From positions 1-64,000 of the forward strand of contig DAOUQF010000009.1 in assembly GCA_030625815.1 (NCBI GenBank): a DNA stretch of 64,000 nt, given 5' to 3'. The DNA is from Eubacteriales bacterium. GTDB lineage: Bacteria; Bacillota; Clostridia; Tissierellales; GPF-1. The notes under the pieces were generated by a model. The model searched no databases, had not been told where the DNA came from, and saw nothing but the letters and a program-made list of their open reading frames with translations. The position numbers were made by a program, and so were the translations under genes. This document shows positions 1-64,000 of this stretch, piece after piece. Each line of letters begins with the position of its first letter. Position 1 is the stretch's first letter.

Positions 1-1
1 T

Positions 2-160
2 GAGGAGCTTCTTTTCGGGATGCCATCTTACGATGAAGCGATGATTGAAATTCACTTGATTGAGAAAGAAGATGGATCTATTGAAAAAGTGATCCAACTG
101 ATAGTTGTCGAACAAGTGGATGAAAAGACAAAACTTGTGCATCGAGTGAACGTTCAATAA
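2..160 (+). CDS. C-terminal fragment of a secreted propeller-type protein (cut by window edge)
   Basis: An open frame enters from the left edge and stops at 158-160, giving the last 52 residues of a protein. The end (…MIEIHLIEKEDGS…IQLIVVEQVDE…VQ) matches the C-terminus of the 3206-4975 gene residue for residue in many positions (…TIEIHLTVDEDG…IQLFVVEQIDE…VQ). It is therefore a paralogue sharing the same C-terminal domain, and the two sit about 3 kb apart as a dispersed duplication. Whether it also carries the propeller repeats cannot be seen here. Function unknown. Confidence 0.8.
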   Translation, partial: EELLFGMPSYDEAMIEIHLIEKEDGSIEKVIQLIVVEQVDEKTKLVHRVNVQ

Positions 161-182
161 TTGGTAGTTGAAAATCAGCAAA

Positions 183-231
183 ATGAGCCCTGCAGACCTG
201 AGTAAAATCAGGTTTGTGGGGTCATTTTTTT
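183..231 (+). terminator. Intrinsic terminator after the left-edge gene
   Basis: A long, nearly complete inverted repeat (183-201 with 208-225, a few mismatches) around a short AAAA-containing loop, followed by a run of T. It lies 23 bp after the stop codon. Its core (CCCTGCA…CTGAG…TCAG…GGGG) resembles the terminator at 2885-2929. Confidence 0.85.
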
Positions 232-267
232 GCCGATGACAGGAAGGGTTCTTTTGAAAGTCGCTTA

Positions 268-296
268 TTGTGCTAAATGTTCGCCTATGATAATAT
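268..296 (+). promoter_or_regulatory. Candidate sigma-A promoter for the APC permease
   Basis: TTGTGC, 17-bp spacer, TAATAT, about 105 bp upstream of the permease start. The -35 is imperfect. Confidence 0.4.
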
Positions 297-401
297 AACT
301 CAGTGAAATGAATGGATATATATATCATGATAGTTGTATGAGGAATAATGAAATCATAAAGGATTGGGTTATAGCAATAATAAAGTTGGTGAGGAGATGT
401 T

Positions 402-1742
402 ATGGAAGGATTAAGTAAGAAATATGGATTGCCTACGGCGATCGCCATGGTGATTGGCATCGTCATTGGTTCGGGCGTATTTTTCAAAGCGGATGATGTT
501 CTGGTGCTTACCAACGGCAATGTGTTATTGGCCTTGGTTGCGTGGGGGCTTGGTGCCTTTTCCATGATCTTTGGCGCATTGTGCTTTGCAGAGTTCGCGG
601 GGCGAATTGAAAGATCCAATGGGATTGTGGATTATATGGAGATTGCCTATGGCAATCGGATGGGCTATCTGATCGGCTGGTTTAATTGTGTACTGTATTC
701 TTCGGCATTATGTGCGATATTGGCATGGGTAAGTTCTTTATATACCATGATACTTTTGGGAAGCGACAATCCATCAAATTCAGTTGCGACTTGGGTACTT
801 GCGGTGATTTACATGGTGTTGATTTATACGATGAACTATGTGGCACCCATACTTGCAGGGAAGTTTCAAGTAACGACAACGATCATTAAGTTGATTCCAC
901 TGACTTTGATTGCAGTACTGGGTGTTGTGAGCGGAATGATCAATGGCGTTTTAGTAGAAAATATGAGTGCGGCAGCTTCGGGGATCACAAAGTCTGGTGG
1001 CACATTGGCATCAGCGGTCGTTGCGACGGCGTTCGCCTACGAGGGTTGGATTTTGGCGATTACGGTAAATAGTGAAATTAAGGATTCTAAGAAGAATCTG
1101 CCCAAGGCCTTGGTGTTGGGAACGCTCACTGTCTTTGTCGTCTATGTGATCTACTTCTTAGGGATTACAAGCGCATTGCCGACGGATGTCATCTTGGCGC
1201 AAGGCGATCAAGCTGTTAGTATAGTGGCGAATAATATGTTTGGTACGATTGGCGGCAGTATTCTGACTGCATTTGTTGTGATCTCCTGCCTAGGAACCTT
1301 AAATGGTCTGGCGCTGACGAATTCGAGAATTCCATATTCCTTGGCGATTCGAAACCAAGGTCCTGCACCTACATATTTTTCTAAAGTCGATCCGAAGACC
1401 AATATGCCAAGACATTCAGCGATTGGCGCATTTGCGATTTCGATGATTTATTTGGCTCTTTGGTATGGGAGTTTGAATAATGTATTCGGTCGCTACATCG
1501 GTTTGGATGAAATTCCGATTGTTATGATTTATGGTTTCTATATCCTTTTGTATGTTTGGTATATCCAAAATTTCAAGGACTTGAACGTGTTTAACCGATA
1601 TGTAAAACCGATTTGCGCCATTCTTGGCGCTCTGGTCATTGTTGTCGGAGGCATTCAAAATCCGAATGTCGGGATCTACATGTTGATTTCCCTTGTGTTG
1701 ATTTTGAGCGGTCTTTTCTTCTATCGCAAGGAACCGGCTTGA
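402..1742 (+). CDS. APC-family amino acid permease
   Basis: A 446-residue integral membrane protein with about 12 hydrophobic segments. The N-terminus (ATAMVIGIVIGSGVFFKADD-like) carries the glycine-rich TM1 signature of the APC superfamily, LAT/SteT-like branch, which takes up or exchanges amino acids across the cytoplasmic membrane. The start ATG follows GGTGAGGAG. It stands alone: a terminator precedes it and another follows at 1773. The substrate cannot be told from sequence; serine/threonine or another neutral amino acid is a guess from family resemblance. A degenerate relic of a similar permease C-terminus lies at about 2729-2863. Confidence 0.85.
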   Translation: MEGLSKKYGLPTAIAMVIGIVIGSGVFFKADDVLVLTNGNVLLALVAWGLGAFSMIFGALCFAEFAGRIERSNGIVDYMEIAYGNRMGYLIGWFNCVLYSSALCAILAWVSSLYTMILLGSDNPSNSVATWVLAVIYMVLIYTMNYVAPILAGKFQVTTTIIKLIPLTLIAVLGVVSGMINGVLVENMSAAASGITKSGGTLASAVVATAFAYEGWILAITVNSEIKDSKKNLPKALVLGTLTVFVVYVIYFLGITSALPTDVILAQGDQAVSIVANNMFGTIGGSILTAFVVISCLGTLNGLALTNSRIPYSLAIRNQGPAPTYFSKVDPKTNMPRHSAIGAFAISMIYLALWYGSLNNVFGRYIGLDEIPIVMIYGFYILLYVWYIQNFKDLNVFNRYVKPICAILGALVIVVGGIQNPNVGIYMLISLVLILSGLFFYRKEPA

Positions 1743-1772
1743 TTATGAAATTTAGCTCTTAAAGTTAAATCG

Positions 1773-1819
1773 AAACCTCTATGGAATGGGTGAAACTAAA
1801 CTCCGTAGAGGTTTTTTTG
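1773..1819 (+). terminator. Intrinsic terminator after the APC permease
   Basis: AACCTCTATGGA pairs with TCCGTAGAGGTT (one G-U) around a loop of about 20 nt, followed by T7. It starts about 30 bp after the permease stop. Confidence 0.8.
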
Positions 1820-1894
1820 CATGTCAAAGCATGCATGGTCATTTCGGAATGTGATATGATGGATCATATTTTATAGAATGGACGTGATGGGATT

Positions 1895-2566
1895 ATGGCA
1901 AAATTAGTGAAAATCAAGAAACCGAAACTAACGCCGTGCTTGGCGGTTTGTATCGATGCAAGAAATGAGATGCGAACGAGCGTGGAGAGGGAAGAAGATG
2001 TGATCAATCTTCATTTCAAACAGCAAAATTTGGAGAGTGAAGCGTTTGACAATCTTTATTTCGAGAATGTTCTTTTTGATAATTGCACGTTTTCCGAGGT
2101 AGTATTGGAGCGGTGTTCATTCAGAAATGTGGTGTTTGACTCCTGTGCCTTTCCCAATTGTGATTTCTCCCGTAGCTGGTTTAGCCAGTGTGAATTCAAA
2201 AGTTCTCAATTGGTAGGTTCCAATTTTGCGGAATGCAAGTTCATTGATTTTACGATCGAAAAGAGTGCGTTGCGCTATGCGAATTTTACCAGTGCGCAGT
2301 TTGATAAGTGTGCGATCCTCGATTCAGATTTATCGGACGCTTTTTTTGCCGGTTGCGCGTTGAAGTTTTTTGAGACGAGGGATTCGCAGTTCGTTCGTAC
2401 CGAGTTTTTTCGAACGCCCTTAACAAATGTAGATTTTTCTGCTTGTGATTTGGAGGGAATTTGTGTCTCGGAGCATGCGGAAGAATTGAAGGGTGTAATT
2501 GTGAATGTCTTTCAAGCAGTTGAGTTGTCCAGATTATTGGGGTTAACGATCAAAGAAGATGAGTAA
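1895..2566 (+). CDS. Pentapeptide-repeat protein
   Basis: A 223-residue soluble protein. From about residue 50 to 195 it shows A(D/N)LXX-type pentapeptide repeats (for example NLYFENVLFDNCTFSEV, CDFSRSWFSQCEF, SNFAECKFIDF), which fold as a right-handed quadrilateral beta-helix. It has no signal peptide and no membrane segment. The helix is rich in Cys and Phe. The N-terminal 45 residues are basic and do not fit the repeat. Pentapeptide proteins include DNA-gyrase-protecting (Qnr-type) members, but nothing here singles out that role. Upstream sequence has only a weak GGACGTGATGGG-like RBS. Monocistronic. Confidence 0.8.
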   Translation: MAKLVKIKKPKLTPCLAVCIDARNEMRTSVEREEDVINLHFKQQNLESEAFDNLYFENVLFDNCTFSEVVLERCSFRNVVFDSCAFPNCDFSRSWFSQCEFKSSQLVGSNFAECKFIDFTIEKSALRYANFTSAQFDKCAILDSDLSDAFFAGCALKFFETRDSQFVRTEFFRTPLTNVDFSACDLEGICVSEHAEELKGVIVNVFQAVELSRLLGLTIKEDE

Positions 2567-2599
2567 AGGCTATCGAAATTATTCGATAGCCTTTTTTTT
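2567..2599 (+). terminator. Intrinsic terminator after the pentapeptide gene
   Basis: AAGGCTATCGA / TCGATAGCCTT, perfect 11-bp stem with a 6-nt loop and T8, overlapping the stop codon region. Confidence 0.9.
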
Positions 2600-2728
2600 A
2601 GCTTCGTTTTTTTGTGTAGCGTTTTTTAGCCGAAGAAGTTAAGATGTGCATCAATTCGGCATCATGATTCAAATTGGAATGGAGAATCGATATTCGCGTC
2701 GTGGTAAAGCGATCGAGTTAAGCGTAGA

Positions 2729-2863
2729 CTATGGGTATTTCTTTTTCCAATTATGCTTTGGGTAACCATTTTTCAGTTCAAACGACTGAGTTGGATCCTT
2801 AAAATTGCCATTTTGGCGAGTGGTTTGCTATTCTATCAAAAAGAGCCGGTGGAAATGGAATAA
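2729..2863 (+). pseudogene. Relic of an APC permease C-terminus
   Basis: The gene-poor stretch 2600-3205 contains, in one frame ending at TAA 2861-2863, the peptide ILASGLLFYQKEPVEME. It closely resembles the last residues of the 402-1742 permease (LILSGLFFYRKEPA). The preceding hydrophobic residues (FPIMLWVTIFQFKRL) resemble an earlier permease segment, as if the part between was deleted. No start codon or RBS fits. I read it as the decayed end of a second permease copy. 2603-2720 shows nothing I can support. Confidence 0.5.
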
Positions 2864-2884
2864 AATCGTGTGAATAAAAAATAG

Positions 2885-2929
2885 ACCCCTGCATGTCTGA
2901 GTTAAGTCAGATCTGCAGGGGTTGTTTTA
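2885..2929 (+). terminator. Intrinsic terminator downstream of the permease relic
   Basis: ACCCCTGCA…GTCTGAG / …GTCAGATCTGCAGGGGT hairpin followed by TGTTTT. It resembles the 183-231 terminator in sequence, suggesting both descend from one duplicated segment. Confidence 0.7.
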
Positions 2930-3051
2930 TCGTGTTGCCGGTGTCGTTGGAAGGCCGTGTGTTGTAAAGCGATTCGGTTTTGTAGGGAAGAAAATCTGTT
3001 TTGATTTAAGCATGTGTTGAATGAATATTCGGATTGTAATGCTTGACGGGG

Positions 3052-3080
3052 TTGTAATGAAAAGAAAATAAAGGTATAGT
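3052..3080 (+). promoter_or_regulatory. Candidate sigma-A promoter for the propeller protein
   Basis: TTGTAA, 17-bp spacer, TATAGT. It leaves an AT-rich 5' UTR of about 120 nt before the TTG start at 3206. I found no riboswitch in that UTR. Confidence 0.5.
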
Positions 3081-3205
3081 TAATATGGAAATTAATTACT
3101 TTTTTTAAATTATTTTCTAATTTATAGTTCGAAGCATTGAGGTGTACTGACGGAAAAGATTAGAATATGACATTTACTCCAACTTGAGAAAGGAGAATTA
3201 TCAAA

Positions 3206-4975
3206 TTGAAAAAGACGATTATTTACGGATTTATTATTGCTTTACTATTGTTTTCAGCAACCCCGGTACAGGCAGCTTCGCAAGATGTTCCGGAGGTAGA
3301 ATGGCAGAAATTCTTGGGTGGTTCTAATTCTGAACAGGCTTCTAACATTCAGCAGACAGCGGATGGCGGATATATCATAGCCGGTGAAACGACTTCTACT
3401 GATGGAGATTTTTCAGGCAATCATGGTGGCGCTGACGCTTGGGTCGTGAAGTTGAACACGTCCGGCAGTGTTGAGTGGCAGACTTGCCTAGGTGGTTCTG
3501 GATATGAGGATGCGAATAGCATTCAGCAAACAAAGGATGGCGGATATATCGTTGCTGGTTATACAGAGTCAAATGATGGCGATTTTTTAGTCAATCATGG
3601 TAACTTTGATGCTTGGGCCGCGAAGTTGAGCACGTCCGGTAGTGTTGAATGGTCAAAGACCTTTGGTGGTTCTTCTTCTGATATCGCGACTAACATTCAG
3701 CAGAGAGCGGATGGCGGATATGTTTTTGTTGGTTATACAGAGTCAAATGATGGCGATGTTTCGGGCTATCATGGTAACTCGGATATGTGGATCGTGGCGC
3801 TGGACGAGGATGGCGAGATAGAAAGACAGAAATGCTTGGGTGGTTCTGCTACTGAATTTGCCTATAGCGTCCAGCCGACAGCGGATAAGGGATATATCGT
3901 TGCTGGTTTTACAGGCTCGAGTGATGGTGATGTTGAAAAGATGGCTGGAATCGTTGATATTTGGGTTGTTAAACTAGATGCGGAATGTAATATAGCGTGG
4001 GAAAAAACCCTGGGCGGTTCTTCTGGTGAGTATGCGGAGAGTGTTTTGCAAACAAAAGATGGCGGATATATCGTGGCCGGTTATACCGACTCAAAGGATG
4101 GCGATATTTTGGTTAATGACGTCGATGAATCGGGCAATCATGGCGTACGTGACGCATGGGTTGTGAAACTGAAAGCGGACGGTAGTATGGATTGGCAAAA
4201 TTGTCTGGGCGGTTCTTCGGACGATAGTGTATTCGACATTCAGCCGACAGCGGATGGGGGATATATGATTTCCGGTACTTCGAGTTCTACGGATGGCGAT
4301 GTTTCGGGTAATCATGGTTTCGTTGATGCGTGGGTCGTGAAGCTACAAGAAGACGGAAAACTAGAATGGCAGAAGTGTATTGGGAGTGATGGATATGACT
4401 GCTGTTACGGTGGTAGCGTGACAAAGGAAAATGGATATATCATGGTTGGTGAGAGCGAATTCGGTGAGGGTGATGGTTGGATTGAGTCGGGGTTTGGCGA
4501 TATCTGGATCGTAAAGCTCAGCGGTGTCGAGGAAGTCAGAGAATCTACAGGACGACCAATATCTATGATTGTAGAACGCTCATTCGGAGGCCAAACGCTG
4601 GCGACTTTCCGAGACAATTGCTTTGGAGTGTTTAAAGCAGTCGAGCTGGAATCGGGGACCGTTGATTACCGGGCACTGCTGAAATCTGATGAAATGGATC
4701 TGCGGTTGAGAATTCCATTTGAGGACATAATGGGAAAACAGGTAGCCGGGGCTAACAATCTGTTGATTGAATATCGGGGACAAGAGATTAAAATTCCGAT
4801 GAGCCTCTTCGATTGTGATGGTCTTCTTGCGGAGATGCCTTGCCAAGACGATGCCACGATTGAAATTCATTTGACAGTGGATGAGGATGGATATGTGAAT
4901 CAGAAAATCCAATTGTTTGTTGTTGAACAAATCGATGAGATCACACGGGTGGTGCGTCGCGCAACGGTACAATAA
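3206..4975 (+). CDS. Secreted seven-repeat beta-propeller-like protein
   Basis: A 589-residue protein with a signal peptide (KK, hydrophobic core, cleavage near AQA-type VQA-AS at residues 22-25). The start is TTG at 3206, chosen because AGGAG at 3191 is well spaced and the signal peptide begins there. Residues about 32-440 hold seven repeats of about 58 residues with the pattern W-x3-(L/F)GGS…QQTxDGGYIVAG…DGD…HG…DAWVVKL, typical of an extracellular propeller of seven blades. Residues about 449-589 form a separate C-terminal domain shared with the truncated gene at the left edge. It has no lipobox, sortase motif or catalytic signature. It may be a surface or matrix binding protein; the ligand is unknown. 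Confidence 0.75.
   Translation: MKKTIIYGFIIALLLFSATPVQAASQDVPEVEWQKFLGGSNSEQASNIQQTADGGYIIAGETTSTDGDFSGNHGGADAWVVKLNTSGSVEWQTCLGGSGYEDANSIQQTKDGGYIVAGYTESNDGDFLVNHGNFDAWAAKLSTSGSVEWSKTFGGSSSDIATNIQQRADGGYVFVGYTESNDGDVSGYHGNSDMWIVALDEDGEIERQKCLGGSATEFAYSVQPTADKGYIVAGFTGSSDGDVEKMAGIVDIWVVKLDAECNIAWEKTLGGSSGEYAESVLQTKDGGYIVAGYTDSKDGDILVNDVDESGNHGVRDAWVVKLKADGSMDWQNCLGGSSDDSVFDIQPTADGGYMISGTSSSTDGDVSGNHGFVDAWVVKLQEDGKLEWQKCIGSDGYDCCYGGSVTKENGYIMVGESEFGEGDGWIESGFGDIWIVKLSGVEEVRESTGRPISMIVERSFGGQTLATFRDNCFGVFKAVELESGTVDYRALLKSDEMDLRLRIPFEDIMGKQVAGANNLLIEYRGQEIKIPMSLFDCDGLLAEMPCQDDATIEIHLTVDEDGYVNQKIQLFVVEQIDEITRVVRRATVQ
3299..4525 (+). repeat. Seven tandem about 174-bp coding repeats (propeller blades)
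   Basis: Blades begin near residues 32, 90, 148, 206, 264, 329 and 387 of the protein. The fifth is about 7 residues longer (extra NDVDESG before NHG). Nucleotide similarity between blades is visible, for example the recurring ATTCAGC…ACAGCGGATGG…GGATATAT blocks, so recombination between blades is possible. Confidence 0.7.
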
Positions 4976-5010
4976 CGGACCGGTTATTAGATTTGTTTGA
5001 TAAAACCAAG

Positions 5011-5055
5011 AAACGCCTGCGGATTCGATTTCGAATTTGCAGGCGTTTTCTATCA
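5011..5055. terminator. Bidirectional terminator between convergent genes
   Basis: AAACGCCTGC…GATTCG / CGAAT…GCAGGCGTTT hairpin with T-rich and A-rich flanks. It serves the plus-strand propeller gene and the minus-strand LysE-type gene, whose stop lies at 5053. Confidence 0.8.
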
Positions 5056-5688
5056 ACTGATTTCATTTGTTCTGTCGGCAGTTCTTATTTTGTTGAGGGT
5101 TCTCACTCCAAATCCGATCAGGACAATGCCTACGGCGCCATTGAAGAATTTCAGTATAATCGGTGAGATGATCACCGAGAGGGTGCTGCCAAGAAGGCTG
5201 ACAGCGCTGAGGAAGACCAGGGTGGACAGCACTGCGCCCAGACCAAACTTGGTCATGTCTTGCTGACCCAGGTTCTCTTCCGCAAGCTTGGCTGAGAAGA
5301 TGCCCGCCCAAAAGAGAATAGTCAATGGATTCGACAGGGTCAGGAGCATGGTGTGTCTGAAGATGTTGGTGGGGTCTCCGGCAGCCAGGCTAAAGCTTGG
5401 AAGAAAGGAGACACCGAAGGCGCCGAATAAGGTGCTGAGTCCAAAGAGGATGACGATGCTGCCGCCGAAGACCTTGATGGAGTTTTGAATTGTTGGGTTG
5501 GCTCTGAGTAGCGTGCCCAAGCCTAGAATGGCTGACGCGATAAAGAGGCCATCTACGAGGGTGACACCGAGTACACCGGTAAGGGCTGGTTCTAGCCCTG
5601 TGGCGATGGCCGTCTGAAAGATGAACAGACAGACGGGTCCCATGGCAAATTGCAGGAGGAGGCCGAATTTGAATCCCTTGACCATCAT
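5053..5688 (-). CDS. LysE/RhtB-family amino acid exporter
   Basis: A 211-residue membrane protein with about six hydrophobic segments and the N-terminal LysE-family pattern (FKFGLLLQFAMGPVCLFIFQTA, then GVTLVDGLF). Members expel amino acids from the cytoplasm. It overlaps the preceding Lrp-type regulator gene by 4 bp (ATGA), so the two are translationally coupled and the regulator probably controls the exporter. The substrate is unknown. The pair is transcribed away from the aromatic amino acid operon, which makes an aromatic amino acid one of several possibilities. Confidence 0.85.
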   Translation of the reverse strand: MMVKGFKFGLLLQFAMGPVCLFIFQTAIATGLEPALTGVLGVTLVDGLFIASAILGLGTLLRANPTIQNSIKVFGGSIVILFGLSTLFGAFGVSFLPSFSLAAGDPTNIFRHTMLLTLSNPLTILFWAGIFSAKLAEENLGQQDMTKFGLGAVLSTLVFLSAVSLLGSTLSVIISPIILKFFNGAVGIVLIGFGVRTLNKIRTADRTNEIS

Positions 5689-6137
5689 GGAGCCGCAATC
5701 CTGTTAAGGTCAGATTTGATCGTTGAGAGATTGATCAGGGTGTTGGTCTTCTGAACGCTGAAGATGCCTTTTAACCTGTTGCTGATAAAAGACTCCAGTT
5801 CCTGAGTGTCCTTGAGGAGTACTTTCAATAAGTAGTCGTATTCGCCGGCAATATGATGGCATTCGAGGACCTCAGGGAAGGAAAGCATGGAGTCTCGAAA
5901 TTGAGGGATGGATGCGCCGCCTTTGAGGGAGACAAAAACGAAGGCCATTAGGGTGAGGTTCATTTTGTTGTGATTGAGTTTTAAGGTAAACTGCTCAATG
6001 ATGCCGGCTTCTTCTAATTTTTTGATTCTTTCTGATACCGCGGGTGTCGATAAGTTGACGATTCTAGAGATTTCCGAGACGGTGGCGCGGCTGTTTTTAT
6101 CAAGTGCATTTAGGATGGCAAGGTCTGTATGATCCAT
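5685..6137 (-). CDS. Lrp/AsnC-family transcriptional regulator
   Basis: A 150-residue protein with an N-terminal winged helix-turn-helix (ILNALDKNSRATVSEISR…STPAVSERIKKLEEAGII, residues about 8-50) and a C-terminal RAM ligand-binding domain (residues about 65-145; HHIAGEYDYLLKVL). Length is normal. An AGGAG RBS precedes the ATG. Lrp proteins sense amino acids and often control adjacent exporters, as expected from the coupled LysE-type gene. The upstream 6140-6300 region is very AT-rich and probably holds its operator, but I cannot define one. Confidence 0.9.
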   Translation of the reverse strand: MDHTDLAILNALDKNSRATVSEISRIVNLSTPAVSERIKKLEEAGIIEQFTLKLNHNKMNLTLMAFVFVSLKGGASIPQFRDSMLSFPEVLECHHIAGEYDYLLKVLLKDTQELESFISNRLKGIFSVQKTNTLINLSTIKSDLNRIAAP

Positions 6138-6349
6138 GATTTGCTCCTTTTCTCTGTATTTTAATTCATTTTACATTTATTCCTTTGAATTGTAAATAGA
6201 TTAACGCATACTCAAAATAATAATAAGAATATATGTAATTTTCCTTAATATATTTTGAAGGCGATTGATTATACTTGCGAATATCCATACATTTAAAGGA
6301 AAAGTGTACGTATGAAAGCGTTTGCTGGAAAACAATTGTCATTTAACGG

Positions 6350-6378
6350 TTGACAAGGCATTACGGAAGCTTTAAACT
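6350..6378 (+). promoter_or_regulatory. Sigma-A promoter of the aromatic operon leader
   Basis: A perfect TTGACA (6350-6355), 17-bp spacer, TAAACT (6373-6378). The start site would be near 6385, giving a leader RNA of about 270 nt before aroF that contains the leader peptide and terminator. Confidence 0.8.
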
Positions 6379-6404
6379 AATAAAAAATCCAATGAGGTGC
6401 AACT

Positions 6405-6569
6405 ATGAACCGATTGATTGAAGCAATCAAAGAGAACGCGGCACAATTGAAGCAACAAGCAATTGCATATTTTACGTTCTTTTTCCAAGGCTATTATTTT
6501 TATTATGGCGTTGGCTATTTTGCATTCAATTATATAAAAACAAATCGAATCATAGGGGAACCGGCATAG
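6405..6569 (+). CDS. Phe/Tyr-rich leader peptide (transcription attenuation)
   Basis: A 54-codon ORF, too short for usual gene calling. ATG 6405 follows a GAGGTG RBS at 6394-6399 and it stops with TAG at 6567-6569. Codons 22-43 contain 7 Phe and 7 Tyr (for example YFTFFF, YYFYY, GYFAFNY) and no Trp. This matches the end products of the downstream operon, which makes Phe and Tyr. A canonical promoter precedes it and an intrinsic terminator follows 21 nt after its stop, upstream of aroF. The arrangement is that of a ribosome-mediated attenuator: scarce charged tRNA-Phe or tRNA-Tyr stalls the ribosome in the aromatic block and permits read-through. Function is inferred; the sequence features are seen directly. 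Confidence 0.85.
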   Translation: MNRLIEAIKENAAQLKQQAIAYFTFFFQGYYFYYGVGYFAFNYIKTNRIIGEPA

Positions 6570-6614
6570 GAACAAGAACTTACTACTAGCTGCGGGGAAT
6601 CGAAATGATTCCTC
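6547..6614 (+). promoter_or_regulatory. Candidate antiterminator pairing in the aromatic leader
   Basis: GGGGAA at 6555-6560, inside leader codons 51-52, can pair with TTCCTC at 6609-6614 in the 3' arm of the terminator. GAATCAT at 6547-6553 can alternatively pair with ATGATTC at 6605-6611. Either would block the terminator. A ribosome stalled in the aromatic codons (ending 6533) leaves 6547-6560 largely free; one that reaches the stop at 6567 covers it. This is a hand-drawn structure, not a computed fold. Confidence 0.5.
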
Positions 6615-6624
6615 GCATTTTTTT
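6591..6624 (+). terminator. Attenuator terminator upstream of aroF
   Basis: TGCGGGGAATC (6591-6601) pairs with GATTCCTCGCA (6607-6617): 11 bp with one G-U and a 5-nt loop, followed directly by T7. It ends 28 nt before the aroF start codon and shows no other gene to terminate but the leader. Confidence 0.9.
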
Positions 6625-6652
6625 ATGTTTTTTTTGGAAAAGGAGGCAAATT

Positions 6653-7666
6653 ATGGTTATTGTAATGAAAAAAAGAGCAACAGATGCAGATATTCAAGCG
6701 GTGGTTGATCATATCCACAAAAACGGAAATGAGGCAGATGTCAGTTCAGGACCGAACCGAACTGTGATTGGCGTTATTGGGGACACGTTGAAGTTTGAAT
6801 TGTCGGAGTTCTTAATGGATCCCATGGTGGACAAGGCATACCGAGTTACAGTTCCTTACAAACTGGCAAGCCGATCCTTTAAGCAGGAAGACACGGTTGT
6901 TATGGTAGGCGATGTGCCTGTAGGCGACGGAAGCTTTGCAGTGATTGCCGGTCCTTGCGCCATTGAGAGCCGGGATCAAATGATGGCGGCGGCAACAGCG
7001 GTTAAAAAATCGGGTGCGAATATTCTTCGCGGCGGCGCTTACAAACCGAGAACATCGCCATACAGCTTCCAAGGCATGGGCGTTGAAGGCTTGAAATTAT
7101 TGAAAGAAGCGGGCGAGATGACCGGACTCCCGGTTGTATCGGAATTGATGAGCACCGAGAATTACGACGTGGTAGCGGAGCATGTGGATCTGATTCAGAT
7201 CGGCGCTCGAAATATGCAGAACTTCGCTCTGTTGAAGCGCGTGGGTCGTGGAGACAAGCCGGTACTTTTAAAGCGCGGCATGTCGGCAACCCTGGAAGAA
7301 CTCTTGGTAGCGGCGGAATATATTATGGCGGAAGGCAATCGGAAAGTGATCCTATGTGAAAGAGGGATTCGAACCTTCGAGAAATACATGAGAAACACCC
7401 TGGATCTGAATGTGGTAACAGCCATCAAAGAGATGTCCCACTTGCCGATCATGATTGACCCAAGCCATGCGTCGGGAAGACGAAACATGGTTATTCCGAT
7501 GGCGCGAGCAGCAGCGGCAATCAAGGCGGACGGTGTCATGGTTGAGGTTCATGCGAATCCGGAAGAGGCGTTGTGTGATGGGGGACAATCTTTGTACCCG
7601 GAACATTTTGAAGCCATGATGCAGTCGGTGCGGGTAGTGCATGAAGCTGTGCGCGACCTAAAATAG
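6653..7666 (+). CDS. aroF: 3-deoxy-7-phosphoheptulonate (DAHP) synthase, type I-beta
   Basis: Condenses phosphoenolpyruvate and erythrose 4-phosphate, the first step of the shikimate pathway. The start is ATG 6653 after AAAGGAGG. A longer frame opening at 6605 begins inside the attenuator hairpin and lacks an RBS, so it is rejected. That gives 337 residues: an N-terminal ferredoxin-like regulatory domain (about 1-70, as in Thermotoga-type enzymes, where it binds Tyr/Phe) and the catalytic barrel (GPCAIESRDQ, RGGAYKPRTSPY, IDPSHASGRR). No chorismate mutase domain is fused. First gene of the six-gene operon. Confidence 0.95.
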   Translation: MVIVMKKRATDADIQAVVDHIHKNGNEADVSSGPNRTVIGVIGDTLKFELSEFLMDPMVDKAYRVTVPYKLASRSFKQEDTVVMVGDVPVGDGSFAVIAGPCAIESRDQMMAAATAVKKSGANILRGGAYKPRTSPYSFQGMGVEGLKLLKEAGEMTGLPVVSELMSTENYDVVAEHVDLIQIGARNMQNFALLKRVGRGDKPVLLKRGMSATLEELLVAAEYIMAEGNRKVILCERGIRTFEKYMRNTLDLNVVTAIKEMSHLPIMIDPSHASGRRNMVIPMARAAAAIKADGVMVEVHANPEEALCDGGQSLYPEHFEAMMQSVRVVHEAVRDLK

Positions 7667-7674
7667 GAGGAAAA

Positions 7675-8520
7675 ATGATGGAATCAGACTTTAAGCGAGT
7701 TTTAATAGTTGGATTGGGACTGATGGGCGGTTCTTTCGCGAAGGCGATTCGCTACGCAGTTCCTGCAATTAAAATGGATGGGTTGGACCTGGATCGTGAA
7801 TCGATAAAGACAGCTCTTGCCCTCGGGATCATTGATGCAGGATTTAGCCAGACCCAAGTAGAAAAATATGACTTAATCGTATTGGCAACACCTCTCGGAG
7901 TGTATCCAACAATTATAAAAAAGTTGATTCCATGGATGTCGGAAGGCGCCCTTGTGACAGACTTGGGAAGCGTCAAGGAACGGGTTCATCGAGAAATGGA
8001 AGCTTGCTTGCCGGACTTTGTTTCCTTTTTAGGCGGGCACCCCATGTGCGGAGCGGAACGGAATGGATTTTCCGCGTCCCGTGCGGATCTCTTTGATGGC
8101 AAGGTGTTCTTTGTAACCGGCGGAACCAATTGTCCGGTGCAAACCGCCTACATTCGATTGCTGGAAGCCATTGATGTGCAGGTCGTCAGGACGAGTCCGA
8201 CAGAACATGATACAATGGTAGCAAAAACAAGTCATATTCCTCATTTAACAGCGGTATTGCTTTCAACCTTGATGGAAAGTGAAGAGGATTTCAAGGATTA
8301 CATTGGCGAAGGCTTTCGAGATTCCACAAGGATTGCCGCTGGAGATCCAAAGGTGTGGAGAGATATCTTCTTGTATAACGCACCGGCGATTCTTGAGGAC
8401 TTGGAAGAATTTCAAATAAAACTCAATCGCTTGAAGGATTGTTTGAAGTCGGATGATGGAATTGAAATTCTAGAGACATTAGCCAGCAGCAAGCAGTTTC
8501 AAGAGGGAATAAAGGAGTAG
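7675..8520 (+). CDS. tyrA: Prephenate dehydrogenase
   Basis: Converts prephenate to 4-hydroxyphenylpyruvate with NAD(P)+, the committed step to tyrosine. It has 281 residues. The N-terminal Rossmann motif GLGLMGGSFAKAIR (about residues 12-25) is followed by the helical dimerisation domain with GGHPMCGAERNG and the HIPHLTA segment. There is no ACT domain, so feedback by Tyr may be weak or act elsewhere. AGGAGG lies just upstream of tandem ATG codons at 7675 and 7678. The gap to aroF is 8 bp. Confidence 0.93.
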   Translation: MMESDFKRVLIVGLGLMGGSFAKAIRYAVPAIKMDGLDLDRESIKTALALGIIDAGFSQTQVEKYDLIVLATPLGVYPTIIKKLIPWMSEGALVTDLGSVKERVHREMEACLPDFVSFLGGHPMCGAERNGFSASRADLFDGKVFFVTGGTNCPVQTAYIRLLEAIDVQVVRTSPTEHDTMVAKTSHIPHLTAVLLSTLMESEEDFKDYIGEGFRDSTRIAAGDPKVWRDIFLYNAPAILEDLEEFQIKLNRLKDCLKSDDGIEILETLASSKQFQEGIKE

Positions 8521-8523
8521 GGT

Positions 8524-9603
8524 ATGCAGAGAATAGATGTACAATCAAAACATGGGAAATATCCAATTCTGATTGAAGAGGGAATATTTGAGCAGGCGGG
8601 GAATTGGATTCGCCGATGGATGCCTTCTTCGCAATTGGCGATTATAACCGATACCAATGTAGGAAAGATTTACCTAGAGAGATTGGAAGCGGCTTTGAAG
8701 CAGGCGGGAATGGGTTCTGTGGATGTCTTCGTGATCAAAGCGGGGGAAGAGAGCAAAAACCTTCAGACCGTTGAGACGATTTATCATTGGCTCTTGGAAA
8801 AGGGACACGATCGCTCCAGTGGAATCATTGCCTTAGGCGGCGGTGTCGTGGGAGACCTGTCCGGATTTGTCGCCTCGACCTTTATGAGGGGCGTTCCCTT
8901 TGTACAGGTGCCAACGAGCCTTTTGGCGCAAGTGGACAGCAGTGTTGGCGGCAAGGTTGGTGTGAATGTTATGGAAGGAAAAAATCTGGTTGGCAGTTTC
9001 TATGCGCCGAAGGGCGTGATTATTGATCCTCAAGTGCTTACGACCCTGCCCATAAGACAATTCCGAAATGGAATCGCCGAGGTCGTGAAGACGGGTGCGA
9101 TCCTGGATGCGAACTTATTGAAGGAAGTCGCTCTTTTACATGACGAGGCGGAACTGAGACCTGCATGGGGAAAGGTGATTGCCCGTTGCTGCGAGTTGAA
9201 GTCGATGGTGGTCAGCCAGGATGAAGAGGAGCGCGGACTCCGAAAGATTTTGAATTTTGGACACAGCTTTGGACATGGCATTGAGCAGTACACGGAATAC
9301 AAGAAATACGCTCATGGCGAGGCGGTTGCCATCGGGATGATTCTGGCAGCGCAAATCGGTCAAGAATTGGGGATCACGGAAGCGGGTGTTGAGGAAGAAC
9401 TGACTGCCTTGCTGACGCAATTCGAATTGCCGATTCAATCAATCCCAATTCCGACGGAAGAATGGATTGCGGTTATGAAAAAGGATAAGAAGAAAAGCAA
9501 GGGGCTCTTGCATCTTGTGGCGGTGAAGGCGATGGGGCAGGCGGTAGTGCGGCCCGTAGAATATGACGTGATTGAAAAATTTTTAGCGGGGGTAGCGGAA
9601 TGA
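8524..9603 (+). CDS. aroB: 3-dehydroquinate synthase
   Basis: Cyclises DAHP to 3-dehydroquinate (NAD+ and divalent metal dependent). It has 359 residues, the usual length. The signature GGGVVGDLSGFVASTFMRG and the PTSLLAQVDSSVGGKVGVN block are intact, as are the metal ligands in the EVVKTG and NFGHSFGHGIE regions. The start is 3 bp after tyrA. It ends by overlapping aroA by 4 bp, so translation is coupled. Confidence 0.96.
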   Translation: MQRIDVQSKHGKYPILIEEGIFEQAGNWIRRWMPSSQLAIITDTNVGKIYLERLEAALKQAGMGSVDVFVIKAGEESKNLQTVETIYHWLLEKGHDRSSGIIALGGGVVGDLSGFVASTFMRGVPFVQVPTSLLAQVDSSVGGKVGVNVMEGKNLVGSFYAPKGVIIDPQVLTTLPIRQFRNGIAEVVKTGAILDANLLKEVALLHDEAELRPAWGKVIARCCELKSMVVSQDEEERGLRKILNFGHSFGHGIEQYTEYKKYAHGEAVAIGMILAAQIGQELGITEAGVEEELTALLTQFELPIQSIPIPTEEWIAVMKKDKKKSKGLLHLVAVKAMGQAVVRPVEYDVIEKFLAGVAE

Positions 9604-10862
9604 AACGAGTGATTCAGCCATCAAGTTTACAGGGGACCTTGCGAGTTCCTTCATCTAAAAGTGTTTCGCACCGCGCCTTGATTTTGGGAGCGCTCAGTCC
9701 GGGCGTTTCGCGGATCAGTGGAATAGATGACTCGCGGGATTTGCGGGCGACGCGCGAAGCGATGGAAAGCCTAGGCGCGAGTTTTCGCGATTTGGGCAAC
9801 GGGGTATGGGAAGTCTCCGGCGTGCGGAAGTATACGACGGAAGCGAAGATTGATTGCGGCGAATCGGGTTCAACCTTGCGGTTTATGATTCCGATTGCGG
9901 CTGCCTTGGCGGAACGAGCTGAATTTATTGGCGAAGGACGTTTGCCGACTCGGCCGATCGATACCATTTTGGAGGTTTTTGATCAGGCGAAAACGAGCTA
10001 TACATATCCGGGACAATTGCCCCTTGTCACAGAAAAGCGATTTGAAATGCCCTTGGCTTTCTCGCTGGACGGGCATATCAGTTCTCAATTCTTTACAGGA
10101 TTTTTGCTGACGGCGCCGATTGCGCAGAGGGAATTGACACTGGGAATCCGGGGGGAACTGGAATCGGAGCCCTATGTGGAATTGACGCGGGAGGCGATGA
10201 AGGCCTTTGGAGTCGAGGTGGAACGCACAGAGACTGGGTATTTTATACCGGGTGGACAAGCGTATGTGCAGGCGGACTATGATGTGGAAGCAGATTTTTC
10301 GCAAGCAGCTTTTTGGGTGGTCGCGGGTTTGATTGGAGAGCATCCTCTTTGTCTGCGGGGCTTGAATAAAAATTCAACCCAGGGCGACCGCGCGGTGCTG
10401 GCCATTGTCAGAGAGATGGGTGGCCGATGGGAATGGAAGGGCGATGATTTGTGGGTCTACCCATCGAAAACCCAGGGAGTTGTCATCGATGCGCGCGACG
10501 TACCTGATCTAATACCGGTTTTAGCGGTGTTGGCAGCGGTTAGCGAGGGCGAGACGCAGGTCATCAATGCGGCGCGACTTCGCATCAAGGAATCGGACCG
10601 TTTGGCTTCGACAACGAAGGAATTGACTGCGCTGGGTGCGCAGATCGAAGAATTGGAAGAGGGATTGGTGATTCGGGGCGGTTCCGGTTTAACCGGCGGA
10701 TGCGTCGATTCGTGGAACGACCATCGGATTGCCATGGCATTGGGGATCGCGAGTCTTCGTGCGTCGGGTTCGGTGGAATTGACGGGAAGCGAAGCGGTGA
10801 ATAAGTCGTATCCGCATTTTTGGGATGAGTTTCAGCGAGTAGGAGGAGAGGTTCATGAGTAG
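9600..10862 (+). CDS. aroA: EPSP synthase (3-phosphoshikimate 1-carboxyvinyltransferase)
   Basis: Transfers enolpyruvyl from PEP to shikimate 3-phosphate. It has 420 residues and a two-domain inside-out barrel. SSKSVSHRALI gives the N-terminal Lys/Ser/Arg and RIKESDRLA the C-terminal catalytic region. The PEP-pocket loop reads ESGSTLRF where E. coli has NAGTAMRP, so the positions of Thr97 and Pro101 are changed while Gly96 is kept. It overlaps aroB by 4 bp and aroC by 8 bp. Confidence 0.94.
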   Translation: MKRVIQPSSLQGTLRVPSSKSVSHRALILGALSPGVSRISGIDDSRDLRATREAMESLGASFRDLGNGVWEVSGVRKYTTEAKIDCGESGSTLRFMIPIAAALAERAEFIGEGRLPTRPIDTILEVFDQAKTSYTYPGQLPLVTEKRFEMPLAFSLDGHISSQFFTGFLLTAPIAQRELTLGIRGELESEPYVELTREAMKAFGVEVERTETGYFIPGGQAYVQADYDVEADFSQAAFWVVAGLIGEHPLCLRGLNKNSTQGDRAVLAIVREMGGRWEWKGDDLWVYPSKTQGVVIDARDVPDLIPVLAVLAAVSEGETQVINAARLRIKESDRLASTTKELTALGAQIEELEEGLVIRGGSGLTGGCVDSWNDHRIAMALGIASLRASGSVELTGSEAVNKSYPHFWDEFQRVGGEVHE

Positions 10863-11943
10863 TCAGTGGGGAAAGAATCTTCGAATGAGTATATTTGGGG
10901 AGAGCCATGGCACTGCTATTGGTGTGGTAATGGAGGGACTTCCATCTGGATTGCCGATTGACGAGGAACGGATTCTCTTTGAGATGAAGCGAAGGCAACC
11001 GGGGAATATGCCCTGGAGCACAAAAAGGAAAGAAGCGGATCTCCCGGAGATCGTCAGCGGAAGCTATGAAGGAAAGACGACGGGTACACCCCTTTGCGCC
11101 ATGATTCGAAACACGGATACAAGGTCGAAGGACTATTCGGTATTGGCATCCTTGTATCGCCCTTCCCATGCGGATTACTCGGGCAGCATTCGTTATGATG
11201 GTGCTAATGATCCCAGAGGGGGCGGCCATTTTTCCGGACGCTTGACGGCGCCGATGGTATTTGCCGGCGCATTGATTCGCCCGTGGCTGGAAGAGAAGGG
11301 CATTCAGATCTACGCACAGATTCGTCGAATCGGCGGACTTGGAACGAAGCCGATCGAAACGCTGTCGGAAGAGGAATTGAATGGATTGCCTGGATTGGAT
11401 TTTGCCGTCGCTCGGGAATGGGACCGCAGGGAAATGATTGAGGCCATTGAAGCGGCCCGGCTTCAGGAGGACTCCTTGGGCGGATCCATCGAGATTATGA
11501 TCACCGGCTTGCCGGCGGGAATGGGAAATCCAATCTTTGATACGGTTGAGGGAAATCTGGCACAAGCCTTGTTCGGAATTCCGGCAGTGAAGGCTGTTGA
11601 GTTTGGAGACGGATGCGAATTCGCGGAAATGACTGGCTCCCAGGCTGCGGATGAAATGCGCATGGATGGCGAGTCCGTTTCTTTTACATCAAATCACAAC
11701 GGCGGGATTGTTGGCGGAATTACAACGGGTGCGCCGATTCGATGCCGCATCACGATCAAACCAACGCCGTCTATCAGTCGCCCCCTTCAAACGGTAACGC
11801 GCAACGGGGTTGATGAAACCTTGCGGCTAACAGGTCGACACGACCCTTGTATCGTTCCTCGAGCCGTTCCCGTGGCGGAAGCGGTTGCGGCCATGGTAAT
11901 GGCGGATTTGATCTTGGGAGGTGGCGAGCATGGAGACAAGTAA
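10855..11943 (+). CDS. aroC: Chorismate synthase
   Basis: Makes chorismate from EPSP with reduced FMN. It has 362 residues. The family signatures GESHGTAIGVVMEGLPSG near the N-terminus, the central RYDGANDPRGGGHFSGRLTA and the C-terminal RHDPCIVPRAVPVAEA are all present. The start lies inside the last codons of aroA after GGAGGAGAG. It overlaps pheA by about 14 bp when pheA is started at its ATG. Confidence 0.96.
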   Translation: MSSQWGKNLRMSIFGESHGTAIGVVMEGLPSGLPIDEERILFEMKRRQPGNMPWSTKRKEADLPEIVSGSYEGKTTGTPLCAMIRNTDTRSKDYSVLASLYRPSHADYSGSIRYDGANDPRGGGHFSGRLTAPMVFAGALIRPWLEEKGIQIYAQIRRIGGLGTKPIETLSEEELNGLPGLDFAVAREWDRREMIEAIEAARLQEDSLGGSIEIMITGLPAGMGNPIFDTVEGNLAQALFGIPAVKAVEFGDGCEFAEMTGSQAADEMRMDGESVSFTSNHNGGIVGGITTGAPIRCRITIKPTPSISRPLQTVTRNGVDETLRLTGRHDPCIVPRAVPVAEAVAAMVMADLILGGGEHGDK

Positions 11944-12769
11944 GATCGTTGGGTATCAAGGCGTTCCCGGCGCTTTTTCTGAAATTGCGGCTCGCTCTTT
12001 TTTTCGGGGCTTTGAACATCGCGCCTTTGAAACCTTTGACGCGGTGGTCGAAGCGGTGCAATCAGAAGAGATTATCGCGGGCATGCTGCCTATTGAGAAT
12101 AGTTCGACGGGAGCCATTCGTGCGGTGTATGCGCTGCTGTTGCAAGCGGGACTTAAGATTGTAGGCGAAGAATATGTTCCCGTGCGTCATTGCTTGCTGG
12201 TGAAACCGGGAACCGAGTTGAATCGGATTCGAGAGGTTTATTCCCATCCGGAGGCGCTTAGGCAATGTCAGGCTTTTTTAGCTGCACATCGTCAGTGGAA
12301 GCAGCATGCCTATCTCAATACGGCAAAAAGCGCGGAGCGCGTTGCCCGTGGACAGGATGAAACCATTGCGGCAATTGCGAGCAAACGGGCGGCGGAGATC
12401 TATCAATTGGAAATCTTGGAATCGGAAATTCAGGATCAGCGAACCAATACGACACGATTCGTGGTCGTTGCGAAATTGCCTGCTGAAGATATTGAGTTGA
12501 CCAAGGCATCCATGATTTTGCGGGTTTCCCATCAGCCGGGCAGTCTTTTTGAAGCCCTGGGGGTATTCACGGAGTATCATATCAATCTGCTGAAGATTGA
12601 ATCCCATCCGGCGAAAGAGGTGCCGTGGGAGTATGATTTCTTTATCGATCTGGCACGCACAGCAGATGAAGAAGCGTTTCAATCGATGCTGGGGGAATTA
12701 AGCAAACGATCACTGGAGTATCAATTATTGGGGTCCTATACGGCCAATTCCCTGAATGGAAACGAATAA
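11930..12769 (+). CDS. pheA: Prephenate dehydratase
   Basis: Converts prephenate to phenylpyruvate for phenylalanine. The start is ATG 11930, 6 bp after GGGAGGTG, rather than the GTG at 11921 that overlaps the RBS. The 279-residue protein has a catalytic domain (about 1-185: GYQGVPGAFSE, PIENSSTGAI, TRFVVV with the TRF active-site motif) and a C-terminal ACT domain (about 195-275; HQPGSLFEALG, ESHPAKEVPWEYDFF) with the ESRP-like Phe-binding motif. It has no chorismate mutase domain. Last gene of the operon. Confidence 0.94.
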   Translation: METSKIVGYQGVPGAFSEIAARSFFRGFEHRAFETFDAVVEAVQSEEIIAGMLPIENSSTGAIRAVYALLLQAGLKIVGEEYVPVRHCLLVKPGTELNRIREVYSHPEALRQCQAFLAAHRQWKQHAYLNTAKSAERVARGQDETIAAIASKRAAEIYQLEILESEIQDQRTNTTRFVVVAKLPAEDIELTKASMILRVSHQPGSLFEALGVFTEYHINLLKIESHPAKEVPWEYDFFIDLARTADEEAFQSMLGELSKRSLEYQLLGSYTANSLNGNE

Positions 12770-12775
12770 AATGGA

Positions 12776-12804
12776 AAGCGGACAGGTCTTGTTCGCTTTT
12801 TTTT
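12776..12804 (+). terminator. Terminator of the aromatic operon
   Basis: AAGCGGACA / TGTTCGCTT stem (one G-U), 5-nt loop, then T6-8, starting 7 bp after the pheA stop. Confidence 0.85.
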
Positions 12805-12900
12805 GTGTTTTTCGAACGGGGAACCTGTTTCTATAAAGAATTACCCGTAAAACTCGAATAAACATTGGACCGAACTTCATGCGATTTGTGTAATAAACAC

Positions 12901-12946
12901 CATTTACGAAGAAAGAAATTAATTCAATAAAAAACATTCGTGTTTT
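12901..12946 (+). promoter_or_regulatory. Candidate PurR operator (inverted pair of PurBox-like sites)
   Basis: CATTTACGAAGAAA (12901-12914) and, on the opposite strand, AAAACACGAATGTT (reverse complement of about 12932-12945) both resemble the Bacillus PurBox AWWWCCGAACWWT with the conserved CGAA core. The CGAA and TTCG cores are 26 nt apart, close to the spacing of known PurBox pairs. They sit just upstream of the -35. A further CCGAAC is at 12870-12875. I do not see a purine riboswitch here. Confidence 0.4.
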
Positions 12947-12949
12947 GCG

Positions 12950-12978
12950 TTGACTTTCACTGTCTCCTTTGTTAGACT
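12950..12978 (+). promoter_or_regulatory. Sigma-A promoter of the purine permease
   Basis: TTGACT, 17-bp spacer, TAGACT, about 40 bp before the permease ATG with a GAGGAGG RBS between. Confidence 0.7.
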
Positions 12979-13018
12979 GTATTTGCATTAGTACAGATGA
13001 CGACGAGGAGGAACATTA

Positions 13019-14326
13019 ATGGATTCATTTTTCAAATTAAAGGAACATGGCACCAATGTTCGAACAGAGATTCTAGCAGGGATTACAACCTTTATGACGA
13101 TGGCATATATCTTGATCGTCAACCCCTTAACCTTAGAGGCTGCGGGGATGGATTTCGGCGGCGTATTTACAGCGACAGCCTTGGCGTCGATCTTGGCAAC
13201 GATCACCATGGGTCTTGTAGCCAACTATCCTTTTGCATTGGCACCGGGCATGGGGTTGAATGCATTCTTCGCCTATACGGTTGTGCTTCAGATGGGATAT
13301 ACATGGCAAACTGCTTTGACGGCTGTATTAATTGAAGGACTTATTTTTATCGGACTGACTTTCTTGAATGTTCGGGAAGCAATTATCAACTCGATCCCAA
13401 TGAACATAAAGAAGGCGATCTCAGTGGGTATTGGTTTATTTATTGCATTTATCGGTTTGGCTAACGCGGGCATCGTTGTGCAAGGAGCGACACCGGTCAC
13501 TCTGGGTGATCTTTCGTCTCCAACTGTAATTGTTGCGCTTGTGGGCTTGGCTATTACGGGCGTGCTTTTGGCGATGAATGTGAAAGGCGCTTTATTGTTT
13601 GGTATTTTGCTTTCGGCACTTGTGGGTATTCCTCTTGGAGTGACGAACCTGCCGGCAAGCTTTTTCAGCGCGCCGCCGTCTTTGGCGAAGGTTGCGTTCC
13701 AATTTGATTTCGGTTTCTTGGCGGATCCGAAAGCATTGTTTGATATTGTTGTGGTTTTGTTTACATTCTTAATGGTAGATATGTTTGACACGGTAGGAAC
13801 CCTGGTCGGTGTTGCGACTAAAGCCGATATGTTGGATGAAGAAGGAAAACTTCCTCGCGCAAAGCAGGCTTTGTTTGCAGATGCGATCGGAACAACTGTT
13901 GGCGCGTGTCTTGGAACATCAACCGTTACGACTTATGTCGAGTCTGCTTCAGGCGTTTCTGAGGGCGGTCGAACTGGTTTGACTGCATTGTCTACGGCAG
14001 GCATGTTTGCAATTGCTTTGTTCATGTCGCCATTGTTTATTGCGATTCCAGGGGCGGCAACTGCTCCTGCGTTGATTCTTGTTGGTTTGTTTATGATGAG
14101 TCCAATCCAAGAAATCGATTTGAATGATTACACGGAAGCCATTCCGGCATTCTTGACAATCATCATGATGCCTTTGGCATATTCGATCGCTGAGGGAATC
14201 CAATTTGGTATCCTTTCATATGTCTTGTTAAAAGTTTTCACTGGAAAAGGGAAAGATGTACCGGTACTTACCTATATTGTCGGACTACTATTCTTGGTTA
14301 AGATTTACTTCGCATATTTCGCGTAA
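13019..14326 (+). CDS. AzgA-type NCS2 purine (guanine/hypoxanthine/adenine) permease
   Basis: A 435-residue integral membrane protein. The N-terminus (TEILAGITTFMTMAYILIVNP) and ALAPGMGLNAFFAYTVV are signatures of the AzgA/PbuG branch of purine permeases, proton-driven importers of hypoxanthine, guanine or adenine. The later VDMFDTVGTLVGVA and GTSTVTTYVESASGVSEGGRTGL blocks are also diagnostic. It lies directly ahead of the de novo purine genes, with a terminator between, so salvage uptake and synthesis are probably co-regulated. Confidence 0.92.
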   Translation: MDSFFKLKEHGTNVRTEILAGITTFMTMAYILIVNPLTLEAAGMDFGGVFTATALASILATITMGLVANYPFALAPGMGLNAFFAYTVVLQMGYTWQTALTAVLIEGLIFIGLTFLNVREAIINSIPMNIKKAISVGIGLFIAFIGLANAGIVVQGATPVTLGDLSSPTVIVALVGLAITGVLLAMNVKGALLFGILLSALVGIPLGVTNLPASFFSAPPSLAKVAFQFDFGFLADPKALFDIVVVLFTFLMVDMFDTVGTLVGVATKADMLDEEGKLPRAKQALFADAIGTTVGACLGTSTVTTYVESASGVSEGGRTGLTALSTAGMFAIALFMSPLFIAIPGAATAPALILVGLFMMSPIQEIDLNDYTEAIPAFLTIIMMPLAYSIAEGIQFGILSYVLLKVFTGKGKDVPVLTYIVGLLFLVKIYFAYFA

Positions 14327-14341
14327 AAAAGCATAGCTGAG

Positions 14342-14375
14342 AGTCCGAGTAGCGAAAATCTATTCGGGCTTTTTT
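14342..14375 (+). terminator. Terminator between the purine permease and purL
   Basis: AGTCCGAGTAG / CTATTCGGGCT, 11 bp with two G-U pairs, then T6. It lies only 21 bp before the purL ATG and I see no clear promoter in between. The pur operon may therefore be expressed by read-through. Confidence 0.75.
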
Positions 14376-14395
14376 CATTCTTTAAGGAGGAACAG

Positions 14396-17300
14396 ATGGT
14401 TCAACGAATTTTTGTAGAAAAAAAAGAGCCTTTTCATGAGGGGGCGCTGCGATTGCAAAAGCGTCTGGAGAAAGACTTAGGTCTTGCTGAATTCGATCGC
14501 GTACGGATTTATCACCGCTATGATGTAGAAGGGGTGGAAACTGACGTATATGAGCGAGCCATTACGAGTGTATTTGCAGAGCCGCCGGTCGACCGTTGGT
14601 ATAAGGAAAATTTACCGGAGGAGGGCGACTGGGATTTGGTTGTCGCATTTTTGCCGGGGCAATTTGATCAGCGTGCCGATTCATGCGAAGAGGCAATTGC
14701 CTTGATCACGGAAGGCGTTCGTCCCATTGTGCGTGTGGCGACCCATTATCGTTTCTTTGGTTCCTTTTCAGAAGAAGAAAAGAAAAGAATTGAACAGGTT
14801 TTAATCAACCCGGTTGATTCCGGTTTGGTGGGAATTGAAAAGCCTGAATCCTTGAGCAGTCATTTTTCGGTTCCGGCAATGATTGAAACCCTTGACGGAT
14901 TCTTGGAGCAAACGGAAGAGCAATTGGCAAGCTATCGGGAAACCGAAGGCCTGGCCATGACATTGGAAGACTTGCAGGTTGTTCAGCAATACTTCCGGGA
15001 AGAAGAGCGGGTGCCAAGTGTCACAGAAATCAAAGTGATCGACACCTATTGGTCGGATCATTGCCGCCATACAACCTTCTCAACAAAATTGGAAGAAATT
15101 TATTTGGAAGATGGACTTGGAATCGCTCCGATTCAAGCGGCATTGGAAACTGCTCTCGCAGCGAAAATGCGATTGGGTCGAGGAGAAAAAGACTTGACGT
15201 TGATGGAACTGGCTACCCTGGGGATGCGCTTGCTGCATCAAGAAGGCAAGGCGGACGATCTCGATTTGTCGGAAGAAATCAATGCGTGCTCCATTCGAAT
15301 TCCCGTTGTCATTGACGACAAGGAGGAAGAATGGCTTTTGATGTTCAAGAATGAAACCCATAATCATCCGACGGAGATTGAACCCTTCGGCGGTGCGGCC
15401 ACTTGCTTGGGCGGAGCGATTCGAGATCCATTGTCGGGTCGATCTTATGTCTATCAAGCCATGCGCGTAACCGGCTCGGCTGATCCGCGGGAAAGCTTGG
15501 CGGACACCTTGGCTGGAAAATTGCCGCAACGGAAGATCACGCGGGAAGCGGCACGTGGATACAGCTCTTACGGAAATCAGATCGGATTGGCGACGGGACA
15601 GGTAGCGGAGATTTATCATCCCGGATATAAAGCCAAGCGGATGGAAGTCGGTGCCGTGGTAGCGGCAGCGCCAGCCTCTCACGTACGACGGGAACGACCG
15701 GAAAACGGCGATCGAATTTTGCTGTTGGGCGGACGCACGGGCAGAGACGGAATCGGTGGAGCGACGGGATCGTCCAAAGCCCATACCAGCGTATCAATCG
15801 AGCAATGCGGAGCCGAGGTTCAAAAGGGAAATCCGCCGACGGAGCGCAAGCTACAGCGGCTATTTAGAAAATCGGACTTTTCGCGTTTGATCAAACGCTG
15901 CAACGATTTTGGCGCCGGCGGCGTCAGCGTTGCCGTGGGAGAATTGGCCGACAGCCTTCTGATTGATCTCGATCGTGTTCCTAAGAAATATTTGGGATTG
16001 GACGGCACGGAATTGTCCATCTCGGAATCGCAAGAACGAATGGCGATCGTTGTGGAAGCTGGTGATGTTGCGGAAGTCATTGCCTTGGCGGATCAGGAAA
16101 ATGTAGAGGCAACGGAGATTGCACTTGTAACCGATTCGGGACGATTGGAAATGAAATGGCGAGAAGAGACGATTCTGGATCTGTCACGCGCCTTTCTCGA
16201 TACCAATGGAGCGACGCAGAGGGCTAAGATTCATGTGAAAGCACCGATTTTGATGGAGTCGCCATTGGTGCATACGGCAACGGAAGGAAAAGACTTAAAG
16301 GAAAAATGGCTTCGCCATATGGGCACCCTGGAAATCGGGAGTCAGCAAGGCATGGTGGAGATGTTCGATAGCACGATCGGAGCTGGAACAATTCTGCTTC
16401 CCTTTGGGGGTAAGAAACAGAAGACTCCGGAACAAGGAATGGCGGCGAAGATTCCCGTGTTGAACGGGGAGACATCAACGGCAAGCTTGATGACTTATGG
16501 CTTTGATCCGAGGATCTCGTCATGGTCTCCATTCCACGGCGCCGTCTATGCGGTCATGGATTCTTTATCCAAGATCGTCGGCATGGGTGGCGACTACAAA
16601 AAATCACGATTGAGTTTTCAGGAATACTTTGAGCGACTGGGCAATGATCCCCTTCGCTGGGGCAAGCCGTTCCAAGCGCTGCTTGGAGCCGTGCATGCGC
16701 AATTGGCTTTTGAAACCCCGGCAATCGGAGGAAAGGATTCTATGTCAGGCTCCTTTGACGACTTGGATGTGCCGCCGACTCTGATCAGTTTTGCCGTGAA
16801 TCACGATTCGGTTGATCGAATTCATTCCAGCGAGTTTAAGAGCGCGGGCCATTACATCTTGTATTTGCCTGCAATCTTAGATGAAAACCTGATGCCGAAT
16901 ATTCCGCTGATGAAACAGCGATTCGACACCATTCATCATGGATTTGAGCATGGACGGATTTTGACGGCTCGAGCCATTGGCTTTGAAGGAATTGCCGGCG
17001 CGTTGAGCAAGATGTGTTTCGGCAACGAGATTGGCGTAAAGATCATGGACGGCTTTACAGAGGAAGACTTCTTCTTGCCGCAAATGGGCGGTTTCCTGCT
17101 TGAGATGGACACCAGCGCAGATGTGAGTCATTACGCACAATTGTTTAACGGAGAGATTTTGGGAATCACAGTTCCAGAGCCATGGATCGTAGCGAAGAAG
17201 ATGAAGCTTCCATTGGCGGACTTGCAGCTGGTTTGGGAATTGCCGTTGTCGAAGGTGTTTCCGATCCACGAAAATCAAGGCAAGCCGGTTGAGAGCATTC

Positions 17301-18142
17301 GCTTCGAAAAGCGGAGAAAACGCAAGGCGAGTATTTTGTACGCGAAACCGCGCGTCTTTATTCCAGTCTTCCCTGGCACCAATTGCGAGGAAGATATGGC
17401 AAGAGCCTTCCGTCAAGAGGGCGCTTTGATCGATATGGTCGTGATGAGAAATCAATCGCCATTGCAGATTCAAGAAACCATTGAGGCCTTCAAGCGAGGG
17501 ATTGATTCAGCACAGATTATTGCATTGCCAGGCGGTTTCAGCGCCGGTGACGAGCCGGAAGGTTCCGGCAAATTTATTGCAAATACATTCCGAAATCCGC
17601 AATTGATGGAAGCCTTGTCCGGGTTTTTAGATCAGCGGGACGGTTTGATGATTGGCATCTGCAACGGATTCCAAGCCTTGATCAAATTGGGGCTCCTGCC
17701 GACGGGACGAATTCAGGAATTGAGTGCAGAGTCGCCGACACTGACTTTCAACTCCATTGGACGCCATGTGTCAACGGTGACGAGAACGCGGGTTGCCAGC
17801 TCTCATTCGCCTTGGTTGGCCGGGGTAGAGGTTGGAGATATTCATGCGATTCCGGTTTCTCACGGCGAGGGACGATTTGTCGCTTCCGAGCAGAGCCTGC
17901 AGCGTTTGAAAGTAAACGGACAGATCTGTTTCCAATATGTCGATGATTCGGGACAAGCCACCGAGGAAAGTCCGTTCAATCCCAATGGATCCCATTGGGG
18001 CATCGAGGGGATTTGCTCGCCGGACGGACGGATACTCGGCAAGATGGGCCACTCGGAACGAATTGGACGAGGGTTGTATCAGAACCTGACAGAAGAAATG
18101 GATCAGAAGCTCTTCGCTTCTGGCGTGAAGTATTTTCGATAG
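14396..18142 (+). CDS. purL: Phosphoribosylformylglycinamidine synthase, single-chain
   Basis: Converts FGAR, glutamine and ATP to FGAM. It has 1248 residues in one chain (PurS-like N-terminus, tandem AIRS-like ATP-binding halves, C-terminal glutaminase), unlike the three-subunit PurSQL of Bacillus. Visible motifs are VIDTYWSDHCRHTTF, KNETHNHPTEIEPFGGAATCLGG, CNDFGAGGVSVAVGE, and in the glutaminase PGGFSAGDEPEGSGKF, GICNGFQAL (nucleophile Cys) and SHGEGRF (His/Glu). AAGGAGG precedes the ATG. It is the first gene of an eight-gene pur operon. Confidence 0.97.
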   Translation: MVQRIFVEKKEPFHEGALRLQKRLEKDLGLAEFDRVRIYHRYDVEGVETDVYERAITSVFAEPPVDRWYKENLPEEGDWDLVVAFLPGQFDQRADSCEEAIALITEGVRPIVRVATHYRFFGSFSEEEKKRIEQVLINPVDSGLVGIEKPESLSSHFSVPAMIETLDGFLEQTEEQLASYRETEGLAMTLEDLQVVQQYFREEERVPSVTEIKVIDTYWSDHCRHTTFSTKLEEIYLEDGLGIAPIQAALETALAAKMRLGRGEKDLTLMELATLGMRLLHQEGKADDLDLSEEINACSIRIPVVIDDKEEEWLLMFKNETHNHPTEIEPFGGAATCLGGAIRDPLSGRSYVYQAMRVTGSADPRESLADTLAGKLPQRKITREAARGYSSYGNQIGLATGQVAEIYHPGYKAKRMEVGAVVAAAPASHVRRERPENGDRILLLGGRTGRDGIGGATGSSKAHTSVSIEQCGAEVQKGNPPTERKLQRLFRKSDFSRLIKRCNDFGAGGVSVAVGELADSLLIDLDRVPKKYLGLDGTELSISESQERMAIVVEAGDVAEVIALADQENVEATEIALVTDSGRLEMKWREETILDLSRAFLDTNGATQRAKIHVKAPILMESPLVHTATEGKDLKEKWLRHMGTLEIGSQQGMVEMFDSTIGAGTILLPFGGKKQKTPEQGMAAKIPVLNGETSTASLMTYGFDPRISSWSPFHGAVYAVMDSLSKIVGMGGDYKKSRLSFQEYFERLGNDPLRWGKPFQALLGAVHAQLAFETPAIGGKDSMSGSFDDLDVPPTLISFAVNHDSVDRIHSSEFKSAGHYILYLPAILDENLMPNIPLMKQRFDTIHHGFEHGRILTARAIGFEGIAGALSKMCFGNEIGVKIMDGFTEEDFFLPQMGGFLLEMDTSADVSHYAQLFNGEILGITVPEPWIVAKKMKLPLADLQLVWELPLSKVFPIHENQGKPVESIRFEKRRKRKASILYAKPRVFIPVFPGTNCEEDMARAFRQEGALIDMVVMRNQSPLQIQETIEAFKRGIDSAQIIALPGGFSAGDEPEGSGKFIANTFRNPQLMEALSGFLDQRDGLMIGICNGFQALIKLGLLPTGRIQELSAESPTLTFNSIGRHVSTVTRTRVASSHSPWLAGVEVGDIHAIPVSHGEGRFVASEQSLQRLKVNGQICFQYVDDSGQATEESPFNPNGSHWGIEGICSPDGRILGKMGHSERIGRGLYQNLTEEMDQKLFASGVKYFR

Positions 18143-18153
18143 AGGAGGAAATT

Positions 18154-18645
18154 ATGAAAGTAGGCATTGTCATGGGATCCGATTCGGATTTCCCAGTTGT
18201 TGAAAAAGCATTGGCGGTATTCAAGGATTTTGGGGTTGAGGTGGAATGTCGAGTCTTGTCGGCGCATCGCACACCGGATGAAGCGGCTGAATTTGCAAAA
18301 ACGGCCGAGGAGCGCGGGCTCTCTGTCATTCTTGGTTTTGCTGGAATGGCAGCGCATTTGCCGGGCGTTTTGGCAGCTATGACGACGCTTCCTGTTATCG
18401 GAGTGCCGATTGTATCTGGCGCACTCCAAGGCGTTGACGCCATGCTGGCCATGGTGCAGATGCCTCCGGGAATTCCAGTGGCGACGGTTGCGGTCAATGG
18501 CGGCAAGAACGCGGCGATCTTGGCGATTCAAATGATGGCTTTGGAATCAGATGACTTAAAAGGAAAACTGCACGCCTTCAAGGCGGATCAAGCAGCGGCA
18601 GTATTGAAGAAAGATCAAATGATGCAAGAGCGGATAAAGGGATAG
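18154..18645 (+). CDS. purE: N5-carboxyaminoimidazole ribonucleotide mutase
   Basis: Converts N5-CAIR to CAIR (class I) in purine synthesis. It has 163 residues when started at ATG 18154 after GAGGAGG. A longer frame running back into purL has no RBS and is rejected. MGSDSDFPV, SAHRTPDEA and the glycine-rich GFAGMAAHLPG are class I PurE signatures. No purK is adjacent; it would have to be elsewhere. Confidence 0.96.
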   Translation: MKVGIVMGSDSDFPVVEKALAVFKDFGVEVECRVLSAHRTPDEAAEFAKTAEERGLSVILGFAGMAAHLPGVLAAMTTLPVIGVPIVSGALQGVDAMLAMVQMPPGIPVATVAVNGGKNAAILAIQMMALESDDLKGKLHAFKADQAAAVLKKDQMMQERIKG

Positions 18646-18657
18646 GAGGAGACGATT

Positions 18658-19365
18658 ATGGAAAAGGGAAAATTGTTGTACGAAGGTAAGGCGAAGCAGA
18701 TTTATGCGACGGGAAATCCGGATGAGGTGATTGTATTTTACAAGGATGATGCCACCGCATTCAACGGCGAGAAGAAAGGGACGATCACCGGCAAGGGCGT
18801 TATCAACAATCAGATGAGTGCGATTCTTTTTGAGATGTTGGAAGCCAAGGGAATCCCGACACATATGCTTTCAGTCTTGTCGGAGCGAGAGCAATTGGTT
18901 CGATCGGTTGAGATTGTTCCTATTGAGGTCATTATCCGAAATACGGCAGCCGGGTCCATGTGCAAGCGTCTGGGAATCGAAGAGGGTTTTGTCTTGTCGG
19001 AGCCTATCTTTGAAATTTGCTATAAAAACGACGAATTTGGCGATCCGTTGATCAACGACGATCATGCAGTCGCTATGGGATTGGCCACTCGCGAAGAGCT
19101 TAAGATCATTAAGGACTATACCATGAAGATCAACGATGAATTGATTGCCTTCTTTGCGGAGCGAGGCATCCGCCTGATCGACTTTAAATTGGAATTTGGT
19201 CGCTACAAGGGCGAAATTCTTTTGGCGGATGAGATATCACCGGACACTTGTCGATTCTGGGATGCGGAAACTGGAAAGAAACTCGACAAGGATCGTTTTA
19301 GAAGAGACCTTGGAGATGTTGAATCGGTCTACGCGGAAATGCTTGCACGTGTGAAGGGAGAATAA
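18658..19365 (+). CDS. purC: SAICAR synthetase
   Basis: Joins CAIR and aspartate using ATP. It has 235 residues, the typical bacterial length. [14 protein letters not shown], the ATP-grasp-like core, [13 protein letters not shown] and [10 protein letters not shown] are family motifs. TAGGAGGAG precedes the ATG, with a 12-bp gap from purE. Confidence 0.97.
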
Positions 19366-19366
19366 G

Positions 19367-20761
19367 ATGATTCAGGATCCATGGGGCGGAGATGAACTGC
19401 ATGAAGAGTGCGGTGTCATCGGTGTTTATAATGAACCGGGAAAAAACGCGGCAGAATCCATTTATTATGGGTTATATGCGCTTCAACATCGCGGACAGGA
19501 AAGTGTCGGGATTGCGGTAAATGAGAATAAAAAAATCCAAGCCCATAAAGGCATGGGTCTGGTATCGGAGGTCTTTCGAGATCCGAATATGGAAATCTTT
19601 AAGGGAAATATCGGCATCGGCCATGTGCGCTACTCCACATCCGGGGAAAGCGAAATTGAAAATGCACAGCCGATTGTCGCCAATTATCGAGACAGTCAGA
19701 TTGCCTTGGCGCACAATGGAAACTTGGTCAATGCCAAGGCCCTTCGCAATATGCTTCAGGATGCCGGGGTTGTCTTTCAAACGACGATTGACACGGAAGT
19801 TATCCTCAACCTGATTGCAAGAAACTATAAGGCGGACTTATTGGAAGCCATCAAGCGGGTCGGGGAAATTATCAAGGGCGCCTATGCCCTCGTGTTAACC
19901 ATTGACGATCATTTGATCGGCCTTCGGGATCCCCATGGGATGCGTCCGATGTGTTTGGGTCAGACGGAGGATGGATATGTCTTGGCATCGGAAAGCTGTG
20001 CGCTGGATGCCATCGGCGCAAAGCTGGTGCGGGATATCGAACCGGGAGAAATTATCTCCATCGGACCGGAAGGCATTCGTTCTGATCGTTTGAATCAGTG
20101 GACCAAAAAGCGTCTGTGTATTTTCGAATTGATTTATTTCGCTCGTCCGGACTCTGTTATGGATGGGATTGGAATTTATGATTCCCGTCACCGTGCCGGA
20201 CAGATCTTGGCGGAAGAATTCCCTGTGGATGCGGATATCGTCGTTGGTGTGCCGGATTCTGGAATTCCCGCGGCCATTGGCTATGCGGAACGGTCGGGAA
20301 TTCCTTACGGGATTGGATTGATTAAGAACAAATATATCGGCCGAACTTTTATTCAGCCGAATCAAGAGCAGCGAGAAAAGGGTGTTCGAATCAAGTTGAA
20401 TCCCTTGAAGGGAATCATCAACGGCAAACGCGTGATTCTTGTGGACGATTCCATTGTCCGCGGAACCACCTCGAGACGCCTTGTTGAGCTCTTGCGGGAT
20501 GCCGGCGCGAAAGAGGTCCATTTCCGCGTATCGAGTCCTCCAGTTGCTTACAGCTGTCATTTTGGGATCGATACGCCGTATCGAAAGCAATTGGTTGCTT
20601 CCAAGATGTCGGTTGAAGAGATTAAAGAGATGATCGGCGCGGATAGCTTGGGGTATATCTCCGTAGAGGGGCTTGAAAATGCCTGCGGAAAGGGCCATGG
20701 CTATTGTCGAGCTTGTTTTGATGGAGATTATCCAATGGAGGTGCCTTTTGATGTTGAATAA
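19367..20761 (+). CDS. purF: Amidophosphoribosyltransferase
   Basis: Makes phosphoribosylamine from PRPP and glutamine, the first committed purine step. It has 464 residues. A short propeptide precedes the nucleophile Cys15 (HEECGVIGVY), as in the Bacillus type. The PRPP loop is VILVDDSIVRGTT, and C-terminal cysteines (NACGKGHGYCRAC) match the 4Fe-4S ligands of the oxygen-sensitive type. The gap to purC is 1 bp. It overlaps purM. Confidence 0.97.
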   Translation: MIQDPWGGDELHEECGVIGVYNEPGKNAAESIYYGLYALQHRGQESVGIAVNENKKIQAHKGMGLVSEVFRDPNMEIFKGNIGIGHVRYSTSGESEIENAQPIVANYRDSQIALAHNGNLVNAKALRNMLQDAGVVFQTTIDTEVILNLIARNYKADLLEAIKRVGEIIKGAYALVLTIDDHLIGLRDPHGMRPMCLGQTEDGYVLASESCALDAIGAKLVRDIEPGEIISIGPEGIRSDRLNQWTKKRLCIFELIYFARPDSVMDGIGIYDSRHRAGQILAEEFPVDADIVVGVPDSGIPAAIGYAERSGIPYGIGLIKNKYIGRTFIQPNQEQREKGVRIKLNPLKGIINGKRVILVDDSIVRGTTSRRLVELLRDAGAKEVHFRVSSPPVAYSCHFGIDTPYRKQLVASKMSVEEIKEMIGADSLGYISVEGLENACGKGHGYCRACFDGDYPMEVPFDVE

Positions 20762-21788
20762 GACAGATAAGCCTTTGACCTATGCGGAAGCCGGGGTCGA
20801 TAAGGAAGCGGGATACGAAGCGGTTAAAAGAATGAAGCGTCACGTGGCGAGAACCATGCGGCCCGAGGTTTTAACTTCTCTTGGGGGATTCGGCGGCGGA
20901 TTCAGTCTGCCGACGGGGTATACGGAACCGGTTTTGGTTTCGGGCACCGACGGGGTTGGAACCAAGCTGAAGGTGGCCTTTGCTTTGGATCGCCATGATA
21001 CCGTAGGAATTGATTGCGTGGCAATGTGCGTTAACGACATCCTGTGCCAGGGCGCGGAGCCTCTGTTTTTCTTGGATTATATCGCTGTTGGCAAGAATGA
21101 GCCGGAGCGCATAGAGGCCATTGTTGCCGGGGTTGCGGAAGGCTGTGTGCAGTCTAATGCTGCCTTGATTGGCGGAGAAACGGCGGAGATGCCGGGGATG
21201 TACGCGGAAGACGAGTATGATTTGGCGGGATTTGCCGTTGGCGTGGTTGAGAAGGAAAAGATGATTACCGGCAGCGAAATCGCTCCCGGGGATCGATTGA
21301 TTGGCCTTGCTTCCAGTGGTCTTCATTCCAATGGATTTTCCTTATTTCGAAAGGTGATGGAAACGGCGGAAGTTAGCTGGGATACACCGGTTGTCGAAGG
21401 AGCCGCGTCGTTTGGAGAGGTCGCATTGACACCGACGAAGATCTATGTGAAACCGATCTTGGCGGTATTGAAGGAGATTGAAATCAAGGGGATGAGCCAT
21501 ATCACCGGCGGCGGCTTGTATGAAAATGTGCCGCGGGTTCTTCCGAAGAATTGTGATGCAGTTATCGATTTTGAAGCAATTCCAAAGCAGGCCATCTTCA
21601 GCCGTATTCAGGAATTGGGTGGAATTGAAACCAAAGAAATGTTGGGAACCTTTAATATGGGCGTGGGCTTTGTGATCATCGTATCACCGGAAAATGAAGC
21701 GGCAGCATTGAAAATCTTGCGTGAGGCAGGGGAGGAAGCTTTCTTGTTGGGCGAGATTATTGCCGGAAATCAAGAGGTGAAAATATGA
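20751..21788 (+). CDS. purM: AIR synthetase (phosphoribosylformylglycinamidine cyclo-ligase)
   Basis: Closes FGAM to AIR using ATP. It has 345 residues when started at ATG 20751, preceded by GGAGGTG and overlapping the end of purF by 11 bp. A longer frame from 20673 runs within purF and is rejected. Motifs are TYAEAGVDKEAGY, VSGTDGVGTKL, GGETAEMPGMY and SHITGGGLYENVPRVLP. It overlaps purN by 4 bp. Confidence 0.97.
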   Translation: MLNKTDKPLTYAEAGVDKEAGYEAVKRMKRHVARTMRPEVLTSLGGFGGGFSLPTGYTEPVLVSGTDGVGTKLKVAFALDRHDTVGIDCVAMCVNDILCQGAEPLFFLDYIAVGKNEPERIEAIVAGVAEGCVQSNAALIGGETAEMPGMYAEDEYDLAGFAVGVVEKEKMITGSEIAPGDRLIGLASSGLHSNGFSLFRKVMETAEVSWDTPVVEGAASFGEVALTPTKIYVKPILAVLKEIEIKGMSHITGGGLYENVPRVLPKNCDAVIDFEAIPKQAIFSRIQELGGIETKEMLGTFNMGVGFVIIVSPENEAAALKILREAGEEAFLLGEIIAGNQEVKI

Positions 21789-22417
21789 AAGCAAAGAAAC
21801 GCATAGCCGTGATGATCTCGGGAAACGGCAGCAATTTGCAGGCATTGATCGATCACCAAGACAGTCTCGGGGGCGAGATTGTCTTGGTTTTGTCGAGCAA
21901 TGAAGAGGCCAAGGGTCTTGAGCGAGCACGCGATGTTGGAATCGATGGGATCTGTATCGACTCCAATGCCTTTGAAGATCGCAGTGTTTATGAGCAGATG
22001 ATGCTGAATACCCTGGAAGCCTATCAGGTCGACCTGATCGTGTTGGCAGGGTATATGAGAATCCTGGGCAGCACCTTTATTCAGACCTATGCCAATCGCT
22101 TGATGAATGTGCACCCTGCTCTTTTGCCTTCCTTTGGAGGACCGGGCTATTACGGGGAACGCGTGCATCAGGCGGTGTTGGATGCCGGGGTTCGTGTAAC
22201 GGGCGCCACGGTTCATTTTGTAACGGAAGAAACGGACGCGGGTCCGATTATCTTGCAGGAATGCGTACGGGTACAGCAAAATGATACGATTCCGGTGCTG
22301 CAAAAACGAGTGCTGGAGGTTGAACACCGATTATTGGTGGCAGCCGTTCGGCTGTTTTGTGAAGATCGGTTGGTTGTTAATAAAAACTGTATTGAGATTG
22401 TGGGAATGGAGGAGTAG
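21785..22417 (+). CDS. purN: Phosphoribosylglycinamide formyltransferase
   Basis: Transfers formyl from 10-formyl-THF to GAR. It has 210 residues. VMISGNGSNLQALID is the phosphate-binding loop. MNVHPALLPSFGG carries the catalytic His, with the downstream GATVHFVTEETDAGPII holding the catalytic Asp. ATGA overlap with purM; 2-bp gap to purH. Confidence 0.97.
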   Translation: MKAKKRIAVMISGNGSNLQALIDHQDSLGGEIVLVLSSNEEAKGLERARDVGIDGICIDSNAFEDRSVYEQMMLNTLEAYQVDLIVLAGYMRILGSTFIQTYANRLMNVHPALLPSFGGPGYYGERVHQAVLDAGVRVTGATVHFVTEETDAGPIILQECVRVQQNDTIPVLQKRVLEVEHRLLVAAVRLFCEDRLVVNKNCIEIVGMEE

Positions 22418-22419
22418 GA

Positions 22420-23955
22420 ATGCCAAGAGCTTTAGTCAGCGTATTTGATAAGACAGGAGTACTGGAATTTTGCAAGGGGTTGTCGGAACTGGGATGGGAG
22501 ATCGTCTCTACCGGAGGAACGTCGCGCCTATTGAAAGAAGAAGGGGTCGCAGTGATTCCCATTGAAGAGGTAACGGGATTTCCAGAGTGTTTGGATGGCC
22601 GGGTCAAGACCTTGCATCCGCGGATCCATGGAGGCATTTTGGCGGTTCGTTCTCTTGAGAGCCATCTGAAGCAATTGGAAGATTTAAGCGTTTCACCTGT
22701 GGACATGGTTGTCAACAACCTGTATCCATTCCGAGAGACATTGGAAAATCCCGATTCTTCCCATGCGGAGATCGTTGAAAACATCGATATTGGCGGACCA
22801 TCCATGATCCGTGCGGCAGCAAAGAATTATCAGGACGTCACCATTCTGGTGGATCCTGCCGATTACGAGGAAGCGCTGGCTTCCATTCAGGCGGAGGGAA
22901 AGACCTCCTTTCAATTGCGGGAGCGATTGGCGGCGAAAGCCTTTATGCATACGGCGCATTACGATGCCTTGATTGCACAGTATTTTCTAGGGAAAACTGG
23001 AAATACGGAACCAGAATTGCTGACCCTGACTTTTGAACGGCAACAATCCTTGCGATACGGGGAAAACCCGCATCAAAATGCAAGTTTTTATAAGGAAGTT
23101 TTTGATACAAAGGGATCTTTGGTGGAAGCGGAGCAATTGCACGGCAAGGAATTGTCCTTCAATAATATCCACGATACCAATGGCGCCCTGGAAATTTTGA
23201 AAGAATACGGCGATGACATCCCGACGGTCGTGGCAGTAAAGCATGCCAACCCGTGTGGAATCGCCCAAGCGGATTCTGTGTCGGAAGCCTTCTTCAAGGC
23301 CAACGCGGCAGATCCCGTATCCATCTTTGGCGGCATTCTTGCCATGAACCGCGAACTCGATTTGGAAACGGCGGAGCAGATCTCGAAAATCTTTATCGAG
23401 GTGGTGGTAGCGCCGGCCTTTACGGAAGAGGCATTGGCTTGTTTGACGCAAAAGAAAAATATTCGAGTGCTTTTGATGCCGACGATCACGGAGAAAAATC
23501 CCGGGAAAGATTATAAGCGCGTTCTTGGGGGCTTGTTGATTCAGGACCGAGATGCGAAATTAATGGATGGAGAACCGACCGTTGCGACGAAGCGTGAACC
23601 GACAAGCGATGAATGGAAAGATCTTGATTTTGCTTGGAGGGCTGTGAAGAACTCGAAATCCAATGGGATTTCATTGGCCAAGGATGCAGTCCTGGTTGCT
23701 AATGGACCTGGACAGGTATCACGGATCTGGGCGCTGGAGAATGCCATCAAGCAGGCGAATGTGAGCCTGGAGGGTGCAGCATTGGCCTCGGATGCCTTCT
23801 TCCCTTTTGAGGATTGTGTAGAAGCGGCGCACGCCGCGGGCATTACGGCGATTATTCAGCCGGGCGGTTCCAAGAACGATCAGAGAAGCATTGATAAAGC
23901 CAATGAGTATGGAATGACGATGGTCTTTACAGGCGTTCGCCATTTCCGTCACTAG
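22420..23955 (+). CDS. purH: AICAR formyltransferase / IMP cyclohydrolase
   Basis: Performs the last two steps to IMP. It has 511 residues. The N-terminal cyclohydrolase domain (VSVFDKTGVLEF, STGGTSRLL, GRVKTLHPRIHGG) is followed by the AICAR formyltransferase domain (LRYGENPHQNA, VAVKHANPCG, ASDAFFPFEDCVE). GGAGGAGGA precedes the ATG. Confidence 0.97.
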   Translation: MPRALVSVFDKTGVLEFCKGLSELGWEIVSTGGTSRLLKEEGVAVIPIEEVTGFPECLDGRVKTLHPRIHGGILAVRSLESHLKQLEDLSVSPVDMVVNNLYPFRETLENPDSSHAEIVENIDIGGPSMIRAAAKNYQDVTILVDPADYEEALASIQAEGKTSFQLRERLAAKAFMHTAHYDALIAQYFLGKTGNTEPELLTLTFERQQSLRYGENPHQNASFYKEVFDTKGSLVEAEQLHGKELSFNNIHDTNGALEILKEYGDDIPTVVAVKHANPCGIAQADSVSEAFFKANAADPVSIFGGILAMNRELDLETAEQISKIFIEVVVAPAFTEEALACLTQKKNIRVLLMPTITEKNPGKDYKRVLGGLLIQDRDAKLMDGEPTVATKREPTSDEWKDLDFAWRAVKNSKSNGISLAKDAVLVANGPGQVSRIWALENAIKQANVSLEGAALASDAFFPFEDCVEAAHAAGITAIIQPGGSKNDQRSIDKANEYGMTMVFTGVRHFRH

Positions 23956-23964
23956 GAGGAAATC

Positions 23965-25209
23965 ATGAAGATACTGATTTTAGGGAATGGCGGCAGAGAG
24001 CATGCCATTGCGTGGAAGATTGCGCAGAGTCCGAAATGCACGAGGCTTCAAGTTGCGCCGGGCAATGCGGGTACCAAAGAAATTGCAGAAAATCTTGCCT
24101 TGGATCCCATGGATGTGAGCGCAGTGGTAAAGCATTGCAAGGACAATCAAGTAGACTTGGTTGTTGTGGGACCGGAAGCCCCATTGGTCGCCGGCGTGGT
24201 GGATCGATTGGAGGCGGAAGGAATCAGAGCCTTTGGTCCGAAACAGGCGGCAGCGGAGTTGGAAGGCAGCAAGAGTTTTTCGAAACGATTTATGGAGCGC
24301 CATTTTATTCCAACGGCGGGGTACTCGGAAGTGGCATCCCAGGCGGAAGCAAGGGAACAATTAAAAGACATGCAGCTGCCTGTAGTGCTGAAAGCCGATG
24401 GGCTTGCTGCGGGCAAGGGCGTCTATATTTGCTTGACGGAAGCGGATGTAGCGGAAGCGCTGGATGATCTCTTTGTGAAGGAACGCTTCGGGGAGGCCGG
24501 CAAGCTTGTGGTGATTGAAGAATTTATGGAAGGAACGGAAGCTTCCCTGTTGTGTTTCTGCGATGGGAAGCACCTTTATCCCATGGAGAGCGCAAAGGAT
24601 CACAAACGGATCTTCGACCATGATCTAGGCCCCAATACGGGCGGCATGGGATGCGTTTCACCCAATCCGGAAGTGACGGATCGGTGGATGAAGATGATTG
24701 AAAGAGAAATTCTCTTTCCCATTGAATTGGGATTTGCAGCAGAACCTTGGGAGTTTAAGGGGATTCTCTTTATCGGATTGATGTTGACCGGCGACGGACC
24801 AAAGGTATTGGAATTTAATGTTCGAATGGGCGATCCCGAGACGCAATCGGTCTTGCCAAGATTGAAAAGCGATTTGGTGGAATTGATTGAGAAGACCATT
24901 GATGGAAAATTAAGAAAGTCGGATTTCAAGTGGGATCGCAAGGTTTGCGTCAGTGTTGTGGCCGCCTCAAAGGGATATCCGTTGACTTCCACCAAAGGAT
25001 GTTTGATCGAGGGCGTAGAGAGTTGTGGAGAATTGGTGTTTCATGCAGGGACCAAGTCAGAGGACGGGAAGCTGTTTACCAACGGCGGACGGGTTCTTGC
25101 GGTTTCGGCATTGGGCAGTACGTTGGATAAAGCTTATGAGAAAGCCTATAAGGCGATGGATGCCATTCAATTTGAAGGCAAACAAATCCGAAGAGATATC
25201 GGCAAATAG
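23965..25209 (+). CDS. purD: Phosphoribosylamine-glycine ligase
   Basis: Makes GAR from phosphoribosylamine, glycine and ATP. It has 414 residues. LILGNGGREHAIAWK opens the N-domain; VVVGPEAPLVAGVVD and the ATP-grasp segments (LKADGLAAGKGV, DHDLGPNTGGMG, EFNVRMGDPETQ) are intact. Last gene of the pur operon. The operon lacks purK and purB, which must lie elsewhere if the pathway is complete. Confidence 0.97.
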   Translation: MKILILGNGGREHAIAWKIAQSPKCTRLQVAPGNAGTKEIAENLALDPMDVSAVVKHCKDNQVDLVVVGPEAPLVAGVVDRLEAEGIRAFGPKQAAAELEGSKSFSKRFMERHFIPTAGYSEVASQAEAREQLKDMQLPVVLKADGLAAGKGVYICLTEADVAEALDDLFVKERFGEAGKLVVIEEFMEGTEASLLCFCDGKHLYPMESAKDHKRIFDHDLGPNTGGMGCVSPNPEVTDRWMKMIEREILFPIELGFAAEPWEFKGILFIGLMLTGDGPKVLEFNVRMGDPETQSVLPRLKSDLVELIEKTIDGKLRKSDFKWDRKVCVSVVAASKGYPLTSTKGCLIEGVESCGELVFHAGTKSEDGKLFTNGGRVLAVSALGSTLDKAYEKAYKAMDAIQFEGKQIRRDIGK

Positions 25210-25216
25210 ACAGGCA

Positions 25217-25244
25217 AAAGACTCGAAGAGATTCGAGTCTTTTT
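25217..25244 (+). terminator. Terminator of the pur operon
   Basis: AAGACTCGAA / TTCGAGTCTT, 10-bp perfect stem with GAGA loop and T5, 8 bp after the purD stop. Confidence 0.9.
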
Positions 25245-25330
25245 GATTGGCTTATTTTTCCATGTGTGAACCGGCAAAGCCTGTTCACCATCTCTCTTTA
25301 TTCAATTGCCGAATCGTCCGAACCTTCGAT

Positions 25331-25441
25331 CTATTTCGTCTATTTCGTTTTGGGAAAAACTTTGGGGAAAAGGGTTGAAAAAAGACGAAATAGACGCTAA
25401 TGTATTAAGCATATGTAAAACATATGACAAAAACGAAATAG
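25331..25441 (+). promoter_or_regulatory. Four-copy 9-bp operator-like array around the liv promoter
   Basis: CTATTTCGT occurs twice in direct tandem at 25331-25339 and 25340-25348. Its reverse complement ACGAAATAG occurs at 25385-25393 and 25433-25441. The second and third copies extend into a 12-bp inverted repeat (CGTCTATTTCGT / ACGAAATAGACG). The third copy lies inside the promoter spacer and the fourth just before the livJ-like start. The symmetry suggests a dimeric regulator that loops or blocks transcription. The regulator is unknown. Confidence 0.6.
25375..25403 (+). promoter_or_regulatory. Candidate promoter of the first liv binding-protein gene
   Basis: TTGAAA (25375-25380), 17-bp spacer, TAATGT (25398-25403). 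The spacer contains one ACGAAATAG operator-like copy. Confidence 0.55.
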
Positions 25442-25452
25442 GGGATGACGAA

Positions 25453-26586
25453 ATGAAAAAAACAGCATTGGTTTTGGTATTGAGTATTGTGTTATTGGCA
25501 TTTTCAGGTTGTGGCGGTGCGGCAGAGGAATCAACAACGATTAAAATCGGTACGATTGCACCGACGACTGGACAAGTTGCGGTTTATGGACAAGCCGTTG
25601 ATCAAGCCGTTCGCTTGGCAGTGAAGAATATGAATGCAGCGGGTGGATTGTTGGAAAAAGAAATCGAATTGATTGGATATGATAACAAAGGCGACATCAC
25701 AGAGTCTGTCAACGCCTTCAATCGATTGGTCGACAATGATGGAATCGACGTATTTATAGGGGCGGTAATAAGCTCAACGACTTTGACGATTGCGCCTTTG
25801 GCGGTAGAGTCGGGGATCCCAATGATATCTGCTACGGCGACAAACCTGGAGATTACACCAGTGGGTGACAATATCTTCCGTGCTTGTTTTATCGATCCGT
25901 ATCAAGGCGTGGTTATGGCACAATTTGCAGCGGAAGAGTTGAAGGCCAAGCGCGTCGGCATCTTGTTTAATACCGCGGATGATTACTCAACAGGACTTGC
26001 GGATTCATTTAAAGCGGAATTTGAGGCGGCCGGTGGAACCATCACCAATTTCGAAGGATATACGGGCGGATCAGACAAAGACTTTAAGTCGATCTTGACA
26101 AAGGTAAAAGCAGAAGCGCCGGATGTTTTATTTCTACCGGATTATTACAACACCGTGTCTTTACTTGCTGAGCAAGCAAAAGAGCTGGGCATTGAAGCGA
26201 CTTTGATCGGCGGAGACGGCTGGGACGGAGTCTTGGGTGTGACAGATGAAGCGGTTGAAGGCGCATATTATGCAAGCCATTTTGCTAAGGATGACCCAGC
26301 AGAGAATGTTCAAAAATTCATTGCTGAATTCGAAGCGGAAACGGGCGAGACGCCAAACTCATTCTCAGCACTGGGATACGACGCGGCCATGATTATGATG
26401 GAAGCGGTTCAAACTGCAGGCTCTACAGACTCGGCTGCAGTGGTGGAAGCGTTGAAAGGGACCGACTATGAAGGCATTACGGGACATATTCAATTTGATG
26501 CGGACGGCAATCCGGTCAAGAGCATATCGATCATTCTTGTGAAAGATGGCGTTGATACATTATATGGAAAGTTTGATGCAAAATAG
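25453..26586 (+). CDS. Branched-chain amino acid-type ABC transporter binding lipoprotein (copy 1)
   Basis: Periplasmic-binding-protein type I, LivJ/LivK family. It captures the substrate outside the membrane for the LivHMGF permease encoded downstream. The start is ATG 25453, because a lipoprotein signal (KKTALVLVLSIVLLAFSGC, lipobox Cys19) begins there. The longer frame from 25306 covers the promoter and is rejected. The mature part (TIKIGTIAPTTGQVAVYGQA, NAFNRLVDNDGIDVFIGAV, GGDGWDGVLG) is family-typical, 377 residues. It is a close paralogue of the next gene. Leu/Ile/Val is a family assumption; another amino acid or amide is possible. Confidence 0.9.
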   Translation: MKKTALVLVLSIVLLAFSGCGGAAEESTTIKIGTIAPTTGQVAVYGQAVDQAVRLAVKNMNAAGGLLEKEIELIGYDNKGDITESVNAFNRLVDNDGIDVFIGAVISSTTLTIAPLAVESGIPMISATATNLEITPVGDNIFRACFIDPYQGVVMAQFAAEELKAKRVGILFNTADDYSTGLADSFKAEFEAAGGTITNFEGYTGGSDKDFKSILTKVKAEAPDVLFLPDYYNTVSLLAEQAKELGIEATLIGGDGWDGVLGVTDEAVEGAYYASHFAKDDPAENVQKFIAEFEAETGETPNSFSALGYDAAMIMMEAVQTAGSTDSAAVVEALKGTDYEGITGHIQFDADGNPVKSISIILVKDGVDTLYGKFDAK

Positions 26587-26656
26587 ACAATCTGGGTTGA
26601 ACTCTCTCATAGAAAACGTTTGACTGTCTGTCAGAGACAGATTTTAAAAAAACTCC

Positions 26657-26685
26657 TTGTGTTTATGAACAAAACGTAATATAGT
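26657..26685 (+). promoter_or_regulatory. Candidate promoter of the second liv binding-protein gene
   Basis: TTGTGT, 17-bp spacer, TATAGT. Nearby AAAACGTT motifs at about 26617, 26671 and 26723 (the last as TGAAAACGTTAAGG, partly like a cre site) and a small hairpin CTGTCT/AGACAG at about 26624-26640 may add regulation. So copy 2 can be expressed apart from copy 1. Confidence 0.45.
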
Positions 26686-26748
26686 TAAAGAAATATTTTC
26701 TTTTGCTTTAGCAGAGGAAAGTGAAAACGTTAAGGAGGAGTGGTTGAA

Positions 26749-27897
26749 ATGAGAGGGAAAAAATACGTAGCATTATTTATGATGGTAGCATTGGTTCTCG
26801 GCGCATTTGCTGGATGTTCTGGCGGCGGCGGTACGGCAGAAGCAGAGACGGTGAAAATCGGACTTATTGCACCAACAACCGGTCAAGTAGCAGTTTATGG
26901 TCAAGCGGTACAAAATGCAGTTGAAATGGCAGTTGACGAACAAAACGCAGCTGGCGGTATTTTAGGTAAGCAAATCGAACTCATTACTTATGACAACAAA
27001 GGGGATGCAACTGAATCAGTAAATGCATTCAACCGATTGGTTGACAATGATGGAATCGACGCATTTATCGGTGCGGTCATCAGCTCAACTTCCTTGACAG
27101 TTGGTCCATTGGCAGTGGAAGCTGGAATTCCGATGATTACACCAACAGCAACAAACTTGGATGTTACATTGGTAGGCGACAGCGTATTCCGCGCATGCTA
27201 TATCGATCCATACCAGGGAAAAGTAATTGGTCAGTTCGCGGCGAGCGAGCTGGGTGCAAAGACAGCATCGATCTTGTTCAACACAGCGGATGATTACTCT
27301 GTTGGTTTGGCGGATGCATTTAAGGCTGCTTTTGAAGCGGAAGGCGGAACCATTGTCAACTTCGAAGGATACAATGGAGCAACTGACAAAGACTTCAAAG
27401 CGATTTTGACAAATGTAAAAGCGGAAGCACCAGATGTTATGTTCCTTCCAGATTACTACAACACAGTTGGTTTGATCGCGGATCAAGCGAAAGAAGTTGG
27501 CGTAGAAGCAACCCTATTGGGCGGCGATGGTTGGGATGGCGTTTTAGGCGTTTCTCCAGAGTCTGTTGAAGGTGGATACTTCGCGAACCATTATGCGAAA
27601 GATGACCCGGCAGAAAATGTACAAGCATTTATCGCGGCATACAACGAGTCATTTGGCGAATTGCCGAACGCTTTGGCGGCATTGGGTTATGATGCGGCAG
27701 AAATCATGTTCGCGGCAATCGAGTCTGCAGGATCTACAGATAAAGCAGCCGTTATTGATGCAATTGCAAATACATCCATTGATGGTGTAACCGGACACAT
27801 CGTATTCGATGCGGATGGAAACCCAGAGAAGAGTATTTCAATGATTACAGTTAAAGATGGAAAAGATGTGCTTTACGGTAAGTTTGGCGCAAAATAA
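26749..27897 (+). CDS. Branched-chain amino acid-type ABC transporter binding lipoprotein (copy 2)
   Basis: A 382-residue LivJ/LivK-family lipoprotein, tandem paralogue of the previous gene. The start is ATG 26749, 10 bp after AGGAGG. The GTG at 26740 overlaps the RBS; an out-of-frame TTG at 26744 is irrelevant. Lipobox is FAGC. The mature part repeats the family blocks (VKIGLIAPTTGQVAVYGQAV, GGDGWDGVLGVS). Codon choice differs from copy 1: strongly biased to GCA/GCG, ACA and CCA, suggesting high expression. It has its own promoter and is followed by a strong hairpin, so the binding protein can be made in excess over the permease. Confidence 0.92.
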   Translation: MRGKKYVALFMMVALVLGAFAGCSGGGGTAEAETVKIGLIAPTTGQVAVYGQAVQNAVEMAVDEQNAAGGILGKQIELITYDNKGDATESVNAFNRLVDNDGIDAFIGAVISSTSLTVGPLAVEAGIPMITPTATNLDVTLVGDSVFRACYIDPYQGKVIGQFAASELGAKTASILFNTADDYSVGLADAFKAAFEAEGGTIVNFEGYNGATDKDFKAILTNVKAEAPDVMFLPDYYNTVGLIADQAKEVGVEATLLGGDGWDGVLGVSPESVEGGYFANHYAKDDPAENVQAFIAAYNESFGELPNALAALGYDAAEIMFAAIESAGSTDKAAVIDAIANTSIDGVTGHIVFDADGNPEKSISMITVKDGKDVLYGKFGAK

Positions 27898-27918
27898 GTA
27901 AGAAAGAATGGGATGCGA

Positions 27919-27953
27919 GAATAGGAGAGACTCATCTCTCCTATTCTTCTTTC
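27919..27953 (+). terminator. Internal terminator between binding protein and livH
   Basis: GAATAGGAGAGA / TCTCTCCTATTC, perfect 12-bp stem with CTCA loop, followed by TTCTTTCTG. The tail is not pure T, so partial read-through into livHMGF is likely. Confidence 0.7.
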
Positions 27954-27976
27954 TGTTTAAAGAAGGGGGATGCGAG

Positions 27977-28852
27977 ATGCAATTCATACAGCAGTTAATC
28001 AATGGCGTCCACGTAGGCAGCATCTACGCGCTGATTGCATTGGGTTACACCATGGTTTACGGAATTGTAAAGCTGATTAACTTCGCACACGGGGAGATTA
28101 TGATGCTCGGTGCGTATGTTGGATTTTTCGCGATTGGGTTATGGGGGTTGCCTTTTCCACTCGCATTATTGGTAGCAATGGTATTTAGTGCGCTGCTAGG
28201 GGTAGTGATTGAGCGAATTGCTTATAAGCCTCTTAGGAATGCGCCTAGAATCTCAGCCTTGATCACAGCGATCGGGATGAGTTTATTGTTGCAGAACATC
28301 GCTTTGGTGTTGTTCGGGCCAGATCCACAAAAAATGCCTGCGGTCATTTCGAAAGAAGCGATTCATTTGGGCGGTGTACAAATCAGCTATTTGACGATTG
28401 TAACATTAGTATTGGCAGTAGGTTTTATGATTCTTTTGGAATTATTTATTAAGCGAACAAAAACAGGAAAAGCGATGCGCGCCGTGTCTCAGGACAAAGC
28501 GGCTTCTACCCTGATGGGGATAGATGTGAATCGCATTATTTCCGTCACCTTTGCGATCGGTTCTGCATTAGGCGCTCTTGGTGGGGTTTTGTATGCAGTT
28601 GCGTATCCGCAAATTGAGCCGTATATGGGAATCATGCCGGGCTTGAAAGCCTTTGTTGCCGCAGTATTGGGCGGTATTGGCAGTATTCCGGGAGCGATGC
28701 TCGGTGGATTTATTTTGGGAATCATGGAAAGTTTAACGAAGGGTTATATTTCCAGCCAATGGTCGGATGCCGTTGTATTTGGTGTTTTGATTCTCGTCCT
28801 ACTCATCAAGCCGTCTGGCTTGTTAGGCAAGAATACAAGAGAGAAGGTGTAG
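27977..28852 (+). CDS. livH: Branched-chain amino acid ABC transporter permease LivH
   Basis: Membrane subunit of the importer, 291 residues with about 8 hydrophobic segments. The start is ATG 27977 after AAGGGGGATGCGAG. The longer frame from 27908 covers the internal terminator and is rejected. LINGVHVGSIYALIALGYTMVYGIVKLINFAHGE is the LivH N-terminal hallmark; AVLGGIGSIPGAMLGG marks the cytoplasmic loop that contacts the ATPase. It is followed by livM after 3 bp. Confidence 0.94.
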   Translation: MQFIQQLINGVHVGSIYALIALGYTMVYGIVKLINFAHGEIMMLGAYVGFFAIGLWGLPFPLALLVAMVFSALLGVVIERIAYKPLRNAPRISALITAIGMSLLLQNIALVLFGPDPQKMPAVISKEAIHLGGVQISYLTIVTLVLAVGFMILLELFIKRTKTGKAMRAVSQDKAASTLMGIDVNRIISVTFAIGSALGALGGVLYAVAYPQIEPYMGIMPGLKAFVAAVLGGIGSIPGAMLGGFILGIMESLTKGYISSQWSDAVVFGVLILVLLIKPSGLLGKNTREKV

Positions 28853-28855
28853 GCG

Positions 28856-29827
28856 ATGACAGAAAAAAGAAAACGACTCGTCATAAATATAAGCTTAATC
28901 CTTTCTGTTTATGTGATATTGTTCGTGCTGATCAAGTTGAAAGTGATTAACCGCTATTACGAGGGGATTATGATTGCTTGCTTGATCAACGTTATTTTGG
29001 CAACAAGTTTGAATCTGGCAACGGGATTCTTGGGTCAATTGGCCCTGGGTCATGCCGGTTTTATGGCAGTTGGCGCCTATACGGCGGCAATTGTAACCAA
29101 AACAGTCGGGATGCCTGGAACGCTTCAATTGTTGATCTCTCTTGTGATTGGCGGTATTGCCGCTGGTGCGATGGGGGTTGTGATTGGGATTCCTGCGCTT
29201 CGTTTGCGGGGCGACTACCTGGCGATCATTACCTTGGGCTTCGGTGAAATTATCCGCGTGATGCTCTTTAACTTAGACATAACCGGCGGTGCCAGAGGCT
29301 TGAGGGGAATTCCGAAATTAGCGGGCTTTAATGTCGTCTTCTGGGTTTGTGTGCTGGTAGTGGCTATTCTTTATGCGGTTACTCATTCCAAGCAGGGCCG
29401 TGCGATTATGTCAATCCGAGAGGATGAGATTGCCGCGGAAGCCGTGGGAATTCCAACGGTAAATTACAAACTTTTGGGTTTCGTCTTGGCGGCGTTTTTT
29501 GCCGGAGTCGGCGGGGGATTGTATGCGCATTATATGACAGTTCTGGATCCAAAGACCTTTAACTTTATGCGCTCCGTTGAGATTTTGGTGATTGTCGTAT
29601 TGGGTGGAATGGGTTCTTTGACCGGTTCGATCATAGCGGCAATTGGATTAACGATTTTGCCGGAGGCTCTTCGGTCTTTCTCGGAGTATCGATTGCTTCT
29701 CTACTCGGCCTTGTTGATTGTTATGATGATCTTTAAGCCGGGCGGAATCTTGGGACAGCGGGAATTCTCAGTTCAGGGATTGTTGAAACGATTGAAAAAG
29801 CCGGTTGTGGAAGGAGGAGAAGAATGA
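28856..29827 (+). CDS. livM: Branched-chain amino acid ABC transporter permease LivM
   Basis: Second membrane subunit, 323 residues with about 9-10 hydrophobic segments. NLATGFLGQLALGHAGFMAVGAY, IPALRLRGDYLAIITLGFGEI and VVLGGMGSLTGSIIAA are LivM signatures. It overlaps livG by 4 bp. Confidence 0.94.
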   Translation: MTEKRKRLVINISLILSVYVILFVLIKLKVINRYYEGIMIACLINVILATSLNLATGFLGQLALGHAGFMAVGAYTAAIVTKTVGMPGTLQLLISLVIGGIAAGAMGVVIGIPALRLRGDYLAIITLGFGEIIRVMLFNLDITGGARGLRGIPKLAGFNVVFWVCVLVVAILYAVTHSKQGRAIMSIREDEIAAEAVGIPTVNYKLLGFVLAAFFAGVGGGLYAHYMTVLDPKTFNFMRSVEILVIVVLGGMGSLTGSIIAAIGLTILPEALRSFSEYRLLLYSALLIVMMIFKPGGILGQREFSVQGLLKRLKKPVVEGGEE

Positions 29828-30582
29828 GTCTATTAAGTTGTAAAGACATTGGTATCTCCTTTGGTGGCTTGAAAGCGGTGGACGGATTTTCCATCGATAT
29901 CAATCAAAAAGAATTGGTTGGCTTGATCGGACCAAACGGTGCGGGGAAAACGACCATCTTCAATATGATGACGGGTGTCTATCTTCCTACGGAAGGGGAT
30001 ATTCAGCTTGACGGAAAGACAATTGTTGGAAAGAAGCCTTATGACATCGTCCGGATGGGCGCGGCGAGAACCTTTCAAAATATTCGTTTGTTCCGAGACC
30101 TTACGGTGATCGACAATGTAAAGATTGCGCTTCACCATGAAATTGACTATGGACTCTTTGCGGGAATCTTGCGCGGAAAGAAATATGATCGGGCGGAAGA
30201 AAAAGCACAAGTGGAAGCCATGGAACTTTTGAAAATCTTTGAAATGGAAGAATACGCGGAGCAAAAGGCAAAGAATCTCCCTTACGGAAAACAGCGCAAG
30301 CTTGAGATTGCTCGCGCATTAGCAACCAATCCAAAGGTCTTGCTGCTGGATGAGCCGGCTGCCGGCATGAATCCGCAAGAAACCCAGGAATTGATGGATA
30401 CGATTCACTTTATTCGCGATCATTTTCAGATTGCAGTCTTGCTGATTGAGCATGATATGAATCTGGTCATGGGAATTTGCGAACGATTGATCGTAATTGA
30501 TTATGGAAAAATTATCGCCAAGGGAACACCGGATGAGATCCGTTCAAACGAACAGGTTATCGGTGCCTACCTAGGCAGTTAG
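29824..30582 (+). CDS. livG: Branched-chain amino acid ABC transporter ATPase LivG
   Basis: Cytoplasmic ATPase of the importer, 252 residues. Walker A is GPNGAGKTT (about 38-46), Walker B VLLLDEPAAGMN and the H-loop LLIEHDMNLVM. The signature motif is LPYGKQRKLEIARA, a LivG-type variant of LSGGQ. ATGA coupling to livM; 10-bp gap to livF. Confidence 0.95.
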   Translation: MSLLSCKDIGISFGGLKAVDGFSIDINQKELVGLIGPNGAGKTTIFNMMTGVYLPTEGDIQLDGKTIVGKKPYDIVRMGAARTFQNIRLFRDLTVIDNVKIALHHEIDYGLFAGILRGKKYDRAEEKAQVEAMELLKIFEMEEYAEQKAKNLPYGKQRKLEIARALATNPKVLLLDEPAAGMNPQETQELMDTIHFIRDHFQIAVLLIEHDMNLVMGICERLIVIDYGKIIAKGTPDEIRSNEQVIGAYLGS

Positions 30583-30592
30583 GGGGAGACGC

Positions 30593-31297
30593 ATGCTGCA
30601 AGTACGAGATCTACATGTATATTATGATAAGATTCATGCGATCAAGGGCGTCGACTTCGATGTAAAACCAGGAGAGATTGTTTCTTTGATTGGCGCCAAT
30701 GGTGCTGGGAAAACGACGATTTTGCATACGATATCGGGCATTTTGAAACCAACGGAAGGATTTGTGAAATTTCAGGGCCAGGCGATCAGCTCTGTTCCTG
30801 CTCACCGTATTGTGTATATGGGCATGGCTCATGTACCGGAAGGAAGACGAATCTTTGCACAAATGACGGTTTTGGAAAATCTGCAAATGGGTGCCTTTAC
30901 AAGAAAAGACACGGTACAGATTCGAAGGGATATGGAGAAAATCTTTACTCGCTTCCCTCGATTGAAGGAACGAATGAGTCAAACGGCGGGAACCCTTTCC
31001 GGTGGCGAGCAGCAGATGCTGGCCATGGGACGGGCATTGATGTCCAATCCGACGCTTCTTTTGTTGGATGAGCCTTCCATGGGTCTGGCACCGATTCTTG
31101 TTGACGAGATCTTTAAGATCGTCGAAGATATCAAAGCGATGGGAACGACGGTATTGCTGGTCGAGCAGAATGCAACGCGAGCACTTTCCATTGCGGACCG
31201 TGCCTATGTCTTGGAGACGGGCAAGATCGTGATGTCGGGCGATGCCAAAGAAATGTTGGCAAATAGTGATGTGCGTTCCGCATATTTAGGCGGATAG
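30593..31297 (+). CDS. livF: Branched-chain amino acid ABC transporter ATPase LivF
   Basis: Second ATPase, 234 residues. Walker A is GANGAGKTT, signature LSGGEQQMLAMGRAL, Walker B LLLDEPSMGLAP and H-loop LLVEQNAT. These match LivF rather than LivG. Last gene of the transporter operon; a terminator follows. Confidence 0.95.
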   Translation: MLQVRDLHVYYDKIHAIKGVDFDVKPGEIVSLIGANGAGKTTILHTISGILKPTEGFVKFQGQAISSVPAHRIVYMGMAHVPEGRRIFAQMTVLENLQMGAFTRKDTVQIRRDMEKIFTRFPRLKERMSQTAGTLSGGEQQMLAMGRALMSNPTLLLLDEPSMGLAPILVDEIFKIVEDIKAMGTTVLLVEQNATRALSIADRAYVLETGKIVMSGDAKEMLANSDVRSAYLGG

Positions 31298-31303
31298 CGG
31301 AAA

Positions 31304-31326
31304 AGAAGGCGAAAGCCTTCTTTTTA
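31304..31326 (+). terminator. Terminator of the liv operon
   Basis: AGAAGGC GAAA GCCTTCT, 7-bp stem with a stable GAAA tetraloop and T5, 6 bp after the livF stop. Confidence 0.85.
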
Positions 31327-31380
31327 GTTGAAATACAAAATTTGTAAGATGGTGCTATACTTGTTTCGGAGGCGATTGAA

Positions 31381-31740
31381 ATGAAATACATCTATAATGG
31401 GATTTATTTGATCAGCATGATCCTCTTGATTGCTCGTTCCTGTCGAGTAGCGAAAGCGGACAATTTTAGGGAGGGGGCATACCCGACAAAGGGGAAAACC
31501 ACTTGGAAAGACAGCGTATTGTTTGTTGTTTTAATGTTTTCATTTAATATGGCTGAGAATCTGTATCCGATCAAATGGTTAACCGCCCCGCTTTTGGGCG
31601 TGCTGGCAGCCTTCTATACATGGCTGGCGGTTCGGCATTTTCAAATTTATCGGAAGGTAAAGTCTTTTGTGTTTGTGAGCGTCTTCTGGATCATTGTAGT
31701 CGTTGCAAATGTGATTACGTGGAATCGATTGGCCGTTTAA
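31381..31740 (+). CDS. Small membrane protein of unknown function (paralogue A)
   Basis: 119 residues with three to four hydrophobic segments (about 3-20, 44-62, 68-85 and 95-112). A cytoplasm-like polar stretch RSCRVAKADNFREGAYPTKG lies between the first two. TCGGAGG precedes the ATG. Its N-terminal half aligns with the next gene: NGIxxI…R…RxAKxDxxxxGxYPxK. I do not recognise the family. Pair members are 80 bp apart and probably arose by tandem duplication. Confidence 0.65.
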   Translation: MKYIYNGIYLISMILLIARSCRVAKADNFREGAYPTKGKTTWKDSVLFVVLMFSFNMAENLYPIKWLTAPLLGVLAAFYTWLAVRHFQIYRKVKSFVFVSVFWIIVVVANVITWNRLAV

Positions 31741-31820
31741 TTTTTTGGGATTGAATCCCTTTCGCCTCAGAAAACTGACAAGACGAGGAAGTGGGTATAA
31801 TGAAGATAAGAGGTGATGAG

Positions 31821-32195
31821 ATGATTATTGTATTGAATGGAATTCATGTGATTTTAACGCTTTGGTTCACGATCCGGATTTATCGATTGGCAAAGGATGA
31901 TCATTATCAGAGTGGAAGCTATCCCAGAAAAGATCGGGAAATAACACGGGACCGCATTGGATACTTTGCGTGGCTGATCTTCTTTATCTTCGTCTTGTTT
32001 ATTTATCCGCTGCGAGAGGTAACGGTGCCGATCTTGATTCCAATGGAAATTGTGATTGTTTGGAATGCCTATCAATATTATAAAAACAGCAAGCAGTCGA
32101 AGCCGCTTGGCTTGGCAGTCTTCAATTTTTTGTTGGTGGGTTTTATTGCTATTCTCAATTTGGACGCGCCGTCGATTTTCAAGGCATTTCAGTAA
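31821..32195 (+). CDS. Small membrane protein of unknown function (paralogue B)
   Basis: 124 residues, four predicted hydrophobic segments, related to the preceding protein (NGIHVI…RIYRLAKDDHYQSGSYPRKD). The start is ATG 31821 after AGAGGTGATGAG. A frame extending to 31791 adds ten residues but lacks an RBS and would abolish the match with paralogue A. A TATAAT at 31796-31801 with a CTGACA 15 bp upstream is a possible but too-close promoter. Function unknown. Confidence 0.65.
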   Translation: MIIVLNGIHVILTLWFTIRIYRLAKDDHYQSGSYPRKDREITRDRIGYFAWLIFFIFVLFIYPLREVTVPILIPMEIVIVWNAYQYYKNSKQSKPLGLAVFNFLLVGFIAILNLDAPSIFKAFQ

Positions 32196-32216
32196 AGGTT
32201 TGTGAATAGCATATTG

Positions 32217-32266
32217 TTTTCAACAAAAAACAGCACAAAATTTTTTGTGCTGTTTTTTGTTGAAAA
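32217..32266. terminator. Very long perfect inverted repeat, probable bidirectional terminator
   Basis: The 24 bases 32217-32240 are the exact reverse complement of 32243-32266. The repeat contains A6/T6 tracts on both sides of a CAGCAC/GTGCTG core. It lies 22 bp after the membrane-protein gene and about 90 bp before the next. Confidence 0.75.
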
Positions 32267-32358
32267 TTATTAGATAAGCACATCAAGAAAAGGACGAATG
32301 TCCTAGTATGGGTTTGGAGATTTCGGATACGCTAAACAAAAAGAGGGAGAGAGAATTG

Positions 32359-33750
32359 ATGAAAGCATGGCAAGAAGTACGAAAGATTACCGATAAAGCG
32401 GTTCCGGTCCGACTGGCGGAAGAGGATCAAACCTGGGATGCCTACAATGAAGTGGAGCGTCAGATCGATTTTATGTTGAAATTGTATTGGAACAGCAATG
32501 TGCCGGGTTCATATGCCCCGGAGAGTTTGGCGTTGGCATCCATTCAAGCCGTCGAGAATCAAGGCAAAATTATTGATGAAGGAATGGATCTATATTATGC
32601 AGGCCAACAGGCGGTAAAAGAGGATGATATGGTTGCCTTGAATCGAATTACTGCGCTGCTTCGCAATCGCGTAGTGGAAGCAAAGGTCGATCCGGACCAT
32701 GGATATTGGAAAACGGAATTGTATGCGACGTGGGAAGAATTTGCTGCAAAAACAAAATTTCCTGAAGCAATGGATTGTGATGTGACCAGCGAATATTTCT
32801 GGAAGCAGACCTACGCCGGGTGGATCACGCAGATCATTGGTGCCGCATACGGGACGGCCTTGGAAGGCTATACCACCGAGCAATTGGAGAAAAAGTTCGG
32901 GGAGATGGACGAATATGTTCGCACACCCAATACCATGAATGATGATATCACCTATGAGTTGGCGTTTTTGAATGCCTTTGAACGAGAAGGATACGGCATT
33001 ACCTCCCGTGATATTGCGGCGGAATGGCTGGCCTTGGTGCCAGCGGGCTGGTCTGCCGAGCAGATTGCCCTAGACAATATTCGTTTGGGCATTATGCCAC
33101 CGGAATCGGGACGCCTGCACAATCCGTTCAATGAATGGATCGGCGCGCAGATGCGCGGGGTGATCTGCGGCATGGCTGCTCCCGGCAATGCGAAATTGGC
33201 CGCGGAACTTGCATGGAAAGACGGGGAAGTCTCCCATATCAGCAATGGGATTATCGGTGAGGTATTCAACGCCATGTTGGCGGCAATGGCCTATGAGCGA
33301 AGCGATATGCGTGCTATGCTTGTGGAAGTGATTGATGGGTTGCCTGCAGAAGCTGAGTATACACAGATCGTTCGCTTTGCTCTGGATCAATGTCAAGCCA
33401 ATAAGGATTGGCGACCAGCCTGGAAGGCCTGCGAGGACCGGGTAACGACTTTCAACTGGATTCACACCTATCCCAATGCAGCGGCGGAAGTGGTTGCGAT
33501 GTGGTACGGAGAAGGCGATTTTGACCGTACCTTGGTCCTGTCCGGCAAATTGGGCCAGGATGTCGACTGCAACGCGGCGCAGATCTTGAGTGTGTTGGGC
33601 ATTATGAATGGATTGGATTCTGTGCCGGAACGCTGGGTCGCTCCATTTGTAAATGACCGCTTGGATACCTATGTGCGTTCCATGAAGGAGATGACGATTA
33701 CATTCTTGACGGACTGGACGGTCAATGCGGTAAAGAAGGCAAGAGCATAA
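32359..33750 (+). CDS. ADP-ribosylglycohydrolase-family protein (copy 1)
   Basis: 463 residues. The start is ATG 32359 after AGGGAGAG, matching the start of the paralogue at 37705 (MKAW…VRKITD); a frame from 32308 is rejected. The C-terminal two-thirds is the all-helical DraG-type fold with metal-binding acidic motifs MNDDITYELAF (about residue 205) and GQDVDCNAAQILSVLG (about residue 410). The family cleaves ADP-ribose from proteins or small N-glycosides. The DxDC form replaces the usual DxDT. The first 160 residues are an extra helical region. The substrate is unknown. Confidence 0.85.
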   Translation: MKAWQEVRKITDKAVPVRLAEEDQTWDAYNEVERQIDFMLKLYWNSNVPGSYAPESLALASIQAVENQGKIIDEGMDLYYAGQQAVKEDDMVALNRITALLRNRVVEAKVDPDHGYWKTELYATWEEFAAKTKFPEAMDCDVTSEYFWKQTYAGWITQIIGAAYGTALEGYTTEQLEKKFGEMDEYVRTPNTMNDDITYELAFLNAFEREGYGITSRDIAAEWLALVPAGWSAEQIALDNIRLGIMPPESGRLHNPFNEWIGAQMRGVICGMAAPGNAKLAAELAWKDGEVSHISNGIIGEVFNAMLAAMAYERSDMRAMLVEVIDGLPAEAEYTQIVRFALDQCQANKDWRPAWKACEDRVTTFNWIHTYPNAAAEVVAMWYGEGDFDRTLVLSGKLGQDVDCNAAQILSVLGIMNGLDSVPERWVAPFVNDRLDTYVRSMKEMTITFLTDWTVNAVKKARA

Positions 33751-33771
33751 AAGAAAAATGTTGGTAAAAAT

Positions 33772-33808
33772 AGCGTAGAAAGAGGGTTGCCTCTTTCTAC
33801 GCTTAATT
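33772..33808. terminator. Bidirectional terminator between convergent genes
   Basis: AGCGTAGAAAGAGG / CCTCTTTCTACGCT, perfect 14-bp stem, GTTG loop, then TAATTTTT. It lies between the ADP-ribosylglycohydrolase gene and cysK (minus strand). Confidence 0.85.
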
Positions 33809-33809
33809 T

Positions 33810-34721
33810 TTACTCGTAGATGCCCATGGAGAGATATTTCTCGCCGCCATCCGGGGCGATGGTTACCAATTGATCGCCGGCTTGATAGGACTCCGCCAAG
33901 CGTAGGGTCACCAGAATATTGGCGGCAGAGGAGATCCCTAAAAAGAGCCCCTCTTCCCGAACCAGCCGCTTTGCAAAGGCAAAGGCGTCTTCCGTGGTGA
34001 TGGTCATCACTGTATCGACGTATTTTGCTCGATAGATCTCGGGAATAAAGCCGGCGCCGATCCCCTGGATCTTATGGGGTCCAGGTGTGCCGCCGGAGAG
34101 CACATCGGATTCCGCAGGTTCAACCGCTACAATTTGAATTTTTTGATTTGCTTCCTTGAGGCGTTTGCCGACGCCCGCGATGGTGCCGCCCGTTCCCACT
34201 CCGGCAACAAAGGCGGAAAGGTTCGGAAGGTCTGCAAGGATTTCTTCCGCCGTGGTTTCATAGTGCTTGCAAGGATTGTGCTTGTTGACAAATTGATAGG
34301 GAAGGAAAACATTCGCGTCTTTTTCCTTTATGGCGAGGGCCATGTCGATGGTGCCTTGCATGCCCTTGGATCCCGGCGTCAATTCAAGATGAGCGCCGTA
34401 GGCGGCAATCAATTGGCGACGCTCCATACTCATGCTGTCGGGCATGATAATGGTAACGTCATAGCCTTTCATGCGCCCGATCAGGGAGAGGGCAATGCCT
34501 GTGTTTCCGCTGGAAGGTTCGACAATCTTCATGCCGGGGCGCAAGAGGCCCTCTTTTTCCGCGGCTTCAATCATACCCAAGGCGGCTCGGTCCTTGACGC
34601 TGCCGCCCGGATTCATTCCTTCGAGTTTGACAAAGACCTCGGCTCCGGATTTTGCTGTAATTTTTTGCAGTTTTAGAATCGGTGTATGTCCAATCAGTTC
34701 AATTAAATTGTTGTAAATCAT
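33810..34721 (-). CDS. cysK: Cysteine synthase (O-acetylserine sulfhydrylase)
   Basis: PLP enzyme making cysteine from O-acetylserine and sulfide. It has 303 residues. The start is at 34721 after GAAAGGAG. A frame reaching 34760 overlaps the T-box terminator and is rejected. LIGHTPILKL, the PLP lysine in NPGGSVKDRAAL, the phosphate loop GTGGTIAGVG and EPSSGNTGIALS are intact. A T-box leader with a UGC (Cys) specifier lies directly upstream, so it is induced when charged tRNA-Cys is low. cysE is not in the window. Confidence 0.95.
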   Translation of the reverse strand: MIYNNLIELIGHTPILKLQKITAKSGAEVFVKLEGMNPGGSVKDRAALGMIEAAEKEGLLRPGMKIVEPSSGNTGIALSLIGRMKGYDVTIIMPDSMSMERRQLIAAYGAHLELTPGSKGMQGTIDMALAIKEKDANVFLPYQFVNKHNPCKHYETTAEEILADLPNLSAFVAGVGTGGTIAGVGKRLKEANQKIQIVAVEPAESDVLSGGTPGPHKIQGIGAGFIPEIYRAKYVDTVMTITTEDAFAFAKRLVREEGLFLGISSAANILVTLRLAESYQAGDQLVTIAPDGGEKYLSMGIYE

Positions 34722-34739
34722 GGTTTTCTCCTTTCGATA

Positions 34740-34988
34740 AAAAAACACACCTCGCCTCAATTAAGAGGCGAGGTGTTATCTCGCGGTTCCACTCTGTTTT
34801 TAGGTCTTATGACCCTCTCGGTCTGATACTATCATATCAGCTCTCTATAACGGGAGACACCCGTACATGCCTACTTATTTCGGCAGTCCGCTTAGAAGAG
34901 CACTTCGATCAAACATTCTTAAGAGGTCGCAGCAACCCTCTCTTTCTGGGAAGAATCATCTCATCTACTTTCCTTCATCATTGCGTTT
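34740..34988 (-). ncRNA. T-box riboswitch, Cys-type, upstream of cysK
   Basis: On the minus strand the leader contains the T-box sequence AGAGTGGAACCGCGA (plus-strand positions about 34781-34795). It is followed by the terminator ACACCTCGCCTC/GAGGCGAGGTGT and T7 (34776 down to 34740). Upstream is a stem I with the AGTAGATGAGA motif. On its 3' side GAAG-TGC-TCTTCTAAG places the codon TGC (Cys) at the specifier position, agreeing with cysK. The base helix GAAGG/TCTTC encloses it. The specifier position is my manual reading. Confidence 0.88.
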
Positions 34989-34993
34989 TTTGT

Positions 34994-35022
34994 ATTCTAC
35001 TAAGTTCTACCCGCCCTGTCAA
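34994..35022 (-). promoter_or_regulatory. Sigma-A promoter of the cysK T-box leader
   Basis: On the minus strand a perfect TTGACA (35022-35017), 17-bp spacer, TAGAAT (34999-34994). Confidence 0.8.
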
Positions 35023-35095
35023 GGATTGAATCAAATAAATGCTTTTACACATGAAAAATGGTATCATAGAAAGAGACAGACAAGGAGGTCGACGC

Positions 35096-36049
35096 ATGAA
35101 AAAAATGGGGATTGTATTGCTATTGGCGCTAGTGTTTTTATCAGGCTGCAGCCGAGGAGAAACATCGAAACCAACGGTTGAACCTACGGAACCGGCAGTT
35201 GTGGAACCGGTGGAACCCGAGCCGGAACCGGAACCGAGTCCGGTTATGGTGATGGACGAGAGCCCAGTTGTTTTTCAAATTGGCGATGAGGCGGAGGAGA
35301 TTCTTCCGGTTCAACAGGCGCTGTATCTGATGAATTATGATGTGGATGAAACGAGCATTTATGATGAAAAGACGGAAGCGGCAGTTTTGGCGTTTAAACT
35401 GACCCAGGAGGATTTGATTCCCAATGGGGAATGCACGGAATGGACACAGGAGCGCATCCTTTCGGAAGCCGAACGGAGATCGATAAACGAGCCGGACAGT
35501 CTTTTGGTTTTGGCAAACAAGACCTATTATTTGGCGGCCGATTATGTGCCGGAAGATCTGGTGCAGCCGGATGTTTTCAATTACTACGAGGACAAGCGGG
35601 AGCTTCGCGCGCCTGCGGCAGAAGCCTTGGAAATCTTGTTCACGGCGGCTGAGGAAGAAGGCTATAAACTGGTCTTTCGTTCCGGGTTCAGAAGCTATGA
35701 CATTCAAAAGATCATCTTCGAACGAAAGGTGAAGGAGCGGGGATTTGAGGCGGCCAATCAGGTAAGCGCAAAACCCGGACAGAGCGAGCATCAGACGGGC
35801 CTGGCGGCAGACATTACTAGCTGGAGTGTCAAAAACGCCTTGGATGAAGCCTTCGGGGAAACGCCGGAGGGAATCTGGGTTGCGGAAAACGCACATTTAT
35901 TTGGTTTTATCATTCGCTATCAAATCGATACGGTGAATATCACCAAGTATCAATATGAGCCTTGGCATCTGCGTTATGTGGGAATCGAAGACGCAACGAG
36001 GATTTACGAAGCCGGGGTGACCCTGGAGGAATATCTGGGAGAGATCTAG
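35096..36049 (+). CDS. VanY-like D-Ala-D-Ala carboxypeptidase lipoprotein
   Basis: 317 residues. The start is ATG 35096 after AAGGAGGTCGAC. The lipoprotein signal ends at LSGC (Cys18). A Pro/Glu-rich linker (repeated EPTEP/EPEPE, about 25-50) and a peptidoglycan-binding-like region (IGDEAEEILPVQQALYLMNY, about 60-120) follow. The M15B catalytic domain has the zinc motifs SEHQTGLAADI (HxxGxxxD) and EPWHLRY, with FRSGFRSYD upstream. It acts on peptidoglycan stem peptides at the cell surface. No van resistance genes are nearby, so a cell-wall maintenance role is more likely. It abuts the next gene. Confidence 0.88.
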   Translation: MKKMGIVLLLALVFLSGCSRGETSKPTVEPTEPAVVEPVEPEPEPEPSPVMVMDESPVVFQIGDEAEEILPVQQALYLMNYDVDETSIYDEKTEAAVLAFKLTQEDLIPNGECTEWTQERILSEAERRSINEPDSLLVLANKTYYLAADYVPEDLVQPDVFNYYEDKRELRAPAAEALEILFTAAEEEGYKLVFRSGFRSYDIQKIIFERKVKERGFEAANQVSAKPGQSEHQTGLAADITSWSVKNALDEAFGETPEGIWVAENAHLFGFIIRYQIDTVNITKYQYEPWHLRYVGIEDATRIYEAGVTLEEYLGEI

Positions 36050-36991
36050 ATGAATCATTGGAATGACAAGCGCTATCACAATTTGAATTTTGAATTGCGT
36101 CGGCAATTTGGCAAAAAGATGGTGAAATTGAGTTTGGACGGTGGATTTACCTGTCCGAATCGAGACGGCACCCTTTCTGAGAAAGGGTGCATCTTTTGTA
36201 GTGAGAGAGGCAGCGGCGATTTTGCCGGACAGGCGTATTCGCCTGTTTCAAAACAGATTGGGGACCAGATTGAGTTGTTGCGGGAAAAATGGCCGCAAGC
36301 CGGATATCTTGGTTATCTGCAGAATTTCACCAATACCTATGGGGAAATCGAGAATTTGGAGAGGCTGTATCGGGAGATCTTGTCGGATCCCCGCATCGAG
36401 GGGCTGGCGATTGCCACCCGGGCGGACTGCCTGGAGGATGAGGTGATGCAGCTGTTGGAAACCCTCAGCCGCGAGACCTTTTTGTGGGTGGAATTGGGGA
36501 TTCAATCCATTCATGCCTCAACGCGGACCTGGATGAATCGACATGAGGATTTGGATCATGCCATGGAGATGATCAACCGGCTTCAATCCCGCGGGATTCG
36601 GGTCGTGGTTCATCTGATTTTGGGATTGCCCGGGGAGACGCGGGAAGCAATGATCGAGAGCGTGACAGCGGTTGGAAATCTTGCGCCCTGGGGAATGAAA
36701 CTTCATCTTCTCCATATTATGTCAAAAACACCCCTTGCAGAGTGGTATCAGAGGCATCCTTTTGATATGATGGAGAAAGGAACTTATATCGATTTATTGG
36801 TGGATTGTTTGGTTCAGCTCCCTCCGGAAATTACGATTCATCGATTGACGGGGGATGCGCCACGGGATCGACTGATTGCCCCCAAGTGGGCGGTTCGAAA
36901 ACGCTTGATTCTCAACGGCGTCGATCAGGAATTGCGGAGTCGGAATTTGTGGCAGGGAAAGAATTGGAATGGGAGTAAACGCGTATGGTGA
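36050..36991 (+). CDS. TIGR01212-family radical SAM protein
   Basis: 313 residues. The iron-sulfur cluster motif is atypical: Cys35, Cys47 and Cys50 (TCPNRDGTLSEKGCIFC), a CX11CX2C spacing that defines this Elp3-like radical SAM family (YtqA-like). The reaction is not established. The ATG follows the VanY stop immediately with GGAGAG as RBS. It overlaps sfsA by 7 bp. Confidence 0.88.
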   Translation: MNHWNDKRYHNLNFELRRQFGKKMVKLSLDGGFTCPNRDGTLSEKGCIFCSERGSGDFAGQAYSPVSKQIGDQIELLREKWPQAGYLGYLQNFTNTYGEIENLERLYREILSDPRIEGLAIATRADCLEDEVMQLLETLSRETFLWVELGIQSIHASTRTWMNRHEDLDHAMEMINRLQSRGIRVVVHLILGLPGETREAMIESVTAVGNLAPWGMKLHLLHIMSKTPLAEWYQRHPFDMMEKGTYIDLLVDCLVQLPPEITIHRLTGDAPRDRLIAPKWAVRKRLILNGVDQELRSRNLWQGKNWNGSKRVW

Positions 36992-37686
36992 TTCAATGGA
37001 TAGAGGGTATCTTTCTTACAAGACCCAATCGATTTGTGGCGGAAGTCCAGATCGATGGAAAAGTTGAGCGGGCGCATGTGCCCAATACGGGACGCTTGCA
37101 GGAACTTTTGGTGCCCGAGGCGGCAATTGCCCTGACTATTCATACAGATCCCAAGAGGAAGTACAGGCTGAGCTTGCGTCAGGTGAAATATCGAGGGATT
37201 TGGGTGTCGATCGATTCGCAATTGCCGAATCGATTGGTGAAGGAAGCCTTGGAAACGGGACGGATATTTCCGGATGAAAAGTGGCTGCGGATTCAATCGG
37301 AGGCCAGTTGCGGGGAAAGTCGATTTGATTTTGCCTTGCATGGCGAGAAGGAGATTCGCTGGATCGAGGTAAAGGGCGTGACCCTGGAACGGGAGGAATG
37401 GGGATATTTCCCGGATGCTCCAACGACAAGGGGAACCCGCCATGTTCGTCATCTTCAGCGGCTTGTGGAAGCGGGAGAAGAAGCGGCGGTCATTTTTGTG
37501 ATTCAAAATGCATGGGCGAAGGGGATCACTCCCAATTGGGAGAAGGATCCGGCATTCGCGCAAGCGGTTCTTGAAGCGAATCAAACCGGGGTTCAATTTT
37601 TTGCATATTGTTGGGAGTTTGAGCACGACAGGTCAACCTTTGTCGGCGCCCGCCCTGTGAAAATAAATGAGAATTCAAACCAGTAG
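36985..37686 (+). CDS. sfsA: SfsA family nuclease-like protein
   Basis: 233 residues, typical length. It has RPNRFVAEV-like ANRPNRF (here TRPNRFVAEVQIDG), HVPNTGRLQELL and the PD-(D/E)XK-like core ESRFDFALHG…IRWIEVKGVTLE, then FPDAPTTRGTRHVRHL. The family was first linked to sugar-fermentation genes and carries a nuclease fold; its physiological role is uncertain. It sits within the packed 35.1-44.2 kb gene run. Confidence 0.93.
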   Translation: MVIQWIEGIFLTRPNRFVAEVQIDGKVERAHVPNTGRLQELLVPEAAIALTIHTDPKRKYRLSLRQVKYRGIWVSIDSQLPNRLVKEALETGRIFPDEKWLRIQSEASCGESRFDFALHGEKEIRWIEVKGVTLEREEWGYFPDAPTTRGTRHVRHLQRLVEAGEEAAVIFVIQNAWAKGITPNWEKDPAFAQAVLEANQTGVQFFAYCWEFEHDRSTFVGARPVKINENSNQ

Positions 37687-37704
37687 GAAAGAAAGGACAA
37701 AAAG

Positions 37705-39132
37705 ATGAAAGCATGGGAGTGTGTACGAAAAATTACAGATGAAGCAATCCCTCGGCGCCTGGCGGAAGACGAGCAAACCTGGGATGCCATGAATGCAGTG
37801 GAAGCGCAGGTTGACTTTATGCTTCGCCTCTATTGGGACAGCCATGTTCCGGGTTCTTATGCCCCGGAAAGCTTGATGCTCGCTTCGATCCAAGCCGTCG
37901 AGAATCAGGGCAAAGTGGTTGAAAACGGGATGGCATTATATGCCGAGGGACAGGCAGCGCTAAAGGCTGACGATATGGTAGCCCTTCACCGCGTTACGGC
38001 AAATCTGAAGTATCGGGTGAATACGGCCAAAAAGGATCTGGCGCACAGCTATTGGCGTTCGGGGTACTATGGAAAATTCAGTCAATTTGCTGAGGATTCA
38101 AGCTTCCCGGAATCCATCGATTGCGATGTGTCGACAGATCGGTTTTGGGATCAAACCTATGGGGGATGGATGGCTCAGATCATCGGGGCCGCCTATGGAA
38201 CCGCCTTGGAAGGTTATACCACGGTGCAATTGGAGAAAGCCTTTGGGGAGATGGATGAATATGTCCGAGAGCCCAATACCATGAACGATGACATTACCTA
38301 CGAACTGGCGTTTTTGAATGCCTTTGACCGTTCTGGGTATCAAGTAACTTCAAAGGAAATCGCAGCGGAATGGATGGCCTTGGTGCCTGCCGGTTGGTCG
38401 GCCGAGCAGATTGCCCTCGACAATATTCGAATGGGGATCATGCCGCCGGAATCCGGGTGTCTTTACAATCCTTTTAACGAGTGGATTGGCGCACAGATGC
38501 GTGGAGCGATTTGCGGAATGGCAGCGCCGGGGAATCCGAAATTGGCGGCGGAATTGGCCTGGAAGGACGGCGAGATCTCTCATGTCAACAATGGGATTAT
38601 CGGCGAGGTATTCAATGCGATGCTGGTCGCCATGGCCTATGAGCGACAGGATCTGCGCATGATGCTGAGAGAGGTCATTGAAGGGTTGCCGAAGGAATGC
38701 GAATATACACGAATTGTTCAGTTTGCGCTCAATCAATGTGAGATTCATGATGACTGGCGAGATGCATGGAGGCTATGCGAAGAGAAGATCAAGCGATATA
38801 ATTGGATCCATGTCTATCCCAATGCAGCAGCGGAAGTGATCGCCCTTTGGTATGGAAATGGAGATTTTGACGAGACAATAGTGCTGTCTGGAAAATTGGG
38901 GCAGGATGTGGATTGCAACGCCGCTCAGATCTTGAGTGTGCTGGGCATTATGAATGGGCTATCCACAATTCCTGAGCGCTGGAAGGAACCATTCGCCAAT
39001 GATCGATTGGAAACCTATGTGCGTTCCATGAAAGAGATGACGATTCGCTCCCTAACGGATTGGACGGTGACAGCGGTGCGAAAGGCAAAAGAGGAGGCGG
39101 AAAATCGTGACGGAAGAGAAGAAACAAAATAA
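37705..39132 (+). CDS. ADP-ribosylglycohydrolase-family protein (copy 2)
   Basis: 475 residues, very similar along its whole length to the copy at 32359, including MNDDITYELAFLNAF, VPAGWSAEQIALDNIR and GQDVDCNAAQILSVLG. GAAAGGAC precedes the ATG. A charged C-terminal tail is not shared with copy 1 and overlaps the next gene by 26 bp. The two copies flank cysK and four other genes, so this is a dispersed duplication. Downstream genes act on nicotinamide-like and nucleoside substrates, which hints at a nucleoside or NAD-derived substrate. That is inference. Confidence 0.85.
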   Translation: MKAWECVRKITDEAIPRRLAEDEQTWDAMNAVEAQVDFMLRLYWDSHVPGSYAPESLMLASIQAVENQGKVVENGMALYAEGQAALKADDMVALHRVTANLKYRVNTAKKDLAHSYWRSGYYGKFSQFAEDSSFPESIDCDVSTDRFWDQTYGGWMAQIIGAAYGTALEGYTTVQLEKAFGEMDEYVREPNTMNDDITYELAFLNAFDRSGYQVTSKEIAAEWMALVPAGWSAEQIALDNIRMGIMPPESGCLYNPFNEWIGAQMRGAICGMAAPGNPKLAAELAWKDGEISHVNNGIIGEVFNAMLVAMAYERQDLRMMLREVIEGLPKECEYTRIVQFALNQCEIHDDWRDAWRLCEEKIKRYNWIHVYPNAAAEVIALWYGNGDFDETIVLSGKLGQDVDCNAAQILSVLGIMNGLSTIPERWKEPFANDRLETYVRSMKEMTIRSLTDWTVTAVRKAKEEAENRDGREETK

Positions 39133-39823
39133 ACCGGTTGAAAAGGCAAAAGAACAGAAACAAAATCAGCCGGGCGAAAAGCCACAAGAGAAGAAACAGG
39201 AAAGAGCACCATCAAAGCGAAGACGACCATCGAATCGGAGACGAAAAAAGCCGCCGGTTCAGAATGATGATAAAAAGCAGAAAGAACAAGGGACTCAGGG
39301 GAAACCAAATTCTCAGCAACCGTCTCAAAAAAAGGATCTTTCCAAGGATTCGAGAAATCGACATCAGAGCAAGTCATCCGATGAGAGAAACGCGAAACAA
39401 AAAGATCAGCATGGCAGTCGACCGGCCAGCAAAAAGAATCAGAGTTCAAATCGCGGAAAACGGCGGGATCCGCATGGATCCGATCGAAGAGATAAGTACA
39501 AGAAGCCGACACCGATTTTCAAAAAGGCGAAGCCGGCTCGAGAAGGGCAGATTCGTCAGGTGATTTTCAAGAAGAACAACACCGCTTATTTCTCGAAAAC
39601 GGGAGAGAAGGATGTTCGTTTGGAGTTGATGGATCAAGTGGAGCCTCATGTGCTGTATCGAGGCAACAACCGCAAGTACTATGTCGCAACGGAATATAGC
39701 GGAATCTTGCATGTCATCGTTAAATATGACGAGTATGAAGAGGCGAAAGAAGAATTGCGTATCCGAGGGGAACATGATTTCTCTCATATATTGGAATTTG
39801 AGGTTGAATCAAATATCGATTAG
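39107..39823 (+). CDS. Basic disordered-tail protein with small C-terminal domain, unknown
   Basis: 238 residues, GTG start at 39107 after GGAGG. Residues 1-140 are extreme low complexity (Lys, Gln, Arg, Ser, Asn, Pro; for example KQNKPVEKAKEQKQNQPGEK) and strongly basic. Residues about 145-238 look folded (EGQIRQVIFKKNNTAYFS…VEPHVLYRGNNRKYYVATEYSGILHVIVKYDEYEEA). It has no signal peptide. Such tails often bind RNA or ribosomes, but I do not recognise the domain. Real coding is supported by the RBS, the packed operon and the conserved-looking C-terminal half. Confidence 0.7.
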   Translation: MTEEKKQNKPVEKAKEQKQNQPGEKPQEKKQERAPSKRRRPSNRRRKKPPVQNDDKKQKEQGTQGKPNSQQPSQKKDLSKDSRNRHQSKSSDERNAKQKDQHGSRPASKKNQSSNRGKRRDPHGSDRRDKYKKPTPIFKKAKPAREGQIRQVIFKKNNTAYFSKTGEKDVRLELMDQVEPHVLYRGNNRKYYVATEYSGILHVIVKYDEYEEAKEELRIRGEHDFSHILEFEVESNID

Positions 39824-39837
39824 GAAAGGAAAACCAA

Positions 39838-40515
39838 ATGAAGGTAGAAAATCTTTCTGATAGTTTTGCACAAGAGGCGCAAGAGTCGATCGCGGGAATC
39901 ATTGAGCAATTGAAGGCGAAGCCTGTATTGGTATTGGATCAATTGCAATTTGATCGAACGGCGATCATTGTGATGGATTTGGTGAATGGGTTTGCAAAAG
40001 AAGGTCCTTTGGCCGATGAACGCGTGAAACGATTGATTCCTGGAATTAGCCATTTGCTGTCGGCAGCTTCGGATCGAAAAATTGAGATGCTGGCGTTTCG
40101 TGATTGCCATGGGAAGGATTCAAAAGAGATGCGGTTTTATCCGGCTCATTGTTTGGCGGATGAAAAAGAGAGCGAGCTGGTTGATGAGATCAAAGGATTT
40201 CATTTCAGCCATGTGATTGCTAAGAATTCAACCAATGGTTTTCATACAACGGAGTTTTTGAATTGGCTGAAGGAAACGCGAGTGGATACGATCGTCCTTG
40301 TGGGGGATTGTACGGATCTTTGCATTCAGCATTTTGCAATAAGCCTTCAAACCTATATGAATCAGCATAATTTTGAAGGAAAAATAGTGATCCCGATGGA
40401 TTTGGTGGATACTTTCCACCTTGGCATTCATCATGGGGATCTGATGAATATCATAAGCTTTTATCAAATGATGAGCAATGGGATTGAATTGGTGCAAGAG
40501 ATTCAATACCAATAA
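39838..40515 (+). CDS. Nicotinamidase/isochorismatase-like cysteine hydrolase
   Basis: 225 residues. AIIVMDLVNGF supplies the catalytic Asp near residue 46. The Lys motif is in the HVIAKNSTNGFHTTEF region, and VGDCTDLCIQHFA gives the nucleophile Cys after a cis-peptide-type turn. The family cleaves amides such as nicotinamide or related small molecules. AGGAAAGG precedes the ATG. Following a possible ADP-ribosyl hydrolase and preceding a nucleoside phosphorylase, a role in NAD or nucleoside salvage is plausible, though the exact substrate is open. Confidence 0.83.
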   Translation: MKVENLSDSFAQEAQESIAGIIEQLKAKPVLVLDQLQFDRTAIIVMDLVNGFAKEGPLADERVKRLIPGISHLLSAASDRKIEMLAFRDCHGKDSKEMRFYPAHCLADEKESELVDEIKGFHFSHVIAKNSTNGFHTTEFLNWLKETRVDTIVLVGDCTDLCIQHFAISLQTYMNQHNFEGKIVIPMDLVDTFHLGIHHGDLMNIISFYQMMSNGIELVQEIQYQ

Positions 40516-40527
40516 GAGGAGGATACA

Positions 40528-41280
40528 ATGAAACAACCCCATCTTTTATGTGAGCCATCCGAAATTGCGCGATACGCCTTGCTGCCGGGAGATCCTGAGC
40601 GGGTGTTGCGTGTTGCAAGTTTTTTGGATGACTGGAAAGAGATTGCATATAATCGTGAATTTCGAACAATCACCGGGAGCTATCAAGGCGTTCCGGTTAC
40701 GGTAACTTCAACAGGGATTGGCGGCGCTTCTGCCTGTATCGCAATCGAAGAGCTGTCCGCCTGCGGGGCGGATACCCTGATTCGAATCGGTAGTGCGGGC
40801 GCTTCACAACCGGAAGTGGAGATTGGCGACTTGATTATTTCCACGGGTGCAGTGCGAGAGGAAGGCGCGTCACGGATGTATGTGGATCAAAGCTACCCGG
40901 CCGTTCCGCACTTTTCAGTGCTTCGCGCCTTGGTGGAAGAGACGGAGGCAAAGGGGTTGCGCCATTTCGTCGGATTAACCCGCAGCCATGACAGTTTTTA
41001 TATCGACGATGAGGCGGAGCGCATGGAAAAGGCGCACAGAACCAAGCTGTTGGGTTCGGATATGGAAACTTCAGCATTGTTCGTAATTGCGGCTTTGCGC
41101 GGTTTGCGTGCCGGCAGCATTTTGAATAACGTTGTAAAATATGAAGCCGATGTAAAAGAGGGCATCAATGATTATGTAGATGAGGCAGATCGAGCAGCCG
41201 AAGGCGAGAAGCAAGAGATTTTGATCGCCCTTGGCGCTATCAAGCGATTGGCGGAACGGGATCGCGTCAAGGAGGCGTAA
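40528..41280 (+). CDS. Nucleoside phosphorylase (uridine phosphorylase-like)
   Basis: 250 residues, NP-I family. LLPGDPERVLRVA binds phosphate, STGIGGASACIAIEEL and RIGSAGASQPEV are core motifs, and SDMETSALFVIAALRG carries the ribose-binding Met-Glu. The SDMETSALF form resembles uridine phosphorylase (EMESATLF) more than hexameric purine phosphorylase. It splits nucleosides into base and ribose 1-phosphate. Ribose 1-phosphate could be handled by the phosphohexomutase-like gene two positions on. It abuts the next gene. Confidence 0.87.
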   Translation: MKQPHLLCEPSEIARYALLPGDPERVLRVASFLDDWKEIAYNREFRTITGSYQGVPVTVTSTGIGGASACIAIEELSACGADTLIRIGSAGASQPEVEIGDLIISTGAVREEGASRMYVDQSYPAVPHFSVLRALVEETEAKGLRHFVGLTRSHDSFYIDDEAERMEKAHRTKLLGSDMETSALFVIAALRGLRAGSILNNVVKYEADVKEGINDYVDEADRAAEGEKQEILIALGAIKRLAERDRVKEA

Positions 41281-42486
41281 ATGATTAATCACGTTGTAAA
41301 GATTACCGAGAGCATTTCATGGATTGGCGTCAATGATCGCCAAAAACATCGCTTTGAGAACCTATGGCCTTTAGATCGCGGCATGGCGTACAATTCCTAT
41401 GTGATTGTCGACGAGAAGATCGCCGTGCTGGATACCGTGGAGCGCTGTTTTCTGGAAGATTACTTGGAGAAGTTGAACGAAGTGCTGGCGGGCCGTCCGG
41501 TGGATTATTTGATCATTAACCATATGGAGCCGGATCATACTGGAATCCTTCGCGAGATGACGGAACGCTACCCGGATATGCAGTTGGTGGGGAATAAAAA
41601 GACATTCCAATATTTGGATAATTTCTATTGCGTCAACAGCAATCGCCTTGAAGTGAAGGAGGGCGACGAACTGGATCTGGGAAACCGAAAATTGATGTTT
41701 TCCATGATGCCCATGGTGCATTGGCCGGAAGTCATGGTGACCTATGATCAAAAGGAACAGGTTTTGTTTTCAGCAGACGCCTTTGGATCTTTCGGAACCT
41801 TGGACGGGGGTTTGTTCGACTCTGATTTTGATATCCCAAGGGAATTCGAATCCGAGATGCGCCGCTATTATTCCAATATTGTCGGGAAATACGGCGCGCA
41901 GGTGCAGCGTGCCTTGAAGAAGCTGTCCGCCTTGGAGATTCAGACCATTTGTCCGTTGCATGGACCGGTTTGGCGCAGCCAAATTCCGTATCTGCTGGAC
42001 CTCTACGATCGCTGGTCTCGATTGGAAGGGGAGCCGGGCGCAGTTATCGTATATGGTTCGATGTATGGACATACGGCGAAGATGGCAGAGCGGGTTGCCC
42101 GCAGATTGCGAGAGAACGGCGTGACGGAAATTAAATTGTTCGACGCGTCAAAAACCCATTTGTCTTATATTTTGCAAGATGTTTGGAAGTACGAGGGATT
42201 GATTATCGGCAGTTGCGCCTATAACAATGCCGTTTTTCCTCCGGTAGCAGATCTCTTGTCGAAATTGGAGCATTGGGGCGTGAAAAACCGCACAGTTGGC
42301 GCTTTTGGGAACTATACCTGGAGCGGGGGCGGTTTGAAGGGGATTTTAGCGACCTTTGAAAAGCTTAAGTTGGAACCCGTTGGTCCGAATGTAGAGGCGC
42401 AAAGCTGCATGCATTACGCCGAAGAGGTTCTATTGGATGAATTGGCCGTCAATATGGCAAAAGCCATTTTAGACAAAGAAAACTAG
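41281..42486 (+). CDS. A-type flavodiiron protein (FprA family)
   Basis: 401 residues. The N-terminal metallo-beta-lactamase-like diiron domain has NHMEPDHTG (HxExDH) and the later MVHWPEVM, SADAFGSFG and CPLHGPVW ligands. The C-terminal flavodoxin domain starts near residue 255 with IVYGSMYGHTAKMAE (FMN loop) and GAFGNYTWSGGG. The family reduces O2 to water or NO to N2O in the cytoplasm of anaerobes. Electron donor unknown. The start ATG directly follows the preceding stop, with AAGGAGG as RBS. Confidence 0.95.
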   Translation: MINHVVKITESISWIGVNDRQKHRFENLWPLDRGMAYNSYVIVDEKIAVLDTVERCFLEDYLEKLNEVLAGRPVDYLIINHMEPDHTGILREMTERYPDMQLVGNKKTFQYLDNFYCVNSNRLEVKEGDELDLGNRKLMFSMMPMVHWPEVMVTYDQKEQVLFSADAFGSFGTLDGGLFDSDFDIPREFESEMRRYYSNIVGKYGAQVQRALKKLSALEIQTICPLHGPVWRSQIPYLLDLYDRWSRLEGEPGAVIVYGSMYGHTAKMAERVARRLRENGVTEIKLFDASKTHLSYILQDVWKYEGLIIGSCAYNNAVFPPVADLLSKLEHWGVKNRTVGAFGNYTWSGGGLKGILATFEKLKLEPVGPNVEAQSCMHYAEEVLLDELAVNMAKAILDKEN

Positions 42487-42498
42487 CGGGAGGGTACG

Positions 42499-44226
42499 AT
42501 GAATTATCAAGAAGCATATCAACAATGGTTGAATAATCCTTTTTTTGACGAAGCGACTAGAGCGGAACTTCGCGGGCTGGCAGGTAATGACTCGGAGATT
42601 CAAGACCGCTTTTATAAGGAATTGGAATTTGGCACGGCTGGTTTGCGCGGCAAGATCGGTGCAGGAACCAATCGCATGAATCCATATATCGTTGCCCGTG
42701 CAACCCAGGGGCTGGCGGAAGTGATTAAATCGGAAGGCCAGGAGTTTATGGATAGAGGCGTAGCCATCGCTTATGATTGTCGCCACTTTTCCGATGTGTT
42801 TGCCAAAACCGCAGCGTTGGTATTGGTCGGCAACGGAATCAAAGCCTATCTGTTTGAAGGGCTTCGACCGACGCCGGAATTGTCCTTTGCGGTTCGTCAT
42901 TTGAATTGCGGAGCGGGGATCGTCGTAACGGCGAGCCATAATCCTCAGGAGTACAATGGATACAAGGCGTATTGGGATGACGGAGCGCAGATTTTGCCGG
43001 AGATCGCCGATGTAGTGACGGAAGAGATTTTGAAGATTACGGATTTTGAATCGATTCCCATGGCGGATGAAGCGGAAGCCCGTGAATCCGGCCGCTTGGT
43101 GATGATCGGAAAAGAAATTGATGATTTGTATATCGATAAGGTAAAGGCGCTTTCCTTGCGGGATGCGGAACTGGACAAGTCCATCAAGATCGTCTATACC
43201 CCATTGAATGGAACCGGCAATGTACCGGTTCGGCGGGTTTTGGCAGAACGCGGGTTTACTGAAGTGGTTGTGGTGCCGGAGCAGGAAATGCCGGATCCCG
43301 ATTTCACAACTGTCGGCTATCCAAATCCGGAGGATACCAAGGCCTTTGCCTATGCGGAACGTTTGGGGCTTGAGATCGGCGCGGATCTTTTGATCGCGAC
43401 GGATCCGGATTGCGACCGCTTGGCTGTGGAAGTGAAAAATGAAGCGGGTGGCTATACCGCTTTAAATGGGAATCAAACAGGCGCCATGCTGGTGCAGTAT
43501 CTGTTGGAGTCCTATACGGAGCTCGGTACGATGCCCGAGAATCCTGCGATCGTCAAGTCGATCGTTACGGGAGACTTGGCCAAGGTGATTGCGGCAGGAT
43601 ACGGTGTAAAGACCTTTGAAGCCCTGACGGGATTTAAGAATATCTGTTCGTGGGCAAGCATTTGGGAAGAAACCAAGGCGCAAACCTTTGTATTTGGATA
43701 TGAGGAAAGCATCGGATTCTTGGCGGGTGATTTCGTTCGAGACAAGGATGCGGTGAATGCGGCGATGTTCTTGGCGGAGGCGGCAGCCTACTACCGCACA
43801 AAAGGGAAAACGCTTTTGGATATTTTGGAAGAAGTTTTTCAAAAGCATGGATATTACCGGGAGCGACAGATCGCCTTGGTCTTGGAAGGGATTGAAGGCG
43901 CGGAGCGAATCGAGCGAATGATGAAGAGTTATCGCGTGAATTATCCGACAAGCGTGGGCGGCATGACCCTCTTGGCTGCGACGGACTTTGCGGTTCAAGA
44001 GCGAACCCTTGCGGCAACCGGAGAGAAAGAAACCATTGATATTCCACCGACGAATGGATTGAAGTTCGAGATGGAGGGGGAGAGCTGGTATGCCCTTCGC
44101 CCATCGGGGACCGAGCCAAAGATCAAGCTTTATCTCTATTCCCGCGGGGAGAATGCAGCGGATGCGGAAGCCAAGCTGGATCGTTTGGAAAAGGGAATTT
44201 TAACGGAATTGAATGCCGTTGAATAG
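42499..44226 (+). CDS. Phospho-sugar mutase (alpha-D-phosphohexomutase family)
   Basis: 575 residues, the long phosphoglucomutase/phosphomannomutase type. The phosphoserine loop is VVTASHNPQEYNGYK, the metal loop ATDPDCDRL (usual Ala replaced by Cys), the sugar loop FGYEESIGF and the phosphate loop RPSGTEPKIKLY. It interconverts hexose 1- and 6-phosphates and, in some members, ribose 1-/5-phosphate (phosphopentomutase activity). It is the last gene of the packed run. The nucleoside phosphorylase nearby favours testing a pentose role. Confidence 0.92.
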   Translation: MNYQEAYQQWLNNPFFDEATRAELRGLAGNDSEIQDRFYKELEFGTAGLRGKIGAGTNRMNPYIVARATQGLAEVIKSEGQEFMDRGVAIAYDCRHFSDVFAKTAALVLVGNGIKAYLFEGLRPTPELSFAVRHLNCGAGIVVTASHNPQEYNGYKAYWDDGAQILPEIADVVTEEILKITDFESIPMADEAEARESGRLVMIGKEIDDLYIDKVKALSLRDAELDKSIKIVYTPLNGTGNVPVRRVLAERGFTEVVVVPEQEMPDPDFTTVGYPNPEDTKAFAYAERLGLEIGADLLIATDPDCDRLAVEVKNEAGGYTALNGNQTGAMLVQYLLESYTELGTMPENPAIVKSIVTGDLAKVIAAGYGVKTFEALTGFKNICSWASIWEETKAQTFVFGYEESIGFLAGDFVRDKDAVNAAMFLAEAAAYYRTKGKTLLDILEEVFQKHGYYRERQIALVLEGIEGAERIERMMKSYRVNYPTSVGGMTLLAATDFAVQERTLAATGEKETIDIPPTNGLKFEMEGESWYALRPSGTEPKIKLYLYSRGENAADAEAKLDRLEKGILTELNAVE

Positions 44227-44229
44227 GAG

Positions 44230-44253
44230 AACGCCTTCGGGCGTTTTTCTTTT
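44230..44253 (+). terminator. Terminator after the phosphohexomutase
   Basis: AACGCC TTCG GGCGTT, stem with a very stable TTCG tetraloop and T-rich tail. Confidence 0.9.
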
Positions 44254-44286
44254 GCTGTAAACATTTTGTAAATAGAATTATATAAT

Positions 44287-44315
44287 TTGACTTACGAAAT
44301 ATATCGGAGTAAGAT
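44287..44315 (+). promoter_or_regulatory. Promoter and inverted repeat ahead of the RHH-clpB pair
   Basis: TTGACT (44287-44292), 17-bp spacer, TAAGAT (44310-44315). The inverted repeat CTTAC (44291-44295) / GTAAG (44309-44313) lies across the spacer and -10 and could be an operator. No CtsR or CIRCE element typical for clpB was seen. Confidence 0.6.
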
Positions 44316-44334
44316 AAAATTAGGAGGTGAAGCC

Positions 44335-45006
44335 ATGAGTCGCAGTTTATATAGTTTGATCCTTTCCGACGCGGTGGTGGAAGCCATTGATCGAGAAGCA
44401 TATCATCAGCAATGCAATCGTTCACGATTGATCGAACGCATTTTGGCGGAGTATACGGGTGTGGAAACCAGGGAAGCGCAGGTGCGGGAGATGATGGACG
44501 AGATCGCAAGATTATTGTCCGTGCAAAAGCATATTCAGGTATTGCCCAATCGGGAAACACAAAGTCTGGTTTATCAAGCGCCGATTCGATTCAAGTACAA
44601 TCCGACCCTTCGCTACCGGTTGGAATGGCGGGAGATGAACGGGGAGCATCAGGCGGTTTTGAAGATCTTTTCTCGCACCACATCGCGCCCCTTGGCGGAT
44701 GCTTTGGAGGCTTTTTTCTTGAATATGAATCGATGGGAAGCTGCCTATGTGCCCTTTATGCAAGGAAAAAACCGCTTGTATCGAAACGAAGGAAAAGGCA
44801 CGATTCAATTCGTGAAAATTTTATATGCGGGATCGCTGGCCCACGAGGAAGTAAGCCAATTGATCAGTCGCTATTTGAAACTGTTGAATACGGCCATTGA
44901 GCGGTACTTTTCTTCCGATGATCCACAGATTCGGGAGAGAAGAGGGAGAGAGGTCCTGCGCCGATGGGGTGAAGAGGTGCGAAAGGAGGAAGAGCGATGG
45001 AAATGA
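44335..45006 (+). CDS. Ribbon-helix-helix-like N-terminus protein of unknown function
   Basis: 223 residues. The start is ATG 44335 after TAGGAGGTGAAGCC; the frame from 44287 overlaps the promoter and is rejected. The first 45 residues (SLYSLILSDAVVEAIDREAYHQQCNRSRLIERILAEY) fit a beta-strand plus two helices typical of RHH DNA-binding domains. The remaining 175 residues are a mixed domain I do not recognise. It overlaps clpB by 10 bp, so the two are coupled. It may regulate clpB or itself, or act with ClpB. Confidence 0.7.
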   Translation: MSRSLYSLILSDAVVEAIDREAYHQQCNRSRLIERILAEYTGVETREAQVREMMDEIARLLSVQKHIQVLPNRETQSLVYQAPIRFKYNPTLRYRLEWREMNGEHQAVLKIFSRTTSRPLADALEAFFLNMNRWEAAYVPFMQGKNRLYRNEGKGTIQFVKILYAGSLAHEEVSQLISRYLKLLNTAIERYFSSDDPQIRERRGREVLRRWGEEVRKEEERWK

Positions 45007-47591
45007 ATCGATTGACGCAAAAATCAGTCAGCGCGCTGCAGCGCGCGGAACAATTGGCAAAGGAACACGGCAATCCGGAGTTGAGGCAGATGCATCTTTT
45101 GCTTGCCTTGAATGAGGATCCGGAGGGCTTGATCCCCCGCACCCTGGAGAAGATGGGTGTCGACGGGGCGAGGCTGAAAGCGGAGGCAAGGACTGCAATC
45201 GAGGGATATCCAAAGCTGCAGGGCGGCGCCTTATCCGTATCGGCCGACATGGACAGAGCCATGAATGCGGCGGAGCGGGAAGCCAAAAAGATGAAGGATG
45301 AATACTATTCTGTCGAGCATTTCTTTTTGGGGCTCTTGATGGAAGCAACGGGAGAGTTGACAGAATTGCTGAAGCGATTCGATGTGACGCGTCACCGATT
45401 TTTGCAGGCGCTGCAGGGCATTCGAGGGAATCAGCGAGTGGTGTCGGAGAATCCGGAATCGACCTATGACGTCTTGGAGAAATACGGCCATGATCTGGTG
45501 AAGGAAGCGAGGGAAAATCGTCTCGATCCGGTGATCGGCCGAGATGAGGAGATTCGCCATGTGGTGCGCATTCTCTCTCGAAAAACGAAGAACAATCCCG
45601 TCTTGATCGGAGAACCCGGGGTGGGGAAAACGGCCATCGCGGAGGGGTTGGCGCAGCGGATTGTTAAGGGCGACGTGCCGGAGAGCTTAAAGGACAAACG
45701 GATCTTTTCTTTGGATATGGGTTTCTTGATTGCCGGGGCAAAATACCGGGGCGAGTTTGAGGAGCGCTTTAAGGCGGTGTTGAAGGAAATTCAGGAGAGC
45801 GACGGACAGATCCTGCTTTTTATGGATGAATTGCATACCGTGGTGGGCGCTGGGAAGACCGAGGGCGCCATGGATGCGGGAAATATGCTCAAGCCCCTGT
45901 TGGCGCGAGGCGTGCTCCATTGCATTGGAGCGACGACCCTGAAGGAATATCACCGATATATCGAAAAAGACGCGGCTTTGGAACGGCGATTTCAGCCGGT
46001 GATCGTGAACGAGCCCACCGTGGAAGATACGATTTCGATCCTGCGGGGATTGAAAGAGCGCTATGAGAATTTTCACGGGGTTAAGATTGCCGATGCGGCG
46101 CTCTTGACGGCGGCGACCCTTTCCAATCGCTATATTTCGGATCGATTTTTGCCGGATAAGGCGATTGACTTGGTGGATGAAGCCTGTGCCTTGATTCGAA
46201 CCGAGATGGAATCCATGCCGACGGAAGTGGATCAGATATCCAGAAAGATGATGACCCTGGAAATCGAAGAGGCGGCTTTGAAGAAAGAAAAGGACGAGGC
46301 CAGCAAGGAACGGCTGGAAGAGGTCAAACGATTGTTGGCGCAAGACCGGGAGCAATTGACGGCCATGCGCGCGCAATGGGAGGCGGAGAAGTCGCAGATT
46401 GGAACCGTGCAGGAGCTCAGATCCCGTCTGGAAGAATTGCAGTTTCAAATTGAAGAGGCGGAACGGGCATACGACTTGAATCGAGCAGCGGAATTAAAAT
46501 ACGGCGAGCTGCCGGCTGCACAGGAAGCTCTGGAAACCGCCGAAAAGGAAATGGAACAGCGACGAGGCGAACGGAACAGTCTGCTTAGGGAACGCGTGAC
46601 GGAGGAAGAGATCGCTCAGATCGTTTCCCAATGGACGGGGATTCCCTTGACGAAACTTGTGGAGAGTGAGAAGGAAAAACTCCTTCGCTTGGAAGATCGT
46701 CTGCATGAACGGGTAATCGGCCAGGACGAAGCGGTCCGCTTGGTGTCCGATGCGATTCTTCGATCCCGTGCCGGGATTCAGGATCCTCACAAGCCCATCG
46801 GTTCTTTTATCTTCTTGGGACCGACGGGAGTCGGCAAGACGGAGTTGGCCAAGTCCTTGGCGGAAACCCTCTTTGACTCCGAAGACAATCTGGTTCGCAT
46901 CGATATGAGCGAATATATGGAACGCCATGCCGTCAGCAAATTGATTGGGGCGCCTCCGGGATATGTGGGTTATGAAGAGGGCGGTCAACTCACCGAGATC
47001 ATTCGCCGCAAGCCCTATTCTGTGGTTCTCTTCGACGAGATTGAAAAGGCTCACAAGGATGTCTTCAATATCCTTTTGCAGGTCTTGGACGATGGAAGAA
47101 TCACCGATGCCCAGGGGAAGACGGTTGATTTCAAAAACACGGTTATTATCATGACATCCAATCTGGGTTCCGAGCTTCTGCTGGAGGAACTTGCGGTCAC
47201 GGATGTGATCAGCGCCACCACCCGGGATGCGGTGATGAGCCGGCTGCACGGACATTTTCGCCCCGAATTCCTGAATCGAATCGATGAAATTGTTCTCTAC
47301 AAGCCATTGAGCCGGTCGGAGATGGATCAGATTCTGACCCTGCAATTGAAAAATTTGCAGAAACGTTTGGCGGACCGAAAGCTTCAGATTCAATTGACGC
47401 AAAAAGCTAGAGAAGCCATTCTGAAGCATGGATACAATCCGATTTACGGAGCGCGGCCTTTGAAGCGATACCTGCAAAGAGAAGTGGAAACCGCTCTGGC
47501 CAAGTTGATTTTGAAGGAAGCGATCACCATGGGCGCGACCATTGAAATTGACGGGGTCGGCGGCGTTCTGTCCTATCGGATTCTAGACTGA
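44997..47591 (+). CDS. clpB: ATP-dependent disaggregase ClpB
   Basis: Hsp100 chaperone that extracts proteins from aggregates together with DnaK. 864 residues. It has an N-terminal Clp_N repeat domain (1-145), AAA+ module 1 (Walker [10 protein letters not shown] near 200), a long coiled-coil M domain (about 400-520; distinguishes ClpB from ClpA/C), and AAA+ module 2 (GPTGVGKTE near 603, then the [13 protein letters not shown] pore loop). It lacks the ClpP-binding loop as far as I can see. AAGGAGG precedes the ATG inside the upstream gene. Confidence 0.95.
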
Positions 47592-47599
47592 GAGGCGAA

Positions 47600-47634
47600 G
47601 CCTCGCACCTGATCTTTTTGGGCGCGGGGCTTTT
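47600..47634 (+). terminator. Probable terminator after clpB
   Basis: GCCTCGC / GCGGGGC, 7-bp stem with one G-U and a 17-nt loop, followed by TTTT. Confidence 0.55.
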
Positions 47635-47720
47635 GCATGAATAGGAATGGAGCTGGCTTTATTCAAAGGGGTGAAGTATTTCTGCATAGGTGAAGAGCGA
47701 AGCTTCAAAAATATTTCAAA

Positions 47721-47749
47721 TTGCCGATTGTGGGATTTCATGGTAAACT
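47721..47749 (+). promoter_or_regulatory. Candidate promoter of the 39-codon ORF and MFS leader
   Basis: TTGCCG, 17-bp spacer, TAAACT (identical to the -10 of the aromatic leader), 19 bp before the small ORF start. Confidence 0.5.
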
Positions 47750-47767
47750 TAAAGCTGGAGGGCAAAT

Positions 47768-47887
47768 ATGAGAGGTCAAAATCATGCCAATACAACTTTA
47801 AATAGTTTACCTTTGTGTTTGCTAGGAATTTCTGGAATTTCTGCTTTTTACGGGACGGGTGCGTCTGAAATTCGATATGAATCGTAA
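47768..47887 (+). CDS. 39-residue small ORF, possible leader peptide or small protein
   Basis: ATG 47768 follows GGAGGG (spacing about 6) and a candidate promoter; it stops at 47885-47887. The middle is hydrophobic (LPLCLLGISGISAFYG), with polar ends. A perfect terminator lies 26 nt downstream and then an MFS transporter. Two readings are possible: an independent small hydrophobic protein, or a regulatory leader peptide whose translation controls read-through into the transporter, as known for several drug-resistance genes of Firmicutes. No amino acid is enriched as in an amino acid attenuator. Confidence 0.5.
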   Translation: MRGQNHANTTLNSLPLCLLGISGISAFYGTGASEIRYES

Positions 47888-47900
47888 AAGGCAAATGGAT

Positions 47901-47943
47901 GATCAAGTTTGTTACAGATCAACTTTTGTTGATCTGTTTTTTT
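47901..47943 (+). terminator. Terminator (possible attenuator) ahead of the MFS transporter
   Basis: ACAGATCAAC (47914-47923) / GTTGATCTGT (47928-47937), perfect 10-bp stem, TTTT loop, T6 tail. The preceding GATCAAGTT (47901-47909) offers competing pairs: GATCAA with TTGATC of the 3' arm, or AAGTT with AACTT covering the 5' arm. So an on/off switch is structurally possible. Confidence 0.75.
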
Positions 47944-48005
47944 ATGTCCAATTTAGACCGGGTGGGGATCGCAATACTTGATGAATTTCAGAAAGAGGGA
48001 GAAAG

Positions 48006-49211
48006 ATGACAAAAACAACTGAGAACAAACTACGAGACAATGTAAAAAAGAATTACTTGTATGCATTCCTATCAAATTTCAATTTAACCCAAGGGGTATG
48101 GATGCTCTATCTGGCATATCGGGGGCTGTCCTTATTTGAAATTGGGATTATGGAATCCATATTTCATATCACATCCTTTACAATGGAAGTGCCAACGGGG
48201 ATGATTGCTGACTTATACGGCAGAAAAACAAGCCGAGTGATGGGTCGGATTTTGGCCGTTGTTTCAACGATGATTATGCTGCTGTCGACAAATCTGGTTT
48301 TCTTTGCAGTGAGTTTTATCTTCAGCGCCTTGAGTTACAACCTGGAGTCCGGAGCGGGCGATGCCCTGATCTATGATTCATTAAAGGCGATCGGCGAAGA
48401 AAATGATTATATGAGAATCACAGGAAGAAGGGAGATCTGCTACCAGCTGGCATCAACGGGCGCCCTTTTGATCGGCGGGTATCTTGCGACGATCGACTAT
48501 CAGCTGGTCTACAAATTTGCTCTGGTTGTCGGCGTGCTGACCGTTGTTCAGACCTTTTCCTTTACGGAACCGGAGTACGGAAAGATTGAGCATGAGGAGA
48601 ATGGATTCAAAACTATGGCGAAGCAACTGAAAACCAGTATAGGCGTCCTTTTGGCGGATAAGAAGATTGGATTTCTAATCGTTGTCGTGGAAGTCTTTTC
48701 TCTGTATTTTACAACGGAATTCTTTTACGTTCAAAACCTGATGAAATTGTCGGGACATACGGAGTTTCAAATTGGAATTACCCTGGCGACGGGATCGCTG
48801 GGGGGAGCCTTTATGGCTGCAATGGTTCATAAATTTGATGAAAGATATTCACCCGATCAATTGCTGCGTGTGTTTCCGATCCTGGGGATCCTCGGGTTTT
48901 GGATGATGGCGATACCGGGCATAACCTGGTTTGCTTTCGTCTTTCTGTCGATTGTAGAGGGGGCGATGTTTGTTTCCATCAGCGATTATATCAATCGATT
49001 GATCCCGTCGGAACAGCGGGCGACCATCCTCTCCTTTCAAAGCATGCTCTTCAGCATTCTGATGATTGTGCTTTTCCCGCTTGTTGGGAAAATCGGAGAT
49101 GTCTTCGGTCTAGGTCGCGCCTTTTTCATCATTGCGATTTTTGCGACGATTACCCTGGGGACTCTTGAATATATTGTGATGACCAACGCAAGCAAGTTTA
49201 AACGCTTATAG
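48006..49211 (+). CDS. Major facilitator superfamily transporter
   Basis: 401 residues, about 12 hydrophobic segments. TGMIADLYGRKTSRVMGRIL after TM2 is the MFS loop motif GxxxDrxGrk. Family resemblance is to drug/metabolite efflux type carriers. GAAAGAGGGAGAAAG precedes the ATG. An upstream small ORF with terminator suggests induced expression. Substrate unknown. Confidence 0.85.
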   Translation: MTKTTENKLRDNVKKNYLYAFLSNFNLTQGVWMLYLAYRGLSLFEIGIMESIFHITSFTMEVPTGMIADLYGRKTSRVMGRILAVVSTMIMLLSTNLVFFAVSFIFSALSYNLESGAGDALIYDSLKAIGEENDYMRITGRREICYQLASTGALLIGGYLATIDYQLVYKFALVVGVLTVVQTFSFTEPEYGKIEHEENGFKTMAKQLKTSIGVLLADKKIGFLIVVVEVFSLYFTTEFFYVQNLMKLSGHTEFQIGITLATGSLGGAFMAAMVHKFDERYSPDQLLRVFPILGILGFWMMAIPGITWFAFVFLSIVEGAMFVSISDYINRLIPSEQRATILSFQSMLFSILMIVLFPLVGKIGDVFGLGRAFFIIAIFATITLGTLEYIVMTNASKFKRL

Positions 49212-49234
49212 AAGAGCGCAGGGCGGGTTTTGGA

Positions 49235-49263
49235 TTGACAAAATTCGGTCCCTGTAATATCAT
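49235..49263 (+). promoter_or_regulatory. Sigma-A promoter of the asnS T-box leader
   Basis: TTGACA, 17-bp spacer, TATCAT. Confidence 0.75.
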
Positions 49264-49269
49264 AAATAG

Positions 49270-49509
49270 GGAAAGCTGATGATGGGAAGAGTAGCTTTTG
49301 TTGCTTATGCAAAGCGAGCCAGAGACGGTGAAAGTCTGGCCATAAGGCAAAGGGGAAAAACATCCCGTAGGCGCTGCATTGAAACGATTTGGAGTAGATG
49401 CAGACGGCAACCGACCGTTATCGGATTGAGTGACGCGCAATGACGCGCGTAACTAGGGTGGTACCGCGAATAGACCTTTCGTCCCTTTTTGGGATGAGAG
49501 GTTTTTTTT
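49270..49509 (+). ncRNA. T-box riboswitch, Asn-type, upstream of asnS
   Basis: Contains the canonical T-box AGGGTGGTACCGCGA (49455-49469). A terminator follows, formed by 49473-49484 and 49490-49501 with T8. Stem I spans about 49275-49367, with GATGGGA on its 5' side and ATCCC on its 3' side. Between them GGGGAAAAACATCCC places the codon AAC (Asn; 49359-49361) at the specifier position, in agreement with asnS. The specifier is a manual reading. Confidence 0.9.
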
Positions 49510-49527
49510 ATTGGAGGAGGAAAGCGA

Positions 49528-50919
49528 ATGAAAGGCATTAAGATTCGAGAAATTCATAACAGCCCGGAGCGCTACGCAGATCAGGAAATTACCGTTATGG
49601 GATGGGTGCGCACCAATCGGGGATCCAAGCATTTTGGGTTTATTGAGTTAAACGACGGTTCTCATTTCAGAGGCATTCAAGTGGTGTACGAAGGTGAACT
49701 GGAAAACTTTGAAGCGGTGAAAAAGTTCAGCATTTCATCGTCTTTGCAAGTGAAGGGCACCCTGGTATTAACGCCGGACAACAAACAACCCTACGAGCTA
49801 AAGGCAACGTCGATTGAATTGATTGGGGATTGCCCGAGCGAATATCCGTTGCAAAAGAAACGTCATAGCTTTGAATATTTGCGATCGATTGCGCATTTGC
49901 GACCGCGAACCAATACGTTTTCTGCGGTATTTCGCATTCGTTCGTTAGCGGCCTTCGCGATTCATCAATTCTTCCAGGATCAAGGATTTGTCTATGTGCA
50001 TACGCCAATTATCACGGGTTCCGACGCCGAGGGCGCGGGAGAGATGTTTCGGATTACGACCTTGGATCTTCAAAACTTGCCTCGCACCGAAGCAGGGGAA
50101 GTCGACGAGAAGCGAGATTTCTTCGGTAAGGAAACGAACCTGACGGTATCGGGTCAATTGTCGGCGGAGACTTATGCTTTGGCCATGCGCGATGTTTATA
50201 CGTTTGGACCGACCTTCCGTGCAGAAAACTCCAACACGGCACGCCATGCGGCGGAATTCTGGATGATTGAGCCGGAGATTGCCTTTGCGGATCTTCAGGA
50301 TGACATGGAAATGGCAGAAGACATGTTGAAGTATATTATTTCCTATGTGATGGAAAAAGCCCCAGAGGAATTGGAATTCTTCAATAAGTTTGTGGACAAG
50401 GGATTGTTGGAGCGTTTGAACCATGTCGTTTCATCGGATTTTGGCCGCATCACCTATACCGAAGCTATCGAGATCTTGGAGAAAGCGGACAAGAAATTCG
50501 ACTTCCCGGTATCTTGGGGCATCGATTTGCAAACGGAGCATGAGCGATATCTTACAGAAGAGGTGTATAATCGTCCCGTCTTTGTTACCGATTATCCAAA
50601 GGAGATCAAGGCCTTCTATATGCGCATGAACGACGACAACAAGACCGTTGCGGCCATGGACTTGCTTGTGCCGGGTGTTGGCGAGATCATTGGCGGAAGC
50701 CAGCGTGAAGAGCGTCTGGACGTCTTGCAGGCGAGAATCCAGGAGATGGGGCTCAATGAAGAGGATTATTGGTGGTATTTGGAGCTTCGAAAATACGGAA
50801 CGGCGAAACATGCCGGATTCGGATTGGGGTTTGAACGAGCGATCATGTACTTGACAGGAATGGCAAATATTCGCGACGTTGTTTCTTTCCCGCGCACGGT
50901 GAAAAATGCAGAATTTTAA
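49528..50919 (+). CDS. asnS: Asparaginyl-tRNA synthetase
   Basis: Class IIb synthetase, 463 residues. The N-terminal OB-fold anticodon-binding domain ([22 protein letters not shown]) is followed by the catalytic domain with motif 2 ([25 protein letters not shown]) and motif 3 ([15 protein letters not shown]). [14 protein letters not shown] is AsnS-type. GGAGGAGG precedes the ATG. The T-box leader makes it respond to uncharged tRNA-Asn. Confidence 0.97.
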
Positions 50920-50969
50920 ATACCAAATTTTGGGGTATTGATAACTCGGATAGATTGGAGGCGTGTCAC

Positions 50970-51755
50970 GTGATTCCAAATTGGAAAGAAATTTTAATTG
51001 TATACGAGCAAGCGGTTGATGAGTTGAAATTGAAGTTCAAGCGAATTCGAAAAGAATTTCGCGCCATGGATGAGTATTCTCCTATCGAATTTGTTACGGG
51101 TCGAGTCAAAGAAATCAACAGCATCATCAACAAAGCGAATTTGAGGGGAATTCCCTTGTCGGATGTGGAAACGGGCATTGAAGATATTGCAGGCATTCGA
51201 ATCATGTGTCAGTTTGAAGATGACATCCATCGCGTAGTGGATCTGATCAAGAGCCGTTATGATATGGAAGTGGTGGAAGAGCGGGATTATGTGACGAATC
51301 ATAAGGAGAGCGGATACCGCAGCTATCATTTGATTATTCGCTATCGCGTGAATACCGCGCATGGAGTGAAACCTGTATTGGCCGAGATTCAGATTCGAAC
51401 CCTTGCCATGAACTTCTGGGCGACGATCGAGCATTCCTTGAATTATAAGTTTGATCAGCAGATTCCGGAGCATATCAGCGAGCGACTGCAGGAGGCGGCT
51501 GAAGCGGTTTATAATCTGGATCGACAGATGTCGCAGATTCGGGAAGAGATTATGGATGCGCAAGAACTGTTCGCATCCGGCGCTCATCTGGTGGAGGATT
51601 CCTTGAACATGCTGCAGAATCTGTATATGTCGGGCAATGTGGATGAGATCGACGAGCTCTACGATGAATTTATGGTCTTGCAGAAGAAAGGCAATCTGAA
51701 GGATCTGAGGGAATTCCGTCAGAGACTGATTGTCACAACAAAAAAACAATTTTAA
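50970..51755 (+). CDS. Small alarmone synthetase (RelQ-type GTP pyrophosphokinase)
   Basis: Makes (p)ppGpp from ATP and GDP/GTP, cytoplasmic. 261 residues from GTG 50970, 8 bp after TTGGAGG. The TTG at 50955 overlaps the RBS and is rejected. The RelA/SpoT synthetase domain occupies about 45-180: IEDIAGIRIMCQFEDDI, RDYVTNHKESGYRSYHLIIRY, EIQIRTLAMNFWATIEHSLNYK. No hydrolase, TGS or ACT domain is present. The helical C-terminal tail (about 180-260) is typical for the tetrameric RelQ class. It may be co-transcribed with asnS (50-bp gap). Confidence 0.92.
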   Translation: MIPNWKEILIVYEQAVDELKLKFKRIRKEFRAMDEYSPIEFVTGRVKEINSIINKANLRGIPLSDVETGIEDIAGIRIMCQFEDDIHRVVDLIKSRYDMEVVEERDYVTNHKESGYRSYHLIIRYRVNTAHGVKPVLAEIQIRTLAMNFWATIEHSLNYKFDQQIPEHISERLQEAAEAVYNLDRQMSQIREEIMDAQELFASGAHLVEDSLNMLQNLYMSGNVDEIDELYDEFMVLQKKGNLKDLREFRQRLIVTTKKQF

Positions 51756-51758
51756 GAA

Positions 51759-51795
51759 AAGCTGGGTTGACGTTAGTCGACCCAGCTTGTTTTTA
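51759..51795. terminator. Terminator overlapping the end of the convergent gene
   Basis: AAGCTGGGTTGAC / GTCGACCCAGCTT, 13 bp with one G-U, GTTA loop, then TGTTTTTA. The 3' arm doubles as the last codons of the minus-strand gene ending at 51773. Confidence 0.85.
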
Positions 51796-52834
51796 TCTCG
51801 TTTGCAAGATTTCTCGCGTATTCGGCAGCCTGAAATTCGATATTCGACCGTTCCAGAATCGCATTTTTGTCGTTGGCCGTTGCCGTTAAGGAAAATTGTG
51901 GCGGCAGCCGGAATGTCTTGTTGATATTCAGGGCGCTGATCAATTGATGCTGGAGGCATTCGGAACCCGAATTGCCCGAGACGACAATGCCGAAGAGACT
52001 TTTGTTATAGAAATTATGGGTTCGAAACAAGGCCGTCATGCGATTGACGGTTGCCGTCAGATTGGCCGATAAGGCATCGTTGTAGTTGGGGCAAATCCAT
52101 AGAATGGCGTCGGCCTTTAGGATGGCGGGATAGATCTCCTCTACCATCACGCCCCCATAGAAACAGCGCATCTGTTCGCCAAAATGCTTGCAGGTGGTGT
52201 AGGGACAGCCGATGCAATCACGTACCGTTCCGTTTTCAATATGGATCTCTTGCACACGCACCGCTTGCGGAAGATTTTTCTTTACCAGCGCCCATAATTG
52301 CAGGGTGCTGGAGGTGTGAGCGTTGCTTGCGTGAAGAACCAAGAGAGAGGGATGGCTTTTTTTGACGGGGTTATCCGCCACCAGCCGAGCCACCAGATGT
52401 TCGCATTCAGTAACGCAGATCTCCTGGCGGGTTTTGTGTTTGACGGTCTCCATCAGTTTCCAATTGACGAGGTCTTTCGCGGCCTCGACAACGGGTCTTC
52501 CCATAAACCGGCATCCCAATTCATTGGCGCGGAGGATCAAGTCTACGGCAAAATCCCGGCTGTATCGTTCCGAATCGCTGTGAATCAGAATCGCCGCTTC
52601 GCTCTGTGCGAGGGACCTGGCCGTTGGATCCAATTGCATGAAAAAGGTGGATAATTCCGGACAGAGATTCCAAGCATTGACTTGGATTGCAAAGAGGATC
52701 CTTGCGTTCTGCAAATCCGGCAGAGGTTTCCCGGCCTGAAAGACGCCATCGGGATGATGGGTCCAAGCGGCGTCGAGCATGCGTTTCAATTGTAGCGAGG
52801 ATTCTCCGATCTGAATGATGTAGAAGGGTTTCAC
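51773..52834 (-). CDS. NADPH-dependent FMN reductase-like flavoprotein with extra N-terminal domain
   Basis: 353 residues. The C-terminal part (about 160-320) is flavodoxin-like: LLVLHASNAHTSSTLQLW matches the FMN phosphate loop, ADAILWICPNYNDALSANL the second loop and GIVVSGNSGSE a later one. Cysteines at 207, 210, 215 and 224 (CIGCPYTTCKHFGEQMRC) resemble the cluster region of iron-sulfur flavoproteins, but the spacing differs from the usual compact motif. Residues 1-155 form an additional domain of unknown type. Last gene of a three-gene minus-strand operon, overlapping the dehydrogenase-like gene by 4 bp. Confidence 0.7.
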   Translation of the reverse strand: MKPFYIIQIGESSLQLKRMLDAAWTHHPDGVFQAGKPLPDLQNARILFAIQVNAWNLCPELSTFFMQLDPTARSLAQSEAAILIHSDSERYSRDFAVDLILRANELGCRFMGRPVVEAAKDLVNWKLMETVKHKTRQEICVTECEHLVARLVADNPVKKSHPSLLVLHASNAHTSSTLQLWALVKKNLPQAVRVQEIHIENGTVRDCIGCPYTTCKHFGEQMRCFYGGVMVEEIYPAILKADAILWICPNYNDALSANLTATVNRMTALFRTHNFYNKSLFGIVVSGNSGSECLQHQLISALNINKTFRLPPQFSLTATANDKNAILERSNIEFQAAEYARNLANEIKTSWVD

Positions 52835-54078
52835 AGGATCGCCTCCAGTCTGCGATGGGTTTTTTTGAGTCTTTCCATCAACGAGGATGGAAGAGTCAGA
52901 CGCTCGAATTCAACGCCGCTGTCCAGCAATTGATTGGCGGCGCCGAAGTACACGCCCCCAAGGAAATTGGCGCTCAAGTGCCAGTCGCCCCGGATCATGG
53001 AAAGAATGGACAGGGCGCCGGAAGAGAGTGCTGGAGCGATATAGGGCTTAAACCCCGTTTCGCGAACCAAGTGATTGGCATTCAGGGTGGCTTCCGTCAG
53101 CAATAGGCTTTTGTCTTCCTCGTATTGAGTGATGGAATTGGCGACAACAAGTCCCTTTCCGTGAGGACCGTAGGCGCGTCCGTGGGTTAAAAAGTCGGGG
53201 TCGCCAACGGTGGATTCCGCCAAATACGCAGCTCGCGCATACATGACCCCCAGGCCGAAGCCGTGGATCTGTTCGGGACGCAGCCCTTGAAAATCCAAAT
53301 GGTTCTGGTTCGTGTTGCTGTCCAGATAAGCCGACAGGCAAAGAGGATCGACGGGATCGGAAATCACGCAGAACTCTCCCTGAAAATTTTGCAGTCTAGC
53401 CATCTGCGCGTACTCTTTTAGGATCTTTCGATTGCCTTCCAGTTGTACCATGCGTACGTCGCCGGAGGTTTGAGACAGGGGCGGGATGCCCTTCGAGGCG
53501 CAAAATACAAAGTAATCGCCATTGAAGACCTCTTCTTTTTCAATGGCCCGGACCCGTGGAGTCTGTTTGGTCTGTCCAAAGGAGAGGATCTGATTGGTCT
53601 CCAGAACGAACCGCCGCTGCTTTTCGGGGCTTCGGTCATAGACGCCGATTTCCTCGATGCAATCTCTTCCCGTCAGGCACAGGCCAATCAGAAGGGTGCT
53701 GCCCACATCTCCCAGGGCGACAAGATTCAATCGGATTTTCTTGCGCTTCCGAGGGGAGGGCGATACAAGGCGCTCCCATTTTGGCCATGCCAGATTGATG
53801 GCGCGGCTGGGAAGTCCCTCGGGAACAAAGTCGATCAGCGAGGAAGCCGGAGGAGACGGGGTGTTCAGCCGCTCCAAGGTATCGTGGTCGACGAGGGTCT
53901 CTCGCTGTATGAGGGGAAATTGCACCGCGTTCTTCCTCGGGTCGCCGGAGAAGAATATGATGGCTTCTTTGGTTCCCTTTGGAAATCGGGGAACCAAGTA
54001 TTCCTCCCATTCGGGGACGGGTTGATCGGCGATGCAGCCGATGTTTTTATCCGCTAGATGATAGAAGTAGGGTCTCAT
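52831..54078 (-). CDS. Atypical lactate/malate dehydrogenase-like protein
   Basis: 415 residues. After an unassigned N-terminal region (1-112), a Rossmann core starts at LNLVALGDVGSTLLIGLCLTG (about 117-137), with Asp148 (GVYDRS) at the NAD-selective position. VISDPVDPLCLSAY (about 239-250) parallels the NPVD loop and GRAYGPHGKG (about 300-309) the catalytic-His GEHG motif of the family. The substrate-binding Arg motifs of true lactate or malate dehydrogenases are not obvious, so the substrate probably differs. Coupled by 4-bp overlaps to both neighbours. Confidence 0.65.
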   Translation of the reverse strand: MRPYFYHLADKNIGCIADQPVPEWEEYLVPRFPKGTKEAIIFFSGDPRKNAVQFPLIQRETLVDHDTLERLNTPSPPASSLIDFVPEGLPSRAINLAWPKWERLVSPSPRKRKKIRLNLVALGDVGSTLLIGLCLTGRDCIEEIGVYDRSPEKQRRFVLETNQILSFGQTKQTPRVRAIEKEEVFNGDYFVFCASKGIPPLSQTSGDVRMVQLEGNRKILKEYAQMARLQNFQGEFCVISDPVDPLCLSAYLDSNTNQNHLDFQGLRPEQIHGFGLGVMYARAAYLAESTVGDPDFLTHGRAYGPHGKGLVVANSITQYEEDKSLLLTEATLNANHLVRETGFKPYIAPALSSGALSILSMIRGDWHLSANFLGGVYFGAANQLLDSGVEFERLTLPSSLMERLKKTHRRLEAIL

Positions 54079-57000
54079 TTTTCCTCCTGAGTAAAGAGTG
54101 ATTGAATGCGTTTTAAGTGCGCCTGATCGTATGCGATATACTCGGATACCTTCAGGGAAGAATCATATTCCAATAAATCGCTGCGATCCGGGAATCGCGG
54201 GGAGGAGAAGATCTCGCCCAAGTTGGTGATGCACAGGGCGCGATCATTGAATCGCTGGTATTCACGTTCCAAGGTGCGGAAAATTTGATAGGTGTTCTTT
54301 AGGACGGTTTCCGATAACTTGTAGATTGCGGACACCGGCGCCTCTTTGATATAGCTCGGCGAGGCATAAGGCAAAATAAAATTCACCGATGGAATCATAT
54401 TGGATTTATAATCGGTCATTCGTTCAACGGCATCTCCTCCGATAAAGGGGTAGAGGATGCTTTCGTTAAACCAAACATTCAGATTGGGAACAAAGTATGC
54501 GGATTCCACATCCAATTCTTGCAACTCCATCAGTTCTTGCCCCTGGCTGGAAAGGATGCCTACGATGGTTTTTTCCACGCGAACGTCATGCTGGTTGAAC
54601 TTTGGCTGAATCGCCTTGATCCGGTATCCCTTGTGGAGAATATCATCAATCAGGAGAACCGGCCGTTTAAAGGACTTCAGCATGCGGATCTGTTCATCCA
54701 AACTGAGGTAATACGGGGTTTGGTGAATATAAAATGAAGTCGCATCGCCCTTGTAGGTCTTCTCCGTATGGAGGGTTTTCGTCGCCGTATTGGGCACGAT
54801 CCGTCCCTTGAGGATGGAGCCGTATGGCACGCATAGATTTGGTCCCAAGGTGCGAACGGGTCCCTGGACGAGATCGACATGGTTGTTGCGGCAGATGATC
54901 TCCATCAGTTTTTCATTCATAATCTTTCGGTCAACGGTCAAGAGCAATTGTCCCGGATAAAGGGCAACCATGGCTTCCCTGAGGGCATCGCGGCTTTTGT
55001 GGATGGCGCGAATGACCTTTGGATTGTTGCGGTAGGGTTCCTTCAACAGCGCCTTCATATTCAAGTACAGGGTGCTCGGGTGTGTCATGGAAACCAGATA
55101 GATCGGCGATTCCGCTTCCTCGGATTCCTGTGGAACCGAGACGAATCCCTGGAGCTTCAGGATCTTGTAGTTGCGTTCATCGATTGCCGGATGATGAAGG
55201 GGCTCATGATACACCGCCGAGGTGTAATCCTTCTGCAGTGTGAAACTCAGGGTTTCAGTCAAAAGAATTTGTCCCAGATGGCGATACGGAGATCCTGTAT
55301 GGGTATAAATTCCGGCGATCAGGGCAATTCGGCCGACAGCTTTTTGACGAATGAAGTCAGCGGCAGTGTGATCGTGGAATTCTCGGAAAATCATGGAGTT
55401 TCTCAACCAGCGGAAGGGAACTGCTCCAACGATGGTATCCCCTTTTGTCTCTCGTGCAATCAGAAGTCTGGCGCTGTCCAAGGTGAAGAAAGACTTCAGG
55501 TCTATAGGGAAATCGCCAAATTGACTGCGGAGTTCCGAGATGGTTTCATAGCGAAATTCCTCAATGATTTCAAATTTCAAGGTGCGGGTGGATACCGGTG
55601 ATTTCATTTGCGGTTCATGTCGGTAGAATCCGCGCGCCATAATGTATTTTTGCGCAAGGGGATCGATCATCATGGAAACATCTCGGTTTTGATCGATGTA
55701 TTTGCGGATCTGGGTGGAGGAAATATCTTCATATTCCTCTGGCAGACAGAGCCGCACCGCCGGCTCTTTCATTCGATCCAAAAACGGTTCGAGGGGATCG
55801 GGATCTACCCTGTCGCAATTTCTCTCAAAGATGACATGAGGGAAATCAAAGATGGAGAATTCATCCGTCGTGGCATAAGCGGATGCGTGCAGAATAACAT
55901 CGCTTCCCACAACGATGGAAATGGGATCCTCTCCGTAGCAATTCTGCAGTTCCTTCAGATCTGTCTGATTTGCAATATTCACAGACAGGGAAGACGGGAA
56001 GAGATAGATGTTGAGTTCATCGGCAATGGACATATCGATGATGTTTCTGCGAATCATATTGGGTTGCGTCCGCTTGGACCAAGAGAATTCATCCACCGCC
56101 AAGAAAACCTCATAGCCCATATTTCGAATATTTTCCGCAATCTTCTTGTGCGAGATGGAGAAGGGATCAAAGGTGCCCGGGAAGAAAGCCTTTTTTTGAT
56201 TGGTAAAAACAGGAACTTCTCGGTTGCTGAATTCGTAGTCCGCGATAAATCGATAGATGTGGTTCAAGGATACGGAATCATTCAGCCGGAGCAGATCCGT
56301 CTGGCGGCCCGTGGCAGCCAGAACCAGCATCTTCTTCGCGACAATGGATAACAGATTTTGTTTTTCGTTCATGTTTAATTTGTTTGATCCGAAGACATCC
56401 TTGCCAAGGACCAGAAATGCTTCGCGTTTCACTTCTTGATCAAAGTTCACAAAGCTGCTTAAGAGGATGCTGACCATTTGAACCAAACGGCGTTTTAAAA
56501 CCTCTTCGGTTTCATGAAATCGCGGACCGTATTGGGCATAGTTCTGTATACAAACCCCGATGGTTTTTAGTAGCAAGACGGCAATCTGCTGATTGGAAAC
56601 CTTGGTTTTTTCGACGAAGTCATTGATGATTTCATCCAATTCCCTGGGCTGCAAGTGGAGCATAACCTTGCCCAAATAGCGGGGGATAAAGTTGGTGAAT
56701 TGAAAGTTCTCCATCTCTAGAGCGCGGAGGAGTTCGACGGTTACATCGTTTTTTTGTTCCTTGCTCAGATAGGGGAAAATTTCCACCAAGGCGATCCCTG
56801 CATGATTTCGCACATTCTCCACTTCGCTTACCTTCAGGAGGTTGCAAAAATGGATAGCCGTATGAATTTTGTCGATATTTGGGAATCCAGCGATTAAAAA
56901 ATCAGCCAGCAAATGTACGTGAACCTTTTTGAACACCCATGGAGTGGCTGTTTTCAGGTTTTGCAGATAGATATCAGAAAGATCTTCGCCGTCAACGAGG

Positions 57001-58946
57001 CAAATTGCATAATAGTGTTCGACTACGGTTTTCGGCACCCGGATTCTCTCGGCCAGTTTAAAGCGAAGATAATTTTCGGCGGGATCCTTCGATGCATCAA
57101 CCTTGCGTTTTAGGATTCGTCCGAGTTCATCGATAAACCATCCTTGATTGGGCACCTTGTTTACCAGATTCCAGATTCGTTCCAAGGCCGTTATACGGAT
57201 GATGCGTTCTGGATCAGTCAGGGCGCCCAGCAAAAGGCGCAGGGGCTGAATCATCACAGATTCATCGAAGTTTTTCATGGGAATTCGCTTGATGATCTGC
57301 ATCAAGTAGAACTTGGTCCGGAAGATCGAGAAATTCGCTTTGGTGTAATTGGACAATACGATCTTTCGATAGGCGTCCAGCTGTCCCTTTTTCGCCTGTT
57401 GGAAAAGGGTGGCCAGCATCACGCGCAGATTGTGGGTGATCCAGATCTGATGCTGTTCAATCAATTGTGGATCCGGATGCAGGATTTTTTGGATGTAGCT
57501 GTTCAGCAATTCATCGCTGCCGTAGAGAGTTTTTGGCAGATTTGCATTTTTCGGAATTTCCTTTCGGTATTCCTCATCGAAATTGGCGATTAGCATGCCA
57601 ATGATCCCCGCGGCTTGTCGGCGAATGTCGCCATCCTTATTGGTTAAAAGATCATACAAAAATTGGATGGTGATCAGTTTTTGGTCTTGGGTGAGGTAGG
57701 TGGTGTATTCCTCTAAGACCTGCAGATAACCTCGAAGTTTCTGAGGGTCGCTTTCGCTTCGCGCTTGTTCCAAGATGCTGCTCAAGGATCCGACGGATCG
57801 GAAATTATGCATCAAATCGATATTGTGGCGAATGGCCATAAATTTGATGTTTTTAATCACTTCTTGATGATGCATCAGGGCGTAATGGCGAATGGGAGCA
57901 GGCTCTTGCGGCACATGTTCCAGATTGAGGTTGACATTCTGGTCGCGCAAGAAGGATTCAAAGTCGTTCAGCTTTGCATAGACCTTTCTGTAGCGATTTG
58001 CCTTTGTTTCATCGACATTGTCGAGTTTGTTTAATATGATGTCGAAGGCTTCATCCAAGGAGAAGATGTGCATCTGGCGCTCTCCATTGGGAAGGATTCG
58101 GTTTTTTACGCGAAAATCGCAGTAGATTAAGAGCAAGGACTCCAAAGGCAGGTTTTCCAGCTCCAGATCCCAGGTGGAATGATTGGTTGCGATATGGCCG
58201 ATATAGAGCAGGTCGTGGCGCTTGGTCCATTCGTCCGTGTAGAAGTAATGGAAATAGGGCACGCGCTGCAGGCACTTACCCGTGCAGCCGAATTTGCCGA
58301 TGTCATGGGAGGCGGCGGCGCCGGAAACAACCCCCAGGTCCACGGGAATTCCCAATTGGAAACATTGGCGGCCGATATGAACAGCCAGGGAATGCACGCC
58401 GGAAATATGGTGGATATTGTTGTGGCGAGTCAATTCGAAATGGAGCTTCATCAATTCGTACACCATGTCATGATCAAAGGCGGCTACGAATTTGCGGTAC
58501 TCGTGTCGGTTGATGATCATTTCATCCTCAACGGGCAAAAAATCCAGGCGATAATCGAAGGGAGTGCGTTCCGTTTCCTTCTCGACTTCGCAAAAGAAGC
58601 GGAAGAAGTGAATGAACAATTCCGCGGCCAGTTCAAATTGAGGAGAAAATTCGATTTCGATGCTGGAAGGATAGGCGCGTTTGAGGACGACTTGATAGCA
58701 ATAGGCGAGCCAGTCATCAGGCGGCTGCCGCTTGGAAAGATCGTAAAGAATGGGTTCGCAAAGCGAAAGAACGGAGCGGCCCGAATAGTCGTGCTGGGTG
58801 CAGATTCGTTCGAAGTGTTGTTTAAAATCATGAGCTTGAATCGATAATTGAATATAAGCAGCTACATCTTGATTTTCTGTGAGCCACTCGAGGTGATCGA
58901 AAGATTGAACAAAACGCTGATATTGTATCGAGGTAGTTTGATTCAT
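54075..58946 (-). CDS. Giant fusion: HD domain, helical repeats, NadD-like nucleotidyltransferase, PRTase-like domain
   Basis: 1623 residues, no signal peptide. Residues about 150-330: HD phosphohydrolase with His185, His214-Asp215 (ASHDIGKFG), HIATNH (251-256) and Asp277. Residues about 395-890: repeated amphipathic helices, HEAT/ARM-like. Residues about 918-1105: NadD/cytidylyltransferase fold with GTFDPFSISHKKI (924-936; only the second His of HxGH is kept) and ISSTQIRKYI (1075-1084). Residues about 1120-1275: possible GNAT-like. Residues about 1350-1510: type I PRTase-like with VLLIDDILHKG (1430-1440). GAGGAGG precedes the ATG. It heads a three-gene operon with coupled stops and starts. 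A function in nucleotide or NAD-like cofactor chemistry is inferred. Confidence 0.85.
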   Translation of the reverse strand: MNQTTSIQYQRFVQSFDHLEWLTENQDVAAYIQLSIQAHDFKQHFERICTQHDYSGRSVLSLCEPILYDLSKRQPPDDWLAYCYQVVLKRAYPSSIEIEFSPQFELAAELFIHFFRFFCEVEKETERTPFDYRLDFLPVEDEMIINRHEYRKFVAAFDHDMVYELMKLHFELTRHNNIHHISGVHSLAVHIGRQCFQLGIPVDLGVVSGAAASHDIGKFGCTGKCLQRVPYFHYFYTDEWTKRHDLLYIGHIATNHSTWDLELENLPLESLLLIYCDFRVKNRILPNGERQMHIFSLDEAFDIILNKLDNVDETKANRYRKVYAKLNDFESFLRDQNVNLNLEHVPQEPAPIRHYALMHHQEVIKNIKFMAIRHNIDLMHNFRSVGSLSSILEQARSESDPQKLRGYLQVLEEYTTYLTQDQKLITIQFLYDLLTNKDGDIRRQAAGIIGMLIANFDEEYRKEIPKNANLPKTLYGSDELLNSYIQKILHPDPQLIEQHQIWITHNLRVMLATLFQQAKKGQLDAYRKIVLSNYTKANFSIFRTKFYLMQIIKRIPMKNFDESVMIQPLRLLLGALTDPERIIRITALERIWNLVNKVPNQGWFIDELGRILKRKVDASKDPAENYLRFKLAERIRVPKTVVEHYYAICLVDGEDLSDIYLQNLKTATPWVFKKVHVHLLADFLIAGFPNIDKIHTAIHFCNLLKVSEVENVRNHAGIALVEIFPYLSKEQKNDVTVELLRALEMENFQFTNFIPRYLGKVMLHLQPRELDEIINDFVEKTKVSNQQIAVLLLKTIGVCIQNYAQYGPRFHETEEVLKRRLVQMVSILLSSFVNFDQEVKREAFLVLGKDVFGSNKLNMNEKQNLLSIVAKKMLVLAATGRQTDLLRLNDSVSLNHIYRFIADYEFSNREVPVFTNQKKAFFPGTFDPFSISHKKIAENIRNMGYEVFLAVDEFSWSKRTQPNMIRRNIIDMSIADELNIYLFPSSLSVNIANQTDLKELQNCYGEDPISIVVGSDVILHASAYATTDEFSIFDFPHVIFERNCDRVDPDPLEPFLDRMKEPAVRLCLPEEYEDISSTQIRKYIDQNRDVSMMIDPLAQKYIMARGFYRHEPQMKSPVSTRTLKFEIIEEFRYETISELRSQFGDFPIDLKSFFTLDSARLLIARETKGDTIVGAVPFRWLRNSMIFREFHDHTAADFIRQKAVGRIALIAGIYTHTGSPYRHLGQILLTETLSFTLQKDYTSAVYHEPLHHPAIDERNYKILKLQGFVSVPQESEEAESPIYLVSMTHPSTLYLNMKALLKEPYRNNPKVIRAIHKSRDALREAMVALYPGQLLLTVDRKIMNEKLMEIICRNNHVDLVQGPVRTLGPNLCVPYGSILKGRIVPNTATKTLHTEKTYKGDATSFYIHQTPYYLSLDEQIRMLKSFKRPVLLIDDILHKGYRIKAIQPKFNQHDVRVEKTIVGILSSQGQELMELQELDVESAYFVPNLNVWFNESILYPFIGGDAVERMTDYKSNMIPSVNFILPYASPSYIKEAPVSAIYKLSETVLKNTYQIFRTLEREYQRFNDRALCITNLGEIFSSPRFPDRSDLLEYDSSLKVSEYIAYDQAHLKRIQSLFTQEEK

Positions 58947-58976
58947 CGGTAGCCTCCTCTAGTAGATTTCACTATT

Positions 58977-59022
58977 ATTATATAATAATTCCGGTGAATT
59001 TACAGGCTCTTTCCAGTTTTTT
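58977..59022 (-). promoter_or_regulatory. Candidate promoter of the giant-fusion operon
   Basis: On the minus strand TATAAT (58982-58977) with a weak -35 (TGTAAA about 16 bp upstream), roughly 30 bp before the start codon. Confidence 0.4.
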
Positions 59023-59057
59023 TGCAGTTTCTTACACAACAGACGAAATGGGAAAAC

Positions 59058-59068
59058 TATGGTATAAT
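59058..59068 (+). promoter_or_regulatory. Extended -10 promoter of the 59.1-kb gene
   Basis: TATGG-TATAAT, an extended -10 with perfect hexamer. The -35 region is poor. It is divergent from the giant-fusion operon. Confidence 0.6.
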
Positions 59069-59095
59069 AAGGGAAAAGTAAGGGGGGAAAACGAC

Positions 59096-59680
59096 GTGGA
59101 ATGGCAAATTGAAGCAATCGAAAAGCGGATCTATCAATTGAAGTTTTCGAAATCAAATTATGAACGCTTGGAATCCATTCGCTCGTCAATTTCAGCCCTG
59201 GAAGAACTGCAAGAAATGATTGAACGGGAAGAGGCATGTAAAAAGAAAGAAGAGGTTCCCAAGATTCGAGAGGGAATCGTTGAAAAAGTGATGGCGGAAA
59301 TTGAGTTTGTCTACAAGCCGACCCTGAAAGACGATATCTACGAGAGCGATTACTTGGAGCAGTTTTCTCAACTCCGCCGTGCGGACCTGGTCTTGTGCGG
59401 AGCATTGGAAGTGTTTAATGAATTTTGGACGGCGAATTCCGTTGAATTCGGGAATGTGTTTGCTTCCTTGCCGGCAAAGCTGGTGGGGGAAGAAAAGGCG
59501 GAAAATTTAATTGCGTTGGGATGGCAGCGGACCCATGTTCGCTTGTATCTTGCCAGCGATGTGCAGCTGAGTGAGATCTATCGATCCTGCGAGCGCGCTT
59601 TTCCGGATTATTTGATCGTAAAGGAAAACAAGGGAAGCCGATTTATTATCTTGGAATATTTGATTCGCAAAAGTGAATAG
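59096..59680 (+). CDS. Hypothetical protein with coiled-coil N-terminus
   Basis: 194 residues from GTG 59096, 9 bp after AGGGGGG. A frame from 58994 includes the promoter and is rejected. Residues 1-75 are charged and helical (IEAIEKRIYQLKFSKSNYERL…ALEELQEMIEREEA), likely coiled coil. Residues about 85-194 are a mixed domain (YESDYLEQFSQLRRADLVLCGALEVFNEFW…RLYLASDVQLSEIYRSCERAFPDYLIV). No family recognised. Divergent from the giant-fusion operon, with 150 bp between the start codons. Confidence 0.7.
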   Translation: MEWQIEAIEKRIYQLKFSKSNYERLESIRSSISALEELQEMIEREEACKKKEEVPKIREGIVEKVMAEIEFVYKPTLKDDIYESDYLEQFSQLRRADLVLCGALEVFNEFWTANSVEFGNVFASLPAKLVGEEKAENLIALGWQRTHVRLYLASDVQLSEIYRSCERAFPDYLIVKENKGSRFIILEYLIRKSE

Positions 59681-59687
59681 AAACATT

Positions 59688-59730
59688 AAATCACCGAGAC
59701 GGAGCAAGACGCCGATCCCGGTGATTTTTT
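59688..59730. terminator. Terminator between convergent genes
   Basis: AAATCACCG / CGGTGATTT outer stem with an imperfect inner part and T7 on the plus strand. The minus-strand permease gene ends here too. Confidence 0.8.
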
Positions 59731-60524
59731 TATCGGCTGCTGAGGATATTGATGATCATGATCACGGCGGCGAGCAGATTGGTGAAAGCGAAGATTTTTC
59801 GCAAATTTTTCGGCTTGCTTTTGATTGCGTATTTGCTGCCGATCCAGCCGCCCAACACGGCGGCAATCACGAGGGGAATGGCGTATTGAAGGTTGTAATT
59901 TCCATGGACGCTATGGCCGAGAAATCCCATTAGGGCCGTAACGGCAACCATGGCAGAAGAGGTTCCAATCGCAATTTCCATGGGGATGCCGCAGAGCATC
60001 ACCATCAAGGGAATCTTAAAGGCGCCGCCTGAAATTCCGATGGCTCCGGCGAATAATCCGACGATCGCGGTGATGGGAAGGGTGATCCATAGATTGACCG
60101 TATAGCTGTATCCGCCAAATTGACGGTTCCAATATCCGAATTTTTTCTTTTGGGCAATGGGCTTATCCCGCACGGAGATCAGCATAAAAACGGAGATGAC
60201 AATCAGCAAGACGGCAAAGAGAATTTTTAGGGTGGAGTCTTCCATATTGCCGGCGAAATATCCGCCAAAAAAAGCCATGATGTCCGTGGGCGGATCGATG
60301 ACCAAGGCCAGCTTCCAATCGACTCGCTTGTGATTGTGAAAGATCAGCATAGAGGTGAAGGAGGTGGCTATCATAATCAATTGCGAGGTGGTTGCTGCAT
60401 GCTGCATGGAAAGACCGGCCAGCACCATGGCGAGCACATAGAAATTCCCGCCGCCTTTTCCCACCATGGACATGGTGACAGCGATGCCTAAGATGATCAA
60501 TGATAAAATCAAGATGGATAGCAT
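59730..60524 (-). CDS. TauE/SafE-family membrane permease
   Basis: 264 residues with about eight hydrophobic segments. The N-terminal half has GKGGGNFYVLAMVLAGLSMQ and the second half GLFAGAIGISGGAFKIPLMVM, the paired glycine-rich motifs of the TauE/SafE (DUF81) family, which moves sulfite, sulfoacetate or other organic anions. Substrate unknown here. It is separated from nadK by a terminator. Confidence 0.85.
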   Translation of the reverse strand: MLSILILSLIILGIAVTMSMVGKGGGNFYVLAMVLAGLSMQHAATTSQLIMIATSFTSMLIFHNHKRVDWKLALVIDPPTDIMAFFGGYFAGNMEDSTLKILFAVLLIVISVFMLISVRDKPIAQKKKFGYWNRQFGGYSYTVNLWITLPITAIVGLFAGAIGISGGAFKIPLMVMLCGIPMEIAIGTSSAMVAVTALMGFLGHSVHGNYNLQYAIPLVIAAVLGGWIGSKYAIKSKPKNLRKIFAFTNLLAAVIMIINILSSR

Positions 60525-60569
60525 AATACGCCCCCAGTATAAATAAAAGCAAGAGTTGACAACGAGAGA

Positions 60570-60613
60570 AAACCCCTATCATTCAAGGATGAAACTTGAA
60601 TCGATACGGGTTT
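60570..60613 (-). terminator. Terminator after nadK
   Basis: A long stem formed by 60570-60587 and 60595-60613 (AAACCC, TATC and ATTCAAG blocks paired, one mismatch and one bulge), ending in TTTTCT on the minus strand, just past the nadK stop. Confidence 0.75.
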
Positions 60614-60618
60614 GGCGT

Positions 60619-61425
60619 TTATAAGAATTTATTTTTGATATTGGACCAAAAATGATGTTCATGGGTTGTCAATCGCGTTAATTTGCGGTCGGAGACCCAA
60701 AATTTCAGGTTTGTAATGTCTCGGTAGGTCAATTGAACGCCGTCGACAACGATGAGAATCGAGTTTTCATCCCGGTATTCCGGAATCAATTCAATGGTCA
60801 TATTGAAGGGGACGATCACGCTGTTGGTCAGGGAACGATACACCCGTGAATTGATGGGAGCCAAAGCGGTCATTTGAAGCACGCCCAGAGTCGGGTAAAC
60901 CAAGCTGCCGCCGGCGGACATATTGTATGCGGTGCTGCCCATGGGGGTGGAGATGATAATCCCGTCGCCGGAATAGCTTTCCAATGTCTCATCGCCAATA
61001 TTGATATTGAGATGGATGACCTTGGAATTGATCCCTTTGATTACAATCTCGTTGATTCCTGTCAGGGGAATGCATTTGTCCTCGGTGCAGACTGCGCTTT
61101 CGACCAGATAGAGTTGTTCCAATTGAAAATCATCATTTTGCAGATGGTCGACCAAACGATCGATGTCTTTGGGACAGAGTTCCTGGAAGAATCCAAGATG
61201 TCCGGTGTTGATGCCGATAAAGGGAATATTCGGGAAGTCGACTTCCTTCATGCCAATTAAAATAACGCCATCTCCGCCAACACAAATATTGAGATCTGCA
61301 TCATTGTCATAGGCTTCGGCCACATTAAAATTTGCTGCGAGGAGTTTTTCGCGCAGTTTATCCACAACGCGTTCTGAAGTTTTTTGAAAATTGTGCAGGA
61401 TATTGATTTTCTGGATTTTTCGCAT
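60619..61425 (-). CDS. nadK: NAD kinase
   Basis: Phosphorylates NAD+ to NADP+. 268 residues. GGDG at residues 50-53, the GINTGHLGFF block, GDGIIISTPMGSTAYNMSAGGSL and the beta-sandwich C-terminal half match the compact Firmicutes NadK. AGGAGGAG precedes the ATG. It is divergent from the RluA-type gene. Confidence 0.95.
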   Translation of the reverse strand: MRKIQKINILHNFQKTSERVVDKLREKLLAANFNVAEAYDNDADLNICVGGDGVILIGMKEVDFPNIPFIGINTGHLGFFQELCPKDIDRLVDHLQNDDFQLEQLYLVESAVCTEDKCIPLTGINEIVIKGINSKVIHLNINIGDETLESYSGDGIIISTPMGSTAYNMSAGGSLVYPTLGVLQMTALAPINSRVYRSLTNSVIVPFNMTIELIPEYRDENSILIVVDGVQLTYRDITNLKFWVSDRKLTRLTTHEHHFWSNIKNKFL

Positions 61426-61440
61426 TTTTCTCCTCCTCTA

Positions 61441-61469
61441 TTTACTCAATCTCTATTATAAACTATAAT
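61441..61469 (+). promoter_or_regulatory. Sigma-A promoter of the RluA-type gene
   Basis: TTTACT, 17-bp spacer, TATAAT, 33 bp before the ATG. Confidence 0.7.
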
Positions 61470-61501
61470 AGGGAAAGTTGAAACGAAAGAAAGGAACGAT
61501 T

Positions 61502-62374
61502 ATGAAAGAAGATTTTCGCTTATCAATTAAAAAAGAATACGCTTCACTACTTGAAGCATTGGAAGACTTAATGGGAATTTCAGGCCGGCAATTTCGCCGC
61601 ATGATCCGCCAACGTCTGGTGGAGATTGATGGAGTCTTTCCCACCCGCCCGGGAGCGATTCATCCGGGGTCGGTGATTGCCATTCGATTCCCCGATGAAA
61701 CGATTGAATATCCGGCGGAGGCGATTCCACTGGATGTGCTCTACGAAGACGAGGATATGTTGGCGGTCAACAAGCCGCCCTATATGTTGACGCATCCATC
61801 GAGAGAGGTGTTTACGGGGACGCTGGCGAATGCCATTGCGGGGTATTTTCAACAGACGGGCTTGAAGCGAAAAGCGAGATTCGTGAATCGACTGGATATG
61901 AATACCTCCGGGATTGTATTGATTGCCAAGCATTCCTACGCCCATCAGCAATTGAGCGATCAGGAAAAGATCAAGACCTATCAAGCCTTGGTGGAGGGAA
62001 CGCCCCCCGCGGAAGGGCTGATTGAGGCACCCATTGCCAGGGATTCGATTGAAGGCTCTGTGAAGCGAATCGTTCATCCCGATGGAAAGTCCTCGAAGAC
62101 CGGGTGGAAGTGCTTGGATACCAATCATGGGATTTCCCTGCTGGAGGTGCGCTTGTATACGGGAAGAACCCATCAAATCCGCGTGCATCTCAGTTATAAG
62201 GGTTGGCCGATTTTGGGGGATTCGCTCTATGGCCATGAGAAAATGGCACCGCGTCAGATGCTTCATGCCGCAAGTCTGGAGCTGAAATCCATTCGGACCA
62301 AGGAACCCATTTTCATTGAAGCGTCGGTTCCCGACGATTTTATGAAAATATTGACAGATTGTAAAACCCTGTAA
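61502..62374 (+). CDS. RluA-family pseudouridine synthase
   Basis: Isomerises uridine in rRNA or tRNA. 290 residues from ATG 61502 after AAAGGAACG; the in-frame TTG at 61478 has no RBS. An S4-like N-terminal region (about 15-70; SGRQFRRMIRQRLVEIDG) is followed by the RluA catalytic domain with VNRLDMNTSGIVLIAK (catalytic Asp) and TGRTHQIRVHLSYKGWPILGD. The target site cannot be told from sequence (RluD/YjbO/YlyB-like). Confidence 0.92.
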   Translation: MKEDFRLSIKKEYASLLEALEDLMGISGRQFRRMIRQRLVEIDGVFPTRPGAIHPGSVIAIRFPDETIEYPAEAIPLDVLYEDEDMLAVNKPPYMLTHPSREVFTGTLANAIAGYFQQTGLKRKARFVNRLDMNTSGIVLIAKHSYAHQQLSDQEKIKTYQALVEGTPPAEGLIEAPIARDSIEGSVKRIVHPDGKSSKTGWKCLDTNHGISLLEVRLYTGRTHQIRVHLSYKGWPILGDSLYGHEKMAPRQMLHAASLELKSIRTKEPIFIEASVPDDFMKILTDCKTL

Positions 62375-62439
62375 TATAGTATTGAAGCAATCGTTGGGGT
62401 CGGCTGCATACTGTGTAAAAATTATGGTATAATATAAGT

Positions 62440-62670
62440 GAACCAAGAGTTCTGGGGTGTTCGTATCTCTCTTGATAATTCAACCGACATAATGTTTTCG
62501 GGAGAACGGGGTTCCTTGTTTGAGCGCATGCCTCTTTTAGAGGACTCGGTCATTCAATGACAGTTCACCCACCTGCGGAGATCGCGGGCGTGAATTATAA
62601 GTGAGGTACGGCACTTTGGATTATGACTGATAACCCTTAAGCAACTAACGCTTGAGGGTTTTTTTTGATA
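62440..62670 (+). ncRNA. ssrS: 6S RNA (Firmicutes type)
   Basis: A 320-bp gene-free stretch holds a promoter (extended -10 ATGGTATAAT at 62424-62433) and a structured RNA. It contains segments typical of clostridial 6S RNA: CTGGGGTGTTCGT, GATAATTCAACC, TGTTTTCGGGAG, a 3' CACCCACCTGCGGAGATCGC and GGGCGTGAATTA. The CCAAG near the 5' end can pair with CTTTGG near 62614, closing a long rod with a central bubble. 6S RNA mimics an open promoter and sequesters sigma-70-type RNA polymerase. Exact ends are estimated; assignment is from remembered family sequence. Confidence 0.8.
62632..62667 (+). terminator. Terminator of 6S RNA
   Basis: AACCCTTAAGC / GCTTGAGGGTT, 11 bp with one G-U, 7-nt loop, T8. 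Confidence 0.9.
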
Positions 62671-62692
62671 AAAACCAAAAAGGGGGTTAATT

Positions 62693-64000
62693 ATGAGAAA
62701 GAAAAAACGAAATGTCGGAAGACGAGTGAGTTTTGTTTTGCTTTTTTTGATCGTGGTTTTGGGAATTTCAGCTTATCATGGCTGGAATTATCACGCGATT
62801 CAATATCAGCAATATTGTTCGGAGTGGGGAATCCCAAATCGGATTGACGAGATGAATTGGCTGGAGCCGTATACGGCGGCTGTTGTCGATGATCAACTGG
62901 TAACCTTTCGCATGGACTCCAATGGGGACGTGAATGTCACGCTGATGAATGAAGCGGGACAAATCGTCGGCGACAAATCGGAAAGTCTCATCAAGGAGAA
63001 TGGGATTCGGAATATGGTTTATATCGAACCGTATTTGATCTATCAGATGGGGGATCAAGTGGTTGCCTATGAATATCAGAAAAACCCTGGGCAGGATGGA
63101 CGCAGCTTTGGGGAGCCGATTTTTCTGGTGAATGAGATCACAGGCTTTGAAACCTGTTCCTCGGATCCAATCCGATTCTTGGTATACGGACGCACTGCGG
63201 CGACCCTGTATCAAGTGACGAAGTCGGGCATTGAAGAAGATCGTACATACATAAGCGATAAGGCCATTACGCGTGCGAAGGCGGAGTGGGTGAATGGGAA
63301 TTGGGCTCTTCTTTACTATACGGATCGCACATTTGTCTCGAATGAGGGCTTGACCAAGAATGAATTGATTTTGACGGACTTCGATGGGACGGATCCAAAA
63401 CAGCTTTCCGTCGTATCCTCTGTTTTGCCGGTCACTCTGGTGAACCTGAATATCTTAACCAACAAGGAATTGAACGAGGCTTACGTGATTTATCAAGTGA
63501 AACGCAGCGATCGCGGGGTTACCAGCTATAGTTTGGAGAAGATCACCATCGATCCGAAGACCCTGGCAGTCCTCGGTTCTGAGGAAATCTCAACGAATCT
63601 ACTGGGGAAAACCATGCAATCGGGATACTGGGATGACACCCCTTATATCTTGACAACGAGCATTTATGATCCGCAATTTTCACCCATGGCGGAGATCCAT
63701 AAAGAGGGGGAAATCCCTTGCACCATGGATCCGGACATTCGAAAGAACCGGGAGTTTATGAATCTGGTAACCGTGGAAGGGGAGATGCGCGCGCCTCAGG
63801 ACGTTCATTTCTTTGCTTCTACTTATGAAAACTCAGTAGCGCCAATGATGGTCAGCTGGGACGGGTATGAGTATGCCTTCTTTAAGGATGTAACCGGCGG
63901 GAGCTATTGGCTGATGATTTCCAGCAACCATCCGGACTATCAAGCGGCTCATCCGCTGATGGATCAAGACAGGAATGAGGGGATCGGATTTGGCTTAACG
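62693..64000 (+). CDS. Membrane-anchored extracytoplasmic protein, cut by window edge
   Basis: The frame opens at ATG 62693 after AGGGGG and stays open to the window end (436 codons, no stop). It has a basic N-terminus (RKKKRNVGRR) and one hydrophobic anchor (about 13-28, VSFVLLFLIVVLGISA), and the rest lies outside. The exported part has short beta-rich segments with Trp/Tyr and Asp-Gly turns (for example LTDFDGTDPKQLS, YLIYQMGDQVVAYEY), suggestive of a beta-propeller, but no repeat is clear. Family not recognised. It is downstream of the 6S terminator. Confidence 0.75.
   Translation, partial: MRKKKRNVGRRVSFVLLFLIVVLGISAYHGWNYHAIQYQQYCSEWGIPNRIDEMNWLEPYTAAVVDDQLVTFRMDSNGDVNVTLMNEAGQIVGDKSESLIKENGIRNMVYIEPYLIYQMGDQVVAYEYQKNPGQDGRSFGEPIFLVNEITGFETCSSDPIRFLVYGRTAATLYQVTKSGIEEDRTYISDKAITRAKAEWVNGNWALLYYTDRTFVSNEGLTKNELILTDFDGTDPKQLSVVSSVLPVTLVNLNILTNKELNEAYVIYQVKRSDRGVTSYSLEKITIDPKTLAVLGSEEISTNLLGKTMQSGYWDDTPYILTTSIYDPQFSPMAEIHKEGEIPCTMDPDIRKNREFMNLVTVEGEMRAPQDVHFFASTYENSVAPMMVSWDGYEYAFFKDVTGGSYWLMISSNHPDYQAAHPLMDQDRNEGIGFGLT

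Follow-up and report, generated by a model that had tools for sequence, protein, structure and literature searches.

Within the window analysed, a stretch of 64,000 nucleotides, a reverse-strand gene with an ATG start (P0001, 54075..58946) encodes a fusion protein of 1623 aa. A Shine-Dalgarno-like AGGAGG is located six bases ahead of the ATG (58953..58958, reverse strand). Two further reverse-strand genes follow: P0002 (52831..54078), which overlaps the fusion gene by four bases, encodes an LDH/MDH-fold dehydrogenase-like protein of 415 aa, and P0003 (51773..52834, GTG start), which overlaps P0002 by four bases, encodes an FMN_red-fold flavoprotein of 353 aa with four invariant Cys residues. 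A 13-pair stem-loop with a T-rich tail, terminator-like by consensus match only, lies between a RelA/SpoT-type gene and the end of the operon (51759..51788, forward strand). Based on predicted structures and alignments, the domain order of the fusion from N- to C-terminus is HD domain, HEAT superhelix, NMNAT/NadD fold, GNAT fold and probable type-I PRTase fold. The AlphaFold models cover the protein in two overlapping halves, residues 1–912 (pLDDT 89.8, pTM 0.86) and 908–1623 (pLDDT 87.5).

The 1623-residue ORF had been described preliminarily as a fusion of several domains. Identities are 92 and 89% to full-length orthologs of the same genus and 40–50% to full-length orthologs from other families of the order (39–49% in BLASTP). 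The dN/dS ratio was about 0.04 for the entire chain and no higher than 0.136 in each of the domains; these ratios are rough, since most dS values were near or above 1. The fusion gene is genuine and intact, and purifying selection acts on it. A search for the same architecture elsewhere, proposed earlier as a check, found it in 40 of the 60 genomes covered from the order Tissierellales (source genome included) and also in further classes of the phylum. Among the 39 other genomes of the order with the fusion, 32 were read around the gene, L054 holding only part of it. In total, 80 loci were kept from at least 478 confirmed stretches, a figure which is not a gene count because two patterns were used per gene. 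Counts over 78 sequences refer to the source protein and 77 of the 80 named-genome orthologs (L101, L107 and L125, each shorter than 1570 aa, were left out), and counts over 84 sequences add six divergent members.

The two downstream partner genes were found, usually adjacent to the fusion gene, in 39 of the 40 genomes with the fusion and in none of the 20 without it. The sole exception is G020, in which the fusion gene is cut by the contig end. When the 80 loci were read, P0002 was present in 72, and in 67 of these its mechanically set start overlapped the fusion stop or lay within 100 bases of it. Despite sufficient room, neither partner stands beside the fusion in L065, L127 and G656, and in L075, L114 and L115 P0003 alone is missing from this place. 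In ORF clustering of the 80 loci, these three were the only genes shared; every further cluster was limited to at most 8 loci. The fusion is thus inherited with two redox-type partners as a three-gene unit. The preliminary description, which treated the fusion as one complex, had missed that it also belongs to this unit. Many anaerobic Clostridia-type bacteria carry this apparently undescribed three-gene set with its giant fusion, and targeted full-text literature searches found no published description of the architecture or of the operon. An anti-phage defence system was considered and rejected: PADLOC-DB 2.0.0 yielded 0 families for the three proteins at E ≤ 1, and the neighbours are variable. 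A role as a sporulation gene was rejected as well: SpoIIIAE does not track the fusion (27 of the 40 genomes that have it, 13 of the 20 that lack it) and was not found in the three genomes of the source genus.

The Rossmann part of P0002 matched LDH in a profile search (E 3e-10), and its Pfam score was 23.8 bits, which is below the cut-off of 27 bits. Like L-lactate/malate dehydrogenases, P0002 keeps two Arg residues and the HG His by motif, and H306 is invariant. It differs from them in an N-terminal extension of about 110 residues and in a Met for the catalytic Asp; in 42 of 42 sequences M279 occupies what we take, in LDH numbering, to be that position. P0003, presumably an Isf-like FMN_red flavoprotein, shares the FMN_red domain (E 7.5e-19) with this group, but differs in its Cys spacing of C-x2-C-x4-C-x8-C and in a conserved N-terminal stretch some 150 residues long. 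A profile search of P0003 against the PDB gave no match at E ≤ 0.1.

The helical repeats of the fusion, previously estimated at about 500 residues, are indeed there and are HEAT/ARM-like, with a length of about 545 residues (approximately 365–910; 56217..57854, reverse strand). HEAT-type fold matches span residues 373–910, and 25 of 38 family members matched Pfam HEAT at E ≤ 0.1 (best 4.6e-8). The fold is predicted with confidence. HEAT superhelices commonly hold polymers, and a make-and-remove pair in a single chain would suit an enzyme that grips RNA or protein, attaches a nucleotide or phosphoribosyl group with its nucleotidyltransferase and PRTase-like domains and removes it with the HD domain. 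We consider such a macromolecule modifier very unlikely. To our knowledge, no modification enzyme has this make-up, and the NMNAT-fold enzymes known to us act on small molecules; with no neighbour cluster shared by more than 8 of the 80 loci, nothing in the gene neighbourhood points to modification of RNA or protein.

The putative HD domain comprises residues 130–345 (57912..58559, reverse strand). As stated in the preliminary description, the HD residues are intact: H180, H214-D215, H233, H256 and D277 are identical in 84 of 84 sequences and form the dinuclear-type pattern H..HD..H..H..D. At E ≤ 0.1, 20 of 38 family members matched Pfam HD (best 9.5e-5); the source genome's own fusion protein gave no match, and a profile of the region found nothing among PDB sequences at E ≤ 1. 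The fold search of residues 1–912 was filled by HEAT matches and barely covered residues before 373. The HD assignment is tentative and draws on the invariant motif and weak family matches. The ligand pattern is common to the fusion and YqeK (TIGR00488), a diadenosine tetraphosphate hydrolase, and both have a genomic tie to NadD-type enzymes. In the fusion, however, the first extra His follows the HD pair after 18 residues, compared to 32 in YqeK. Profile similarity to YqeK is weak, with an hhalign probability of 11% (P 0.0028, compared to 0.35 for an unrelated control), and the sole TIGR00488 match in the source genome at E ≤ 0.001 was another protein, G000:C3. According to a published study (PMC8177086), the H..HD..H..H..D pattern marks a dinuclear site like that of YqeK, and in HD phosphohydrolases an Arg precedes the first His by about three residues. 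The fusion lacks this Arg: position 177 is Arg in 0 of 84 sequences and Thr in 73. Hydrolysis by this domain is thus not certain.

Residues 917–1109 (55620..56198, reverse strand) form an NMNAT/NadD-fold adenylyltransferase-like domain, a fold that is well supported and predicted with confidence. The predicted model matched 4rpi_B with Z 17.5 and an rmsd of 2.7 over 186 aligned residues, and all 60 of 60 family members matched PF01467 at E ≤ 0.1. By fold and profile, the domain is closest to NadD. The nucleotidyltransferase pair GTFDP..SH and ISSTQIR, noticed before, is present, with H933 and R1081 invariant, and the fusion has the catalytic D/H/D residues and ISS..R in common with NadD. D927, H933 and D1016, conserved in 84 of 84 sequences, correspond by motif to Asp13, His19 and Asp109 of E. 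coli NadD, mutation of which is reported to lower activity (PMC1249556). The position of E. coli His45 is Ser957 by alignment reading, and Ser in 84 of 84 sequences. The T/HxGH motif occurs as SxSH in 49 sequences (including the source fusion), SxGH in 14, TxGH in 12, TxSH in 8 and SxRH in 1; the T form of the motif is thus found in 12 of 84 and the H form in none. In an alignment of three fusion and four canonical sequences, the YT.DT stretch and the Trp of canonical NadD, presumably located around the nicotinate site, are replaced in the fusion, and Tyr (Y1024) is at the Trp position in 84 of 84 sequences.

A redundant second NaMN adenylyltransferase or NAD synthesis enzyme was also considered. 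NadD models match residues 917–1110, and NadC was above the cut-off in 10 of 40 genomes with the fusion compared to 13 of 20 without it (Fisher p 0.004, uncorrected for kinship), a difference that might be taken as a sign of replacement; NAPRTase was found in 25 of 40 and 15 of 20, respectively. The TIGR00482 score of the source fusion is 42.3 bits, and fusions in the 60-genome set range from 32 to 59 bits (maximum 59.4; the lowest is truncated by a contig end). These values are far below the curated cut-off of 112.45, whereas a canonical NadD above it is encoded in 60 of 60 genomes of the order. The source genome also encodes YqeK, NadC and NAPRTase. We consequently reject the fusion as the cell's sole or extra NAD enzyme, and regard a redundant NadD as extremely improbable. 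The earlier statement that activities similar to those of YqeK and NadD are fused here holds in that similar domains share one chain; the canonical YqeK/NadD pair itself is encoded elsewhere in the genome.

Among published systems, the proofreading NadD-YqeK fusion of mycoplasmas comes closest. Most mycoplasmas carry the two as one protein, and in this fusion (JCVISYN3A_0380) the HD part cleaves NaAD and its wrong-base analogues (PMC9426524). Both proteins combine an NMNAT/NadD-type and an HD domain in a single chain as a make-and-correct pair. In our fusion, however, the HD domain is N-terminal, a 545-residue HEAT region lies between, GNAT-fold and PRTase-like domains are added, the T/HxGH motif is altered, the protein is not the genome's NadD and two redox-type partner genes are present. 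The published function of the pairing, together with the proximity of the NMNAT-fold domain to NadD, would fit proofreading or damage control of NAD-type dinucleotides. In this case, incorrect or damaged pyridine dinucleotides would be rebuilt or eliminated by the fusion, and the two redox proteins would repair reduced or oxidised forms. We judge this unlikely: the nicotinate-site segments of NadD are replaced, with Tyr for Trp throughout, and the PRTase-like domain and the 415-aa LDH-like protein would be left unexplained.

A GNAT fold is predicted with confidence for residues 1122–1288 approximately (55083..55583, reverse strand); the predicted model matched 2r7h_B with Z 12.9 and an rmsd of 3.0 over 141 aligned residues. 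The acetyl-CoA loop R/QxxGxG/A was found in 0 of 78 fusion sequences. This domain between the NadD-like and PRTase-like regions was overlooked in the preliminary description; of the domains listed there, the HEAT and NadD folds are well supported, and the HD and PRTase-like regions are weaker. With the CoA loop lost, at least one fold is probably non-catalytic. The protein could then be a regulatory scaffold whose catalytic folds sense nucleotides (NAD, Ap4A, PRPP) and whose HEAT superhelix controls whether the two redox enzymes are active. The top fold matches of the HEAT part, mostly eukaryotic scaffold or transport proteins, the strict co-inheritance with two redox proteins and the missing phosphohydrolase Arg of the HD domain point in the same direction. 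Nevertheless, all 84 sequences, including those with as little as 32% identity to the source protein, keep the HD and NMNAT-fold site residues. Such invariance of residues that contact metal and nucleotide is more than sensing alone is expected to need and makes a purely regulatory role distinctly unlikely.

The C-terminal residues 1312–1535 (54342..55013, reverse strand) probably adopt a type-I PRTase fold, as suggested by Foldseek, PF00156 and conserved segments. Foldseek matched 6wn8_C (UPRT) with E 9.7e-5, but with a TM of 0.40 of the target and an rmsd of 11.6, and in the PRTase fold test the VIA list was filled by NadD matches. Among the best 50 matches listed from a viral structure library, most carry NadD- or GNAT-type names, and adenine PRTase, UMP synthase and several unnamed proteins also occur. 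At E ≤ 0.1, 20 of 60 members matched PF00156 (best 0.0057), and a PDB profile search gave HPRT at E 0.61, so that the third nucleotide-related domain proposed earlier has Foldseek and motif support, with sequence matches that are not significant. The conserved segments are VP.G, PNT.TK and D(D/N).L..G.R. The LLIDDILHKG stretch, noticed before as a PRPP-type loop, is conserved in form: among 84 sequences, D1434, G1440 and R1442 are each found in 83, and position 1435 is Asp in 75, Asn in 8 and Glu in 1. Both residues of the acidic pair are Asp in the source fusion, and three of the six divergent members alter residues of the PPi- or PRPP-loop segments. The DD(L/I)L..G loop, the VP.G loop and the probable fold are shared with type-I PRTases (PF00156; Apt, Hpt, Upp), whereas the PNT.TK..HTEK segment is the fusion's own, and Lys and Arg stand where the PRPP loop usually has Thr/Ser. 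In 398 genomes of the phylum, 10 matched this domain at E ≤ 0.01. Eight of the matches lie in frames of 1573–1667 aa, in genomes that also have P0002. The other two are borderline hits, one at E 0.0014 in a 35-aa frame containing three stops and one at E 0.006 in a 309-aa frame; hence no free-standing relative was found in this sample.

Taken together, the best-supported reading, to which we assign a probability of about 0.45, is a dedicated three-protein assembly for the synthesis, adenylylation and hydrolysis of a small molecule linked to a nucleotide. The earlier proposal of a complex making, transferring and degrading a nucleotide or dinucleotide is retained here with the partners added; site residues are conserved, those of the PRPP loop varying in 1 to 9 of 84 sequences, and we infer the reactions, the substrates and the physical complex. 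The PRTase-like domain would join a base or acid to ribose-5-phosphate from PRPP, and the NMNAT-fold domain would transfer AMP (or another NMP) onto this product, yielding a dinucleotide-type compound. The dinuclear-type HD domain could cleave the phosphoanhydride bond in this compound or in incorrect products, a role like that of YqeK beside NadD. The HEAT superhelix would position hydrolase and synthetic domains around one another and probably dock the partners, and the GNAT-fold domain, probably without usual CoA binding, may be structural or bind another ligand. Redox steps on the precursor, or use of the product, may fall to the LDH-fold protein and the four-Cys flavoprotein.

A more specific version, which we regard as a long shot, is an NAD-like redox cofactor private to the operon. 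An unusual ring or acid would be turned into a mononucleotide by the PRTase-like domain and then adenylylated to a dinucleotide by the NMNAT-fold domain, and the HD domain would control the level of this cofactor. The LDH-fold and four-Cys partners would be dedicated users or ring-shaping enzymes, and the operon would both make and use the cofactor. A very large, deeply conserved protein with conserved nucleotide sites, strictly co-inherited with two redox-type partners in many anaerobes, points to an undescribed metabolite or cofactor. With this additional pairing of HD and NMNAT-fold domains, the make-and-correct idea can be tested in a setting other than NAD synthesis. The HEAT superhelix, best known from eukaryotic scaffolds, is found here inside a putative bacterial metabolic fusion.

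The 1623-residue fusion protein is encoded on the minus strand at positions 54075-58946 and starts with ATG, six bases behind an AGGAGG stretch read in the sequence. The 3' end of the gene overlaps by 4 bases the gene of P0002 (52831-54078, minus strand), a 415-residue partner with a lactate dehydrogenase (LDH) fold, which in turn overlaps by 4 bases that of P0003 (51773-52834, minus strand), a 353-residue flavoprotein. Orthologs from two other genomes of the same genus share 92 and 89% identity with the fusion. In comparison with these orthologs, dN/dS over the full chain was 0.041 and 0.039, and no single domain exceeded 0.136; the ratios are rough, as dS mostly approaches or exceeds 1. The open reading frame is a genuine gene and a chance open frame is excluded.

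The AlphaFold model of residues 1-912 (alignment of 60 sequences) reached a pLDDT of 89.8 and a pTM of 0.86. An HD domain was assigned to residues about 130-345 by its ligand motif, of which H180, H214-D215, H233, H256 and D277 are identical in all 84 sequences (window, 77 orthologs and six divergent members). This is the pattern given for dinuclear HD sites in PMC8177086, and the Arg named there as a phosphohydrolase feature of HD proteins is absent from 84/84 HD domains of the fusions. Pfam HD matched 20 of 38 family members at E ≤ 0.1 (best 9.5e-5) and gave no match for the window's fusion protein itself. With the genome's own YqeK, hhalign placed H..HD in register (P 0.0028, probability just 11%), compared to P 0.35 for an unrelated control protein. 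A HEAT/ARM superhelix follows at residues about 365-910, based on fold matches and on Pfam HEAT, which was found in 25 of the 38 family members.

For residues 908-1623, the predicted model (60 sequences aligned) has a pLDDT of 87.5 and a pTM of 0.87. Residues 917-1109 of this model adopt the NMNAT/NadD fold (Z 17.5, rmsd 2.7, 186 residues aligned). D927, H933 and D1016, invariant in the fusions, correspond by motif to Asp13, His19 and Asp109 of E. coli NadD, which matter for that enzyme according to PMC1249556. In the ISS..R motif, S1077 and R1081 are present in 84/84 sequences and S1076 in 83/84. At the first position of the T/HxGH motif, all 84 sequences carry Ser or Thr and none has His. 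An alignment of three fusions with four canonical NadD proteins showed the canonical YT.DT stretch and Trp to be substituted in the fusions. Residues about 1122-1288 are predicted to form a GNAT fold (Z 12.9, rmsd 3.0, 141 aligned), from which the R/QxxGxG/A loop is missing in 78/78 sequences. The region from about 1312 to 1535 is probably a PRTase-like domain, as suggested by Foldseek (uracil PRTase at E 9.7e-5, though with a low TM), by PF00156 (20 of 60 sequences at E ≤ 0.1, best 0.0057) and by hhalign against E. coli Apt (P 0.0011, probability 21%) and Hpt (P 0.042, probability 1.3%; control P 0.49). A PDB profile search with this region returned no PRTase at significance.

The Rossmann part of P0002 resembles lactate dehydrogenases (profile E 3e-10), and R209, R282 and H306 of the active site are retained by motif reading. 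M279 is found in 42/42 sequences at what we take, from LDH numbering, to be the position of the catalytic Asp. P0003 contains an FMN_red domain (E 7.5e-19) and four Cys residues (C207, C210, C215, C224) invariant in 41/41 sequences, a pattern which we regard as reminiscent of the Fe-S flavoprotein Isf.

The preliminary description had proposed a search for the same architecture in other genomes, and the fusion was indeed found in 40 of the 60 genomes analysed from its order, the one that holds the window among them, as well as outside the class; 46 genomes matched, six of them via ordinary NadD alone. The fusion is divided between two contigs in two genomes (G007, G021) and interrupted by a contig end in a third (G020). 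P0002 and P0003 each occur in 39/40 fusion-bearing genomes, being absent from G020, and in 0/20 fusion-less genomes; these counts omit weak dehydrogenase matches (G035, a second match in G038) and weak reductase matches (G030, G042, second matches in other genomes). In the class sample, the C-terminal half was detected at full model length in 24/291 genomes; two of these (G209, G251) hold it twice, the second copy with a lower score. In the phylum sample it was present in 8/398 genomes, with P0002 in exactly those 8, and the six carriers from outside the class have all three genes (6/6). Fusion and partners lie on different contigs in G656. Carriers among the 80 loci listed include Alkaliphilus, Caloramator, Fervidicella, Tissierella, Sedimentibacter, Fusibacter, Acidaminobacter, Anaerovorax and several Clostridium; a few records are labelled Atribacteria or Calditrichales, labels that are as deposited and may be wrong.

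Of these 80 loci, read around the fusion gene, 72 contain P0002 and 64 P0003. Six of the eight loci lacking P0002 stop at or just past the fusion gene, while two (L065, L127) have room beside it and show neither partner there. Eleven of the 16 loci without P0003 stop too early to show it; L075, L114 and L115 offer enough sequence, yet P0003 is not beside the fusion. With gene starts set mechanically, on which these distances depend, P0002 overlaps or begins within 100 bases of the fusion stop in 67/72 loci, and at 198, 294, 298, 450 and 5365 bases in the remaining five. Order and strand of the three genes are constant in 32 further loci from relatives, one of which (L047) stops before P0003. 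Besides the three genes, no neighbour cluster occurred in more than 8 of the 80 loci.

The identity of the fusion as the cell's NadD was rejected: canonical NadD exceeded the cut-off in 60/60 genomes, the NadD-like domain of the fusion scores far under it, and the window's genome has its own NadD-YqeK pair (G000:C3) plus NadC and NAPRTase. NadC above the cut-off is rarer with the fusion (10/40 versus 13/20 without; p 0.004 by Fisher's test without correction for kinship), and kinship may be the cause. NAPRTase showed no comparable link (25/40 with, 15/20 without). A sporulation gene was likewise dismissed, as occurrence of the marker SpoIIIAE is not tied to the fusion, and so was a known defence system, since PADLOC models gave no match.

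In the YqeK-NadD pairing, the HD part is able to clear wrong dinucleotides (PMC9426524). The fusion unites the same two kinds of domain, a hydrolase-type HD and a nucleotidyltransferase, in one chain, but differs by its HEAT frame, its PRPP-type domain and two co-inherited redox-type proteins. The HEAT frame would fix the HD, nucleotidyltransferase and PRPP-type domains together in a single chain, and the parts together would make one nucleotide-linked metabolite, adenylylate it, turn it over, and oxidise or reduce it. A single metabolite of this type is the simplest theme common to all parts; the substrates and the direction of each step are inferred. The boldest reading compatible with the data, a private cofactor resembling NAD together with a dehydrogenase and a flavoprotein dedicated to it, appears quite unlikely. 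Every single fold of the fusion is a member of a known superfamily, and in membership tests the fusion fell outside both NadD and YqeK. No description of the five-domain chain or of the three-gene unit was found in the open-access literature searched by full text. What is new would be the three-gene system, not its individual folds; it may have been mentioned earlier elsewhere.

In the window, a 228-residue open reading frame (58994-59680, plus strand), without a Pfam match at E ≤ 0.001, diverges from the fusion gene. The operon is flanked by genes for a RelA/SpoT-type small synthetase (50955-51755, plus), an NAD kinase (60619-61425, minus) and an RluD-type pseudouridine synthase (61478-62374, plus). 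Such genes are frequently grouped in other Firmicutes, and they may therefore have been split here by the arrival of the operon and of a TauE exporter gene. In 7 of the 80 loci (L089, L091 and five more), two genes directly upstream of the fusion resemble, by eye, Fe-S L-serine dehydratase subunits, the nearer of which ends a few bases from the fusion's mechanical start. In L060 (12969-18172), a stretch of about 5.4 kb with other open reading frames separates the fusion gene from P0002, and one of these frames carries ferredoxin-like Cys motifs.
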